In this document: positions 1-64,000 of the stretch, piece after piece
How the letters are laid out: each line of letters opens with the position of its first letter
Position numbering within the stretch: position 1 is the first letter of the stretch
Source of the DNA: Taxawa tesnikishii (nom. ined.)
Taxonomy: Eukaryota > Ascomycota > Dothideomycetes > Dothideales
Direction: 5' to 3'
Assembly: GCA_030247885.1 (NCBI GenBank)
Contig: JAPDRO010000006.1
Span: forward strand, 372,001-436,000
DNA: 64,000 nucleotides
Made by a program: the position numbers and the translations under genes
The notes under the pieces: model-generated
Told to the model about the DNA's origin: nothing
Databases searched by the model: none
What the model saw: the letters and a program-made list of their open reading frames with translations, nothing else

Positions 1-280
1 AGAGCAGGGGCGACAGTTGACAGCCAGCTCGCTGAAAGCCCTGGTTGATATTCTCCAAACGTGTGTAGTTGATCGAAGTAAATATAGTGAAACACATTGG
101 GAAAGGAAGAAAAGAAACGCGGCCGTGTGAAAGTGTTGAACGCAAGACTTGGTATGCAACGCACGGCATGATGTGTGTGCTTTTCACCGTGAGATTTCAT
201 GGCCAAGGCCCACATCTGAACACGTACAAAGCACAACCGTTGTCTTTACACATACCTGAATCAAGACGGTTGGCCTTCTC

Positions 281-1439
281 ATGAGCTTGAGACTGATTTC
301 TGTTACGATGGCGGCGAGCAAGCTAACAAACCATTGGCTTTCGACAGAAGAACGGAATGCAAACGAGAAAGAGGTTGGCGAAGATGCTTCCACGTCGCGA
401 TCAGAAATGGTCCCAAAATCATCCAAGAGCGATGTCGGCACGCCCCTTCTGGAACGTAAGCTGCATAAGATTGGCTCTGCTTCAACGGGTTCGAAGAATC
501 CGAAGAAAGGAGAGCTCGAGAGCGGCGGTGACTCAAAGCACGCCAAGGTAAACGAAACTAACGACATGCTCGCCGCGAAGCAGTTGCAGGAAGAGCTCCA
601 TCAGAGTACAGAAATGCAAGGTACGAGAAGTCAAACCGGCGTCGGCAGGGGTATAGAGAAAGGGAAGGACGTGTGTACCAGAACCAAAGAAGACTCAGCC
701 GAGGTGGAGCGTCAAGCTACCAGAGATATTAGGGCTATATCAATAGCGGACAATGACCCGGAGCCACCGGCTGATACGGAGAAAGCACCGGCTGTGAAGC
801 GGAAACGTGTCGAAAACTTGCCTGCTACAGGAGAGCGGAGTCCAAAGAAGAGGAGAGCCGACCCCGGTGCTATCACAACAGAAGCGGGTGAGCCGGGAAT
901 TAGGTGGACGGGACCAGAGATTCGCCGCAAGTGCAGTTCAGCAGAGAGAAAGGAGTACTTAGCCCGCTTGCAGGAAGCCAAAACGGAAAGGCCAGGCCAT
1001 GGTGACAGAGCCGCGAGTTATACAGTGTCGGAAAATGGTTCGTACGACGACGAATCGAGGGATAGTGTGGAGACGACTTTTCCGTACGTGGACGGCGGTT
1101 CCCAAAGCCGCTCGAGTTCCGTGTCTTTTGCTCGAAGACGGACTTCGGTAGATCAGAGAAATGACCCATCTTCTAATTACGGACTACCTGCGAAACAGCG
1201 GTCCGCGGCACACAAAAGGGTACCAGGATTGGTATGAAGGACGTAAAAGGAGTGCGAATCCGGACCGGGTGGCCACGTATGAAGATGTGTGCCATCAACT
1301 CAGAGCCACGGAGGAAATGTTTGACAACCCAGATGAAGAACATGAGAGAGCTTTCTGCGTGTTCGAGGACAAGTCAAGAAACGGAGAGGCAGGAGAAACA
1401 CTGACGGACTTTGAGCCAAGCGGCTCCGAGAAAAGATGA
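281..1439 (+). CDS. Disordered, NLS-bearing nuclear protein of unknown function
   Basis: I do not recognise a family. The protein is about 385 aa, very rich in charged residues, Ser and Thr, with no membrane segment. A basic stretch near residues 170-195 (KRKRV ... SPKKRRA) looks like a bipartite nuclear localisation signal. The C-terminal part (GYQDWYEGRKR onwards) lies one frame over from the N-terminal part; the slip falls in the A4 run at 1214-1217, and removing one A joins them in frame. The start could be the ATG at 281 or the one at 308. The reading frame may extend slightly further (to about 1.53 kb) with another slip. Codon use and the two consistent open frames argue for a real gene; function is unknown. 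Confidence 0.5.
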
Positions 1440-2025
1440 TGTCGATGCGGGAGCTGGTCTGGTTCGTGAAGCAGGGCAGTGATGCGAGAGAGAAGATCCC
1501 GGCAGCAGGACTCGGGAGGACACCACGATTGACGAGAATAATTACGGTTGTTGAACAGTCTGGGTTTTCAGAGTATCCCACGTTACGTTCTTCTTCGTTC
1601 GGTTGAGAAGGTGCCGTCAAACAAGCGTTTCCAACTTTTCGGACAAGAAGACAACGCCAGGTAGCTCCAGATTCTGATAGGATGACAGAGAACGAAGATG
1701 CAGTTGTAACAGCGAAGGTGAGAGGGAGAGGGAGGGGTGTCGGTTTGTGTTGCCTTACTTGTCTGAATGCTCGGCTCAATGTTCCTCCAGATTCGCATGG
1801 TGGCATGGAGACCCTGAAATCTATCAAGCACCTGCCGCCCTGACGCAATCGACCGAGCGACACGCACACACACACATACACACGACACAGTGACAAGGCA
1901 GCTGCCCGATCAATCTACCCTACTTTTACTCTCCCCTCTCCGACTGCCTCTACTTCTCCCACAGCGGCACTGTCATCACTCTGTTATGGACCCGATCTAA
2001 GAAAACAACAGCGCAACCGCCGATT
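1440..2025. other. Intergenic, 5' region of the TLC-domain gene
   Basis: No convincing coding signal. It holds a CA-rich stretch around 1861-1886 and a pyrimidine-rich stretch at about 1915-1975 shortly before the start at 2026, which is usual for fungal promoters and 5' leaders. Confidence 0.4.
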
Positions 2026-3175
2026 ATGATCGACCCGTTTCCTATACCGCCGCCCAAGTGGCTCCAAAATGCAGTCACACCACTGGCCGACCGCCTGTCG
2101 CTGCCCACGCTTCCCCTCCATATTCACGAGGTGATATTCGCAGTTGCCCTCTACCAGTTCACCAACACGACAATCTCGCCGATCCTCTCCTCATGGCTGT
2201 GTCCGCAAACATACCCCAATCTCAACAAGCGTACACGCATCAACTGGGACGTCCACGTCGTGTCGCTTTTCCAGTCCCTTCTGGTCAACACGCTCGCCTT
2301 CTATGTCATGTTCTATGACGAAGAAAGAGCCGACATGAACTGGGTTGGCAGGATCTGGGGGTACACGGGTGCCGGTGGTCTGCTGCAGGCCATGGCGTCG
2401 GGATATTTCATCTGGGACCTCATAATCACTGCCCAGCATGTTAGTATCTTTGGCCCTGGAATGCTGGCGCACGCTGTTGCAGCCACTACTGTCTTCATGC
2501 TCGGATTCGTGAGTACTAAAAAAACACGGCTCGTGGGCAAGGGATAGGCACTGACACCCAGCATCAGCGTCCGTATGTCAACTACTACGGCCCAATCTTC
2601 ATCCTCTACGAGCTGTCTTCACCTTTCCTCAATTTTCACTGGTTCCTCGACAAACTCCAGCTCACCGGCTCCAACTATCAGCTCTTCAATGGCATCATCC
2701 TGATGTCCACTTTCTTCGGCTGCAGACTCGTATGGGGTGCGCTCAACTCATACTGGGTATTCCAAGACATGTGGCAGGCCTTCCAGCACGGCCACCTTAT
2801 CGGGGACAGCGACCTTGGTCTCAGGCTGGGTCTCAACCAGCCCGCCAAACCCTTGACCACCGAAAACAGTGCCCCTGTCAGCGACATCATGCGTTTCGCT
2901 GGTGATCGTCATCTGCCCCTGTGGTTGCCATTAAGCTATTTGGCCTCTAACATAGTGCTGAACCTGCTCAACTACTACTGGTTTGGCAAGATGATTGAGA
3001 CGATCCGGAAGCGGTTCGATCCACCTTTCGGTACGAAGGGCCTGGACAAGGACACCAAGGCCAAAAAGAAGCAGAGGAGAAGCCTGAAGTCGCGCTCGCG
3101 AGAGGCGTATATGAGGACGGCACGAAGACCATGGAAGTGCAGGGACGTGAAGTTAGGAGCAGACGGAGGGGCTAG
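2026..3175 (+). CDS. TLC (TRAM/LAG1/CLN8) domain membrane protein
   Basis: About 362 aa with several hydrophobic segments spread over the length, as in TLC-domain proteins of the TLCD/TMEM56 type, which sit in ER or other internal membranes and are linked to lipid sensing or ceramide metabolism. The exons are 2026-2508 and from 2568; the intron at 2509-2567 could instead end at 2561, six bases earlier and in frame, adding two residues. In the second exon FRPYVNYYGP and FLDKLQLTGSNYQL are family-like. Near the end the A5 run at 3063-3067 appears one A short: with six As the tail reads AEEKPEVALARGVYEDGTK and stops at 3175; as written, another frame runs to 3194. It is not a ceramide synthase proper, since I see no Lag1 motif. 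Family assignment is fairly sure, substrate unknown. Confidence 0.75.
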
Positions 3176-3284
3176 CGGTGAACGCCAAGTATGAGTTTTT
3201 CGCATTCTGTCAACCTATATCGCAAACTCAATTCGAATCCTGCATGCTTCGCACCCTGCAGCTCCTCTCCTTCTCCTTCTCCCC

Positions 3285-3843
3285 TCACTGCTCCTTCCAC
3301 TTGCCCATCGCCCACTCCCTCCTCCCACCGGGCGGCTCTACGACACCCTCGAGATACTTTCCATCCTCTCCCTTGGCCCAATGCTGCAGGTAATCACGTC
3401 GCGTCATCTTGACCGATATAAAGCTAGCCTCTTTGGATTTGCCGGAACGCAGCTTGCGCGAAATCCACGAGCCTTCCTTCTTAGACGCAGCCGACAGCCC
3501 TGCGACGGGGCCGTTGCTGTTGTCAGCACCGTCGTTGAGGTCTGCGAGGTTGATGGGAACGGTGATGATGCTGTCGTCCGTAAAGCGGATTGGGAGCGTG
3601 TTTGCGCCTGCGGTGGAAAAGGTTCCACCGGCCATGATGCTGGTGTAGGGATCATGGGCATGTTTTGGCATGCTGAAGTGCGTCAGAGATTGGTCGTCAG
3701 TTGCGGGGACGGTGAAGATGAGAAAAAGGGGGGGAGATTTACGGTCGACCGGTGGCTGTGAAGCGTGAGAGGTCGGATTCAGACGTCTCGGAAGGAGCAA
3801 CTGAAGTCGTCTCGACATTGATGGGATCTTTCTTTTCCGCCAT
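3285..3843 (-). CDS. Conserved-looking small hypothetical protein
   Basis: Two exons on the minus strand (3843-3743 and 3672-3285) separated by a 70-nt GT..AG intron give a 162-aa protein starting MAEKKDPINVETTS. The middle is low in charge (GGTFSTAGANTLPIRFTDD), and the end is basic and aromatic-rich (WISRKLRSGKSKEASF, RRDYLQHW, GKWKEQ). No signal peptide, membrane span or known catalytic motif is visible. I do not recognise the family. The clean intron, the phase agreement and the evenly open second exon support a gene. The 591 bases upstream of its start lead to the 3' end of JIP5, so the two lie in tandem on the minus strand. Confidence 0.6.
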
Positions 3844-4434
3844 GGTTTGAACTTGCCGCTCGTGTATGAACAAGACAGCGAACCTTTTGTGAGAGAACGA
3901 AAAAGAAGACGAAATCTACTCCCTCTGTTGCTGTTGCGTGGTGACCATATATACTTTCGTATACCGTACCATCTAGCGTTCCTGCTTGCATAGCTCCCCC
4001 CGCGCAATGCTGTCACGCGGTCACGATGGCACCATGGAGGCAGTGCTCAAACCTACAAAGTATATACAGTGGTCTCGCCACGACTTAGCATCAGGCCACC
4101 AGCCCTGGAGCTTCTTTCTCTGTACCCTTGCCTTTTCAAAGGCGACCGTCTTGGAAATCGCGCACAGCTGAGTAGCTAGCTGTATGGGGCCACGAACGTA
4201 AAACGCCTCCCGTCCGCCGATTCGCGCAGATGCCTTGTTGCGAAGTATCAGGACCCCGCCAGACCAGCGAAAAAGAGCCAAAGAAAAATAAAAGGTAAAA
4301 AAGTCGTGACTGGCGTACGCGCTCCAAGGGGTTTTTCTAGAGCAGCAGAACAACTTTTGGTACACCTTTTCCTAATGTACAAAGCCCATCTGACGCAAAA
4401 AAGGGGTATCATTTGCACACATAATCCAATCCCA
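3844..4434. other. Intergenic between JIP5 and a small hypothetical gene
   Basis: Contains the JIP5 3' region and the promoter of the small minus-strand gene. No RNA gene, repeat or coding frame that I can support. Confidence 0.4.
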
Positions 4435-5770
4435 TCAGTCCAAGCCGGAGAAGGAAAACGAAGTCTGAGCACCGCTCTTGTCCTTGCCCTTGTTCCGCTT
4501 TCTGCGCTTCCGCCTCTTGCGGCCCTTGTCCTCATCATCACTGCTGTCGTCTCCCTCCTCGTCGCTGTCTTGGTCACTGTCACTGCCCACGGCTCTCTTT
4601 TCAGCGCCGTCAACGTAGCCGCCGTTATCCTCGTCCACCTTCTCGTGCCAGACCTTGATGACGCTGCCACCGCCGCTGATGAGCCGGCCTCCGACGTCGA
4701 AACCGAGGCTTACCACGCCCTCGACCTCGTCGTGCCGGATCTCGTCGACGACTTTGTTCATGCCCAGGCGTACGAACCTGACCCTTCCGTCTCCGAGACC
4801 CACGGCCAGAGTGCTTCCGGAGGGACCGATCCCCTCCGGCAGCAGAGCCAGCGTGTCCAAACTCTCCCCCGCCGGCTGCACGGTCCACGGTGATGCGCTC
4901 GTCTTGATCGTCCCAAACGCCCCTTTCCCACAGCGTCAGGACGCCGTTTCCTCCGCCAACGATTACTTTCTCGCCTTTGGAGCTGCTGTTTTTGCGCGCC
5001 GAGAGTCCGGAGATGAAGAGGGAAGAGAGGAGGATTTCTTCCTGGTCTTCGCTGCGCACCAGGACACCGCGCCGCAGATCCGTCACGGAGAGCGTGGTGC
5101 CTCCCGTGCTGACCCATTGCTTGCTGTAACCCGAAGTGCTGGTATCCGAAGGCGGCAAAGGCGTGAGAGACGAGATGTAGTCCGCGTGCGGGTGATGCGT
5201 CTGTTGCGGTTTTGTGGATGCGAACGAGGTGTTCTCCGTCTTGGTGGGAACGCGCAGGTCGTAGAGATGCAGGGCGGAAGAATCGGTCGCCAGTAGGAGA
5301 GTTTGCGGGCTCAGAGGGTGCAGGAGGGACGGCGCATCGATGTCATCGGTAGCTCTGTTTGCGGTGTCAAATGTCCGATCTACGCGCGCGATCTAGGACG
5401 CAACGTACGGGTCCAACGGCACGGCGACCTTGCCGACTACCTTTCCCGTCTCGGTGTCTGCCAGCTTGACGATGCCATCCGTGCCTGCGCTGAGGAGAGC
5501 TCGGCCGTCCAAGGTGTAGGCCAAGCTCCTGCAGCTGCCTTTGTGCCGGCGCGTCCTCCACTCCGTGTCTATGACTCCGCGTCCATCCGCTGAAGCAGTA
5601 GCGGCGGCATCACCGTCTTCACTGCTCACGTCCGAACCAGGGACAGGCGGCAGGCGCAGAGTCGCAACATGGCCGGAAGAAAGACCAACGGCGAGGAGCG
5701 GTTGTTCGGGGTGGAGAGCCTGGGCGAACAGATCCGAGGACAGCGGGAGAGTGCTGACCGTGTCGAACAT
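4435..5770 (-). CDS. JIP5: WD40 repeat protein JIP5 (WDR55 family)
   Basis: JIP5/WDR55 proteins are nucleolar WD40 propellers needed for large-subunit ribosome biogenesis and rRNA processing. The start ([20 protein letters not shown]) is the family's characteristic N-terminus, followed by blade motifs such as [36 protein letters not shown] and [15 protein letters not shown], and a C-terminal acidic then Arg/Lys-rich tail typical of nucleolar proteins. The exons are 5770-5409 and 5354-4435; the intron is 54 nt, contains a stop and splits a Pro codon. The frame breaks at the C5 run at 4866-4870 (one base too many on this strand's G run); with four, [17 protein letters not shown] joins smoothly. 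The product is then 426 aa, normal for the family. It is divergent from the GH36 gene. Confidence 0.9.
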
Positions 5771-6356
5771 TGGACGAGCAATGGCAGGAAACGGCGCCGG
5801 ATATGTTTCGCTCGCGAGAGAAGAGAAGTGAAGAAACGTCGGTTAGTTAATCGATTAAGGGAATTTCGGAAAACGTTTTACCGGAGACGGTTAATAACGA
5901 GATGACTTGGGCGTTGGTGCCGGCGGGGAGGGTGGAGCATTGATTGGGGTTGACGCTGTGCCAAAGCTTCGCTGGTTCCTGCATGGCCCGCCCAGCTTCC
6001 CAGCGTCCCAGCTTCCCAGCTTCCCCTCGGCTTGGTCTATTTGGGCGCGGACTCGGTTGACGACGACATTGTTCAGGCAGTAATTGCTCTGGATTGGTAG
6101 ACTAACGTCGTCAATGGCTCTGACGGCTACGTAGCGGCATATCGCTCGCATGTGACATCCCCGTAGCATTCGACCCCTTCCCGCTTCCAGAACACGCTTG
6201 TAAGACGTCGTGGCTCCTTCCCTGACCCCAGCCCGTTGCTTGGTTTGCACGTCGTTAGTCCGTTGTTTCTCCCCCATGTCTCGACCAAAAGGAAAGCAGA
6301 AGGGCATCTCGTTTGGCTATTGCGACCTGCGTACGGGTCAGCGAGTCTACCCGGCA
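5771..6356. promoter_or_regulatory. Divergent intergenic region JIP5 / GH36 gene
   Basis: The 586 bases between two divergent starts must hold both promoters. I see no TATA box worth naming. A short direct repeat lies at 5991-6026. In-frame ATGs at 6210 and 6276 could extend the GH36 gene upstream. Confidence 0.35.
5991..6026. repeat. Short tandem repeat (CCCAGCTTC-like unit)
   Basis: About four imperfect copies of a CCCAGCTTC-type unit in a row, in the intergenic region between JIP5 and the GH36 gene. Confidence 0.7.
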
Positions 6357-9170
6357 ATGGCTGACGTGCTCCCCGAACAGTTGCCTCCGGCCCAAACCAT
6401 CTATCCCATCAACGACGACGGCAGCATGTTTGCTCAAGTCACTTGCACGCCACCGCTTGGCCAGGCTACTGTCGTCAGTAAAGGTCAAAGCTCGGTATGA
6501 CGATGAACGGTTGCGATTGGCCTTCTGGAACGGGAGCTCACCGGCGACAGGTCACCTTCAGCGTTCTGCTTGAAACGAACGCCGCGTCATTAGGTAGGCT
6601 ATGTCAATCACAAAAGTGAGCGTGTGCATGACTGATATAGTGGAGCGGACGAGAGAGACATCCGCATCGCCCTTTGGCACAACCACAGCGGACACGATGA
6701 CTGGGCGGAGCTTCCATTGAAGCCATCGGATGAGTTCAAGGACGTAGTATGCATCTCCATAATCCCCAAGCCCCAGTCTAATATCACGGTCATGCTGAAA
6801 ACCCTCAGCTCCACATAAAATCCACAAAGCAACTAACCCGCCGCTGGTACACCGCGTCGCTGTCCACCCCGACCAACCACTCCGATCCCGTATCCTTCAC
6901 CGTCAAGTTCCAAGTCGGCTCCGACTCAGGCTGGAAATGGGTGCGCGACCAGACCGGCATCGCCGACGGACAACTGCACTACCAGCGCGCCCAGCTGGAC
7001 GACGGCTTCTCCACCTTCTTCCCACACGCCAGCCCTGGCCTGAGAGTCAAGTCCGAACGGCCCGATACCTCCGATACCCTGCTCTGGTCGGTTTCTGCGC
7101 CCGTCAAAGCCGCTTCGGGGAAGGATTCGGGGTACGGCAAACACAGCCTCGGCGCCCCTGCCGACTTCACGAGATGGTTCTCGCTCGTGCGGTTGTGGAG
7201 TCCTTGGCTTGCTCCGCGCCAGGGCAAGGGAAAGTTCCATGTGGACAAGGATGCTGTGCTGGCTGCTTTCCTCCGGAATGATGGGCTGCATGTCGTTTGC
7301 TTGGCCATTAGTGGCGTTCATGATGTTTTGACGGTTTTGACGCACGATGGCGAGGGGAGTGTGATCGTCCAAGGCCGCAACGACTTGGAGGAGGAAGGGA
7401 CCAGTCGTGTGGCTGTAGCTGTGGGAACCTCGTTTGAAGTAGCGAATGCAGCGGTCATGTACTTCGCGCGTAGGGTCGTCGGCGGTTATGAGGTATCGAC
7501 GGGGAGCTGAAGGCCGAAGAGGAGGCGTTCGCGACGAAGAAAGACGAGATGCATGCCGAATGGCTGGAGGAATGGTACGATGGCCTGACGTACTGCACCT
7601 GGAACGGATTGGGCCAGGACCTGACCGAGCAGAAGATCTTCGATGCCTTGGATTCGCTGAAGAAGGAGGGTATCGTGATAAGCAATCTGATCATCGACGA
7701 CAACTGGCAGTCTCTGTCGGACGGTGCGACGCAGTTCGAAAAGGGCTGGATGGAGTTTGATGCGAACAAGGCCGGCTTTCCGCGCGGTCTTGCAGCCACC
7801 GTCAGGGAGATTCGGGTTAAACACCCCAACGTCGGGCACATCGCTGTGTGGCACGCCATTCTGGGCTACTGGGGCGGAATCTCGCCTGACGGGAAGATTG
7901 CACAGAATTACAAAACCATCACCGTCGAGAAGGAGAAGGGTGTCGCCGAAGGAACCATGCTTGTCGTCGACGCATCCGACGCTCAGCGCATGTATGAAGA
8001 TTTCTACCACTTCCTGAAACAGGCCGGCATCACCGCAGTGAAAACGGACGCGCAGTTCTTCCTCGACATGCTCGAGCACGCTCCGGACCGCCGCAGCCTC
8101 ATAACCACGTACCAGGACGCCTGGACGCTCGCGCACCTGCGTCATTTTGCCTCGCGCGCAATATCCTGCATGTCGCAATCCCCACAGATCCTGTTCCACT
8201 CGCAACTGCCGACCAACAAACCGCGTGTCCTGGTGCGCAACTCAGATGACTTCTTCCCGGAGATCCCGGCATCTCACACATGGCATGTATTTTGCAACGC
8301 ACACAATGCCCTCTTGACACGGTACCTCAATGTTCTGCCAGATTGGGACATGTTCCAGACGTCGCACGAATGGGCGGGTTTCCACGCCGCCGCGCGCTGC
8401 GTGAGCGGCGGTCCCATCTACTTCACCGATTACCCCGGCAAGCACGATTTCGCGCTGATCCAAGCCATGACGGCGAAGACGCCGAGGGGAGGACCGTGAT
8501 CCTGCGCCCGCACAGGATCGGTAAGAGTCTGAACGCGTACGCGGGCTACGAGGAGCAAGTCCTGCTCAAGGTCGGCACGTACGTCGGCTTCTCGAGGACG
8601 GGAGCCAGTATCCTGGGAGTCTTTAACTGCTGCTCCAGACCGTTGGGCGAGCTCGTGAGGTTGGAGGACTTTGCGGGCACGGAAGAAGGCGAGTACGTCG
8701 TCAGATCTTTCGGGGGCGAACTCAGCCCGGTGATGAAGAGGGGCGACAAAGCGGCGTTCGTGGGCGTTGACGTGGCCGTTCAGGGTTGGGAGATCCTCAC
8801 CGCCCACCCGGTCAAGGAGTTCGAGCTGAAGAAGAGCGGAAGCATCGGGTTTTCGAATCTGGGCTTGCTGGGGAAGATGACGGGCGCCGCGGCAGTGGTG
8901 AACAGTGATGTTTATGTCGAAGATAGCGGCCGCTTGCGGATCTGGACGAGCTTGAAGGCTCTGGGCGTTCTGGGCGTCTTCCTGTCAGGTCTTCCCAAGA
9001 GATCGATAGACAACGACCTCATGGTGTTGATCTTTGGCAAGCCAGTCCCGAGGGAGTGCGTAAAGGCGGCCGGACATGTGCTGGAGGTGGACGTGGAGAG
9101 GGCCTGGATAGAAGGGGGCCATCAAGCGGGATGGAGCAACGAGGTGACGGTCGAGATATTCGTTTCGTAG
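6357..9170 (+). CDS. GH36 Sip1-type alpha-galactosidase / raffinose synthase homologue
   Basis: Family GH36 'seed imbibition' proteins act on alpha-galactosides (alpha-galactosidase or galactosyl transfer). The gene has four exons: 6357-6494, 6551-6593, 6646-6746 and 6830-9170. The small exons join as TPPLGQATVVSKG, FSVLLETNAAS, DERDIRIALWHN and RRWYTASLSTP, the usual N-terminal beta-sandwich of fungal homologues. The TIM-barrel part carries WYDGLTYCTWNGLG, LIIDDNWQSL, KTDAQFFLD (Asp codon 8047-8049, the expected nucleophile) and NSDDFFPEIP (expected acid/base region). Two slips break the frame: one base missing near 7492-7496 and one missing in the G4 run at 8486-8489. Corrected length is 874 aa, normal for the family. 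No signal peptide is seen, so it is probably intracellular. Whether it hydrolyses or transfers cannot be told from sequence. Starts at 6276 or 6210 are possible but have poorer context. Confidence 0.85.
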
Positions 9171-9515
9171 ATAGAACTACACCTTACGATAGTAGCTTGT
9201 CTTGATCCTGGCCGAGCTCAGGGAAACGGATTTATTGCTTCCCTCTGGTGGGGATTTACATTGACCATTTACATACTCACACAATGTTTGTCATCGCCAG
9301 CAGGCAATCGGCCAAATCTACGTTATACGCATACACCATCGGAAGCATTGCGGTTAGCGACTTCAAGTGTCACCTGTCTCTTCTCAACACGAGATGTGCC
9401 ATTCACTCCTGTTTTGGATACACCACTTTTCTGGTTGCAGAATGAGCTACGGAAACCGTGACTGTGAAGAACCAACCTTGCACCACTGCACATGAGCAGC
9501 TGGTGCTTTTCAACG
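9171..9515. other. Convergent 3' intergenic region
   Basis: 345 bases between two genes that end towards each other. Nothing beyond 3' untranslated sequence is visible. Confidence 0.4.
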
Positions 9516-10542
9516 TCAACGAGTTGGCGGCACCGGCCTTTGCGCCTTGTCGACCGGCCCTCTCTGCACGCGATTCAACCCCTTTAAAGCTGGTGCCCGG
9601 GGCACAGCTGCGGAAGGTGAGGGTAACCTCTGTCCGGCGACCTCTCCAGCGCGCTTCGCCGACCACTCGTCAACTTTGTTTAATACCATATCCCATATCC
9701 CAGGCGCGCGACTCCTTCTCTGGCCATGTAGTCCAGGCTTGATGTACAGATGGCCATAGAACGTGTTCAAAAATATTCTTTGCCACCACTTGATCTCTTT
9801 CCCCTCGTTTCTTTTTGGTACGTGTTCGAAGTTGGCAAGGCGCTTCCAACTCCCTGGCAGCCTCCGCAGCTCAGACACCATTATAGTTCTTCTTTTCGGC
9901 CACGGCATCAAGCGCACTAGGGTGAGTTCCAGTCGAGTATCCGGGGGCATTCTTTTGACGAATTGCATAGGTCCATCCTTGGTCCGACGAGCGTAACCAG
10001 GAAGCTGAATCTTGATACTGTTGACAAAAGGTGCTGTCATGAAGGCCACAAGGGTCATTGGGATTGCTCCGCCGACGATGACTGCAACGTCAGCCTTGGT
10101 GCCAGCTCAATATATGAGGATTTCCCTCACCGACAGGAACCATCCATGCTGGGCTATCGGGGTTGTAGTATACGGCTGGCGCAATTGCAATACAACTGAA
10201 AATGAAGAAGCCTATGGTGGACACTTTTCCCGTGCCTACGAGAGCGGTCCCCGCAGGGCCATAATCGAAGATGTTGAGGCTCTCCGGCCATGCGTTCACT
10301 GTGCTGTTCATTAGGCGTTTCTTTCCTTTCAACGGAGGCATCGGAGGCCCACACATACAAGGTTTGGCAGCTGAACTAGCCGGAGCAGTTAGAGGCTTTT
10401 GCGAAGCATGGCGGAGGACCTGCTTGATGACATTGCAGCTCCGGCCCGTCTGTGCAAGGGGTGAACGAGCAGCTCGCAAAGGTATGGACGCCCAAAGAGG
10501 GGTCCGAAGAGCAGCGGGTCTCAGGGATCTTGACAGTAGCAT
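9516..10542 (-). CDS. TMEM70/TMEM186/TMEM223-like mitochondrial membrane protein
   Basis: Two exons (10542-10131 and 10081-9516) around a 49-nt intron give about 325 aa. The N-terminus (MLLSRSLRPAALRTPLW) is rich in Arg, Ser and Leu without acids, like a mitochondrial presequence. FDYGPAGTALVGTGK leads into a hydrophobic segment (ISTIGFFIFSCIAIAPAVYY-like), and VGGAIPMTLVAFMTAPFVNS makes a second one: the hairpin of two membrane spans typical of this family, whose members help assemble respiratory complexes. A 55-nt stretch at 10358-10304 looks exactly like an intron (GTATGT, CTAATG, AACAG) but its removal breaks the frame, so either it is not an intron or another base slip is present. Assignment rests on topology and motif resemblance. 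Confidence 0.65.
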
Positions 10543-10824
10543 GACATTGTCATCGGCCCTCTGTATCTTGAGAGTGAAGTGAAGTACGAGACAGCATTCA
10601 GCCTGTCTCACGGGAACTTCGGCCGACGATCCGAAGAATCTGGGGAAGCCGCAGACCCCTGCGTTCGCTCGGCATCAGCGCCGATCTTTAACAGGCCAGA
10701 GTAACATTGACTGTTCTATACCACTGGTTACTCTATATACGTGTGGGCCGAAGTCAGAAATCCGCGCAAACCAGCATGTTTTTATAAACAGATCGGCTTC
10801 CTCCCCAAGTCCGTATCTCCCGAG
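10543..10824. promoter_or_regulatory. Shared divergent promoter, TMEM70-like / glutaminyl cyclase-like
   Basis: 282 bases separate two divergent start codons. A TATATA-type sequence lies at about 10732-10739, on the side of the plus-strand gene. Confidence 0.35.
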
Positions 10825-12090
10825 ATGCGCTTCTCACGTTCCCTAGTCCTGCTAGGGCTGCTTTCGAGAGGACTCACATACACCAAACTCTCAGACGAAT
10901 CGCTGCGCAGCTTATCGGACCCTGGCGACGACTTCAACATCAAGACTGGTGCTTTGTTGGCCCCTATCCTACAGACTCGTGTTCCTGGCACACCCGGATC
11001 TACAGCCGTGCTCACGCACTTTGTCGACTTCTTCCAACAGTCACTGCCCAAGTGGAATCTTACCTTCCAGAACTCGACATCCAAGACACCCTTGTCCGCA
11101 ACAAATGAAGTACCTTTTGTCAACCTCATAGCCACCCGAGATCCACCATGGGCTACGCCAGGTGAGGTTGGCCGGCTCGCGCTTGTGGCACACTACGACA
11201 GTAAGGTTGAGCCCAAGGGCTTCATCGGAGCAACTGACAGCGCTGCGCCGTGTGCCATGATCATGCACGCTGCTAGGAGTATAGATGAAGCTCTGACGAA
11301 AAAGTGGGCTGCTATGGAAGCCGAAGGGGTGGGATCAGACGGGTTTGATGGAGTGGAAGACCACACTGGCGTTCAAGTACTGCTGTTGGATGGAGAAGAG
11401 GCTTTCCAGACATGGACACACACGGACTCCATCTACGGTGCAAGGTATACAATAATGGGTGCTGAGCTCCACCGAGTTTGCAAGCTAATCTGAAATCAGG
11501 TCTCTCGCTGAAGAATGGGAACAGACCATGCATCCGGCTGTATCAACATATCGTACGCCATTGGATTCTATCGAACTCTTCCTACTCCTGGATCTGCTAG
11601 GATCCGCCAACCCAACAGTCCCGTCGTACTTCAAGACTACGCACTGGGCTTATCAGCGCATGGCGGAGATTGAATCACGACTTCGATCGTTGAAGCAGTT
11701 CAGATCCTCCCCACTCATCCTTCTAAAATGTCGCCATCAAGTGCGGAAAGGCGCAAAGAAACACCGTTTCTTCATGAAGCAAACAAGCACGACAACGATC
11801 GGTGGATGGGCGGGTTGATAGAGGACGATCACCTACCATTCATGCACCGAGGCGTCGAGATTCTGCATATGATCCCTGCTCCATTCCCGCACGTATGGCA
11901 TACCATAGACGATGACGGTGAACACCTCGACATCGATACCGTGCGAGACTGGGCGAAGCTTGTGACTGCTTTCACGGCGGAGTGGATGGACCTGGATGGC
12001 TTCTTCGATACTCAGTCGTCTCCATCTTCCAAGCCATCTCATCAGAAGAAAACTGGAGGTCATGTGGACATAGACAGGACTGAGCTGTGA
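10825..12090 (+). CDS. Secreted glutaminyl-peptide cyclotransferase-like protein (M28 fold)
   Basis: Glutaminyl cyclases convert N-terminal Gln to pyroglutamate; fungal members are secretory or ER-lumenal and have the zinc-peptidase M28 fold. MRFSRSLVLLGLLSRGLTYT looks like a signal peptide. Zinc-site segments are present in order: GATDSAAP (Asp ligand), LLLDGEEAF (Glu pair) and IEDDHLPF (His ligand). The exons are 10825-11444 and 11500-12090, with a 55-nt intron bearing a CTAAT branch-like site. In the second exon the C4 run at 11709-11712 appears one C short; with five Cs, FRSSPTHPSK continues smoothly into the zinc-binding end. Corrected length is 403 aa, as expected. It could also be read as a plain M28 aminopeptidase relative, but the DGEEAF and EDDH motifs favour the cyclase branch. 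Confidence 0.85.
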
Positions 12091-14186
12091 GTAAGACGCG
12101 TCCACCGATGGTGTGCTGGTAAGACATGCACTAACAGCCCTTCGAGCTCCGAAAACCCCAGCACACAGTAGTAATGCCATGATTAACGGTCGAACATTCT
12201 GGATGGACTCGATATCAAACAGGCAGTCTGGTATGTTGTTAGTTTCCTACGCGACAAAAGCACTTTAGTCTGCTGCGCTTTGGTCACTGGAACGGGATGG
12301 CTGATTGCATTCCAATCACCAAGCGAGGAATGCGGCTGCGTTCATCTCCAGCAAGCAAGCAAGCATCTTGTGGGTCACACAAGGGATACCTTCAGCTCAA
12401 ATGGTCCTAGATCATCAAAGGAAGCGGCGGGTTGGAACGGGACAGCGTTGAAAAAGATTTGTATCATGCTTGCCACATGCCACGATATGGTTTGCACAGA
12501 TGCATCACGTGTCATCGCTGGCATGGCACGGAACGGTCGCATTCGTCGGTTGCCGCATTCGGCCATCTGCACTTTCTAACCCAGCATGCCCTATTTATGG
12601 TCTCCGTTCCGTGCCCTCTTTCGAGGATCAGCTTTACCAGAAAACGGTATCAGCACAGCCTTTCACATATGTCTTGGTCTACTCCTTCCTCATCTTCGAC
12701 ATTATTCCCATGGCAGGGATATCTTGCCGCAGGCAGGTCCAACCACATCCTCACCCCAACTGTGAAAAGCCGGAGCCAAGTGGATCGGTCGAATCACTCT
12801 AAAGTCGGAGTTTGGACGAATGTTGGCAAATTGCTTTGCATTTGCCGCATCCGTAATGGGGAGCGCTCGCAGTTCTTCAATCGATACTTGTGCGACAATT
12901 GCGTTTGCAACACGCTTAGTGTGCTCGCCGACTCCTATCCGGTAGATGGGCGACGCTTGCGCAATGATACAACTTGTTTCAGACCGTCGACTTTTGGTCT
13001 AGCACGGGAACTGGCCAGAACTGCACAACAAACACCTGTTTCACCCTCAGAAACAAGCCTGTGTCGGTGAGATCGACCAGGAGTTCTGACAAAGCGCGAG
13101 CAGACACACAGAAATGCGTCCGCCGTCCGCTGGGGACTTGGAGAAACTAGTGGTACATGCGGAAAGAGGAGGAAGCAGAGATCCTTAGGAAAGCCGGTGG
13201 GAGACGAGCCTGGATTCCTCGAACATTATCAAGAGGCGTCGTCCCACTGTCTGAGCTCGCCCGCTCCGTCCAGAGAACTGTCCTCGGCAGCGACGTCCCC
13301 GTCATTCGTGGAACGAAAGGAACAGTCATCGAACCACAGTTGTTGCAGGAGAGAATCGTACAAAGCTTTGTCCATCAAGCTTCCCTAGCGGCAGAAAAGC
13401 CCAAGCTCTCAAGGTCGATAGATTGATCCATCAATCAGCAGTGTTATCTGGTTCCCTTGTTGCGCCGTCCTCGCCCATTGAGCAGCTCAAAACTAAAAGA
13501 CGGACTACAACGGAGAGCTGCGTATAGTCTGGAAACGCTTCAGAGCAAGGAGCCCAAGCACCGCTACCCTTAACGACTCGATCCGGTCGGGAGTATTCGA
13601 TTGGCTCGTTACAATCGGCAGAAAGCTGCCATCTGCCGGTCTAAATCTTGATCTGAAGTCAGAGGTCATGGTTGCAGATTCGGTTTGCGCATGAAGGGCA
13701 GATACTGTGGAGAGGGAGCTTTGAGAGAGTCTGTCTGTCTGTCAGATCAGATTGACCCATAGATTAGACAAGTAAACGAATTCCGTTACAACCACTCATC
13801 GGCAGGTGTTTTCATTGTGCGACAAAGGTCAAGCTATGCTTCATGCTCCAAGCAAGTCGTTCTGGCAAATGCCGTTGTTGTGTTTAGCAGACGAGCGAAG
13901 TGAACGAGGGGCAAATTGCAAAAGGGTGGGACAACGTGCCGAGGAAGCGGGGTGAACATGTCTTGGGGACGTGGTCTCATTGCATGTGCTTATGCGGGCA
14001 GCGACAGAAAGTTGGAAGCTTCCACTTTTAGATTTATTTGACCCACAGCCAATTCGTGTCCTTTTCTGAGTTGTCTTCTCTCGTCTGCTCCGGAACTGGC
14101 ATTTGCAAATTTACGAGGTGCAGGCAGCACGGAGCGCCAGTCACAATAACGTATAGCAGCTCATCTGTCTCCATCGTCCTGTCGAG
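12091..14186. other. 2.1-kb interval without a supportable gene
   Basis: The longest open frame (12432-13070, plus) has no recognisable motif, a Cys/His/Ser composition unlike its neighbours and no splice-consistent partner. A second (13157-13426) is equally featureless. I see no transposon ends or long repeats. The right end is the NMT1 promoter. Confidence 0.4.
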
Positions 14187-16061
14187 ATGTCGCAGCAGGA
14201 GTCCAAGCCGGTAGACCCGGCCGCTGAAAGGGAAGCGCTCGATGAAGCTGTCGCAGAGCTCAAGGTCGCAGAAAAAGGCACACCGGAAGCTCAAGATCAG
14301 GAAGACGACGAGGAAGAAGAGGAAGAGGGAGTAGACCAAGCAGAACAGGGCGCAGCTTCTCAAGATCCAGCCAAGAAGAAAAGAAGAAGTCCAAGAAGAA
14401 GAAGATCAAGGATGCCTTGTCCTCAATTACCTCCTCGTCTTCAACCTCCGCTGTTCCAGCCTCTGCCGACTCTCCCTTACCCTCCAGCGCGATCAATTCG
14501 CTTTCTTCAGACCAGATTCAGGCCCTCGTGGACGCGAATCCAGCACTCGCTCAGCAGCTACCGAAAGACCCACGCGCAATCAAAGAATTCCTAAAGAATA
14601 TGAGCGCGGCAGATCTTCTCACGGGATTGCAGGGAGGAAAGAACGCGAAGGACATGGCGAGCTACAAGTTCTGGAGCACCCAGCCGGTAACGCGGTTTGA
14701 CGAGACAAAGGGGCAGCAAGAGCCGGACGGACCTATCAGAGAGGTGGACATTGACAAAGTGCGCAAAGAGCCCGGTCCGCTTGTAGACGGGTTCGAATGG
14801 GTCGAGGTGGACCTGGAGGATCCAAAGGAGGTCAGTCAACTCTCTTGTCTGAGATATCTGAGGAGCAACAAGCTTCTTTTACAAACCGATGACGGGCGTT
14901 AATCCTTACGACAGCTGGAAGAGGTCTACGATCTTTTGTCGTATCACTACGTGGAAGACAACGAAGCTATGTTCCGGTTCAACTACTCTTCTTCTTTCCT
15001 CAACTGGTAAGTCATTGCGACTGCATGTCCTGAAATCTCTTACTCATATGGCGACAAGGGCCTTGAAGGCTCCAGGCTGGCGCAAAACCTGGCATGTCGG
15101 TGTCCGCGCGTCACAATCACGAAAACTCGTTGCCTTCATCTCCGGTATCCCGCAACAGATACGCGTCCGTGAGAAGCTCATTGCCATGTCGGACATCAAC
15201 TTCCTTTGCATCCACAAAAAGCTGCGCTCCAAGCGTCTGGCTCCTGTTCTGATCAAAGAAGTTACCCGGAGGTGCTACCTGGAAGGCATATTTCAAGCTA
15301 TTTACACAGCAGGTGTTGTCCTCCCTACGCCTGTAGCCAGCTGCAGATATTTCCACCGGTCGTTGGATTGGGAGAAGCTGCATTCTGTAGGCTTCAGCCC
15401 ACTCCCGCATGGCAGCACAAAGCAGAGACAAGTCGCCAAGTACAAGCTCCCAGAGCATACCTCAACACAGCGTCTCCGGCCGATGGCGGAGGGTGATGCT
15501 GATGCCGTGCTTGATCTCCTGCAGCGCTATCTCAAGCGTGCGGATCTTGCACCGGTATTCAGCAAGGAGGAGGTTCTACACTGGTTCATAGACCCCGAGG
15601 GTGACTTCAGCAGCCCAAAGAAAGTCGTTTGGTCGTACGTCGTCGAGGACGCGCAGAAGAAGATCACAGACTTCTTCAGCTTCTACTGCCTGGAGAGCAC
15701 CGTCATCCAAGGCAGCGGCAACAACAACGTCATTCGCGCAGCATACATGTTCTACTACGCCACCGAAGCCGCCTTCGCGAAGGAAAACAGAGCACCTGAG
15801 GATGCACACCTGAAGGCGAGATTAAACGAGCTCGTCAAAGATGCTCTGATATTGGCCAAGCAGGCCAAGTTTGACGTTTTCAACGCCTTGACCTTGATGG
15901 ATAACCCGCTGTTCTTGACCCAGCAGAAGTTCGGCGCCGGAGACGGCCAGCTGCATTATTACCTGTACAACTACAGAACGAGCCCGATCGCGGCCGGCGT
16001 TGACGCGGACAACAAAGTGGATGAGAAGAAGAGGGGCGGAGTCGGCGTTGTCATGCTTTGA
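14187..16061 (+). CDS. NMT1: Glycylpeptide N-tetradecanoyltransferase (N-myristoyltransferase)
   Basis: Transfers myristate from myristoyl-CoA to N-terminal glycines of proteins; cytosolic and essential in fungi. The protein has an acidic/basic disordered head, then the GNAT-fold double domain. [20 protein letters not shown] is the signature segment, followed by [10 protein letters not shown] and the C-terminal GVGVVML, whose terminal carboxylate acts as the catalytic base. The exons are 14187-14830, 14915-15006 and 15059-16061; splicing restores [20 protein letters not shown]. In the Lys-rich head the A4 run at 14379-14382 appears one A short; with five, [17 protein letters not shown] reads through. 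Corrected length is 579 aa. Because the gene is essential, the break is almost certainly a sequence error. Confidence 0.95.
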
Positions 16062-16949
16062 AAACATGAGCGATAGTATCGGCAATGCTTGAGTATGCAT
16101 CCGTGGCGTTGCTGTACAATGGGTCAAATACTGGAGCGCATGGACAAGCGGAGCGCATTGCATTGGAGTGATCTTTCTAACGTCGACACAACAACATTCA
16201 TGCTGCATCAAGGGCTTGCTTGGCTTATGTGTGCAAGTACGTTTTTTTGGAGAAGTAAGATTGTCCGAGGTACGATGCGTTGATGATGCAGTCCAAACGC
16301 GCTTGTGAGTCTGGACATTTACGAGAGTTCGGTAGGTCGTAGACGAAGGCGTGAACGTGCCACCAAAGCGGGCCGTTGCTTGGAATGTCGCTTGGCAGGT
16401 AGGTAGTGCTTGGCTCCATGGTGTTGCTGGCGCAAGAGTTGTTGTGGTCGGTATCTCTTGGACTGTCGAGTACTCGTGTTTATGTTTAGCAGCGCAACAA
16501 GAGATGGAAGGAGTGCCTGTATGGTGATGTTGATTGAAAGGCCTAAGTCTGCACTGGATGAAGAACTGCGTGTCTGTTCTTCACCTCTTTCGCTGACTCA
16601 CGAGGAGAGCTTGTTGTTCGCCATTCTCCTACAAGAGCTCTCGACTTCCTTCTCACGCCGATGAACAGAACGACAAAGGCCGCTGTTAGAAGTTGGCTCC
16701 TTTCCATCGTGGAATGCGCCATCAGCAACGAAGCCCTGCGAGGTCCAGAACTGGATCATGGTTGTGCTGCCCCTTCTGGTCAGGAGAGGTTGATCCGGTC
16801 CCTTGTAAGACACAAACTCGCCAAAAGCATCTCAACTCCCCCGACATCGTTTCGGTTCCGCGGTACTTCTCGGTGTCCTTGTTGTCGATCGCATGCGAGA
16901 GGTCGCTCCAGTTGCCCCTTGTCTAATTCCTCACATTCGTTACACAAGA
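16062..16949. other. Intergenic between NMT1 and the LYR-motif gene
   Basis: 888 bases between two convergent genes. Two short minus-strand open frames (16813-16598, beginning MSYKGPDQPLL, and 16419-16225) have plausible composition, and one alternate frame contains a hydrophobic run (LLTAAFVVLFIGV), but I could not join them with splice sites into a coherent protein. Left unannotated. Confidence 0.35.
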
Positions 16950-17469
16950 TTACGTAGCCTGCTCCTCAATGTAGCGCTTCATTCCATCAAACTGTGTTCT
17001 GCCGGTCTATATGTGGTCAGCGGATTCGTTTCAATGACGCCAATTAGAAGTCTCTAACGTGTTGCTTACGGAGATCAAGTATCGGATGTGCTGTATATCG
17101 TGCACGGTCTTGTTTCGTTCAAACTCTGCACGAGCAAATGTGCGCATCTCTTCCCTCGTGGACGAAGCGGGTATCTCTGGTGGTAGTTTAGCGGTCCATG
17201 CACACCGTCACATCGGGCGTAGAGCGTACTGTTGACTGAACGAACAATATCCCGCCACAGGGCCAACGCTCGCTTTTTCTGCAGGAACTACAGCATATCA
17301 GTGACGCCTCGAGGTCACAACAACAGACGGCCTAGATGACCGCACTCGCCCGGATGATACTCACATGCTCCAAGCTCAACAGCGGCCCCTTGCTTCTCAG
17401 TGACCTCCCGGAGGCGATGGTAGCATAGAGCCTCGTGTTGCGGATCAAGACATTGCCGCCTTGCCACAT
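16950..17469 (-). CDS. Mitochondrial LYR-motif protein (LYRM2-like), four exons
   Basis: LYR proteins bind the mitochondrial acyl carrier protein and serve Fe-S or complex I assembly; LYRM2 is linked to complex I. Four small exons, none long enough to stand out alone: 17469-17365, 17287-17230, 17176-17070 and 17006-16950, with introns of 77, 53 and 63 nt, all GT..AG. The product is 108 aa: a presequence-like start (MWQGGNVLIRNTRLYAT), the helix with the LYR signature (FLQKKRALALWRDIVRSV, Trp for Tyr), then TREEMRTFARAEFERNKTV, HIRYLIS and TGRTQFDGMKRYIEEQ, matching the family order and length. All phases agree. It is divergent from NAA40. Confidence 0.85.
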
Positions 17470-17809
17470 GCCCGTTTGTCGTTCAAACGCTTCTTGTAGC
17501 CCGCCGGTGACCGTGAGGACAGTGGTATGGTATTAACCCCGCTCAATCGCTCGTTTACGCTGCATATGCTCCACAGCAGGGAAAGGTGAAGGTGAAGGTG
17601 AAGTGCAATGCAATTGCTTGGCGAATTGCGTCACTACGATTTCAATCAATCTGTGCGCGTCTTCCGTCCTATTATTACTCGCGACGCGTCCGAAGATCTT
17701 ATCTCAGTACGTACATGTACACCACACCCGTGCTACTCCTATTATTATTATTATTATTATTATTATTATCATCATTCCTGCGCTGCTCCTCCTCGTTCCC
17801 GCTGCTGCC
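17470..17809. promoter_or_regulatory. Shared divergent promoter, LYR gene / NAA40
   Basis: 340 bases between divergent starts. It holds three GGTGAA units at about 17583-17601 and an ATT microsatellite at 17741-17769 that would lie in the NAA40 leader. Confidence 0.35.
17741..17769. repeat. ATT trinucleotide microsatellite
   Basis: Nearly ten perfect ATT units, 41 bases before the NAA40 start codon. Confidence 0.95.
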
Positions 17810-18660
17810 ATGCCGAAGCGCAAAGCAAGCAACACGGACGGCCAACCCGTCTCAAGGATCGAAAGCGCAAACGACCTCGACCTATCCACCTTCAAACACC
17901 TCTACCTGCCGCCGTTCTTTCACTACTACACCCCAACCTCCACTTCCGATTCCCAGGGTAGCGGTTCCGAAAACCCGACCCTCGCCATCACCCTAGCGAG
18001 ATCGGAGGATCTCGAGAGCGACGAGCTGAACGCCTGCTTCGACCTCATCGAATCCACCAGCGGCGCCGCATACCGCTCGAGCTCCTGGGGTTGGCATCCC
18101 TTCCGCAAGCGGCGCGAGATGCGGGAGGAGGACATGCGGTACCTGCTCGTGCGGCGGCGGCGGCAACGATCCGACGCAACCGAACCCGTCATGCCCGCGA
18201 TCGAGACAAGATTCGAGACTGCGGAGCGGGAGACGACCGGCACCGCGGCAGGCTCGGCGGCACCTGGACGCTCGACCGACGGCGGCACGGAGCAAGATTG
18301 GGAAGACGGAGACTCGGAGTTACCGAACACGGATGCCAGCATCGAAGGCTTTCTCTCCTTCATGCTGACGCACGAAGACGGCTTCGAAGTCGTCTACATT
18401 TACGAGATCCACCTGCGGCCCGCGCTGCGCTCGCTCGGGCTGGGTGCGCATCTCATGAAGCTGGTAGAGCACTTGGGGCACGGAGTCGGGGTGCAGAAGA
18501 GCATGTTGACGTGCTTCCGAAGCAACGAAGCGGCCGAGGAATGGTACAGAAGGAGGGGGTACGAGGAGGATGAGAATAGTCCGAGGGAGAAGAAGCTCAG
18601 AGGGGGAAGCTCAAGAAGGTGGATTATCTGATTATGAGCAAGTGGCTTGTGAAGCGGTAG
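17810..18660 (+). CDS. NAA40: N-alpha-acetyltransferase 40 (NatD)
   Basis: NatD (yeast Nat4) acetylates the N-terminal serine of histones H4 and H2A. The start MPKRKASNTDGQP follows the microsatellite; frames open upstream of it only translate repeat. Seen in order: a CFDLIESTSGAAYRSSSWGW segment typical of NatD, a disordered insert, YIYEIHLRPALRSLGLGAHL with the acetyl-CoA-binding RxxGxG/A loop, and LTCFRSNEAAEEWYRRRGY. At the end the G5 run at 18602-18606 seems one G short: with six, LRGGKLKKVDYLIMSKWL replaces a premature end and stops at 18660. Corrected length is 283 aa. The insert between the two halves of the GNAT domain (about residues 135-185, Ser/Thr/Glu-rich) is longer than in animal NatD. 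Confidence 0.9.
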
Positions 18661-18777
18661 CGATGATGAGGGAATGGTTGTTTCAATGATACCCGACCCT
18701 TTGACGGGTCATGCGCTGTTTTCTTAAAAGTGAGAAACACATTTTTTAGCACCTAGATCTTGACGGCCGAGGAGCGG

Positions 18778-20318
18778 TCATATTTGCCTGACGTCCTTTC
18801 CTTTCATCTCTGGTCTTTCCAGTTCCCACTCGTCTCGCAGTATGGCGTAAAGCATATCCGCGACTATGACCGTCAGGCCTAGACTCCAGACCAGAGTGAT
18901 CGCATAGAAGAAATTGGCATTGCCGCTTCCGGCGTAGATCCACAGATAGTAGAAAGCCGGGCCGAGCAATGTGCTGTACAGCAGAGTACTCATTGCGGGG
19001 AAGGTGTAGCGGGTCACTGTAATGTCTGTCAGCTCGGTGAATCGGCACGGCCGGAGAGGGTGCACTCACGTTCGAAGACATGCCCGTACAATGTCAACAT
19101 TGCTATCCAAGCACCTGCATCTCCCACATTCGCGTATGGTTGGAAGACGGTGAAGATACCCCAGAGCAAGACCACGACCGCTAGCGGCTGCGTTCGCAGC
19201 CGAATGGTCAAGCCTGGCGAGTACGACGCCATATGCAACCAAAAGACGCCGAGGAAGAATGCGCGGAAGGAATCGAACATTTCGATGAAGAAGTACCACC
19301 ACAGGCCGACATTGGGCGTGAGATCCGGCAAGAGAAGGCGCGATAGATAGACAGATGGTATAAAGGACCAGCTGTTCGTTAGACCGTACGAGAGGAGGAA
19401 CAGGACCGCCACACCAAGAGTCAGGGTCAAGGCCTGTCGGAGAAAGAAAGGCGCCAGTGCTGCAGGCTTGTCTGAGTTGCTCTGTGTTGTCGGGGGTCCG
19501 TTTTCCCATGTTTTCTTGAGATGGTTCGATCATAACACAACAACGTCATTGGAGGCAACAGGAGCACAGGATGTAGCGATGTATAAGACGCCAGCGCCAG
19601 AGAGAAAGCTGAGGTGATGGGAGCCCCAGCACAAGCCTTGGCTGTAGATAGCAGGACGAACAAAGTGCCGAAGACTGAGGTTGGTCGACCGAGGCACGTG
19701 AGAAGCGTGAGAGGGTTGAAGAGATAGCTTGCACAATCAGTAGGGTGTTCTAGTGGGGAGGGTGGCCGGTCATACCATGCTCCAACGGCTGTTGAGCTCC
19801 AGCCGAGCTTCTTCCGTGGTGAAGCAAAGAGTCTAGAGGATACTGCCTCTCCGGATTCGGCAATCTGCATCAAAGCGTTTGCACTCAGGAGATCAACGAC
19901 GGTGTACAAGAGCACCGTCGCCAACGGGAAACGGGAAGGATCTGGTAACAGAGAGAAAAGCGGCAAGAAAAGAGGTGCCTGATCAGAAATGTCAGACAGG
20001 CACTCGAACAACTAGGGACCGACGCTACCTGGTGGAAGACACCGCCATCGTATGGGGAGAGACCATGGTTGTAGAGGAAGAGTCCTTCCTGTACTATTCC
20101 ATTTCAGCTGATTGTTCTCACTTAGCTTGTTGCCGCAAGCGTTGGTAGACGAGGTGATGCTACGTACACCTCTTGAAGCTCGTGACAGGGGTAGATATCT
20201 CGACCCTCCCGGTCAAGAGGTCTGGCAGTGCTGGAAACGCTGCAGCCAGGAGTAAGCGTACAGCAGCAGCTGAGCCGAAGAGAAGCGCCTTTTCTCTTTC
20301 CACACGAAGCTTTTCCAT
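18778..20318 (-). CDS. GAB1: GPI transamidase subunit PIG-U/Gab1
   Basis: A polytopic ER membrane subunit of the transamidase that attaches GPI anchors to proteins. The exons are 20318-20168, 20093-20029, 19978-19070 and 19016-18778. Splicing yields the family's opening: SFKRLQEGLFLYNHGLSPYD, then GGVFHQAPLFLPLF. Later motifs include GWSSTAVGAWYDRPPSPLEH region, WSFIPSVYL, NVGLWWYFFIEMFDSFR and the final LGPAFYYLWIYAGSGNANFF. A base seems missing near 19525-19533 (LLCYD then SNHLKKTWENG in another frame). Corrected length is 454 aa with about ten hydrophobic segments. It shares a 331-base divergent promoter with NOP7. Confidence 0.9.
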
Positions 20319-20649
20319 GGTTTTTGGTCGATTGGTCTTTACCGCAGCGAAATTTGCATCGCGGTGTATGCCGGCCGTACCTTGTATACTCGAGGGTCGA
20401 TATTTTGGGTACTCAAGCGTCGAGAAGCCACGCGAGACTTGAAGGGGGCCGACTGGTTCAGATGGGCGGGTGAATGGTTTCTCCGCTCGCCGATGGTTGC
20501 TCACCGCATATAGAGTTTGACGCTAGCAGGACGTCCCGGGTCCCGCGGCGGCAGAATCGGAGCGGTGAAGTCTGAAATCGAAATCCATACAACTTTTTGC
20601 GACCGGACGAAGGCGAGACCACAACTACACTCTGTTCTCTGTACCAACA
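20319..20649. promoter_or_regulatory. Shared divergent promoter, GAB1 / NOP7
   Basis: 331 bases between two divergent start codons of housekeeping genes. No specific motif is claimed. Confidence 0.35.
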
Positions 20650-22889
20650 ATGGCCAAGATAAAGAAGAAGGGTGCGCATGTTCTGAATTGCTTCTCCACA
20701 TAAACAAAACTTTTGCTCACATCTTCAACAGGAACCTCCGGCCAGGCCAAGAACTACATCACTCGTACCCAGGCCGTTCGCAAGCTTCAAATCTCTCTAC
20801 CAGACTTCAGACGGCTATGTATCTTCAAGGGTACGGCATACGCATAGCCACAATGCAAAAGCAGCTCCTGACCGCATCGTGCAGGTATCTACCCCCGAGA
20901 ACCGCGCAACAAGCGCAAAGCCTCCAAGACCTCCACGCCAAACACCACCTTCTACTACACCCGCGATATCCAGTACCTTCTCCATGAACCTCTCCTCGCC
21001 AAGTTCCGCGACCACAAGGCGCTCGCGAAGAAGATCGGGCGTGCGCTTGGCAGGAACGAGGTCAGCGATGCGAAGCGCATGGAGGAGAACCTTACACCAC
21101 GCATGACCCTCGACCACATTATCAAGGAGCGATACCCCACTTTCGTGGATGCGCTGCGGGATCTGGATGATGCGCTGAGCATGCTCTTCCTATTCGCCAA
21201 CTTGCCTCAAACGGACACTGTTCCGCCAAAGACAATCCAGCTGTGCCAGCGCTTGTGTCTCGAGTTCGAACACTACCTGATTCGGACGCACAGCTTGCGG
21301 AAGAGCTTTTTGAGTATCAAGGGGATATACTACCAGGCTACGATTCAGGGACAAGACATCCTGTGGCTAGTTCCGTACAAGTTTGTGCAGAGGGTTACCG
21401 GAGATGTGGATTTCAGGATCATGGGCACGTTTGTGGAGTTTTACACCACTCTCTTGGGTTTCGTCAACTACCGGCTATACACGGGTATTGGCTTGGTGTA
21501 TCCGCCAAAGTTTAACGCAAAGAGCGACGAGGCAGGCGCGGAGCTTGCGGCTTTCACGCTTGAGGGCAGAGGAGTGGGAGAACAGCAGACGGTGAACGGG
21601 GGCGAGCAACTGACAGAGCCAAAGCAGGTTTCTGCATCAGCACAGGCGGAAGCAGACAAGCTGCTCGCACTCCCCGCGACGGAAGGCGCCGAGGAGACCA
21701 CAGTCGACAAGGAGCTAGAGGCCGCCGACGCCGCAGACCAGGATGCCGCAGAATCCAACGAACTCGATAATTTCCCTGCCCCCATCGACCCCAACTCCGA
21801 CACCCTCACCCAGCCCTCCATCTCCTCCTCAACCGCAGCCACCCTCTTCGAACCTTTCACTTTCTTCCTCGGCCGCGAGACACCCCGCACACCACTCGAA
21901 TTCATCCTCCGCGCCTTCGGCTGCAAGCGCGTAGGCTGGGACGCCGTTCTGGGCGAAGGGTCCTACACATCCGACGAATCCGACCGCAGAATCACGCACC
22001 AGATTGTCGATCGACCCAACCTCCCAGGCCTCCCAGCAGCGGAAGGAACAGTCAGGCGGGGTGAGAGGGTCCCAGGCAGGACATACATCCAGCCTCAATG
22101 GGTCTGGGATTGCATCAACGCGGGTCGACTGCTTAGGACGGATCTCTATGCGCCGGGCGCCACGCTACCCCGCATCTGAGCCCCTGGGTCAAGGCGAGGA
22201 AGGGCGAGTACGATCCTACGAAGAGTCTGGCGGAGCAGGAGGCCGAAGGCGAGGCGGAGGCTGCTGCGGAGGATGAGGAGTTGGAAGACGAGGAGGAACT
22301 GGCCAAGGCTGCAGAGGAAGAGGCGGATGCTGTGGACGGCGAGGGCAGTGAGGATGAGGAGGTCGCCGGCGTCAGAGGGGATTCCGAAACCCGGGACATG
22401 GAGGCCGCTCTGCTTGCCAAGGGCGGCAAGGAGGTCGTGGATGAACACGGAATGAACGTCGAGCTCGCTGGCTCAGACGACGAATCCGAAGACGAAGCTG
22501 CGCCGGACGAAGATTTTGCCGGGTTTGACGACGACGACGACGAGGAGGGCGAGGAAGAAGGCGATGCCGACAATGAGGCTTTGCAGCACCAGCGTGAGCT
22601 CGAGGCCGAGGCTCGCGGCGCTCCCGTCTCTCCTGCCGCCAACAAAGCCGACGCAGGCAGCACGCCCGGTAAGGCGCTCAGGCAGAAGAGCGGGCAGAAG
22701 GGCGAGGCGCAGAAGCGAGCGGAGAAGAAGAAGAGGGAGGAAGAGGAGGAGGTCGAGAGACAGAAGATGATGCTGTCACGGAGGAAGAGGAAGCTGTTCG
22801 AGAAGATGCAGTACTCGAACAAGAAGAAGGACGAGGAAGCCGAGAAGCTGAGGGCCAAGAGGAGGAGGCTTGAAAAGGCGAAGAAATAG
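20650..22889 (+). CDS. NOP7: Pescadillo homologue (PeBoW complex, 60S biogenesis)
   Basis: Nop7/Pes1 works with Erb1 and Ytm1 in 27S pre-rRNA processing in the nucleolus. The first exon is only 22 nt (20650-20671), the second 20732-20830, the third 20885-22889. The start [20 protein letters not shown] is the conserved Pescadillo N-terminus, followed by [23 protein letters not shown] domain lies at about residues 370-460 ([20 protein letters not shown] ... [16 protein letters not shown]). The C4 run at 22168-22171 lacks one C: with five, [20 protein letters not shown] follows the BRCT domain as expected, then acidic and Lys-rich coiled-coil sequence to the end. Corrected length is 708 aa. Confidence 0.95.
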
Positions 22890-23222
22890 AATCGCTGCGC
22901 AAGCGGGACGCTTTGCCGTTTGTGCTGTTGAGCCTCGGGTGGTGTTTGGGCGTCGGGGCAAAAGGGCATGTATATCCACGGAAGACTCAAATGGATTGTC
23001 TGAATTACGGCAGCGTTTTTTGGTGCTCTCCATAACCACAGTACTACCATGGTGGTGTCTTTAAGCACATACTCCCTGTCTAGTGTTTCATCGGTGAACA
23101 GCATGCATACTGCTAAGGCCTGACGACAGAGCTTCTGACGAGTTTTGAAAGCATCACTCGTCATCCGTCATAGGTATACAGGTATACTGATTGTTATCTC
23201 ATATCTCCATAAATCCCGACAT
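22890..23222. other. Convergent 3' intergenic region
   Basis: 333 bases between the ends of NOP7 and the MFS gene; no further feature seen. Confidence 0.4.
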
Positions 23223-25140
23223 TCAGTGAATCCGCGACCACCTACACCTTCCCCCATCTGCCTCAACCCTCTCAACAGTCGCCTCTACCTTCTCCGTCAT
23301 CAACTCCTTCACCCCCTTCAAGCACGCCACGCAGATCAGCGCCAAAACCACAAACGGCACGATGCTGGCCCATGCCAGCCTGTACGCCCTCGCATACGCC
23401 CAGTGACTCGCATTCGTCGCCTTCTCCAGCACCAGAGCATTGACTCCGGGTACCTCCGCCAGCGCGCTCGGATCCGTGCCCGCCATGGCCTCGAGCAGTG
23501 CCGCGACAGAGGAGGCGGGCAGCCCGGCGGCGATCGCGGCAGACGAGACCGAGGGCGCGTAGTTGGACGCGAGTTTGCCGTTGACGATGGCGTCGAGGAC
23601 GGCGGATCCGAACGCGCCGCCGATGGCGCGGGCCGAGAAGGCGAGGCCGGTCGCCGTGCTGAGGAACGCGTGTGGGGCGGTGAACTGGACGGCTGCCACG
23701 AGGAGAGTAAGGGGGCCGGATTGACCGATGCCGGCAATGACGTTGAAGCCGATTTGGGCTTTGTTCATCGAGGGCGTGATGACGCAGTAGCAGATTGTGA
23801 CGACGAGGAAGAGGATGAAGGTGATGATCAGAGGCGATTTCAGGTCCTTGTACTTGGTGGCGTACAGCGTGATGGGGATGGATGCCACGAGCGAGGTGAC
23901 GCTGTATGCGAGTTGCCGGATTGAAATATCCCACGAGTTGTCTTCGAAGCCCAAGTTCAGGACAATCTGTGGCGTGACGCTGTTCACTGCGCTGTAAAAT
24001 ATCCAGCTGTATCGCGCCGTGTTAACATGGGGGACAAAGGGGGGGGGGGGGGGGAAGTTACTAACCCTTCCACAGCAAAGGCAAAGACGGAAAGAGCAAA
24101 ATTCGGAGAGCCTTTGAAGAAGACGTGCGCCACGATACCATCACTACGACCTTTCCATTCTGCAAATCTGTCAGCGAAACGATCAGACCGATGAGCGGGT
24201 AGCGGATACCGTAGAGACAGAACAGAATAAGCAGCGCGAATCCAACACCCAATGGCGCAGCAACATGCGGATCCGACCATGCATAAGCACCACCGGCCCA
24301 ATCAAGGGCCAACAAGAGAAGAGCTGCGCTGCCGACGAAGAGGGTAGAACCGATGGGATCAATGGCCCAAAGCGTCGCCTTGAGCGTCATCTTGCCATAG
24401 TCGGACCGCCGGGCCGGCCAGTAGAAGAAGAACAAGCCCAGAGAGGTCGCGAGGTGGAAAGCCGCTTGCATCCAGAAGATGCTTCGCCAGCCGCCTGCGT
24501 TTGCGTTGGTGACAGCGCCGGCTCCGAGACCTCCAACCAGACCTCCAACCGCACCGCCCAGGAAAGCGAATCCGTTTGCCAGAGCGCGGTACTTCATCGG
24601 CAAGACCTCACTGGGGATGGCCTGCACGATGGCAATGGTGGACAATGTCGTGCCGATCAGTATTCCGCCGCCGACGAGCATGGCCATCGACGTTGCTTTC
24701 GCTGATATGACTGCTCCGACGAACGCAATGAGAGGAGGAACTGCGGCGAGATATTTGCGGTCGAGTACGTCTGAGAGTCTGCCAACGATGGGAGACAAGA
24801 CGCTCTGCATGAGTAATGGACCCTCTGGGCGTGTGTCAGACGTGCAACTCAAATGAGGCCGGATGCGATACTCACGGATGATCCAGCCAGCGATCGAAGC
24901 ACCTCCAAGATCGCGGATAATGAAGGCGATGACGGAGCCTGCCGCAACCACCACGAAAACCTGAGCCATGATGGCAAAGCAGGTCACGAACACGACCATC
25001 CACGAACGCCATGACAGGTTGATGTGTTGAGCTTCCTGGTAGTCTTCAATGTGTTGCATAGGAGCTGCAAGGGCATTGTGCTCGGCTATTTGGCCCTGCT
25101 CGATCGTTTCCAGACGGATCGCGTCCGATTTTCCTGCCAT
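23223..25140 (-). CDS. MFS transporter, Tri12-like drug/metabolite efflux type
   Basis: A plasma-membrane major facilitator with about 14 hydrophobic segments, 585 aa. The exons are 25140-24876, 24824-24210, 24159-24066 and 24006-23223. Splicing gives AGWIIQGPLLMQSVLSPIVG and GRLSDVLDRKY (the loop 2-3 MFS signature) and ILFCLYEWKGRSDGIVAHVF, which resembles the fungal Tri12 subfamily. The C-terminal half has GLAFSARAIGGAFGSAVLD and a final span (IVPFVVLALICVACL). The intron at 24007-24065 carries a 16-base G/C homopolymer. No biosynthetic cluster surrounds it, so the substrate is open: it may be a general efflux pump or a siderophore-type carrier. No frame break was needed, in contrast to most neighbours. 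Confidence 0.85.
24039..24054. repeat. Poly-G/C homopolymer, 16 bases
   Basis: The longest homopolymer in the window, inside the third intron of the MFS gene; its length in the assembly is probably unreliable. Confidence 0.95.
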
Positions 25141-25191
25141 CTTCGAAAGGGAATCTTTGATGCAGCGTGGAAAACGAGGAGATGGAGATAG

Positions 25192-26050
25192 CTAGCACAA
25201 GTGAAATCTGGGAAAGATCTCCCTTTTCATTTCTCTAGCATCTGTATACCCGCCGTGCGGAATTACTCCAAATCGCGGAAAATGCTCCGGCGCGATCGAC
25301 GTTGCTCCAACTCTCTCACTCGCTTGTGCAGCGTGCTTCTGCACACAATGGGCGTCTGGAGCGAATGGTAGTCCTCCCCGAATATGCGGGGGCCCCAGAA
25401 GCGGAGGTGATCGTGGGGGATATGCATGGCTTGACAACAGTGGCAACCCTCGTGGTGTCAATTGCCGACTTTCGTCGTAACGCCGGCCATGGAACATGAA
25501 GAAACGGACTACAGAAATTCGGGCATGTGCTGTTTTGAAGATCAGACACGAGAGCTAAGATTGAGTTAGAAGTCAGCTCGCTCACCCGCAAGAGATGATG
25601 TACGACTGCTGCGTAGCCGGGTCACCGTTGATTACAATCGATACTCACATTGTGTGTGTTCTCCCCGAGGATCGAGTCAGCTGTGCAGCCATCCACTTGG
25701 GGTAATTTGGGGCTGCTGAGTCGTGTGTCATGCTGTCGATACTGTCGCGCTGTGCCTTGCTTGCGCAAACCACTCGAGTAGAGACTCACATCCGCAAGAA
25801 CAAGTTGTTCGTCGTCAATGGAGACTCACAGGTCACAAGGACTTACAGCGCCGCGGTGTTGGTGGAACAGAGCCCGGCATGGTCGGACGAAGCGGCGGAT
25901 GTTGGAACGGGAGAGGAAGACCTTGCAGGACCTCGAGGACGAAAGCATAGAGATCTCTCGGCCGTAGAGACGCTCGAGCACGTCCATCTCGTCTTCGGTA
26001 AGTGTGGTCTGATTAGCTTGTATGAGTTCGTTTTCGACACCGCAGCCCAT
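25192..26050 (-). CDS. Doubtful split gene, unknown function
   Basis: No family recognised. A canonical intron (GTGAGT at about 25651 to CTTAG at about 25562, with a CTAACTC branch-like site) joins two open stretches on the minus strand: one ending SKLPQVDGCTADSILGENTHN-like, the other running LSCLIFKTAHARISVVRFF then MFHGRRYDESRQLTPRG to a stop at 25192. Further upstream a frame starting MGCGVENELIQANQTTLTED (26050) has protein-like composition and ends near a GTAAGT donor. I could not close the path between them. Pro/Arg/His-rich composition at the C-terminus leaves it possible that this is only non-coding sequence. Confidence 0.2.
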
Positions 26051-28936
26051 TCATAGTCGTGAGCGTCAAGAGTGTGAGCCATCAAACAAGGATTCCTAAT
26101 TGCTCTGCGTTTCGGATCCTTCCTCTCTTCCGAGATTCGTCATCCGAGACTGCGCGCAGCGCCCCGCTTGCTGTAACCCGCAGTTCCCTTTGTCCTTCAA
26201 TGCGAGCTCAACGATGCAATCCTCTGCCCACCTGCCTCGTGACAAGCGGATCCTCACAATCCGAAGAGAAAGCCTTGTCACATGGATCGCCCATCCTCCG
26301 CGCCTTGGTGGTCCTGATAAAGTACGAGGAAAGATTAACCGTCCTCGTATCCCAAATATTTGGATTCCACGGCCGGAAATAGCATGAAGGCTTGCAGGAT
26401 TGCGCAAGGGCAAGGCACGTGCCCGTGCCCGTCAGGGTCCTGCAACGTGCGTTTGCGTTTGCAGGTAGCCGCCAAGCGTTCATGGCGAACGTGGCACGGC
26501 GGGTCTCACCGAGTTAACAAAGGCATACCGAGGTGCGGCCTTGTTGCAGGTACTGTCCTTAATTCTTTCCCTCCACGCTTCAATGGGCATGGTGAGGGTC
26601 CAGGGAGATGAAGGCTTAACTGACGGATGATTCGATGATCGCTAAGCTGAGGTGATCTGCGCCTAGAAGGCTGCGGCAGACCGTTTCGAGAAGATCGTTC
26701 GGCGCTTTTTGAGGGCAACCGAACACACGGACGATGGGGCTTGAATGTCCTCGGGTGGCTGACGACGTCCATGTGGTGTTACGTGTACCTGTGTGTGTAC
26801 GCCGTGTGGAGTAGATAGAATGGAGCAGGAAGCACATCCCGGTTCGCAAGGAACACCGATTATCCAAGAAGCGCTACGCGATAGAGAGAGTGTTGATCAT
26901 GTACCCGCTACAGGCAAACGTTACATTGAAAGAGGATACAGATTATTCTAAAAGAAGAACAAGGCGCATGATGACTGCTGCCTGGGGGTATAAGCCGCGA
27001 CTCCAAACAAGATCCCAACCATGCTAAATATCCACGAATGAAAACAAGACCCCTATGATGCAAGTTCCAGCCCAATGCAATGCATGAAAACAATTCCCAA
27101 GTGAAAATGCCGTATGTGCGGATGATGCGATGGTGGAGAGCGCCCAGGGTGGCGGACTAGGCGGCAAGTAGTCATGAATTAGAACATGTTAACGAAAGGG
27201 AAATGCAGAGATGCCCGTCCGGCGGTTATCGCGCTGCTCGAGGAGGAAGCGGTGTGAGTGTATGCATTGTTGTTTTGGTGACTCATGACGTTTGATGTAT
27301 ACCAGAGGGGCGGAATTAGGTGCAGAAGTGGGTTCGATATCGCGCAACGAGTGCAAGCAGTCGTTCATATTGGTCGGTTGAAGCACGCGAGTCGCGGCGT
27401 GGCAGCCTCGTGACTGATTGCAGCCCAGGCCGGTGATTCTGCGGGCGGGAAAGGCGGGGTGATGCAGCGATGGCGAGCCGGTATTGATGTATGCTGGTCG
27501 ACCAACTGCCAACTTCAACTTGCTGCACGTTCAGAGCGCAGGTGGTGATGACGTCCGATAACAGAGAGAATTGATGTGCCGAGTTTGAAAAGTTGTGGAA
27601 AGAAGGCCGAGGGACTGTTGCTTCTACCGGGGTGGGACCAGGGCAGTCAGGGCAGCTTGTGGGTTGGTCGTCGAGGATCTCTCATTTGGTCGGCACTGGA
27701 GGAAGAGGCCTGGTTGGCGGTGGGCCAGGGCAAGGGGGAAGGTGTGAGCAGGCATTGCGACGTTGTGGTTTGGTGGTGAGGCCGGAGATGGCTTCGAGAT
27801 CGGTATCTGGGGTGTGATGGCGTAGGCTACCGCGGGATGTCCAGATGGCAGGAGCAGTCGTTGTCGGTAGAGGTTTTGGAACAACGGCGAGTAGGACGTG
27901 GTGGAAGGCCTTCAGCAGCAGCTGGATAGCTGGCTATTATACGTGTCTTGGTTGGCTTAGTGAATGATGGTATAGACAGCTGAACAGGAGGGGGAGGGCA
28001 GCAGGGTATATATGCATGGTAGGACGGGCAGCTGACAAGTGATCGGACATGGACATGGGTATGAATTTCGCATGATGCAACACGAGGCAAGGCTAACCCT
28101 CCGTCTGGTTGACGGCGGTGAGTCCGTGAGCCTCTGCTGCCTGGCAAAAGGAGAGTGATCCGTATGCTTCTGCCCAAAGCTCGGCGAGCTAATCTTGGAA
28201 GTCGGCCGCCAGACAGGGCTGACACGCTGCCCCCGAGCACCCGAGCACCTACCGCTGCACGCCCCAGGACATGACACAATCACTCTCTGGTCATCTGCTT
28301 GATCATCTGGGATTGCTGTTCGTGCCTTGTTTCAGCATCTTAATTGATCGGTGCTATTGGAGCCTAACTCCCCACCTGCGACGCGGCTAGCATTGCGACT
28401 CTTCGTGTGCCGTGGGCGTGCGAGAGCGAGCGAGAGACGAGCTTGCGAACCAAGCACTGAAGGACCGTCTGTCGCTTCGAGCAACGGCCGACACACAGTG
28501 CAAACCATCACGGCAAGACTTGTTCGTTTGGAATGTTCCTCGTCTTGCGTGCCACCAACAACGGTCGTCTCCTTTCCTGCCGGGCGCAAGTTTTGGGCCG
28601 GGCAATTAGCTTTCTGTAGCGTCCCGCGGAGCCAACGCCCTCCTCTGCGCTCGCTCGAACGCCGCCAGACATGGATCCACGGCCGTGAGCGATCACCGTG
28701 GGAGCTAAGACGCCTTGTCTCAGCTGCACCCTTCACCGAGCCGCACGACAGTGGCAAATTGCTCTTCAACTCTGTTAAAACACGGAGCACGACGCGGCTG
28801 ATTCTGCCAGCTTCCAGCCTCATCTCGCTTCATTACGCGCATCATCCAATTTGCCCCAAGCGGTATGGAACAACGGGAGAAGGACGGCAGAAGGCGCCAC
28901 ACGCTCGCTGCTTCCACGAAGCCCGGAGAAAAGTGA

Positions 28937-28996
28937 ATGTGTGTATGTGTGCGTGTGCGTGTGCGTGAGCATGTGCGTGTGCGGGTGTGCGCGCGC
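28937..28996. repeat. GT/GC-rich dinucleotide repeat
   Basis: Imperfect alternating GT and GC units over about 60 bases. Confidence 0.85.
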
Positions 28997-29428
28997 TCTA
29001 CACTGTCAAATTCGACCGCCAAGCTTGTACGACCATCGGCAGTCGATCGACGGCAGAGTTGGTAGAGGATACAGCATGGCAGTCCTCGTAAACTTTCGCA
29101 GCAGTAGCAGCGGGTTTGTCTGTGGAGGAGCGGGGGATCAAGTGCATAGCATGGCCGAGCAGGGCCGAGCATGCATACCTTGCTATTGTTCGTCAGAACA
29201 GTGTGTCTGATGACCGGACGCCTCACATAAGCTTCTGCCACGTGTGCCCGGGCAGCCATCTGGTTCCCCTTTGTCCGCATTCGTTTGGCGGCTTCCGGCC
29301 CACGCCATCTGCAAGCATGCCATCCGTCCCTCGCGTCGGCGCATGCGCTTACGCATCCTGGTTCACACCCGTCGGTTTCGCATCGTCATGACTTTTCACC
29401 GCATCCACGGGAAGGTGTGGAGTTCTTC

Positions 29429-29476
29429 ATCACGACGATCGAGGAGGCACGCCGTTGCCTTCTCGATCGTCGTGAT
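29429..29476. repeat. Inverted repeat: 21-bp stem, 6-base loop
   Basis: The arms 29429-29449 and 29456-29476 are reverse complements over 21 bases with a single exception, which would be a G-U wobble in RNA transcribed from the plus strand; the loop is GCCGT plus one base. It could be a hairpin RNA precursor, a transcription-stop structure or the remnant of a small inverted element. No downstream T-run is present. Confidence 0.9.
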
Positions 29477-31489
29477 CAACAGGTGCGCCCTGCTGCCGTT
29501 GGAACAGCAGAAGAAGAAGAAGAAGACATCATAGTGAAAAGGGGCAGGGATCGGCGTGACTCGCTACCTTGAAACATGACATTGTCCTGTGCCGTTTCAG
29601 ATGCACCGCATGCTTAGCACTTGCTCCCGCTTGCAGCAGGAAACCACCTCAGCACGTCGTTCCGTGTCCATATCGACTGATGAGCTGAACCGTCAGCAGC
29701 TATTGGCCACCTCGCTTGTGCTGACCGGACCTCACACTACATTCGCAAAGCTGTGCGCGCAAACCCCGACTCGCAAACAACGACAGCCTCTTCGGTGAAG
29801 CGAAACGACGAAAGGCAATCCCTGCTACCAGAAACCCGAACGTCTCGTGGCTTGCTTGGCTGCTATCTTAGTTTCCACAACGATAGCCGCGGGACCCGCC
29901 TCAAGCAAGATATCGGCTACCAGTGGTGTGGCACGGTGTGGTACAGACGTCACAAGACAAGAGAGCAAACGCATGTCCAGGGCATTGTTTTGCACGTTTT
30001 CCAGCTTCCGATTCAGTGATCGCGATCCTCCTTCAAGGGCCTGTTTTTCTCCCCTGCCAGTCACTGCCCTAATTGACGTTGCAGATCTCGGTCGATCATG
30101 GCGAAGCGAACGCCCCGTGACACTGATTAGCGTGCTCTTCGCAGTTACAGCTCCGACTCGTCGTGAATACTAGGCGACCGTTTCCCAGGAACAGGGAAGG
30201 CTCTTTGCCTGTCTCTGGCTGCCAGCTGCTCTCGCGCCTCGGGACGTTGGCCGTCGTGTGGAGGTCGGCCAGGTACCTCTTCGACGGATCTTCGGTCATG
30301 GGGGACGTTGTCTTGACGGTTTGACAATGTCTCGGTTTGTAAACCGGGCCACCGGTTTACTTGACATCACTACCTTTCTCGACGCGCAACACTAGCTTAG
30401 CCTCCCACAGCACGAGGCAAGCTGTATACGCTAGCTTGTGAAACAGCGACACATCAGCTCCACGGATGCTTGGTGCGACTGCGCCCATTTCTTGCCGTTG
30501 AAAACGTCGATGCAGATCCTCCGGCTGCCATACTGAGGGCCGCACCGCAGCTTTTACAAGAGTAAACGGCTCAAATGACACACGGCCGTTGCATTATCCG
30601 CCTTCTTCGGGCGCATAAAGAAACGCCCTCCCACCGGTTGCTGCTTGGCAGACAGATGTCTAGCGGTCCTGTCAGTCGTTGATACCAACCCCAGTGCTCG
30701 AGTTTCGCAAATTACTGAAATGGGTCACATGGACCACTACCATAGGCGTCCGAGGCACAGTGATCTTCTCAGCTCAACTCCATTACTCCTCTCCCGGCAT
30801 CCCCTTTAATAAGGCGGTGAAGCCGTTCCCGTATATTTGCATCACACCATCAGCTAGCGTGTCGTTCTCCACCGATGCTTTTGTGCCTGAGATACCAGCG
30901 GCTTTCCTGAATGGGCTCGTGCCTATCGACACTCTCACCGACACAGGATCAATACCATGCATGAATATGTTGAGCCTCACAGGATGATCGGTAAACGGTG
31001 GGGAAGCACAACCAATGACCGGCAACAAAGGCTTGAAGATGCCGTTCACATCGTCCCTCATTGGACGAAGACACCGCACGCTACTGGTCTCATCTACAGA
31101 TCTGCTGGCATCACGAGCGGCGTTCTCCCTGATCAACATGGGCCTTGACAACATGCGAATGCGCTAGCGCGGAGTTGCTGCCGTTCTTGCATGGATTCGT
31201 GTAACGTTACCCCTCCATCTTCGATCCAATACTTCTTTGAACAAGGATCATGGGCAAGCTTCTCTGATATAGCAGATAAGCGAATATTGCATAGAGAGAC
31301 ACTGGACCTCATTGGCCGGTCAGCGTCGCTGCTGCTAGAGTGGAGCATTGCTGCCGTCGCGAGACTGATGTACGAAGACTACTATCTGAGCAATGGTAAC
31401 CGGGCGACAAAAGGCGATGGATAAGTCCATTTGCCTCAGGAGAACAGGGAGCTGGTCCGCTGCCGCCGTGAGCCAGAACTATACCATAG

Positions 31490-32590
31490 GTGCGTGAAAT
31501 TTTCAGCTTTCCCGGCGGATCGTACGCCTTCTTCAGTGCCTTAACTTCTCAGCCCTCCACTCTTCGTGACCATGAAGTTCTTGAGTACTCTCGTCGTCAT
31601 TGCGTAGTTCGCATAGACGATAAAGTTAGCATCTCCGTTCCCTTCCTTGAGGATGTTGCGTATCTAAATCCTAGCCTAAATGGCTTTCTCGTCGGCTGCT
31701 AAGCCAAGATGTACTAAGACGGAAGATCTACCGCGCGTCAGCTATTGCACAAACCGATCATATGTTCAAAACTCACAGAAGCGTTTTGTTTCTCGGTCCC
31801 GAAGTGCGGTATTCTCTCCCGATACCATCTTGACGCCTCTCGCTGAGTAACTCTCGAACAAGAAGAACGAGTTGTTCGGTGCAGAGGTTGAAGCTGTGAT
31901 CTCGTTGAGCTTGTCATACACAGCACGCATCACCGTCATGTTGCATTCCTCGACGCTCATGGGAAACCGTAGAGCGCTGTGGCCATGCTGGCAGGCGATG
32001 TCGTCGTGACCATTGCCCGAGAGGCCTGGGAGCTCGGGTTAAGTCACGGTCTTGGACGTAAAGCTCTTGGGACCCAGAGCTCTATAGGCTGACGTGTACT
32101 TGGCGGTCAGTTCAGGCGTGTCCTCATAGACGACATAACGCAAGATGACGGCCTGAGTGGTGTCAGCACGGTCTCGTTCTCGGGATCTCAACAACTCGAC
32201 TGGGGCACTCACGTTCTCTGGATCGACATCTGGCACACGAATATAGTACACAAAATGGATGAACTCCGCGAGCTGGTTCCCCCCCTCCCCGGTGAGCTCG
32301 TTGGCAAGCGTCCGGGTATCCTCGACCTGCTCATGGGTGAAGATGCAGGTCTCCAGCGTCCAGATTTTGTCCTTTGGCGCATCGTAAATCTTGTACTTGT
32401 AAGAGGTCACGATGCCGAAACTGTACCCGGCCCCACGGAACGCCCAGAAGAGATCCGAATGAGAGATAGATGAAGCAATAACCACGGATCCGTTTGCGAG
32501 TACCACGCTGGCTTCGAGTAGATTGTCAGTCCCGAGACCGTAGCGGCCTTGCAGCCAGTCGTAGCAACCACCCCATTCCCGGGTCTGATG
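31490..32590 (-). pseudogene. Decayed FAD-linked oxidase (berberine-bridge type)
   Basis: Reading on the minus strand, DWLQGRYGLGTDNLLEASVV, SDLFWAFRGAGYSFGIVTSY, then CQHGHSALRFPMSVEECNMT and SFFLFESYSARGVKMVSGEN match the FAD-binding and substrate domains of BBE-like oxidases, and ILKEGNGDANFIVYANYA plus HGHEEWRAEKL and KKAYDPPGKL match the C-terminal BBE domain. The gene is broken by an in-frame TAA at 32039-32041, stops at 31664-31666 and 31676-31678, and frame changes between the last segments. The first half of the FAD domain, with the flavin-attachment His, is missing upstream, where COX10 begins on the other strand. Unlike the neighbours' breaks, the stops are substitutions within a coherent frame, which points to real decay. 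Confidence 0.75.
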
Positions 32591-32848
32591 TCTTAGCTAC
32601 AAATGTCAAACGTCAAGTTCCTCCACGCTTGCGATAGCTTCTTCGAGTGGCGGACGGGTTCCGCTACGTGCTGTACCCGTCGAGCCAGTCGCGAGGCTGC
32701 AGTGTCGTTGCCATTGTTGTTAGTATGCAAGCCAGCTTCTCAGGCAACGGAAGGAGGATGAGTTGTGTGAAGTGGACTCTGTTTGATCTGCTGACCCTCT
32801 TGGCATTGGTTCGGAATGAGCCGGCGACTTTCTTGCTGCCGTTGAAAT

Positions 32849-34491
32849 GTGTCTATGGTCTCCATCTGCAGGCATGTCCAGAGGAAACACACACCACCGG
32901 CCTCTATGCCCTTCGGACCCTCGCCATTGCTGCAGTTGGCGCTTGCAGACACGAACAGCATATGTCTGCGTTGCGCGAGGAAGCTAGCCCGCTCCTCATT
33001 GCAGCCCCGGCGAACCATCTCCATCTCATCACCCGTTAAGCAGACTGTCACCGGATCAGCAAGAGCTCAGGATCTCGACAGCAGATACTTCTGGGGCAAT
33101 GACTTCCGGAGCGCAAAGGCAGAGCGATACAGTGAAGCGCGAAAGAGCTGGCAGAGCTTGAAGGCTCAGGGTACAGGAAGGATACGGTCGGAGAAGGCAA
33201 CATCCACGGAACCACCACCAGCAGTGCCAACACCACCCACCTCTTCATCCATACCAGCCAACACCGCCGTCGCAGATACACCACCTGTTCCTCGGCGGCG
33301 TGCCCGGTTAAAAGGCGAAAATGGCAACGACCCTTCCGCATCCGACTCCTCAGTCACGCAACTCCCGCCCGATGCTTCTGCGACCCTCAGCGCGCTCGCA
33401 TCCTCTTCCAAAGGCCTCAGACGACGACTAGCCACCTACCTGGCGCTCACCAAGCCGCGTCTTGCTTTCCTCGTCGTGCTCACAACCACCGCCTCCTACA
33501 GTCTCTACCCTGTACCATCCCTCCTCAGCGCATCAGCGACCCACACTCCCTCGCTCTCCACACTGACCCTGCTCTTCCTGACCACGGGCACCTTCTCCAC
33601 CATCGCATCCGCCAACACACTCAACATGCTCTTTGAGCCCGCGCACGACGCAAAGATGAGCCGCACACGGAACCGGCCCTTGGTGCGCGGTCTGATCAAA
33701 CCGCGCTCAGCGGTCCTCTTCGCCGTCGCAACCGCCATCGCTGGCGCCGGAATCTTGTACTACGGCGTAAACCCGACAACTGCCGCCCTGGGCACTGGAA
33801 ACATCGTGCTCTACGCCTTCATCTACACGCCCATGAAGCGACTCTCCATCATCAACACCTGGGTCGGAGCCGTCGTCGGCGCAATCCCCCTTTGATGGGA
33901 TGGTGCGCCGCAGGCGGACAATACGCAACCTTTTCGTCCAGCTCGCCCACGTTCGGCGAAGAGTTCTCCACCCTGCTCTTCACGCCCCAAGCAACCGGCG
34001 GCTGGCTCCTGGCCTCGTTGCTCTTCGCCTGGCAATTCCCGCACTTCAACGCCCTGAGCCATCCCATCCGCACCGAATACCTCAACGCCGGATACCGCAT
34101 GATGGTGTCGTACTACCCGCGCTTGAACGCGCGCGTCGCGCTGCGCTACTCCGTCGTCATGTTCCCCATCTGCGTCGGACTGAGCTACTACGGCGTCACG
34201 GATCGTGGTTTCGTGCTGACCTCGTCGGCCGTGAACGCGTGGATGGTGCGCGAGGCCTGGCGCTTCTGGAGGAGTGGTGGAGGCGAGGGTGCGCTGGCGG
34301 CTAAGAGCGCGAGGGGCTTGTTTTGGGCGAGTGTGTGGCATTTGCCCATCGTGTTGGTGTTGGCATTGGTGCACAAGAAGGGCCTGTGGGAGGGCGTTTG
34401 GAATGGCGTTTTTGGGGACGGTGAGGTGGATGAGGAGGGGAATGGGAGTACGAGGATGAGTGAGATTTGGAGGAAAGTCGCAAGCCGATGA
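32849..34491 (+). CDS. COX10: Protoheme IX farnesyltransferase, mitochondrial
   Basis: UbiA-family inner-membrane enzyme that makes heme O from heme B for cytochrome oxidase. A long presequence rich in Arg, Ser and Pro (about 190 residues, with [19 protein letters not shown]) precedes the membrane domain. [20 protein letters not shown] opens the domain; the prenyl-diphosphate/Mg site is in [20 protein letters not shown]. After [11 protein letters not shown] the frame breaks in the C5 run at 33886-33890: with six Cs, [11 protein letters not shown] continues, the conserved second aspartate-rich loop region, then [20 protein letters not shown]. Corrected length is 547 aa. A start at the later in-frame ATG (32906) would still leave a presequence. 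It is convergent with the ZZ/EF-hand gene. Confidence 0.95.
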
Positions 34492-34768
34492 GTGCTTGTT
34501 GCATGGCAATGGCTAGGGCGTATGGGCGTGGATGTTGGGACGGGCCCGGGTATCTCCTGTTGTCAAAAATCTAGCTCGGTTGTATGAGATGTACGATGCG
34601 TGAAGAATGTAGCACTGTTTTCGACCTTGGAGACATGCCCGGCTTGTACGCGACTCTCGTGTCTAGCGATCCACCTCGAACAAAATATGATACAAGTACA
34701 CATGCCTCTCCAGGCTGAGCAGTGAGACACGAACAATCTCTCGCGGTCAAGTTCACCGGCCCTATTCC

Positions 34769-37230
34769 CTAAAAGGCAGCCCACTCCAACCACCCCTCCA
34801 CCAAACCCCAGATCGACCTGTCTCCCTTTCTCCTCGCCTCCCTCGCCGCGGCCTCGACTTCATCGTAGCTCATCCTGCCCGGCCCGCCGCGCTCCATTAT
34901 CTGTCGCTCCTCGACGTCCAGTCTCGCCAAGAGCTCGAGTCGTGTTGCAGACGGCGGCGGCGGTGGCGGCGGTGGTGGTGATTGCGTTGAAGCCGGAGGA
35001 GGAGTTGGGGGTGAGGAGGGACTAAGACGCATGGCGGAAGGTGAGCGTGAAGGGCTGCGCTGGAGGGTCAGGGAGACGCCGATGGGGGAGGAGACGGTAC
35101 TCCAGGAGCGTGTGGGAGAGGGCGAGCCGCTATGGCCGTTCGGCTCCGGTGAGGCGGCGATTTGGAGAGGACCGTAACCTGCATCCGGCCGGTTCTGTGG
35201 CATTGTGGGATCTGGTGCCGGTATTCCTTCTGACGCTGCAAGTGACGTTTCTTCCGCTTCAGGGGTGGCATTGTTCTGCGTGTCTACCACCTCATCGAAC
35301 GATAGTAGGGCTGTTGCTGCTCCGAACTCCCCGCCATGTGTGCGGAGTGCTTCGACTCTCGGGTGTAGTATCTCTAGCGGCTGAACTTCGTTCTCGTCTT
35401 GTTCTTCTGCTATGCTGTAGCCTGATGCCTCAAGTAGCTGATCCAGCGGCTGGTTGCGAATCTCGGCTTCGAGGATTTCCAAGCTCGCTTCATCAGTGGG
35501 TAAAGCCTCTTCAGCACTCTGGATTCGCGTGCGTATCTCTGTGGCAATATCAGCTTGGTTGACGTCCGGCGCTGGGGTAGGCGGGTCCGGATCCGCCGGT
35601 GTCATAAATATAGACTCCTCCGTCTCCTGAGGGTCAAGGGCGTTGTAAGACGACATAGCCGTCGCCAGGAGTGGATCAATCTCAGACCCGTTCATCAACT
35701 CCTCTTTGAAGACCTTCTGCTCTTCTACAAATCGGTCGATCTCCTTGCGCCTTTTGCGCCGCTCTTCGCGGGTTTCGGCAACCTGACGAGCCAATTCCTC
35801 TTTGGGCTTGAAGAGCGGATCCAACATCTCGTTGAAGCCTGCTTGGATCGTTTGCCAAAGCACTTCGTTCCCGTAATCTTGCTCCGCCTCCGGAATCTCG
35901 TATCCAGGGTTGAAGGCCGTCAGATCGTCAGGGAGTACAACGTTTTGCTCCACACTGTTGCCGGAAAGCTGCATCTCTCCAAACTCGTCTGGGCTTTTGC
36001 CACTAGGTGTTCTCGTCTCCCCCATGGGTACGTCTTCTTGACCAAAGGCAGCACTGATTGGCTGGCTCGAGGTTACTATGTCGGTTGTATTTCTGTGCAT
36101 CTCGGCCTGCTCTGCAGCGATCATGTCCTGGACGATGATTCTGTGGATACCGTATTTCGCACTGAGCATTCGGATGAAATCTTTACGGCTCACAAATCCG
36201 TCACCGTCAACATCAAATCCACGGATTTCTCTTGCTAGCGACTTCGGTTTGGAGGATTGATTCAAGTACGCCAGTCCATCGACGAACTCACTCAGCCCGA
36301 TGAGTTCATCTCCGTTGGTGTCGTAGAAATTGAACATGCGTTCGTATAGGAAATTCGCCTCAACAGGATGTGGCCAGTTGTCTGAGCTCATCGCTTTGTT
36401 AAAGGCGCGACGATCGACAGCGGCGTTGAGCCCGCACGGATCTTGCGGCCAATGTACGTTCGCAATACAAGAGAACTGATCGTAGTAGGCTTCGATTTGC
36501 ACGTCCTCTAACCCGGTCTCCTGCGCCAAACGTTCCCTCACGCCGGCGTCCAGAGATGGCCAATACCGCATGTTGTCGCCGGGATACCAGAGATCAAGCA
36601 TCTTGTGCGGTTGTGCGAGCGTTGGAATGGGTATCTTGACCTTGCAGAAGACATGGGTCTTGGGGTGTGGTCGGGATTGAGAGGCTTCGCAGGTAGAGCA
36701 GAGGTCGTAGTCCGGACAGTTCATGCAGTGCCACCGGATACCCTTGATGGGCAGCTCGCCGCAAGAATCGCACCTAGTACCTTTGTGCACGTAAGCTTGA
36801 CGCTTGGCTTGCTCCTCGGCAATGTGGTATATCAAGCCTTTGATGCTGTAAAGCCATTGTCAGCCGGATTGTACGCACAGAGAATGTCGCCCGTTGAGCT
36901 TTCATGAAAGGAGAAGCGAGCGGAATATTGCAGTTGACGAGACATGCTTGCTGTCACTAACCCTTGGTCTGGCTCATCAGCTTCGTCTTCATTGGGTCCA
37001 TCAGCCACTGTTTCTGCTACTTCCTCCGGGAATTCCGCAAAGTCTCCATGTCCTGTCGGTGGCGAGACTCTTCGACGTTGGCGACGGACCGCATTGCTCC
37101 TATGCAGTGCGGATTTGGGCTGCCTGCTCGTGAGAATGAGATAAGTGCCATATGCTGCTGCAACCCCGGCGATTGTAAGTATTGCCGGCCGGTAACGCGA
37201 GAGTGAGCTTGAGGTCGCAGTGCTCGCCAT
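34769..37230 (-). CDS. ZZ zinc-finger and EF-hand protein with N-terminal membrane anchor
   Basis: About 781 aa in two exons (37230-36962 and 36845-34769; 116-nt intron). An N-terminal hydrophobic segment (AILTIAGVAAAYGTYLIL) follows a short basic start, so the protein is probably anchored in a membrane, perhaps mitochondrial outer membrane or peroxisome. Then a ZZ finger (CDSCGELPIKGIRWHCMNC ... CSTCEASQSRPHPKTHVF), and two EF-hand loops, DTNGDELIGLSEF and DVDGDGFVSRKDF, with the Ca-binding spacing. A coiled-coil, Arg/Glu-rich stretch (EELARQVAETREERRKRRKE) and a long Pro/Ser-rich tail complete it. Such ZZ/EF-hand proteins are widespread in Pezizomycotina but not characterised as far as I know. 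Confidence 0.85.
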
Positions 37231-38060
37231 CGTAGGTAGAACAAGAGCGTTCCCACATGTGAGGGATGGAGTTTGTTATGACAAGAGGAGGCAGAACTAT
37301 TGGCTCAGCATTGCGCTTTCCATGTGAAACCACAAGCATTCGAACGCAGTGGTCCGTCACGAGGTGGTGGTAAGAGAAAGTGCCAGGTCATCTATATTGG
37401 AGAATCTGGTGTTGCAGTCAGCCGAGGTCGTGATCCGCCATCCTACGATCGATGCAATCGATGACAGACAAGGTTAACACCACACCTGCATACATACGGT
37501 ACTGTATACACACAGTACTGTATATCACATGTCAAACACCGCAGTCATCCGCCGAGTTGATGTTGTCGTCACCGTCGTCTCACGTGCTACTCACTACACA
37601 GCGAAGGGTCTGACAGGCAGGTATACAAGCACCCACGAAACCACGCTGCTTGCAGAAAAACTCAATGGTGCCAAGCACAAGTCTCTGTCATTGACAGAAA
37701 AACGAGGCGTTGTGTTTCTTGGAGACTATGTAAGTGTACCAGCACAATATATGCATGCACGCATGCAACTCATCATACACCCTTGTCAAGGTTCACTTTT
37801 GCGGGGCGCAGAAACATGCTCATGCTCATGCTCGCCCTCGACCTCGACCTTGGTCCCTCCTTCCTTCGACTAGGTAACTCACTGAACTCCACATTTCTCC
37901 GTCTTAATTTTGCTTCATCCTCTCCTCTTCGCTTGCAACAAGGCTATTGCTCGATCTAGTTCATTCAAGGATCGCTGTCCTTTCGCCGTTCTTCATCTCA
38001 TTTCTCTACTTCGACCTATTGACATAGCTCACTCGAAGCTAGCAAGATCTCGCTCAATTC
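37231..38060. promoter_or_regulatory. Divergent intergenic region before the DUF7587 gene
   Basis: 830 bases between divergent starts. It has a short direct repeat around GTACTGTATA (about 37499-37534), CT-rich stretches before 38061 and an unconvincing frame at 37529-37873. Confidence 0.35.
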
Positions 38061-40116
38061 ATGGAGTCAGAAAATGATGAGCGTCCATCTCTGTTTCAGC
38101 GTCTCGGGTTCACGCAACGCCACCATTCACGACCTAAAGCTGGAGCTACTGTGCAAGGCCCGCAGGACCAGTATCTTGCACTGCCCAATCCGGATGAAAG
38201 AGCTGATCTTAGGTCATCTCAACTCAACGACTCGGATGATGAAACTTCGCCGACCCTCACCGCCCAACAGCGGCGACCAGTACGTCAAGCGCCACAAAGC
38301 CCTCTCAGCGATGTTATAGCAGTACGGCCTATTGTTCGCATGGCGCAAAACAAGAAGTCAGCTACAGCCCATACGAAGGGGTGGCGAAACGAACGATCAA
38401 GACGAAGAAGATCATCTTCAAGTGGGAGAAGCGCCACATTCGAGCACTTTACGTTATCAAAAAACATCTCCAGGCGGACTGGGATAAGTCCACAGAGATC
38501 TTCAATGAACTATTCCGTAACGATATCGTCTCTTACGGTTTTCGCGACGGTTACGGCAGGCAGGGTCTGAGTGCGCAGTATGCCGAGCGCCTGAAGGAGT
38601 CCCCCGCAAGGCATGGCAAGAAGTACTCCATCCAGACGCTAAAGAGGAAGCAGCCATTGAACAACTGAGGAGCGAAGCCGAGACCATTGCTAGAGAGCTG
38701 AATCGTACTAGCGTTCACACATCCACTCGAGTAGCTGCAACAGCCACCACGACAGCTGCAACAGTCAAGACGACAGCTACAGCTCGCGTACTAGCACCCA
38801 GACCTTCCCCGTCGACTGTCCGCGTTCTACCACTATCTCCGTCGATTGCTGCATCGAGTCCTTCCTTGGAAGACGACAATGAGATAGAACTCGAGCCGGC
38901 TCTGTCATTGGTCGTCCCGGACACTGCACCGATGGAAGTGAGAGAAGTTCAGCTGAGGCGGCTCCCGACTAGTCAAGGGTTACTAGTCGACGGTCAGCTT
39001 GTTACACAGGCCCCATTGAACGACCCTTCGGGCCCGGTGGTATTGTTTGAACGTGTCAATGAGGCAGAAGCACACCCGGCCTTGCCAGCACTCTTTTACA
39101 GGTACTACCATGACGGTAGCCAAGGTACAAATAGTTCTGATGGGTTCATATCCGGGTTGTTCACCGGAAGTCGTGCCGGGTTCCCACCACCTCCAGCAAC
39201 ACCCGACCAGATGTTGTATCACTACGTCAAGGCCCACATAAACCGAAATCACATACACTCTCCATTTATCAGTGTGTGCATTACCCTCAACTGGGTCATC
39301 CGCCAAGCGCTACAAGCTCAAAGCAGGGACGAAACCAATCCGAGAATATGCGTTATCGACGCTAGCATCGCTGGTCGCAACAGGAAGGCCTTCTATCCAG
39401 GGCCGTACCACCGGGAGATCAAGAAGTACCGGCCGTACGAGAACGGTGCCCAGCTCTACTCTGGAACCTATGAGTTCCTGATATGGGGCAACATTCCCAA
39501 GGAAGCCATCATCTGCGATTTCCCTTTGAGCCATCTCAGAGAACACGTGGATGGAATACCGGAGTTAAGTAGCATGCTTGGCTTCGACATTTTGAGCCAA
39601 CATAGGCGCAGTTTTCGCAACGTGATCCTTCCGCAGCTGCAGGCTAGGAACGTCCAGGTCAAGCCTTCTATTATCCCCGCCATGGCTAGCCTGGCAACCT
39701 TTCTAGGCATTGATGCCACTTCTCCCGCCGCCTACATCTCGAAAGTCGTCGCTGATATCATCGAAGGGTGGGGCATTAGGCCTAGCATAGATTCTTGGGC
39801 TGCATGGTACGACAAAGCTAAATTATTCGCCATCTATCTTAGCACCATTTCAATGAGCGGTCCATTCGATCAGAAGGAGACCGCAGAAGCCTTCCTCGCG
39901 GGTGCACGGGCAGGCCTAGGCCAGTACGATTGGTTTAGGTTCCCTAGCAAAGAGAGGACGGTGAACACTCGAGCGTCTAGGGTCGGTCTGGGAGCAGTAG
40001 TAGGTGGGATCAAGCCGAGGGAATTTTATCAGGTGTTGGTCGATCATGGCGCCGATTTGAAGGCTTCTCGTCAGCGCGATATGGTAAGATCCTTTCGCTA
40101 CCGTGGTGAATCTTGA
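38061..40116 (+). CDS. DUF7587 protein with SANT-like N-terminal region
   Basis: As written the frame breaks twice, at the A4 run 38347-38350 and the C5 run 38601-38605, each one base short; compensated, the gene reads as a 685-aa protein. After a disordered head comes KRTIKTKKIIFKWEKRHIRA then LYVIKKHLQADWDKSTEIFN, a Trp-led helical segment resembling the SANT/Myb-like region found in many ascomycete proteins of this type. A disordered Thr/Ala linker follows. The C-terminal domain (ALFYRYYHDGSQGTNSSDGF, FISVCITLNWVIRQAL, FLIWGNIPKEAII) matches what I know as DUF7587, a fungal domain of unknown function. No signal peptide or membrane span. It converges on the GTPase-patatin gene, their ends being only about 0.4 kb apart or overlapping. 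Function unknown. Confidence 0.75.
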
Positions 40117-40527
40117 GCTGGCAGGAAGATGGAGAACAGTTGGTTCGGCCGTAGGTGGCGGACGGAACAGAATGCGCACACAAAGGAGACATGGTCTACT
40201 CATAAATACAGCATGCTTACTAGCCAAAGGACACCTGGCGTACTGGAATGCACTCCATGTATTAGTATATATCAACATGAAGTTCAAAGAAATATATTCC
40301 CCCAGATCCGTGCTCGCCAACGCAGCTTCCAATGGCCCGGCCTTAACCCCCTTCGTGCGCGCAGGATATGGCGGTGGCAACGACTCCGCCGCTTCCCTTA
40401 ACACGTCGTTAGCCACTGCACCGGCCACTACTGTATCATCCCTCTCATCAACCCTGCTTTACCCCATCTAACTCCGGCATAGATCGCTCCGCCCTATCCT
40501 CCTTCGTCATACCAACCGCACCCAACT

Positions 40528-43500
40528 CTACAGGCCTCGGCAACAAATCCCCGCAAACTTCCTCAGCTCCTCACCGGAGTAGAGCTGAGGATGACTGGCC
40601 ATGTGCTGCGGTCCAATATACGTCCAGAAGCGATTTGTGCGGGCGCGCTGGCCCGGGTCCGGGTTATGTTCCGAGAGGCTCTCGATCATGGACTGCTGGG
40701 GCGGACTAGCAGGGCCGTTAGAAGGGGGCGAGAGAGGGAGGTAGGCCGTTTGACAGAGACGGTGCCGCTGCGGTCTCGCGGGTGCGGGTTAAGTGAGATG
40801 CCGGATTCGGAGGACTGGCGCGGGCGTAGTTGGATCGGGCTGTGGAGGGTTCTCTCGGCTGAAAGAGGGTGGGCTGATGTCTGGCTAGAACTGCGGCCGT
40901 GGCGGGAGGCTAAGAGACGTGAATATTCAATCGCGAGAACATGGAGAATGCAACATGGCAGGAGAGTTGTAACTTACGTGTGGTGGTTGGCTCAGCGAGA
41001 AGGACACGCGGAAATCCGCTAATGGCAAAGCCGTTCGGCTCGAGGCCGTCGTGGAGGTCGAGGAAGAGATTCACGGATGTGGGCTTGGTTTCGTCGTCAA
41101 TGAAGATTTTGATATCGCTGCCTAAAGTGAAGCCGAGGCCTTTGATCATGGCTTCTATGACGCCGTTAGAGATGGGGATCTAGAAGTGTCAGTTTCGGAT
41201 TTCTGAGTATGGAGATATTCTGCGGTCCAACCTTCGTGCCGTCCTGGTCTTGGTAGTTCGTCCGTACTAGGAAATGTGGTTGGAAAATATCGGACTTCTT
41301 GAGAGAAAGGAAAGATCCCAAGCCACGAAGGTATTCGGACCCGGCCTCGAAACGGCAAGCAATGGTACCTAGCGTTCTCTAAGCTTAGTGTTTCGACATA
41401 TTGCTACACAAAGGGACCTACCAGTACATGCCTGAGACCGGGCATCCAGTCTATCCCGTGTGTGGATATCGAAATAGAACGAACTCGCGACTAACCGATG
41501 AGCTACGTGCTGCAGTGCTGCCTGCCTGTGAGGTAACCATAAGCGCTTTCTCACGGCTTGCTGCAAAGACCGCAGCTCATGCTTGTTATCCAGGTTCGGC
41601 GGCTCATCGTCCAGGTCTGGATTGAAACGGATGTAGCGCCGACTGCCCTGCTCCAACTGATTCGATGATAGCGATGCTTTGAAGAAGTTCCATTCCATCT
41701 CCGCATCAAGTATGTCATCGACGGAATGACCGTATAGTGTTTGCCAGATCCTGTTCCAACCTCTCGGCTTCTCCTTCTTGATGTCCACCTGGGAAAGACT
41801 GTTCAGAATGGTCATGCGGTTTTGTCCCGAGCCTAGTGAGAGAAAGATGTCTGGGTCCCGTTCGGCAACGTCTGGCCAGAGAAGCTTCCTTTCGCGCTCT
41901 GCTATTGCCGCAGGATTGACGGATTTCACAGCGCCGTCGAGATATGTTCGGTGAGTTCGAGAGTTCACGAACGGCTTGAAGTATGTAGGGGCCGCAGTCG
42001 TGGCCGCGGTTGCTTCCCAAGTTTTCATCTCTACTGCCGGGTTGTGAGGCCTTTCGAACTGGTAAAAGGGTACAGCGTCTTCCGCTCTGCGATAATTAGC
42101 CAGTAGAATGCTGTCCTTTCCGGTTGCTGAAGTGGCCGTCATCGCGACTTTAAGCTGCTGCTTGGTATGAGACACACTTCCGAAAAGATATTCCTCTCCG
42201 AAAGCCGTGTGCAGTGCTCTGTGCAACGGCTTGGTCTTGTATCTGCTAGCTCCGCTCAGAGCTGCTGCATACTTGAGCAGAGGTAACCCTCTAACCTTTG
42301 GTGTGTACGCGTGGTCACATATGGCGGTGAGTTGATCGAGCACCATGTGCGTAGGTCGCAGCTGTACCCCAAGCGCGGTAGCAATAATCCCTCCAGTCCC
42401 CGTGCCTACGATGAGATCGAAGAAGGCTTGGATCGCTATTAGGTTGCCGAGGGCCTGTTCAATCTCCCTGAGGACTTCCAGCTGAACAACACCTCTTATC
42501 CCGCCTCCATCTAAACAGAGGATTCGGACACCGGCACCTTCAGGCTTGAAGCTGATCTGATACGGCTTGCTCCATTGTGTTGTACTGCTATGCAATGGAC
42601 AGGAGTTAAGTGCTACGTCAGACTTGGTGATTGCCTTGCTGAACGCCCTCACGCATGCCGTGCATAGGACATGGCCACAGGGAAGTGGGTGCTCCGGTAC
42701 GTCCATAAGACAGGAGAAACATGTTGCGTGAGAGAGGAGATTCTCTGCATAGCCCACGCTGGCATAGAAACCCGCCATATATTCCTTGTGTAGGTCTAGT
42801 GCAATCTTTCCGTCCGACACCAAGTCATTGCCTAGGTTCGCCTGTTCCAGTTCGTAGTTAAAGTCGCGCTGTATAGACGTGATGGCGCTCCGTAGCTGTT
42901 CTTTCCATAAAGGCGCAAAGCTCTCCGCGCTAAAGCTTGCCTGGTAGTCGCCGGTACTGATAATTCCAGCCTCGTCCTGATGACCTTTGATGTTGTGCCT
43001 TGCTTTGACTAGCATACAACGCCGGCCACTTTCGTGAGTATAAGCGCAAGGGCAGTGCAATTCGCAGAATTCCGCAAGCGCCCAATCGAAGAATTCCTCG
43101 TAGTTGCTGAAAAGATCCTCCATGCGACCTGTTTCAGGTTAGCGAACGTGCTTGGGTGAGGACATGGACGTACCTTTCCGGAAGCGGGCGCAATCCAGCA
43201 AGACGCACGACGCAAGCATAACACTCAATTGCTCAAACACCCACGACGCTCTTCCGCCCTGCTTTGAGTGCTGTGCGGATATGGTGGTGGCCAACTGTAG
43301 GATATGGCCACCGAAATCGTAAGCTATCGGGTTCTGCTTCAGAGATACCTCTACGAAGTTGAATGGCGTGTCAAGATAGCGGGTGAAGTGGTCAAAACCG
43401 GACTGTAAATAAACGTTCAATTCATCGGAATTGGTGAGCATGCGAGCTCTGCGCTTTGTCCGGAATGACTTCTCACTGGCCTCCTTGATCATTGTGTGCA

Positions 43501-44790
43501 GCTTGCCGACCTGTTCGTTGATCACCATGTACCGTGGCTTAGTAGGTATCCTGATAACCTGGAAGGACGCATAGTATCGCAAGATCAAGTCTTCGACTGT
43601 GTAGATATGTTTACCCAACTTTCTCCAATACTCGGCAAGCTCCCTGAACCGGGGCACTCCTTCTACATAGTCAAGAGCGCCCTTGACGGAAGAAAGCAGA
43701 CTTTGTGTGGCGTAGTTCGTGTCCCATTCGCGATCATCCACATTGGGGTCAGTAGCGTTGAGTACCACAATAGCGTGAGGCAGTGCAGGTTGGTTGATCG
43801 ACTTCTCCAAAGCAGACACACCCCAATCGAGCAGTTTAGTCAACACTGCAGACTGGAAAGTCCTGCAAAGATTGTCAGGCTTGAGTCCACTTCCACGGCT
43901 CGGGAACTTGCACAACTTACTTAGGGTTGCGGAGCACAAATACCACCACATCAGAGAAAGTGTACAGCAAGCGGGGTAAAGCTCTCGCACGGCAAACTCC
44001 CTCTGCCTTGTCTCATCTGTGTTCGCCCATTCGATGACGCGCGAGTTTACATTCGCCAGCCGTGAAGTCTCTCGGGTGTACGGATCCGAACCTGCTCTCT
44101 TCCGGGATCGAGCACCAAGTGGTAAGCGTTCACCGCCTTCAAATCCCTCGCAGTCTGCATAGAGGATTGGCAGAACCTCTGCATGTGTTGCGGGGTCTGC
44201 GTAGAGATGCACATCTCCAGACGTGGGCAGGGCATCGTGAATGACAGAGCCCACGATAGGGGAAGGGAACACAGCGGCAATCTCGGGCTTCCTCGTCTGG
44301 CTCTGTTGATGATTTATCAACATTTTGATGATAGTCGACTTTCCCGCATTGGTAACTCCAATGAAGGACACCAATTGAGGGTATCTGTTGCCCTGGTAAT
44401 GCGCCGGCGTTATGCTAGCCATAAGTGAAGCGTATCTGCCGTAGTCTTCGAATTTGGGTCGGCCAGTGAGGTCTTTAGTGACGCCGAACCATTTAGAGAC
44501 CTCGTCCTTCGTGTGTGCATCGCGAACAACTTCTGCGGAATCCGTCGGTTGGAGTATGCTTTGCAGGCGCGCAGCGACTTGGGGTCTGTCTTCTCATGGG
44601 GTACTCCATCGCGCCCCAGTTTGCCGGGCTTATGGGGTCCCTGAAGAGGCCAGCATTCCGAGCAGTAATCACTGGAGCAATCCACACAATGCCAGATTGG
44701 CAATTGCGGCCCTCGGCATCTGTCGTCCTCGCACTGCGGTTCTGGCTTCGATTGCTTTGTAGGATCCAGGGTCGAGTTTGCTTCGGCCAT
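40528..44790 (-). CDS. B-box-like / GTPase / RING / patatin multidomain protein
   Basis: Six exons: 44790-43921, 43862-43174, 43128-41422, 41368-41232, 41179-40978 and 40909-40528. Introns are 45-68 nt and all canonical. Domains in order: a zinc finger of B-box type (CEDDRCRGP, WHCVDCSSDYCSECW, later His residues); a GTPase-like domain with Walker A GVTNAGKSTIIKML, DCEG as switch motif and NATD as base motif; a RING finger (CFSCLMDVPEHPLPCGHVLC ... CVRAF ... CPLH); and a patatin phospholipase fold with LDGGGIRGVVQLEVL, the nucleophile elbow VGTGTGGIIA and YLDGAVKSVNPA. The usual Ser of GxSxG is Gly (codon 42398-42400). Frame slips: CA repeat near 44509-44515, G4 run 43973-43976, G5 run 40724-40728. 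Corrected length is about 1328 aa. Family-like sequence in shifted frames continues to about 40.27 kb, so the true stop may lie there. Probably a regulated signalling or defence protein; that is inference. Confidence 0.75.
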
Positions 44791-45841
44791 TGAACCAATG
44801 CTCGGCGGTCAATACCGCTGCCGTTTTCGGAAGCGACCTCGGAGGCGACTTCGGAGGCGACCTCGTAGGTGAAAGGGTTTTACGCCAGCGGCCGAATAAT
44901 GGTGCAGGGTCAGCTACAGCCAGATGGAGAATTGGTTAGGAACCGACTGCCGAAAGGGGTTGGCCAAAAGGATCAACAGAAAACGAGCCTGCTGTGCTAT
45001 GCGAAGGTATAGACCTAGAGTGTTAAGAGTCTGCATAAACTGGGTGTTGTCGTGGTAGGAGACTGGCTCCCCTATTATTCTGTATACTGCAAGGCTGAGA
45101 ACTGTCTGGGCCGGATCTCCTCTCAGCCTACATGCATGGTAAGCCAACATCAGGCCATGGACCAATTGTAAGCCTCGGGCGGCAATACAAAAGCAAACCC
45201 ACTCGCTCTTCTGAAACAACGTGGCGTAGAGTAATTGAGGCCAAGAGCAGAGGGTAGACATGACTCTAATGATCTACGACTAGCTCCCGGGTCTGATCCT
45301 GTACTAAGAAAAAGCCTAGGCATCAAATGTACGTGTATGTGTGGATTTAGAGGTCGAAGATGGTCGGCAGTCAAGTGAAGATTCGAAGAACAGCTCGCAG
45401 TCCAGATGGACGCTTCTAGTGTTAGATGCATGTCGCGTCAAGACAGGTGCCTTTATAGGAAGAAAGATAGGTAGAGTGCTGCAACCGGAGTACATAGGGG
45501 GACGGACGGGAAAGCCTCCGCTAGTCGCGGCTTCGGCACGGATTTTGTAAGGCATTCCATTGGCAAAGTGCTAAATAGGGTACTATCCTACTTCTGTAAC
45601 ATCTTTACTCCCTTGCGTTCGTCTGTGAAACTCATATGCTCGAAGTGTCTTAGTACCCAATCCCATTGCCTTGATTCCTTTTCCTGAGCCCATTCTCTCG
45701 GATCTGAAAGCCCAGTTGTAAACGCCCATTGTTGCCAGCCAACGCCAAGCTAGCATCACTACCTGAACGCTCGACGAATATGAGATCAAACAAAATTCCG
45801 CGCATGTGAGACGCTACTCCAGTCATGTTGTAAACAGAACG
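44791..45841. other. Intergenic, promoter of the GTPase-patatin gene and CAC2 3' side
   Basis: About 1 kb with no supportable gene. The first 80 bases contain a 12-base tandem repeat. Frames at 45261-44914 and 45555-45316 (minus) lack motifs. Confidence 0.4.
44829..44864. repeat. Three tandem 12-base units
   Basis: Units GGAAGCGACCTC, GGAGGCGACTTC and GGAGGCGACCTC follow one another directly, 39 bases before the start codon of the GTPase-patatin gene on its own upstream side. Confidence 0.9.
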
Positions 45842-48298
45842 TCAGGGTTGAGTGGGCTCTTCAGGCGCCGCTGGCACCGGGTCTGCTGCAGCGGCGACGG
45901 CGGCGGCAGAAGGTACTGCTGGAGGTGCCGGAGGCGTAGCAGGCTCAGTCTCGCTGACAAGCGTAGGTGCAACACGGCGCCTCTTTTCCTTGGGACCCTC
46001 CTCGGTCGTCTCACCTTCTCTCTTCGTCCCTGTGAACGAGAGGGGAGCGTTCTGGGAAGGCGTTGCTGCCAAAGTCGCAGTGTAGCCTGGTGTCTGCGGA
46101 GGAGTGAACATAGGCATGCCGCCGAGTGTACCTCCCGTCGGATTCGCTGCGGTCAAACTAGGCACGCTACTTATTTGGGGTGTCTGGCTGTTCAACCCGT
46201 TCGTGTCTTGAGTGGCAATGGATGAGGCTGACATCGACCGTGCGGGGCTTGCTGGCCGATTGACTGTGAATGGCGACGGTGATGGCGCGTGGCCCTGAGA
46301 AGACTGCTGACGAGGGAGGGATGGCATGTTGGGCTGAGTAGGTGTCTGGGTAGGTGTGCATGTGACGGAAGCAGCAGCAGCCGTGTTGATGTGGGTCGGT
46401 ACGTGCTTGGGCTGCGCAGGCTGATGGTAAACCGTCCCAAGCTCACCGGTACCGAAGGTCAGACATGAACAGAAGCCGTCAGAAGATGTGATCAAAAGCG
46501 TTTGGCCGTCATTGGACCTGGCAATCGTATCAGTGGTCAGGTCGGTGATGTACTGCGGGCATGAACTTACCATGTCAGGTCCGTGAATGTGGCAAAATGC
46601 AGATTACTGACCACGCACAACGGCTTCTGCTGCTGTGTGTCATACACATACACGGCGTCTTGCGTTGCTACAGCATACACTATTCGGTAAGGCAGGTCAA
46701 AGACCGGTAGTGGACCTGCTGGAGGTGCTGGTGTCATAGGGCTCGCTTCTGTCTCTGCTGGCCTTGGCGATGCTGCAGCTGCCGTGCTCGGTGCTGGAGA
46801 GGGCGCGCTTGTCAGGGGCGGTGGGTCCATTGATGTATGAGAAGTAGTGGGCCTTGTGGGCATTGCTGGTTCAGGAAGCGGTGCAAGGTCGTCATCCGTC
46901 CGGGTATCAATTGCAATCTCTTTAGTATCTGTATTCGCGAGACGGAGGTTGTAGAGGACCGGTGAGCATTTAACAGCCAGAGAAGGCTTCTTGTGGCCGG
47001 GCAGTTTCGCCACTGGCGGTTTGTTCAGCCCGGCTCTCGTATATACAAAAGTCATGTTTACAACATCATCCCCTGTTTTCGTAGGATCGGATGTCGAGTG
47101 ACTGATTTCCTTGTGTTGTCCAGCAGGCGTAAACAGCAAGCTTCCATCCGGAGAGAAGCTCAAGCGTCGAAAGAACGATGTAAAGGTTTCATTCGCATAC
47201 ATGCTGGTGTTCTTCGTCAGGGGTGACTCAGACCACCGCCAATGCCTGGGGACGCTGCCGGCATGACTGCCGGCAAGGGAATAGATGGACTTGGTGATAC
47301 CGACCGCCGCGAACTGAATGACGATCGGCGGCTGTGTGATGTCGGTGGTGGGTTCATGGGGATTGCCAATGACTGCGGAGTACCCGGGGTTGAAGGGATG
47401 GGAGATCCAATAGTTTGAGGAGCGGTCTCACTAACGAAGGATGCTCGGCCCCGGAACTCAGGTGGTGCCGGACTGCTAGACGAGATTCTCCTTGAAGGCA
47501 TATCCATCTTCGCGACTTTGTTGTGCTGTGATAGGGTGAACTGCCCATCCTTGGTCTTCAGGGTGTATATGTGTACTGAGCGGTCTGAGGACTGGGTGGC
47601 TATGTATTCGTTGAGTGGATCCCACGCGACACCCTGGACGTAATGGTTGTGTTCAGCAATCTGGCGTACCATCTGACCTGGAACGTCTCTCAGCGATAGT
47701 CTCCTTGCCCACGGGGATCTTCCATACCATTCGAGGAGTTGTATATCCTTGCAACGTTGTCCATGCTGCCAGTGATGAAGAACGCCCCGTCCGGGGACCA
47801 CGCCATATCGTATATCTCCGCTCCTGTTTGAGACCGGCACATGTGTTTGACTCGCCAGGTCTCTCTGTCGTCTAATCCGTCTTCTCCAAAGTTCGCGTGC
47901 AGGGACTGGTTTTCTGAGGGTACCCATAACAGGACATTACCATCGTCCCCAGCCGAGCCCAGGAGCTCTCCTATAACGAATTAGACTGACATGATGCATT
48001 AGGATGTTGTCCTTGCAATACCTCGTGGGCACCACCTAACGACATTGACGGCTTGTGTATGTTTGACCAGGGTGGAAAGGTAGGACACCCGTCTGTCCTC
48101 ACCGGAACCTTCGATCTTCCAGAGCTGTGTCTCCTTGTCAGCTCTATTCTCAAGCGACCACAAGAGATCACCACCTACTCGAACATTGTTGTCTCCTCCA
48201 GCAGTAGCCAGACGACTCTTGCCGTGCGGTTCGAAATGTGCGGAATAGATGGGAGCATTGTCGTTGTGCCATGACACCAAGAGGGGCGCAGCCTTCAT
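45842..48298 (-). CDS. CAC2: Chromatin assembly factor 1 subunit Cac2 (p60/CHAF1B)
   Basis: The WD40 subunit of CAF-1, which deposits H3-H4 behind the replication fork. Five exons: 48298-48179, 48124-48022, 47970-47728, 47677-46571 and 46517-45842; introns 50-54 nt. Splicing gives the family start (MKAAPLLVSWHNDNAPIYSA) and blades LATAGGDNNVRLWKIEG, LLGSAGDDGNVLLWVPSENQ, DMAWSPDGAFFITGSMDN, AEHNHYVQGVAWDPLNEYIA and TQSSDRSVHIYTLK. The later part has FRRLSFSPDGSLLFTPAGQH and VVYAVATQDAVYVYD-like blades, then a Pro/Thr-rich tail with KEKRRRVAP. One base is missing near 47233-47234 (PGIGGG then SESPLTKNTSMYANETF). Corrected length is 749 aa. The 54-nt first intron has no in-frame stop. Confidence 0.95.
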
Positions 48299-49330
48299 CT
48301 TGAGGGCTGTGCTGGCTCGGAGCCGCAATCTGAATGGTGTTTTATCGTAAAAGGGTGCAGAGCAAGAAGGAGAGCTCGCTATGTCGTGATTCGGTTTCGA
48401 AGAGGGTGGAGTCAGGTGAGGGTTCAAGACGACCGTGTGCGGAGTTGGCTGAGAGACTGGGGTGTTGGAAGTGCTCGCATACGGCGCGTCTCTTCGGATC
48501 AAGCCCGTCTGAGGATGCTGATCGTGCAAGGCTCACAACACGCAAGCGATCGTGCAATCGTCCGCGGAACAAGCAACGAGCAGCCGAGTTTAACACAATC
48601 TCACTTCCTAAACAAATAGCGGCTGTTCGTTGACCGTTGTTGGCTACCTCTATCTGCCTTCCTCTTGATCAAAGCGCGTATTCCCCGCGTCCACTAAATC
48701 AACGCGAAACTGATTAAGGCCGGCCCGCCTGAAAATGATGAATTCCGCACTCCCGTTCGATAGCCTTCGTAGCCGGACGATTGCCTGTTGCAAGGCAACA
48801 ACGATATCACAAGGCTACTGGAGTCAACTACGGATCTAGAATTCGTAGTCGCTTGATTGCCCTTCATGCCAGAGGTGCTCCTAGAATCCTACGGGAATCA
48901 ATGATAAAGCAAACCAAAGACTGCACACAAAGATGGCTTCGACTTGCAACAGTACTTACATTCATCATAAATGCTACCGTCAAGACTTTCCCGTTATGGT
49001 TATCACATCTGACTAAACGGAAAATGCACCAGGACCGACCTGGGCGAATTACTGTGCATAGTAATATAAACAATCCGTCGAAAGGAAGGCGGGCGACGTG
49101 TTGAACAGCAACCTCGTTTCCTCCGCTCCGGATGGCTACGGTAACGTAACGCCAGTGATTCCTGGTTCCGCTCGTTCCGACCAGTCTCGAAGACTCACTC
49201 AATTCCGCTCTCGACCTTTCAACGAACCGCCTGGATGATGTGCTCTCAGCAATGCATGAAAGTCTGTCCCAACCATGCAACAGGTGAGAAAACTACTACA
49301 GGTTGCCTTCAGTGATGACCTATACCACAG
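48299..49330. other. Intergenic, about 1 kb
   Basis: Upstream of CAC2. No frame with recognisable content, no repeat beyond low-complexity scraps. Confidence 0.4.
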
Positions 49331-49567
49331 CTATGTCGTCGTCTCGTCGCTTCTCCTCCGATTCATCTTCCCACTCATGGCGATCCCAGCTACTGCTGCA
49401 GCTAGCGTCGTGCCCTTGAAGATGGTCTCATACTGCTCCCATTTGATTGACTGAGCGTAGGGTTGCCTAGAGACGCGCAGGAAAGCTGCTCCCGTCACTC
49501 CAACATAAAGACCAGCCAGAAGATAAAGTCGGTAAGTGGAAAGAACTGATGCAGTGTCATTGTTCAT
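49331..49567 (-). CDS. Small two-span membrane protein, unknown
   Basis: An uninterrupted 78-aa frame beginning MNNDTASVLSTYRLYLLAGL. Two hydrophobic segments (YLLAGLYVGVTGAAFL and TTLAAAVAGIAM) flank a charged loop (RVSRQPYAQSIKWEQYETI), and the tail is basic (SGKMNRRRSDETTT). The size and hairpin topology resemble small mitochondrial inner-membrane proteins, but I recognise no family. The start is followed directly by the membrane segment, with no cleavable leader. The composition is far from that of random frames nearby, which supports a real gene. Confidence 0.55.
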   Translation of the reverse strand: MNNDTASVLSTYRLYLLAGLYVGVTGAAFLRVSRQPYAQSIKWEQYETIFKGTTLAAAVAGIAMSGKMNRRRSDETTT

Positions 49568-50030
49568 GCTGGTTGTCCTGAGTTTTGAGATTGTGCTTGG
49601 CGGCAGAAGTGGACGAATCTGTTGCCTCTACGGCCCTGGCGAGGCGATGGAACAATCAAGAGTCAAAGGCGTAAGGCCGAGCGAAACGGCGGTCATGGAT
49701 CGCCGAACCAGCCAATCAGAGGCATTGATCGGTACCAACTGAATCGCCGATGCAACCGATCAATCAATTGGCAACATGTCCAACGCAAAACAAAAGCGGC
49801 GTGAGCGGCCTGAGAGACCTAAGAGTATTTCCTTGGTCGTACAAAGGTGTTTGTTCATTCTTCTATCTGTCGTAAAAGCCCGCCATCGGATACATTTTTT
49901 AACCCATCATTACAATCCCCAATCATGCAATATCATTATTCGGCATCAAGTTCGTGACCTTCACACATCATTACCCCATCCACGCATCCCTGTCAACAGT
50001 TCCCTGACTTCTGCGAAGCAATCGAGGTTC
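49568..50030. other. Intergenic, 463 bases
   Basis: Promoter side of the 78-aa gene and 3' side of the secreted-protein gene; nothing further seen. Confidence 0.4.
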
Positions 50031-50602
50031 TTATTTGGCAATGAGGGAAGTGATGGGAACCTCTACAGCCTCTGCAGTCGCGGTGGTGCCGGCTTCGTCG
50101 CTGGAGACCTCGAACGTCACGTTCGAGTTGCCGAAAGCAGTCACGACGTCGTATGGAGGTTGACCAACACTACCGAACACGTCAGCTATTGGTTCTCCAC
50201 CGGAAGTGCATCACATGTGGGCAGAACTTACGAAAGATCATGATAGCTCCTCTGAATGTAGAGCGCGTCGCCGGTGTACTTGAACCCGACAGTGTTGTTG
50301 TTGCACGGATAGTAGTTGTCAGGATCGATCGGGCTGCGGCCAGATCCAGGAGGCAAGTAGCGCGAGCACTCAGTCTCGAGCTCGATGCCGGTGTTGGTGT
50401 CGCAGAAGTGGAAGCTAAAGCTGCTCACACCTGACGGGCCCGGGTTAGCGGTGAATGCCCTGACGTTGGCAAGGTGCCAGGGAGTCTCTTCCACGAAGCG
50501 CTTGGCTAGGACTGGAGTGGGGTCGTTGGAGACTGGGGTTGGGGCTGCGGAGGCCAGAGAGACGAGGGTGGTGAGTGCGAGAGTCAGGAATTGCATTGCC
50601 AC
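50031..50602 (-). CDS. Small secreted protein, AA1-like candidate
   Basis: Two exons (50602-50232 and 50169-50031) around a 62-nt intron encode about 169 aa. MAMQFLTLALTTLVSLASAA is a clear signal peptide, followed by APTPVSNDPTP and a KR site that could be a propeptide cleavage. The mature part has three Cys (in SFHFCDTNTG, ELETECSRYL and YYPCNNNT), a start WHLANVRAF typical of the AA1-like beta-barrel family and a hydrophilic C-terminus. AA1-like proteins are secreted by many Dothideomycetes, often abundantly; some act at host surfaces. Assignment is by resemblance only, and the odd number of Cys means one stays unpaired or the protein dimerises. No neighbour suggests a cluster. Confidence 0.65.
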
Positions 50603-52420
50603 GGTTGGTGTTTGAGATTGCTCTTAGGTGTCTGGAATAGTAGGAACTAGGTGAAGGTTTGCGGAATGTGTAGGAGACGGGTCGTATGAGATCCGGAGAT
50701 TGTGTAGGTGGATGTAGATGTGGATGGAAGCGGGACGAATACGGAAGGGGAGATGGGAAGAAGTTATATATACCTACCTCGTGCGCGAAAGTTGAGTTAG
50801 TTCTTGCAGTACCTTACAGGCAAACAAACCCTACTGCATTGCAGGCTGTAACTGCTCAGCATGGACGTTCGCATGCACTGTTCAGCAGCGAAGAAACTGC
50901 GGGGCGATCGATAGCGCAAGTGGCAGTGGTGCCAAGCAAACCCCTGAAAATAGCAGCAACATCGTCATAGGATCGCCTCACCCCCTTCTCTGTCTGGTGT
51001 AAGCGGAACGTCGTTGCATCAAAACAGGATCGCCCAAGGCGGATGAGTTTCTACTCCAGCGCCAAGCGTGATGCGAGAAATACGACGGTTGCAGCGGCAG
51101 CGGGGACAAGCAACAAAGCGTGCCGGGGCACCGCGAAGGAAACTCAGTCAACCGTACCTCAGCCTAGCCGCTGTAAGGAGTGAGAGTATAAGCTACTGCA
51201 AGGTACCGTCACCAGACACGGTCATGCCTCCCGGCTTGGAGCGCGCAAAAAAGGCGGTGCAGCCCGGGATTACTCTCTGCCACTGCCAGGGAGACTGCCA
51301 GGGAGCGTGCCAGCGACGTTACTCTTGCACACTTGGCCTACTACGGGCAACAACCACCGTCATGCTTACACAATGGCAAGGGTTCGAATGCTCTGGAAGC
51401 TCTCACCACGAGAATGGGCTGCAGATTTGTGCTACATCGGATGCTGGAATCGCTGCTCGGCATGTAGCACCGGTCCGTACGACTCTGTGCGGCCCTCGTA
51501 CAGCGGTACATTACCATTGACACGGAGGCGGCGCGGTGCCGTGTCCTACTTCACATACCAAGAACGGCGGTGAACCTGACGAGGCCCATCAGAAACAGGA
51601 ACAGGTTCTACGCCCTTAGTTGCTAGCAACCTATCGGAATTTGGAGATGCTACCGACCATCAAAATGTCAAACATTTGGTAATCCGCAATCCACGTTCTT
51701 CACGCCGTGTTCTGGCACGACCTCTCTCGTGTTCTTCTGCTACCACCGTCATCGCCATCACGACAATACTGGCTCGATGAGCGAGACGTGTCTCAAGAAT
51801 TGTCAGCTGGCTTAAGTTTATACTACAACGCGAAGAGTCCATCCATATACGCGAACAACAACCCGTATACTACCTCCGGCACACCCCGAAGACATGGGTA
51901 TACCATCTGTCGACGCATTCTCGCCATAACAGCAGTGGGATCGCGCCACACGTGTACCACAGGCTATCAAGATCGTACAGTAATCGAACAAAGTCGCGGA
52001 GCAAGTGTCCGAACAAGGGTGATGCTTGATATCCTCAGCATCTGCGTGTCGCTCATACAACACACGAGTAACTTACACATGCTGTGGCTCGCAGAAAACG
52101 AGACATGGCTTATATCGTATGCTGACAATTCAACAAGTGTTGCAGGCATGTCTTTTCGCGAATGTACTTCTCGTGTTCGCATTTGATACGTCTACAATCT
52201 AGCAGTTCGAAGGGGATGGCTCAGACCATCCGCAACGCCGGGTTGTCTTTGTGGTATTGACGCGACCAAAGCAGCATCTTCGCAATCCATCGGTTACCGC
52301 GGTTGTATGCGCTGACAATATTGTGGGCGCCGCGCGTCCATAAGCCTGCGTCCCCGAAGCAGGGAAGAAGGTCGTGCTCTGGCCTAAGGTGGTGAGCTTG
52401 TCTCGAGCAACCGATCCGTC
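50603..52420. other. Intergenic, 1.8 kb
   Basis: Upstream of the secreted-protein gene and 3' of ILV1. Frames at 51068-51520 and 51707-52186 are not protein-like, and I see no splice-linked set. It is the second longest gene-free stretch after the 25-31 kb region. Confidence 0.4.
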
Positions 52421-54284
52421 TCAATCTCTCATGAACATTTTGTACACTTCGTTGTTCGTCTCTTCCACGTAACCATAGCCTAACTCCCTCAACCATTTGT
52501 TGAGACCCTCCTCCTGGTCCTTAGGGCACTGGATGCCCGCCAGAACCTTGCCCACGTCACCACCGTAATTCCTATAATGGAACAATGAGATGTTGAGGCC
52601 TGGTTGCAGCGTGGTCAGAAACTTGTACAGCGCGCCACCGCGCTCAGGGAACTCGAACGCAAACAAGCGCTCATCGGCTGCACTGCTGCGGCCACCGACC
52701 AAGTACCGAATGTGCGATTTGGCGAGCTCGTTGTCGGAGACGTCGGTTGCAGACATGCCCTCGTTTTTGAGACGGGCAATCAAGTCGCTGAGGTCACGCT
52801 GGCGCGTCATGGGACTCAACGACACACCGACGAGCACGTTGGCTTCAGATGCGGTGGCGTATCGGTACGCGAACTCGGTGACGTTCATAGGGTTGATGGT
52901 CTTGACGAGCGCGGCAAAAGCACCCGGCCGCTCGGGAATGGTGACGCTGAGGAGAGCCTCCTTCTTCTCACCGAGCGCGGCACGTTCGGCGACGAAGCGC
53001 AGCCGGTCAAAGTCCATGTTTGCGCCCGAGGCGATGGCCACGAGCTGGCGTTTGCTGTCCGGGGAAGGGTTCTGCGCGACATATTTCTTGAGTCCTGCGA
53101 GTGCGAGCGCACCGGCGGGTTCCAGAACCGAGCGCGTGTCGCCGAACACGTCCTTGATGGCCGCGCACGTCTCGTCAGTAGTCACTTGGACCACGTCGTC
53201 CACGACCTCGGTGCACAGCCGGAACGTTTCCTCGCCAACCGTCTTGACAGCCGCACCATCCGCGAACAACCCCACATCTTTCAGCACCACGCGCTTGCCC
53301 AGTTTGAGCGACTGAACCAGCGCATTCGCATCGTACGTCTCCACGCCTATGATCTTGACATGCGGTGCAATGCGCTTGATGTAGACACCGATGCCTGCAA
53401 TGAGACCACCACCTCCGACACAGCAGAAAATGGCTTCGAGCTTGCTCAAATCCGCCTGCCGCACTATCTCCATGCCGATCGTTCCCTGTCCTGCGATAAC
53501 GTATGGGTCGTCGAATGGCGGGATGTTGGTCAATCCGTGCTCTTCTGCAAGCTGTCCGCAATACGCTTTGGCCTCGTCGAAGTCGGCGCCGTGAAGGACC
53601 ACGTTACCTCCTAACCGAGACACGTTGGTGTGTTTGATGGCAGGCGTGCCTTTGGGCATGGTGATGGTCGCGGGAATCTTCAGTTTGCGAGCAGAGTAGG
53701 CCACGCCTTGGGCGTGGTTGCCTGTGATTGTTCAGCCTGCCGTCGCGTCTCAGCATTCATCTTATCTCCCTGCACGACGTATATCGCTGCTCCCATCTGG
53801 CCTTCTGACGCGTCTTCGTGTGGGATCCGTACCTGCAGAACATGCTACGACACCCTTCCACCTCTCCTTGTGTGTCAAATGTGCCATCTTGTTGTATGCT
53901 CCGCGCAGCTTGAAGCTGAATACGGGTTGAAGATCTTCTCTTTTGAGGTATACTTGGCTCTCCAGCCTATTGCTCAGGTTGACTGCATGTGTGAGTGGTG
54001 TTTCCTCGACAACATCGTAGACGCGAGAGGTAAGGATGAGGCGGAGGTACTGTGCCAATATCAGTGCCACAGTTCCCAAGCTGAGGCATTTTCTAGACGG
54101 CACATCTCACATCGGGGTAGCCACTGGGCAACAAGAAGTTCTCCGGTACTCCAGCAATAACAGTCTTCTCTCTGGGTGTTGCTGATGGCGGAGATGGATT
54201 GGCGGTATACTCGGTCAAGGACAAGCTATTGAGCTTTGGTGTGTGCGGTGTCTGGGTGCCATTGGACTGCTGCTCTTCCGCCAT
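52421..54284 (-). CDS. ILV1: Threonine dehydratase (deaminase), biosynthetic
   Basis: PLP enzyme turning threonine into 2-oxobutyrate, the first step of isoleucine synthesis, mitochondrial in fungi. The exons are 54284-54111, 54049-53833 and 53721-52421, with introns of 61 and 111 nt. Start [20 protein letters not shown]; an alternative ATG 39 bases upstream would add a Cys-rich head. [20 protein letters not shown] is conserved; the PLP lysine is in [11 protein letters not shown], the phosphate loop is GGGGLIAG, and [13 protein letters not shown] precedes it. Two C-terminal ACT-like regulatory domains (from about residue 380: [20 protein letters not shown] and [16 protein letters not shown]) indicate isoleucine feedback. 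563 aa, no frame break: a useful contrast to neighbours. Confidence 0.95.
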
Positions 54285-54595
54285 GTCTTCCGGACAGCAA
54301 TGCAAGCAACGGAACAGGTTCAATGGCTCTCGTGGCGCGTGGTCGCGAAGCAGTGACCGGTTAGAAGTGATTCACGTCGACAAATAAACTTTGGTGGGAT
54401 GATCCGATAGGGCTGATGGCGCGAAGCCAAACGGAAAGCTTGGGCTGGGCCGCCGACATCACGACTTTGCGGAGAACGATCGGGAATGCCTCTTCGCTGT
54501 CTCGTGCTATCAACTCGTCTCTCTTTATTTTTGCCGACATCTCGCTGTCCTGTTCTTTCTTGTCGCTAACACAAAGGAAGAGATAGACTCCCAAA
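54285..54595. promoter_or_regulatory. Shared divergent promoter, ILV1 / RCF1
   Basis: 311 bases between divergent start codons; no motif claimed. Confidence 0.35.
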
Positions 54596-55283
54596 ATGAA
54601 CAGCGCACCTCCGCCCTCGTCCTTCGACAACGATCTGTAAGAGCACTGATAAACCTTATCGTAGCTAAAGTGGCTAACGGAAAGCAGCGACTTTTACGAA
54701 GAGAGTCGATGGCAAAAGCTCCGCCGCCGTCTGATCGAAGAACCACTCATTCCTCTCGGCTGCGCATTAACATGCTGGGCTCTATACGAAGCGACCAAGT
54801 CGATGAGGTATGCTCACTTGCCCCGAACTTTGTCCCGCCAAATCACTTCCTAACTATCATTTGCAGGATTGGCGACAAGCACAAGACAAACCGCATGTTC
54901 CGACGACGTATCTACGCTCAAGGTTTCACTATTTTGGCCATGGTGGGAGGATCTGCGTACTGGGAGTCCGATCGCGCGAAGAGGAAGCAGTATGAGGGAT
55001 TGCTTGACGACAAGAAACGTCAGGAGAAGCGTGATGCTTGGATCAAGGAGCTTGAGGCGAGAGATGCGGAAGAAGAGGAGCTGCGGCGCATGAGGGACAG
55101 GATGATCAGAGGTCGGGGGCCGAAGAGAAGGGATTGACGGAGAGCCAGGCGGAGGCGGTTGAGGGAAGGATCAAGGACGGCAGGAGCGTGGTACAGAGCG
55201 TGTTGGAGAAGGGAGAGGGAAGAGGAGAGGGTCCAATAGTAAGAGCGGCACAACTGCTGTGGAGAGGGTCCCGGTCGACGTAA
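54596..55283 (+). CDS. RCF1: Respiratory supercomplex factor 1 (HIG1 domain)
   Basis: Inner-membrane protein that associates with cytochrome c oxidase and helps form III-IV supercomplexes. The exons are 54596-54636, 54688-54807 and 54867-55283. Splicing gives [52 protein letters not shown] and [20 protein letters not shown]: the two-helix HIG1 domain with the conserved RxxxxxxxGFT region. Then a charged helix ([20 protein letters not shown]). The G5 run at 55115-55119 lacks a base: with six, [20 protein letters not shown] continues to a stop at 55281-55283 and a total of 192 aa; as written it would end at 55137. The long C-terminal tail is normal for filamentous fungi. Confidence 0.9.
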
Positions 55284-56408
55284 GGTCGGTTGTCCTGCTG
55301 TCCAAAACCTAAATTGGCTTCTTGTACATTTTCTCTACTCCTACGAAATACCCGGGGGCGTTTTCTCTTCGTTATCAGCAGAAGCTACGACACATCTGTT
55401 CTTCTAGAGTGAGAGCATGTCAATTTCTCTCCCTCGGCCTATGGTTTGGACTGTTGACCGCCTCTGCTTGCAGCGACTGGTGCAGTAGTACCTGGACTCT
55501 TGGGAGCATAGTACAGATAACTATATACGAACTGCCCAGCTCATACAAGATCTTGCAACTTAGCAACGAACCCGGTCGATAGGGCTTCGTGGTAATTGAT
55601 GAGCACTCGTAGGGACTCAGTATAACTGTAACCAACTGTATACGCACATGGCACGTTGTTTATCGCGCCGCTCAATCAGTATAGTCTACGCAATCTATGT
55701 GACTCCGAATTGTATTCTTCGTGCCGTAGATGAAGCTTTGTCCTATCTCCCGGCTGTCACACCCGCCGCTAATCGCTGAATCGAGCTTCCCGATCCGTCT
55801 AGCGTTCTCTGTCGATTCCCTTGTCTATTTCGCACACGACCTCCGACCTTCCCTTATTCTTCTCTCCACTCTGCACATCGCCCCGCTGTGCCTTGCAGTA
55901 GCAAACGCTATCTGCTCATCTCCACCGCCATCCTATTGGCCACAGCTACCCTTATGCAATCTATCAGTGTCTGGGGAGAGCTTTCACACTTATCGCTTTC
56001 CGGCAGGAAGTAAACACCTTTGCATGGTTTTGGATGGCTGGTGGTTTTCTTTGTTTTCTAGCTTGCCGGGCCCCTTCGCATAGTTAGGTAGCGCGCAACA
56101 TTACGCGGGATTTCTCTTGCTTATCGGGCCCTTGGGCTGAGGTTGAGTGGATAGCCTTGCTGTCCTAAGGCATTGGCGTCTGCATACAATCTGCAGGTAG
56201 GTGAGGTGGTTGAGATATTAAAAACGCGCATTGTCCGCGTCAATGGCGCTGGCAAGGATCTTTAAGAGCTGTGTTTCCTAACTCAAAGGTTTCTTCCTCC
56301 TCGTTTCTCCATGTCTCCGCTAGGAGCCAGTCAGTCGTTGTTGACCTAAGCACCTCGTTCCCTCCGTCTGCTGTCCGTCTCTTTGTTGGGTTGGGAAGGA
56401 GGTTCAAG
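55284..56408. other. Intergenic, 1.1 kb
   Basis: 3' of RCF1 and promoter of the amidase gene, with CT-rich sequence just before the start. No other feature seen. Confidence 0.4.
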
Positions 56409-58229
56409 ATGCGCTTCGCTATCCTCTCTGCGCTTTGTGCGCTCACCAGCACCGTCACTGCGTTGACTGTGCCTCCATACACTCAAACAAGCAGTAAGTG
56501 CAGATCGAAGGCACATGGGCGAACTAGAGCTGATATGAGCGCAGTCAAGGGCAAGGACTTTCCTACCCTGATCGACGTCACTACGGAGGATCTCGTGGAT
56601 GGCCTCGAGAGTGGCTTGTTCACGAGCGTGGATCTCGTCAAGGTTGCTACTGTCCTTGTCACTCACTGACATTGCATAAACGCTAGCAGCGTTGATGTAC
56701 TGACTCTTGATCAGGCCTACACTCTGAGAATCCAGGAAGCCAACCGTACCCTGCACATGGTGACCGAGCTCAACCCTGACGCGGTGGCAATTGCCGCCCA
56801 ACTCGATGCCATGAGAGCCAACGGCACTGTTCTTGGTCCTCTCCACGGTATTCCTATCCTCATCAAGAACAACATCGCCACGAACGACAAGATGAACAAC
56901 ACTGGTAAGAGGGCGATACCGTCGCAATACAGGAGCTTGGAGGCTAACAGGATTATAGCTGGTTCCTTTTCTCTCCTTGGTGCCAAGGTCCCTCGCGACT
57001 CTACTATTGCTGCAAAGCTTCGCAAGGCTGGTGCAATTATCCTGGGAAAGACCAACCTTTCTCAATGGGCTAATTACCGCTCCAACAACTCCACCAACGG
57101 CTGGTCTGCGTACGGAGGCCAGACTTACGCTGCATACTACCCAAATCAGGATCCTTCTGGTAGTTCTAGTGGTAGCGGTGTCTCCTCTGCAATTGGACTG
57201 GCGCTCGCTTCTTTGGGTTCTGAGACGTCCGGATCCATCCTCTCTCCCTCCGACGTGAACAACTTGGTTGGTATCAAGCCTACTGTTGGTCTTACCAGCC
57301 GTTACCTCGTCATTCCTATCTCCGAGCACCAGGACACCGTCGGTCCCATGGCGCGCACTGTCAAGGATGCCGCATACCTGCTCCAAGCTATTGCCGGTGC
57401 AGACCGATACGACAACTACACCTCTGCCATTCCTAACAACGGATCCGTCCCAGACTATGTCGGCGCATGCAACTACTCTGCCTTCTCTGGCGCCCGTATC
57501 GGTGTAGCGCGCAACGTCCTCGATATCTGGGGGCCCTACGTTGACAAGCCCGTCATTGACGCCTTCAACGTCGCCATCTCGGAGATCGAGAAGGCTGGCG
57601 CAACCGTTGTCGATGCAAACTTCACCGCCTTCGAGCAGTACACGAACGACAACAACGAGACCCTCGTTCTTAACGCCGACTTCCTCGTCAATCTGGCAAG
57701 CTACCTGTCCGAGCTGACCTACAACCCTTACGGCATCGAGAATCTGGCCGAGGAGCTCAACTTCACACACTCCTTCCGCCAGGAGGACTGGCCGGACCGC
57801 GACACAGCCGTCTGGGAAAGCGCACTGACTCAAGGTTGGAACAACACCGACCCTAGATTCTGGCCTGCATACCAGGCTAATTTGTACTACGGCGGTGAGG
57901 GTGGTATCCTGGGTGCTCTGGAGCGCAACAACGTCGACGCAGTACTGCTGCCTACGCAACTCAGCCCTTCGATCCCTGCCCTTGTCGGCTCGCCCGTCGT
58001 TACCGTGCCCATGGGCTTTTACCCCGCCAACACGACAGTGGTGCAGAACCGCCGTGGGCTCGTTGAGACTGCCCCCGGCGTGCCTTTCGGCCTGTCCTTT
58101 ATGGGCAACAAGTTCGATGAGGCGACCCTGATCGGTTTCGCGTACGCATACGAGCAGCGCACCTTCCACAGGAACGACATCCAGCCGTACTTCTCGCCTA
58201 ACATCGAGTTGTCCGATGTCGTTGCCTGA
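56409..58229 (+). CDS. Secreted amidase (amidase-signature family)
   Basis: Hydrolyses amide bonds with a Ser-cisSer-Lys triad. MRFAILSALCALTSTVTALT is a signal peptide. Exons: 56409-56493, 56545-56642, 56715-56904 and 56959-58229. The triad is visible: Lys in GIPILIKNNIATND, the cis-Ser in the Gly/Ser-rich loop PSGSSSGSGVSSAIGLALAS, and the nucleophile in LGSETSGSILSPS. GKTNLSQWANYRSNNSTNGW and PGVPFGLSFMGNKFDEATL are typical of the fungal secreted branch. Eleven or more N-glycosylation sites (NNS, NYT, NFT, NET, NNT and so on) fit passage through the secretory route. 547 aa with no frame break. The 54-nt third intron is a multiple of three without stop. Substrate unknown. Confidence 0.9.
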
Positions 58230-58779
58230 CTCGGTGCGGATAATGGGACATGCTCAAGGGAGTGGGTGGAGCTGAGTGTGAGCTGGGAGCGTGTACCGGA
58301 AGGGGTGAAGACGGAGCAGAAGCAGACAAGGAAGCCAAGGTTGAGGACTGGCAAGTATTTGAATGAAACGGATGGAGAGGGGATCAAGGAGGCGACGATC
58401 GATGAGAATGAGCTTTAGATACCACTTGCCCGAGAATTGACGCCTTGTGTACAATACAAGTGAAATAAAGTGACGATTGCGTGATTCACGCATCCGATCT
58501 AGATCCGTTACGAGTACGCAGAATGCGAGGGGCCCGTTGCTGCATTGCAATAGCAGTTCTCCAAGCAGTCGAGCTACCTGATTAGAGTATCAACGGAGCA
58601 GCTGTGGTTGAGCCACTGTCCGTACTAATACGCCGCCAGCCGTGATGGACCAATCTAGTAGACATGCATGCTACTTCTTTCTCGTATCTACACAGTTGGG
58701 TATCACGCGCCATCGAACCTTGCCATCAACGCCTGCCTCGTGGCATCCTGAGAGTGACCCTCGTACGAGAGCCTTAGCC
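58230..58779. other. Convergent 3' intergenic region
   Basis: 550 bases. A plus-strand frame ending with TAG at about 58416 (KPRLRTGKYLNETDGEGIKE) has protein-like composition but no start or partner; it may be a remnant or chance. Confidence 0.35.
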
Positions 58780-60293
58780 TCACCTGGCCCACGGAGCTTT
58801 TGTTGTAGGCATACCGCCCTGCGCAGCCTGTCCGTTGCCGATAGCAGTTTGCGACGAAGTTGAAGTCGGCACAGCCCTGCCGCCAGGGGTGCCATTGTTG
58901 ACGCACCTTGCGCCCGTGGGACACCCATTCCAGAACCTGCAGGCCTTGGAGTCGGTGCCCATGGCGCCCTCATGGCGTCCGAAGCAGCGGCGGAGGGTGG
59001 CGCCGCCATGGGCTGTGAGTCGACGTGTGTCGATGGCGCTGGCGCTCGGGCTTTTGGATCGCGCTCCCAGCGGAACAGCGAGCCGAACGGAAAGTGCTGG
59101 ACGACGGGAAATTTGGAGAGGACTTCTGCATTGTACATTTTGACCATGCCCTGGGTTGTGTCAGTTCGAGGTTCGCAGCGACTTTGGCCTCGACTTTGCC
59201 CTGGTGGAATGGAGAGATGAAGCGGAGATACGGACCTTGTTCACTTTCGCCCACCCATCTTTGATACCGGAGATGTCGTAGAGGGTTGGGCTGTGTTCCC
59301 AGAACGGGCCTCTCTTCACATCGTAGATGAAGCCGATAGCTGAGAAGTACATGTTCGACTCCCTGTTCCTGTCTACCGCGGCGGGCTTCGTGACGTCGTT
59401 GGGACGAGGAGCGCCACGCAGCGAGCCTTCGTTTGGTATATCGGCATCTGCCGTCAGAGCAGGCGACAGCTGAGCCGACCCAAAGATGTATGGAAGAAAA
59501 GAGTGGTCGTCGAGGCCCCAGACGCCATGGGAACCAGCGGGTTCGAGCGTGTACGTTTGGATGAGATCACGGACGAGCGCCAGATAACTGGCCGTTGTCA
59601 GAGATGCGTTGTCGATGGAGACTTCGGAATTCTGCCTCCTACGTACGGTTGAATTATCCCCACGACAATTCCTCGCTCCTCCACGCCAGGCTCAGCGCTG
59701 GCAAACCCACCGAGCTTCCACAGACAGCCCAAGAACGCGAGGAAGCTGAGTTCGTGCCCCGTACCATTATCCAACCGCTGTGCACTGCCGAAACTGCCTA
59801 ACAGGTAGGCCTCAAGCTCTTTCTGCAGCGTCTCTTGCTGCTCCTCGTCTGCAGCAAAACTCCACACGCCATTCGGCAATGTCTCCCGTAACAGCTCCGG
59901 CACCCTCTTCTCCACAATCGAATACCATGTCCGGAAGGCGACGTTGCCGAACCTGCGTGGTCCGGTGTCGGGTGGGACCTCTTTGATTGTCGAACGCAGT
60001 GTTTGTATAAGATCTTGTATCTTTATGACTTGTGGGGACAGCTCTTCCTTCTTTACGATAAGTGAGACGGGCTTCACGTTGCCCTCAGCATCGAATCGGG
60101 GAAACATAGACCGGTTGAGCTGAAGCAAGAAGACGATCATGTCGCGGTAAGCGGTACTTGTGAGGAAGAAGGTCAGGTCCTCTCCTTGGTTGATGCATTT
60201 TGAGGGAACAGCGAATGCATGCTTGGACGAAGGGTCTAGCTTGTCCAATGTCCGGAGCCTGACCCCGGGCCCGTTGCGGATATCGTCTGTCAT
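58780..60293 (-). CDS. Serine/threonine phosphatase 2A activator (PTPA; Rrd1/Rrd2 family)
   Basis: Peptidyl-prolyl isomerase-like activator of PP2A catalytic subunits. Exons 60293-59647, 59587-59236 and 59150-58780, with introns of 59 and 85 nt. Motifs in order: [78 protein letters not shown] with FGSAQL, and [20 protein letters not shown]. The G4 run at 58886-58889 lacks a base: with five, [20 protein letters not shown] continues to PTTKAPWAR and a stop at 58780, a Pro/Ala-rich tail normal for filamentous fungi. Corrected length is 456 aa. I start at MTDDIRNG; an ATG 90 bases upstream would translate a microsatellite. Whether it is the Rrd1 or the Rrd2 orthologue is not decided. Confidence 0.9.
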
Positions 60294-60322
60294 TGCTGCT
60301 ATTCGGCTGTCTTGAGAGGAAG

Positions 60323-60375
60323 TAGGTATAGGTGTAAGTATGGGTGTGGGTATAGGTGTAGGTATAGGTGTGTAT
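60323..60375. repeat. Hexanucleotide repeat (GGTATA/GGTGTA type)
   Basis: About eight imperfect six-base units just upstream of the PTPA start; on the minus strand they are open in frame and would encode alternating Thr-Pro and Ile-Pro. Confidence 0.9.
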
Positions 60376-60426
60376 ATGCGCATTCAAGGCTGGTGAGCGA
60401 GAGGGTATTGGATCAGAGATTGACCA

Positions 60427-60516
60427 TTTGCGTTTGCGTTTGCGTTTGCGTCTGCATCTGCATCTGCATCTGCATCTGCATCTGCATCTGCATTTCCATT
60501 TCCGTTTCCGTTTCCA
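60427..60516. repeat. Composite hexanucleotide repeat
   Basis: Three related six-base units in blocks: TTTGCG about four times, TCTGCA about seven times and TTTCCG/TTTCCA about five times. The blocks differ by one or two substitutions, as if one repeat had diverged and re-expanded. Confidence 0.9.
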
Positions 60517-60800
60517 TCACGTTAGCTTTAGCTTAATCAGGAAAGCGTGACCGCGGCCGTGAACTCCGCGTTTCGCTTGTCCTCGCTTACCCTCGTCTGC
60601 CCTCGCTTGTCTTCGCTTACCTTCGCTTCGCTTTCCCCGCATCTCATTCCGCTGCCAAGACATACACCATATCTATCATCTGCATGTGATTCTGTCTCCA
60701 GCCACTCACTAGTCACGCGTTTCTTCTTATCACTGATACCGTAGGAGTCGGATGCCATGCTACCGTCGCCATCTCCAGCCTTCCCTGCGCTCTTACTGTC

Positions 60801-63800
60801 ATGTTGCGTGGGACCAGAATAACGCGATCCACCGTGCCGGAGCAGATTATCGCCTCGGACGTGGAGTCTGAAGGGAAAGCAACAACAACAACAATGACCT
60901 GCTCAGTCCGGTAAAAGTACAGTTTGATACGAGCCAGCTACTTGATGTTAACGATGAGGAAGAACGTGATGTTGGAGGCGACCGTGAATCAGGTAGGCAC
61001 TATTCACATTGACAACCCCGAAGCAAGCGCGACTGAGGACCGACGCGCCTAGGCTCCGAACAAGAGGATGCTGCAGACAAGTACGGATACGAACTCGCAT
61101 ACAGCATGGGCGCCGAACAGTCGGAAGAGGTCAACGCTAGTCTTCACGCCGCAGCCGAGCAGCTGAGAAATGAACAAGGTATAGCTGAAAGACATGCCTC
61201 GCTGCTGAATCAAGCGCGCTCTGCTGGCGCAAAGCCCAGGACAAAACCAGTCTCAAACGCCGAAAGAAACGCAGCGTCGCCGCAGTCTTGTGGAAAATCA
61301 TCGCGGCCATCGACTGGGAAACTTCCGAGCATAAGACGTAGCGGAGGCAGGCATTCGGGTGGTCCTGCTCTACCCAGATTCAGTAGTAAGAGGCCAATAG
61401 GAAGACAGCAACAGTCCCAAAATCCGGAAAACCCAAGACCTAGCGAATACTCTCCTGAAGTATCTCCGCAGAAAGTCACACGTAATGCCAGAGCAACGGA
61501 GCCATCGCCAAACCCAGCCGCTACCGAACCGTCACCGAAGTTCAAGCGTAAACGCAACGAAGATGACAAAACGGAAGATCGACATGATCCTACTCCCCTG
61601 GTCCAGATACCGCCCCTGCACTTCAGCCACATGTTGAGATTTGGCCCAACAAGCGAGCAGAGAAGACCACGTTTAATTTTGAGACTGGGATTCCATGGAG
61701 TGCCGCAGAAAAAGAACTGCTGATCTCTTCGCTCGCCGATCGCATGGATCCTCCTGCCATACAGGAGAAGCACTTCCCAAACCGGACGGTGACTGCTGTC
61801 GTAATGAGAGCCAGAAAGATCACAAAGAACGAGATCAACAGGTTCCGGATGAAGCATACATTTAAGCTGGTTGAGACGAGCGCTGAAGATATCCCAAGAC
61901 CGGAAGCGCACAGGAATGACAATGCAAGCGATGGAGTGCTCCCAGAGGAAAATGCCTTTCCAACATCTGCTCAACGGGAGACTTTAGATGGCCCGATGAA
62001 GCGCAAGAGCGTAAGACCGACCGAGGACCCAACACTTGTACAGGAAGCACGAACACGGAGCGCTTCTGCTGCTGTGACATCGCCACTTCAAGGAACGATC
62101 GCACACGCTGATGCTGTTGAAGATGCTCAAGATCTCTCGGTGAGACGACGGCGTGGAAGACCGCCCAAGCGCTCGTTAGAAAAGACTCGATCGCCTCCGG
62201 TAAGTGGTGTCCGACAATAAATACCCAAATGTCGGTGTTCTCAATAGCTCGTTCGCGTTTCACATCGAGTGCCTGTTGATATGCAGGCATTTATTCTAGC
62301 CATCGAGCAGATCTCTCTCTATCTAATGGACTGCTCCTAGTACGGGCCACCTTTTGAGAGGGTCTTCCATCTGCTAGACGGCCTGTATCAAACATCGGCA
62401 CCATTCACTATATCTGCGAGCTGTGCCGAGGATCTTGACAATGTTCTGACCCCTGCCAGGTACAAGATGCGCAAAGCACAGAGGCGTCTACCGCAGAGCC
62501 GCCACCAGCTCTGGCAGCTACAGAGACCGATGTGGTTGAAGTACAAGACCTCCCGCTAAGGCGAGGGCGAGGCCGTCCGCCCAAGCGTGTTGCGAAGAAG
62601 AAGCCGTCATCGGCTGCAACCGACACGCAAAATCCCGGTAAAGCAAAGTCCTCCTCAACGCGTGCTATGAGGTCAAACAAGCGAGCACCGGAAGACGAAA
62701 GCCTAAGAAAAACTAAGCCAGGCGAACCTGCGGAACAAGAAAACGGCGAGGTAGAACCGATGGAATCCGAGGAGCAAGAACAGGACAAAGAATCAGTTGT
62801 CGGTGCACAGAAACCTATCATATTGCAGCCTTTTGAAGTGCAGTTCCCGGAGAGTGGCGACGACGATAGTGGACAAGCAGCTGACGGGCAGACTGATCGA
62901 CCTGCGAAAACTAGTGGAGATGAAGGCGTGGATGCCCGAGCAGATGCAGAACAAGAAGAGGGGCAAGAAGAGGAGACCGTCAAAACAACGCGCAAGAAAC
63001 AGCGGAGGAGAGCCAAAGAAGAGGCACTGCAGCAAGACTTGACTCTAGAGGGAGAACAGGATCAGACACGTTTCTATAGCCAATACGGGAAGTTGCAGGC
63101 CGCGCTAGCTGGTGTGTATCACGTCGGCCTCGCTCGGGTCAACCAGAAAGAGTACAGGCACCGCATCAAGATCACAGCCCCTGTCATCCGGGAGCTCGCC
63201 GATGCATGCAAGGAAATGAACGATCATATCGATATTTTGCAGGATGCTGGACGTCCTGACGAGCAAACCGGAGAGCTTGAGCCGGAGTTAAAACAACGAT
63301 TGCTGGATCTATTCAACCACGCAGGTGTCGTGCTGGACGATGCCGCTGATAACGACGCAGACCTAATTGAGCAAGTGTACGCACACGCCATCCCCGAACT
63401 CACTCGAGTCCTCAAGTCACTTCTGGTATACTTTGAAAGCTGCGACAGTTTTTCTGTGTCCACCAAACTTTCCCGCCTCCATCTACGAACCGCAATGAAA
63501 CTCATCCGAACAATCACAGATCTAGAGGAACAGGTCAGGACGTTCAAGGAAAGACACAAGATCGAGCTCGAGCCGAAGAACCTTATTCGACCCGTGCATA
63601 ACGAGATCTACCTCAACCTCAAAGACGTCCACTCAGCATTTGCGCAGCTCGTCAGCGCCGAGCAAAAGAAAAGGCCCGCACGGAGGCAGCAGCTCGTCGC
63701 GCCTCGTTACAGCGTATCCAGGACGAAGAAGAGGAAAGAGAACGCCTCGAACGCCGAGCCCGACGCCACGTGAGGGAAAGATGGGAAACACTGCACGCGT

Positions 63801-64000
63801 GTCGACGTGCACAGTTCTTGGACGGGAAAACCTTCTTCGCTCGCACTCTGGAGGAGAAGATAGAACTCAGACACCTGAATACCATCCCTCTCGATCACCC
63901 CGAGAGGCAAGGAACGCTTGAACTCGACGCTAATGGCCAACCATTCGAACGGGTAGAGGTATTCGCTCAGCGCAACAGCCTTGCTCCTGGTTTCAGGCCA
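60801..64000 (+). CDS. AT-hook and SANT-like nuclear protein, 3' end outside window
   Basis: Partial gene; no stop before 64000. Exons 60801-60992, 61053-62199 and from 62460. It starts MLRGTRITRSTVPEQIIASD. A Myb/SANT-like helix set lies around 61690-61840 (GIPWSAAEKELLISSLADR, FPNRTVTAVVMRARKI). Two AT-hooks, RRRRGRPPKRS and RRGRGRPPKRV, end exon 2 and open exon 3 respectively, on either side of a 260-nt intron. A helical region (FYSQYGKLQAALAGVYHVGL on) and an Arg/Glu-rich coiled coil follow. Frame slips: G3 run 60873-60875, near 61626-61632, and an A run near 63668-63675, each one base short. It is probably a DNA-binding chromatin protein; I do not know an orthologue. Confidence 0.7.

Follow-up and report, generated by a model that had tools for sequence, protein, structure and literature searches.

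An uncharacterised fungal gene family with a B-box-like finger, a GTPase-like region, a RING finger and a patatin domain in fixed order

A minus-strand gene in the window (the whole stretch of 64,000 nucleotides analysed, from Taxawa tesnikishii) encodes, in a fixed order read from its sequence, a B-box-like finger, a P-loop GTPase-like region, a region free of Pfam matches, a Cys/His cluster, a RING finger, a patatin domain and a C-terminal region again free of Pfam matches. The protein could belong to an uncharacterised fungal family whose RING ligase is under the control of a GTP switch and is joined to a patatin module that binds lipids, a reading that we hold to be about evenly balanced between right and wrong. 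The features on which the analysis draws are as follows; the C19 copy is a second locus, on contig C19 of this genome.

40528..44790, minus strand: whole gene according to the first-pass annotation; the verified coding part spans 44790 to 40977, with an uncertain 3′ end
44596..44733, minus strand: B-box-like Cys/His finger, eight ligands, spacing identical in the C19 copy
44580..44592 (~44,586), minus strand: frame slip 1, one base, without intron; the C19 copy reads on in a single frame here
44333..44359, minus strand: P-loop (Walker A), GVTNAGKST
44144..44167, minus strand: G3-like motif, ILYADCEG (DxEG)
43970..43984 (~43,978), minus strand: frame slip 2, one base, without intron; the C19 copy reads on in a single frame here
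43863..43920, minus strand: intron, GT..AG, position shared with a C19 copy intron
43748..43759, minus strand: G4 candidate, NATD
43129..43173, minus strand: intron, GT..AG, position shared with a C19 copy intron
42977..43066, minus strand: third Cys/His cluster, with Cys and His common to the C19 copy in the alignment
42590..42721, minus strand: RING finger, C3HC3H, last ligand His as in the C19 copy
41900..42520, minus strand: patatin domain
42386..42406, minus strand: nucleophile elbow, GTGTGGI, Gly replacing the catalytic Ser
41936..41938, minus strand: catalytic Asp of the dyad (YLDGA), kept
41369..41421, minus strand: intron, GT..AG
41180..41231, minus strand: intron, GT..AG

The C19 locus is colinear with the window copy (558 of 1,204 aligned columns identical). 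Since its B-box ligands, RING ligands and P-loop signature match those of the window copy as well, the domains belong to one gene family and are not chance neighbours; a chance fusion of two genes is ruled out by this colinear paralogue. The domain order given in the first-pass annotation is thus borne out as a unit that recurs within the genome. The pieces compared show the marks of past purifying selection, with codon position 3 the most diverged in all five stretches compared between the copies. No prokaryotic or viral relative was confirmed among 590 (genome_contigs) and 193 (viral_contigs) pattern matches, a weak test that used two short peptide patterns each. In passages of open-licence full texts, among the matches listed and with fungal NLR and cell-death papers included, no description of this domain order was found. 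Ascomycete database proteins labelled 'FabD/lysophospholipase-like' may include such proteins, undescribed.

The start codon is the ATG at 44790, and coding was verified over 1,200 residues, against the 1,328 aa of the first-pass annotation, as three frame-pieces with zero stop codons inside. A fifth donor lies at 40977, its acceptor being left unchosen. What had been annotated as one splice-consistent gene is kept as a minus-strand gene from that ATG, but its splicing does not account for the two one-base slips. Introns were rejected as an explanation for the slips at 44,586 and 43,978 because the C19 copy reads through both places. Near the first slip, none of the few donor/acceptor pairs checked by eye restores the frame.

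The TRAFAC-class G1 (GxxxxGK[ST]) and G3 (DxxG) signatures are present in both copies, the C19 copy reading GATNAGKST, ILYADSEG and NATD. G4 is atypical, being NATD in both and without the Lys of [NT]KxD. Against the RHD3/Sey1-type GTPase of this genome, hhalign gave the two-copy profile 63% (67 columns); against a pooled MMR_HSR1 profile it gave 85% (20 columns, at the P-loop), and three shuffled sequences used as a control gave 0.2%. Homology to GTPases is detectable only from the P-loop to the DxEG, and the MMR_HSR1 Pfam match (20.2 bits) falls below its cut-off of 21.9. When the region was searched against PDB sequences, four matches came back, none with an E value better than 0.73. A YqeH-type GTPase and the ATPases PilU and MsbA match at the P-loop; the fourth match lies in a helical-looking part. 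The AlphaFold2 models were poor, with a mean pLDDT of 33 for the slip-broken middle ORF (484 aa, 4 alignment rows) and 40 for the RING-patatin ORF (589 aa, 11 alignment rows). The assignment of the middle region to the P-loop GTPases, whether RHD3/GB1-like or MMR_HSR1-like, is partly supported: the motifs and the partial profile matches speak for it, but the match stops at G3 and misses the Pfam cut-off.

The two annotated zinc-finger modules have ligand patterns that are kept in the C19 copy, but Pfam scores below the cut-offs. The B-box-like finger follows C-x4-C-x9-C-x2-C-x4-C-x2-C-x6-H-x11-H (18.8 bits, cut-off 24.1). The RING finger has the cross-brace Cys/His pattern C-x2-C-x10-C-G-H-x2-C-x2-C...C-x2-H (17.5 bits, cut-off 25.2), and this part resembles the RINGs of TRIM34, TRIM39 and TRIM5 at E values from 0.0012 (TRIM34) to 0.093. 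The third Cys/His cluster, which the first-pass annotation does not mention, is a possible zinc site.

The patatin domain is confirmed by a PF01734 match above the Pfam cut-off (59.1 bits against 27.7; 8.6e-16) and by the DGGGIRG motif. The Ser-Asp dyad is incomplete in the window copy, where the Asp is kept and the Ser is Gly (GTGTGG); the C19 copy has GTSTGG. This comparison of nucleophiles leaves out L006 and L015. The change from Ser to Gly had not been recorded in the earlier annotation. As a lipase, the window copy may be dead or non-classical. Because its nucleophile is missing, the description of the protein as a lipid-targeting effector is weakened for this copy.

In the mechanism that we propose, GTP binding would drive self-association, self-association would bring the RINGs together and so switch on ubiquitin transfer, and the patatin domain would bring the complex to membranes or lipids. 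A C19-type copy could also cleave lipids. For the window copy, the main role would be that of a pseudo-enzyme that binds lipids or regulates, or else it would work by way of a non-classical GxGxG chemistry. Other filamentous fungi induce and use patatin genes in regulated cell death or non-self responses, and one of these may be the setting here too. In passages of the published accounts, patatins are over-represented among the genes that Podospora incompatibility induces (6 of 9; PMC3689799), 5 of 9 non-NLR patatins go up with bacteria (PMC4835503), and cell death by PLP-1 needs both patatin activity and the NB-ARC nucleotide motif (PMC12881547). A non-self role is a plausible hypothesis.

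The frame slips raise the question of whether the window copy works at all. It might be a decaying pseudogene, its slips real and its catalytic Ser lost, in which case the C19 copy, if any, would be the working gene. The Gly codon here is GGG, from which every Ser codon is two or more substitutions away, and the C19 copy is also slipped, twice, at other places than the window copy. The two family copies together have four slips in ~7.3 kb, a higher rate than the three slips of the same kind in ~52 kb matched among housekeeping-type genes of the same genome. Against decay, the three pieces are free of stop codons and the remaining motifs, splice sites and zinc ligands are intact. All seven slips, four in the family copies and three in the housekeeping-type genes, have the same direction, and five of them fall at a run of four identical bases, the pattern expected from systematic one-base loss in assembly. 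Slips of this kind also turn up in housekeeping genes, which makes assembly error a likelier cause than decay, and both window-copy slips are probably assembly errors. Partial decay has still to be reckoned with, because the slip rate exceeds that of the controls and neither C19 slip sits at a base run; we consider the pseudogene reading unlikely.

Two further readings keep the gene at work and change its role. Patatins act widely in lipid turnover, and the protein might be a regulator of lipid metabolism or membrane trafficking, a patatin controlled by GTPase and ubiquitin on organelle membranes and unrelated to non-self. The ORFs around the window copy, which include UbiA, CAF1B/HIR1-like and threonine dehydratase ORFs, lend this some support, but no glycerolipid gene was recognised among the ten neighbouring ORFs scanned and the catalytic Ser is missing; we would call it somewhat unlikely. 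An NLR-type allorecognition receptor, with the GTPase in place of NB-ARC/NACHT and the patatin domain as cell-death effector, is quite improbable. Patatin is a recognised fungal NLR effector in the passages available (PMC4986451, PMC10197012), and a HET gene ends ~0.4 kb upstream of the C19 copy. However, NB-ARC and NACHT gave no match up to E 5 in the pieces of either copy, and TPR, WD40, ankyrin and HEAT gave none either, with the C-terminal parts of both copies covered (window copy to 40977). The patatin domain lies C-terminal of the switch, not N-terminal; the window copy has no nucleophile; its contig has just two HET matches, both >180 kb away; and known patatin NLRs, as far as the source passage goes, almost always have NB-ARC (146, 95%; PMC12258605). 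Judged by its domains, the window-copy protein is not an NLR, and the analogy first drawn to NLR effectors is not supported as membership.

Our preferred reading, the GTP-switched RING ligase with a patatin tether, can be extended into a relay along one chain. Ubiquitin activates several bacterial patatin-type phospholipases. By analogy, the GTPase would oligomerise the protein, the RING would then build ubiquitin on or beside it and that ubiquitin would activate the fused patatin, the Ser-less window copy serving as regulatory partner of a Ser-bearing C19-type copy; we offer this as a speculation with very little chance of being right. If the preferred reading is true, switch-controlled patatin proteins in fungi come in two kinds, the NB-ARC NLRs and this one, in which GTP, ubiquitin and membranes are coupled.

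The closest known systems share parts of this layout. The plant pPLAIII patatins, in the portion of the source consulted, likewise have GxGxG replacing GxSxG (PMC4204433). They are a plant subfamily, whereas here the C19 and C2 copies keep the Ser. To our knowledge, a GTPase and a RING are no part of pPLAIII. The closest solved relatives of the patatin domain are CapV of CBASS (7.7e-14) and iPLA2-beta (5e-12), but the window copy lacks the Ser and has no partner cyclase among the ten neighbouring ORFs scanned. With the NCBIfam CBASS lipase model at 94.8 bits against a cut-off of 200, the protein is not assigned to the CBASS effectors, which the first-pass annotation had brought in. TRIM/RBCC ubiquitin ligases also combine a B-box and a RING in one protein, in the order RING, B-box and coiled coil at the N-terminus. 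Here the B-box-like finger lies at residue 20 and the TRIM-like RING at residue 657, ~590 residues after the B-box and behind the GTPase-like region, with the patatin domain on its C-terminal side. The patatin-type fungal NLRs (PLP-1 / Pa_1_11380: patatin, NB-ARC, TPR) likewise join a patatin domain and a nucleotide-binding switch in one large protein; in the window copy the switch is GTPase-like, the TPR is absent, the order is reversed, a RING and a B-box are added, and the catalytic Ser is lost.

The domain combination is real and recurs within this one fungus. The window (C31:372001-436000; the genome comprises 29.37 Mb in 34 contigs) carries it on the minus strand in a gene starting at the ATG at 44790. 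A B-box-like finger is followed by a P-loop (GVTNAGKST), a DxEG motif (ILYADCEG) and NATD, then by a segment that matches no Pfam model and, beyond it, a Cys/His cluster, a RING and a patatin domain, downstream of which two more small exons reach 40977. Introns are short and of the GT..AG type.

First after the ATG, minus strand: B-box-like finger, C-x4-C-x9-C-x2-C-x4-C-x2-C-x6-H-x11-H
43863-43920, minus strand: intron, fits GT..AG
43129-43173, minus strand: intron, fits GT..AG
41369-41421, minus strand: intron, fits GT..AG
41180-41231, minus strand: intron, fits GT..AG
40977, minus strand: additional splice donor of the window gene

The 3' end may possibly lie at 40528, where the first-pass annotation put it. 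At 42977-43066 (minus strand) is a third Cys/His cluster, HCPC...GRRC...H..KGHQ, common to the second copy described below and without Pfam match; it is possibly an extra zinc site.

Against Pfam, only the patatin domain of the window gene exceeded the cut-off (E 8.6e-16); B-box (0.0018), MMR_HSR1 (6.7e-4) and RING (0.0043) fell below it, and in the whole-genome search MMR_HSR1 with its neighbours reached 22 bits here, barely at the cut-off of 21.9. The two large ORFs of the window gene were used as queries for relatives and found a colinear locus on contig C19 (within locus L025), which matched patatin (4.6e-26), MMR_HSR1 (0.0017), a B-box-type model (0.0046) and RING models (from 0.016). A Pfam scan of the C-terminal parts of both copies gave no credible match. 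With the C19 sequence spliced and X placed at frame slips, 558 of 1,204 aligned columns are identical, and the two are colinear all the way from B-box to C-terminal region. Both copies have the eight B-box ligands, the G..NAGKST P-loop, ILYADxEG, LNATD, the RING ligands, DGGGIRG and YLDGA, and identity by codon position is lowest at the third position in all five stretches (0.29-0.56; second position, 0.68-0.74). The anatomy first proposed for this protein holds, and as a family B-box to patatin is one gene. Two introns of the C19 copy are absent from the window copy: one interrupts the P-loop and the other, a GC-AG intron, the patatin nucleophile motif (L025 positions ~3233-3284 and ~5463-5514, respectively).

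The single clean, splice-consistent gene model of the first-pass annotation does not survive, since in the assembled sequence one-base frame slips lie at ~44,586 and ~43,978 and the C19 copy is open across both. The C19 copy has its own one-base slips, at ~5,613 and ~5,965 of L025, and every slipped stretch stays open in the other copy. As controls we inspected four housekeeping-type gene families (HSP70, TCP1, class I tRNA synthetase and DEAD helicase) by eye for adjoining matches in differing frames with no intron room (~52 kb matched, summed by hand, intron read-through counted in). Three slips were seen (loci L029, L030 and L056): on C1 near 528,262 (TCP1), on C3 near 494,623 (HSP70) and at C1:573600-574350 (isoleucyl-tRNA-synthetase-like); none was seen by eye among the DEAD helicase matches. 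Real decay of the gene copies is favored by their slip rate, 4 in ~7.3 kb against 3 in ~52 kb of controls, where match-internal slips would escape. However, all seven slips run in the same direction and five coincide with a stretch of four identical bases (the exceptions are both C19 slips), so systematic one-base loss in assembly is the likelier cause and decay the less likely one.

The window nucleophile elbow reads GTGTGG (42386-42406, minus strand), whereas the C19 motif, spanning the GC-AG intron, is GTSTGG. Among the other patatin loci compared, a set without L006 and L015, GTSTGG is kept in L001/L020 (one locus), L005 and L008; L002 has GASAG, L003 GTSGG and the C2 copies GTSAG, and L007 (C12:491269-491715) has GTATG, also without Ser. 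In the window copy the elbow codon is GGG; reaching any Ser codon would take two or more substitutions, and since the reading frame is maintained on either side, this codon cannot be the product of a frame slip. The patatin of the window copy probably does not act as an ordinary lipase. It has likely lost activity, although this is not assured, since plant pPLAIII enzymes carry GxGxG (PMC4204433). The nearest solved structures are CapV (7.7e-14), iPLA2-beta (5e-12) and plant patatin (4.2e-8) for the patatin domain, and TRIM34 (0.0012), TRIM39 (0.016) and TRIM5 (0.039) for the RING; AlphaFold2 on the RING-patatin ORF gave pLDDT 40.

For the GTPase-like region, a two-copy profile (window and C19) was the hhalign query. 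It scored 63% against the RHD3/Sey1-type GTPase of this genome (67 columns, spanning P-loop to DxEG), 0.2% against three shuffles of the RHD3 sequence, 14.5% against pooled dynamins and 85%, over 20 columns, against a profile pooled from ten MMR_HSR1 proteins, of which three individually exceeded 60% and the rest gave 3 to 25%. A PDB sequence search returned four matches, all at E 0.73 or worse, with ATPases among the P-loop ones, and AlphaFold2 gave pLDDT 33 for the middle ORF, which includes the second slip and an intron, from a four-row alignment. Taken together, these results make a P-loop GTPase likely, perhaps one of RHD3/GB1-like or MMR_HSR1-like class.

More distant relatives include two C2 loci (L026, near 471k; L027, near 940k), mutually inverted, ~469 kb apart and matching each other at 99.06% across 5,002 bases or more, which reflect either the recent duplication of a segment or an artefact of assembly. 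Their related region is 22% identical to the window in alignment A1, a search there for GxxxxGK[ST] found none, and it is followed by a RING-like match and a patatin start (27.4 bits; cut-off, 27.7). On C33 there is a patatin piece, with no GTPase detected beside it.

Ten ORFs around the window gene comprise UbiA prenyltransferase (two pieces), ZZ + EF-hand, DUF7587, a CAF1B/HIR1-like propeller (four pieces), threonine dehydratase and one without match. The ORF encoding the ZZ finger and EF hands is long and occupies 34772-36859 (minus strand); the DUF7587 gene (38521-40113, plus strand), the strongest of the genome's four DUF7587 matches, lies tail to tail with the window gene. The HET domain is known from filamentous ascomycetes, and this genome has 95 matches in 29.37 Mb, which together with the short GT..AG introns of the window gene suggests that it belongs to such a fungus; the HET matches on C31 are only at 230,560 and 787,276, the window gene being at ~412,500-416,800. 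A HET gene (L025:346-2283; C19:484345-486282; Pfam HET 2.4e-11) ends ~0.4 kb upstream of the C19 copy ATG. A hand estimate puts the chance expectation at ~0.02 HET matches within 3 kb for a single locus and ~0.08 for four loci, so this proximity is suggestive only.

Ubiquitin is known to activate bacterial patatin-type phospholipases. In the mechanism we propose, GTP would drive association, the RING would mediate ubiquitin transfer, and the patatin would be the end that binds or cleaves lipid. Our literature search, which covered the top-ranked matches among open-licence papers, found no description of a single protein combining B-box, GTPase, RING and patatin. Among known systems, NB-ARC is reported in almost all fungal patatin NLRs (146, 95%, Sordariales; PMC12258605, also PMC4986451), and killing by PLP-1 depends on patatin activity and the nucleotide site (PMC12881547). 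The genes that Podospora induces during incompatibility are enriched in patatin genes (6/9; PMC3689799), and of nine non-NLR patatins five are up with bacteria and three in incompatibility (PMC4835503).
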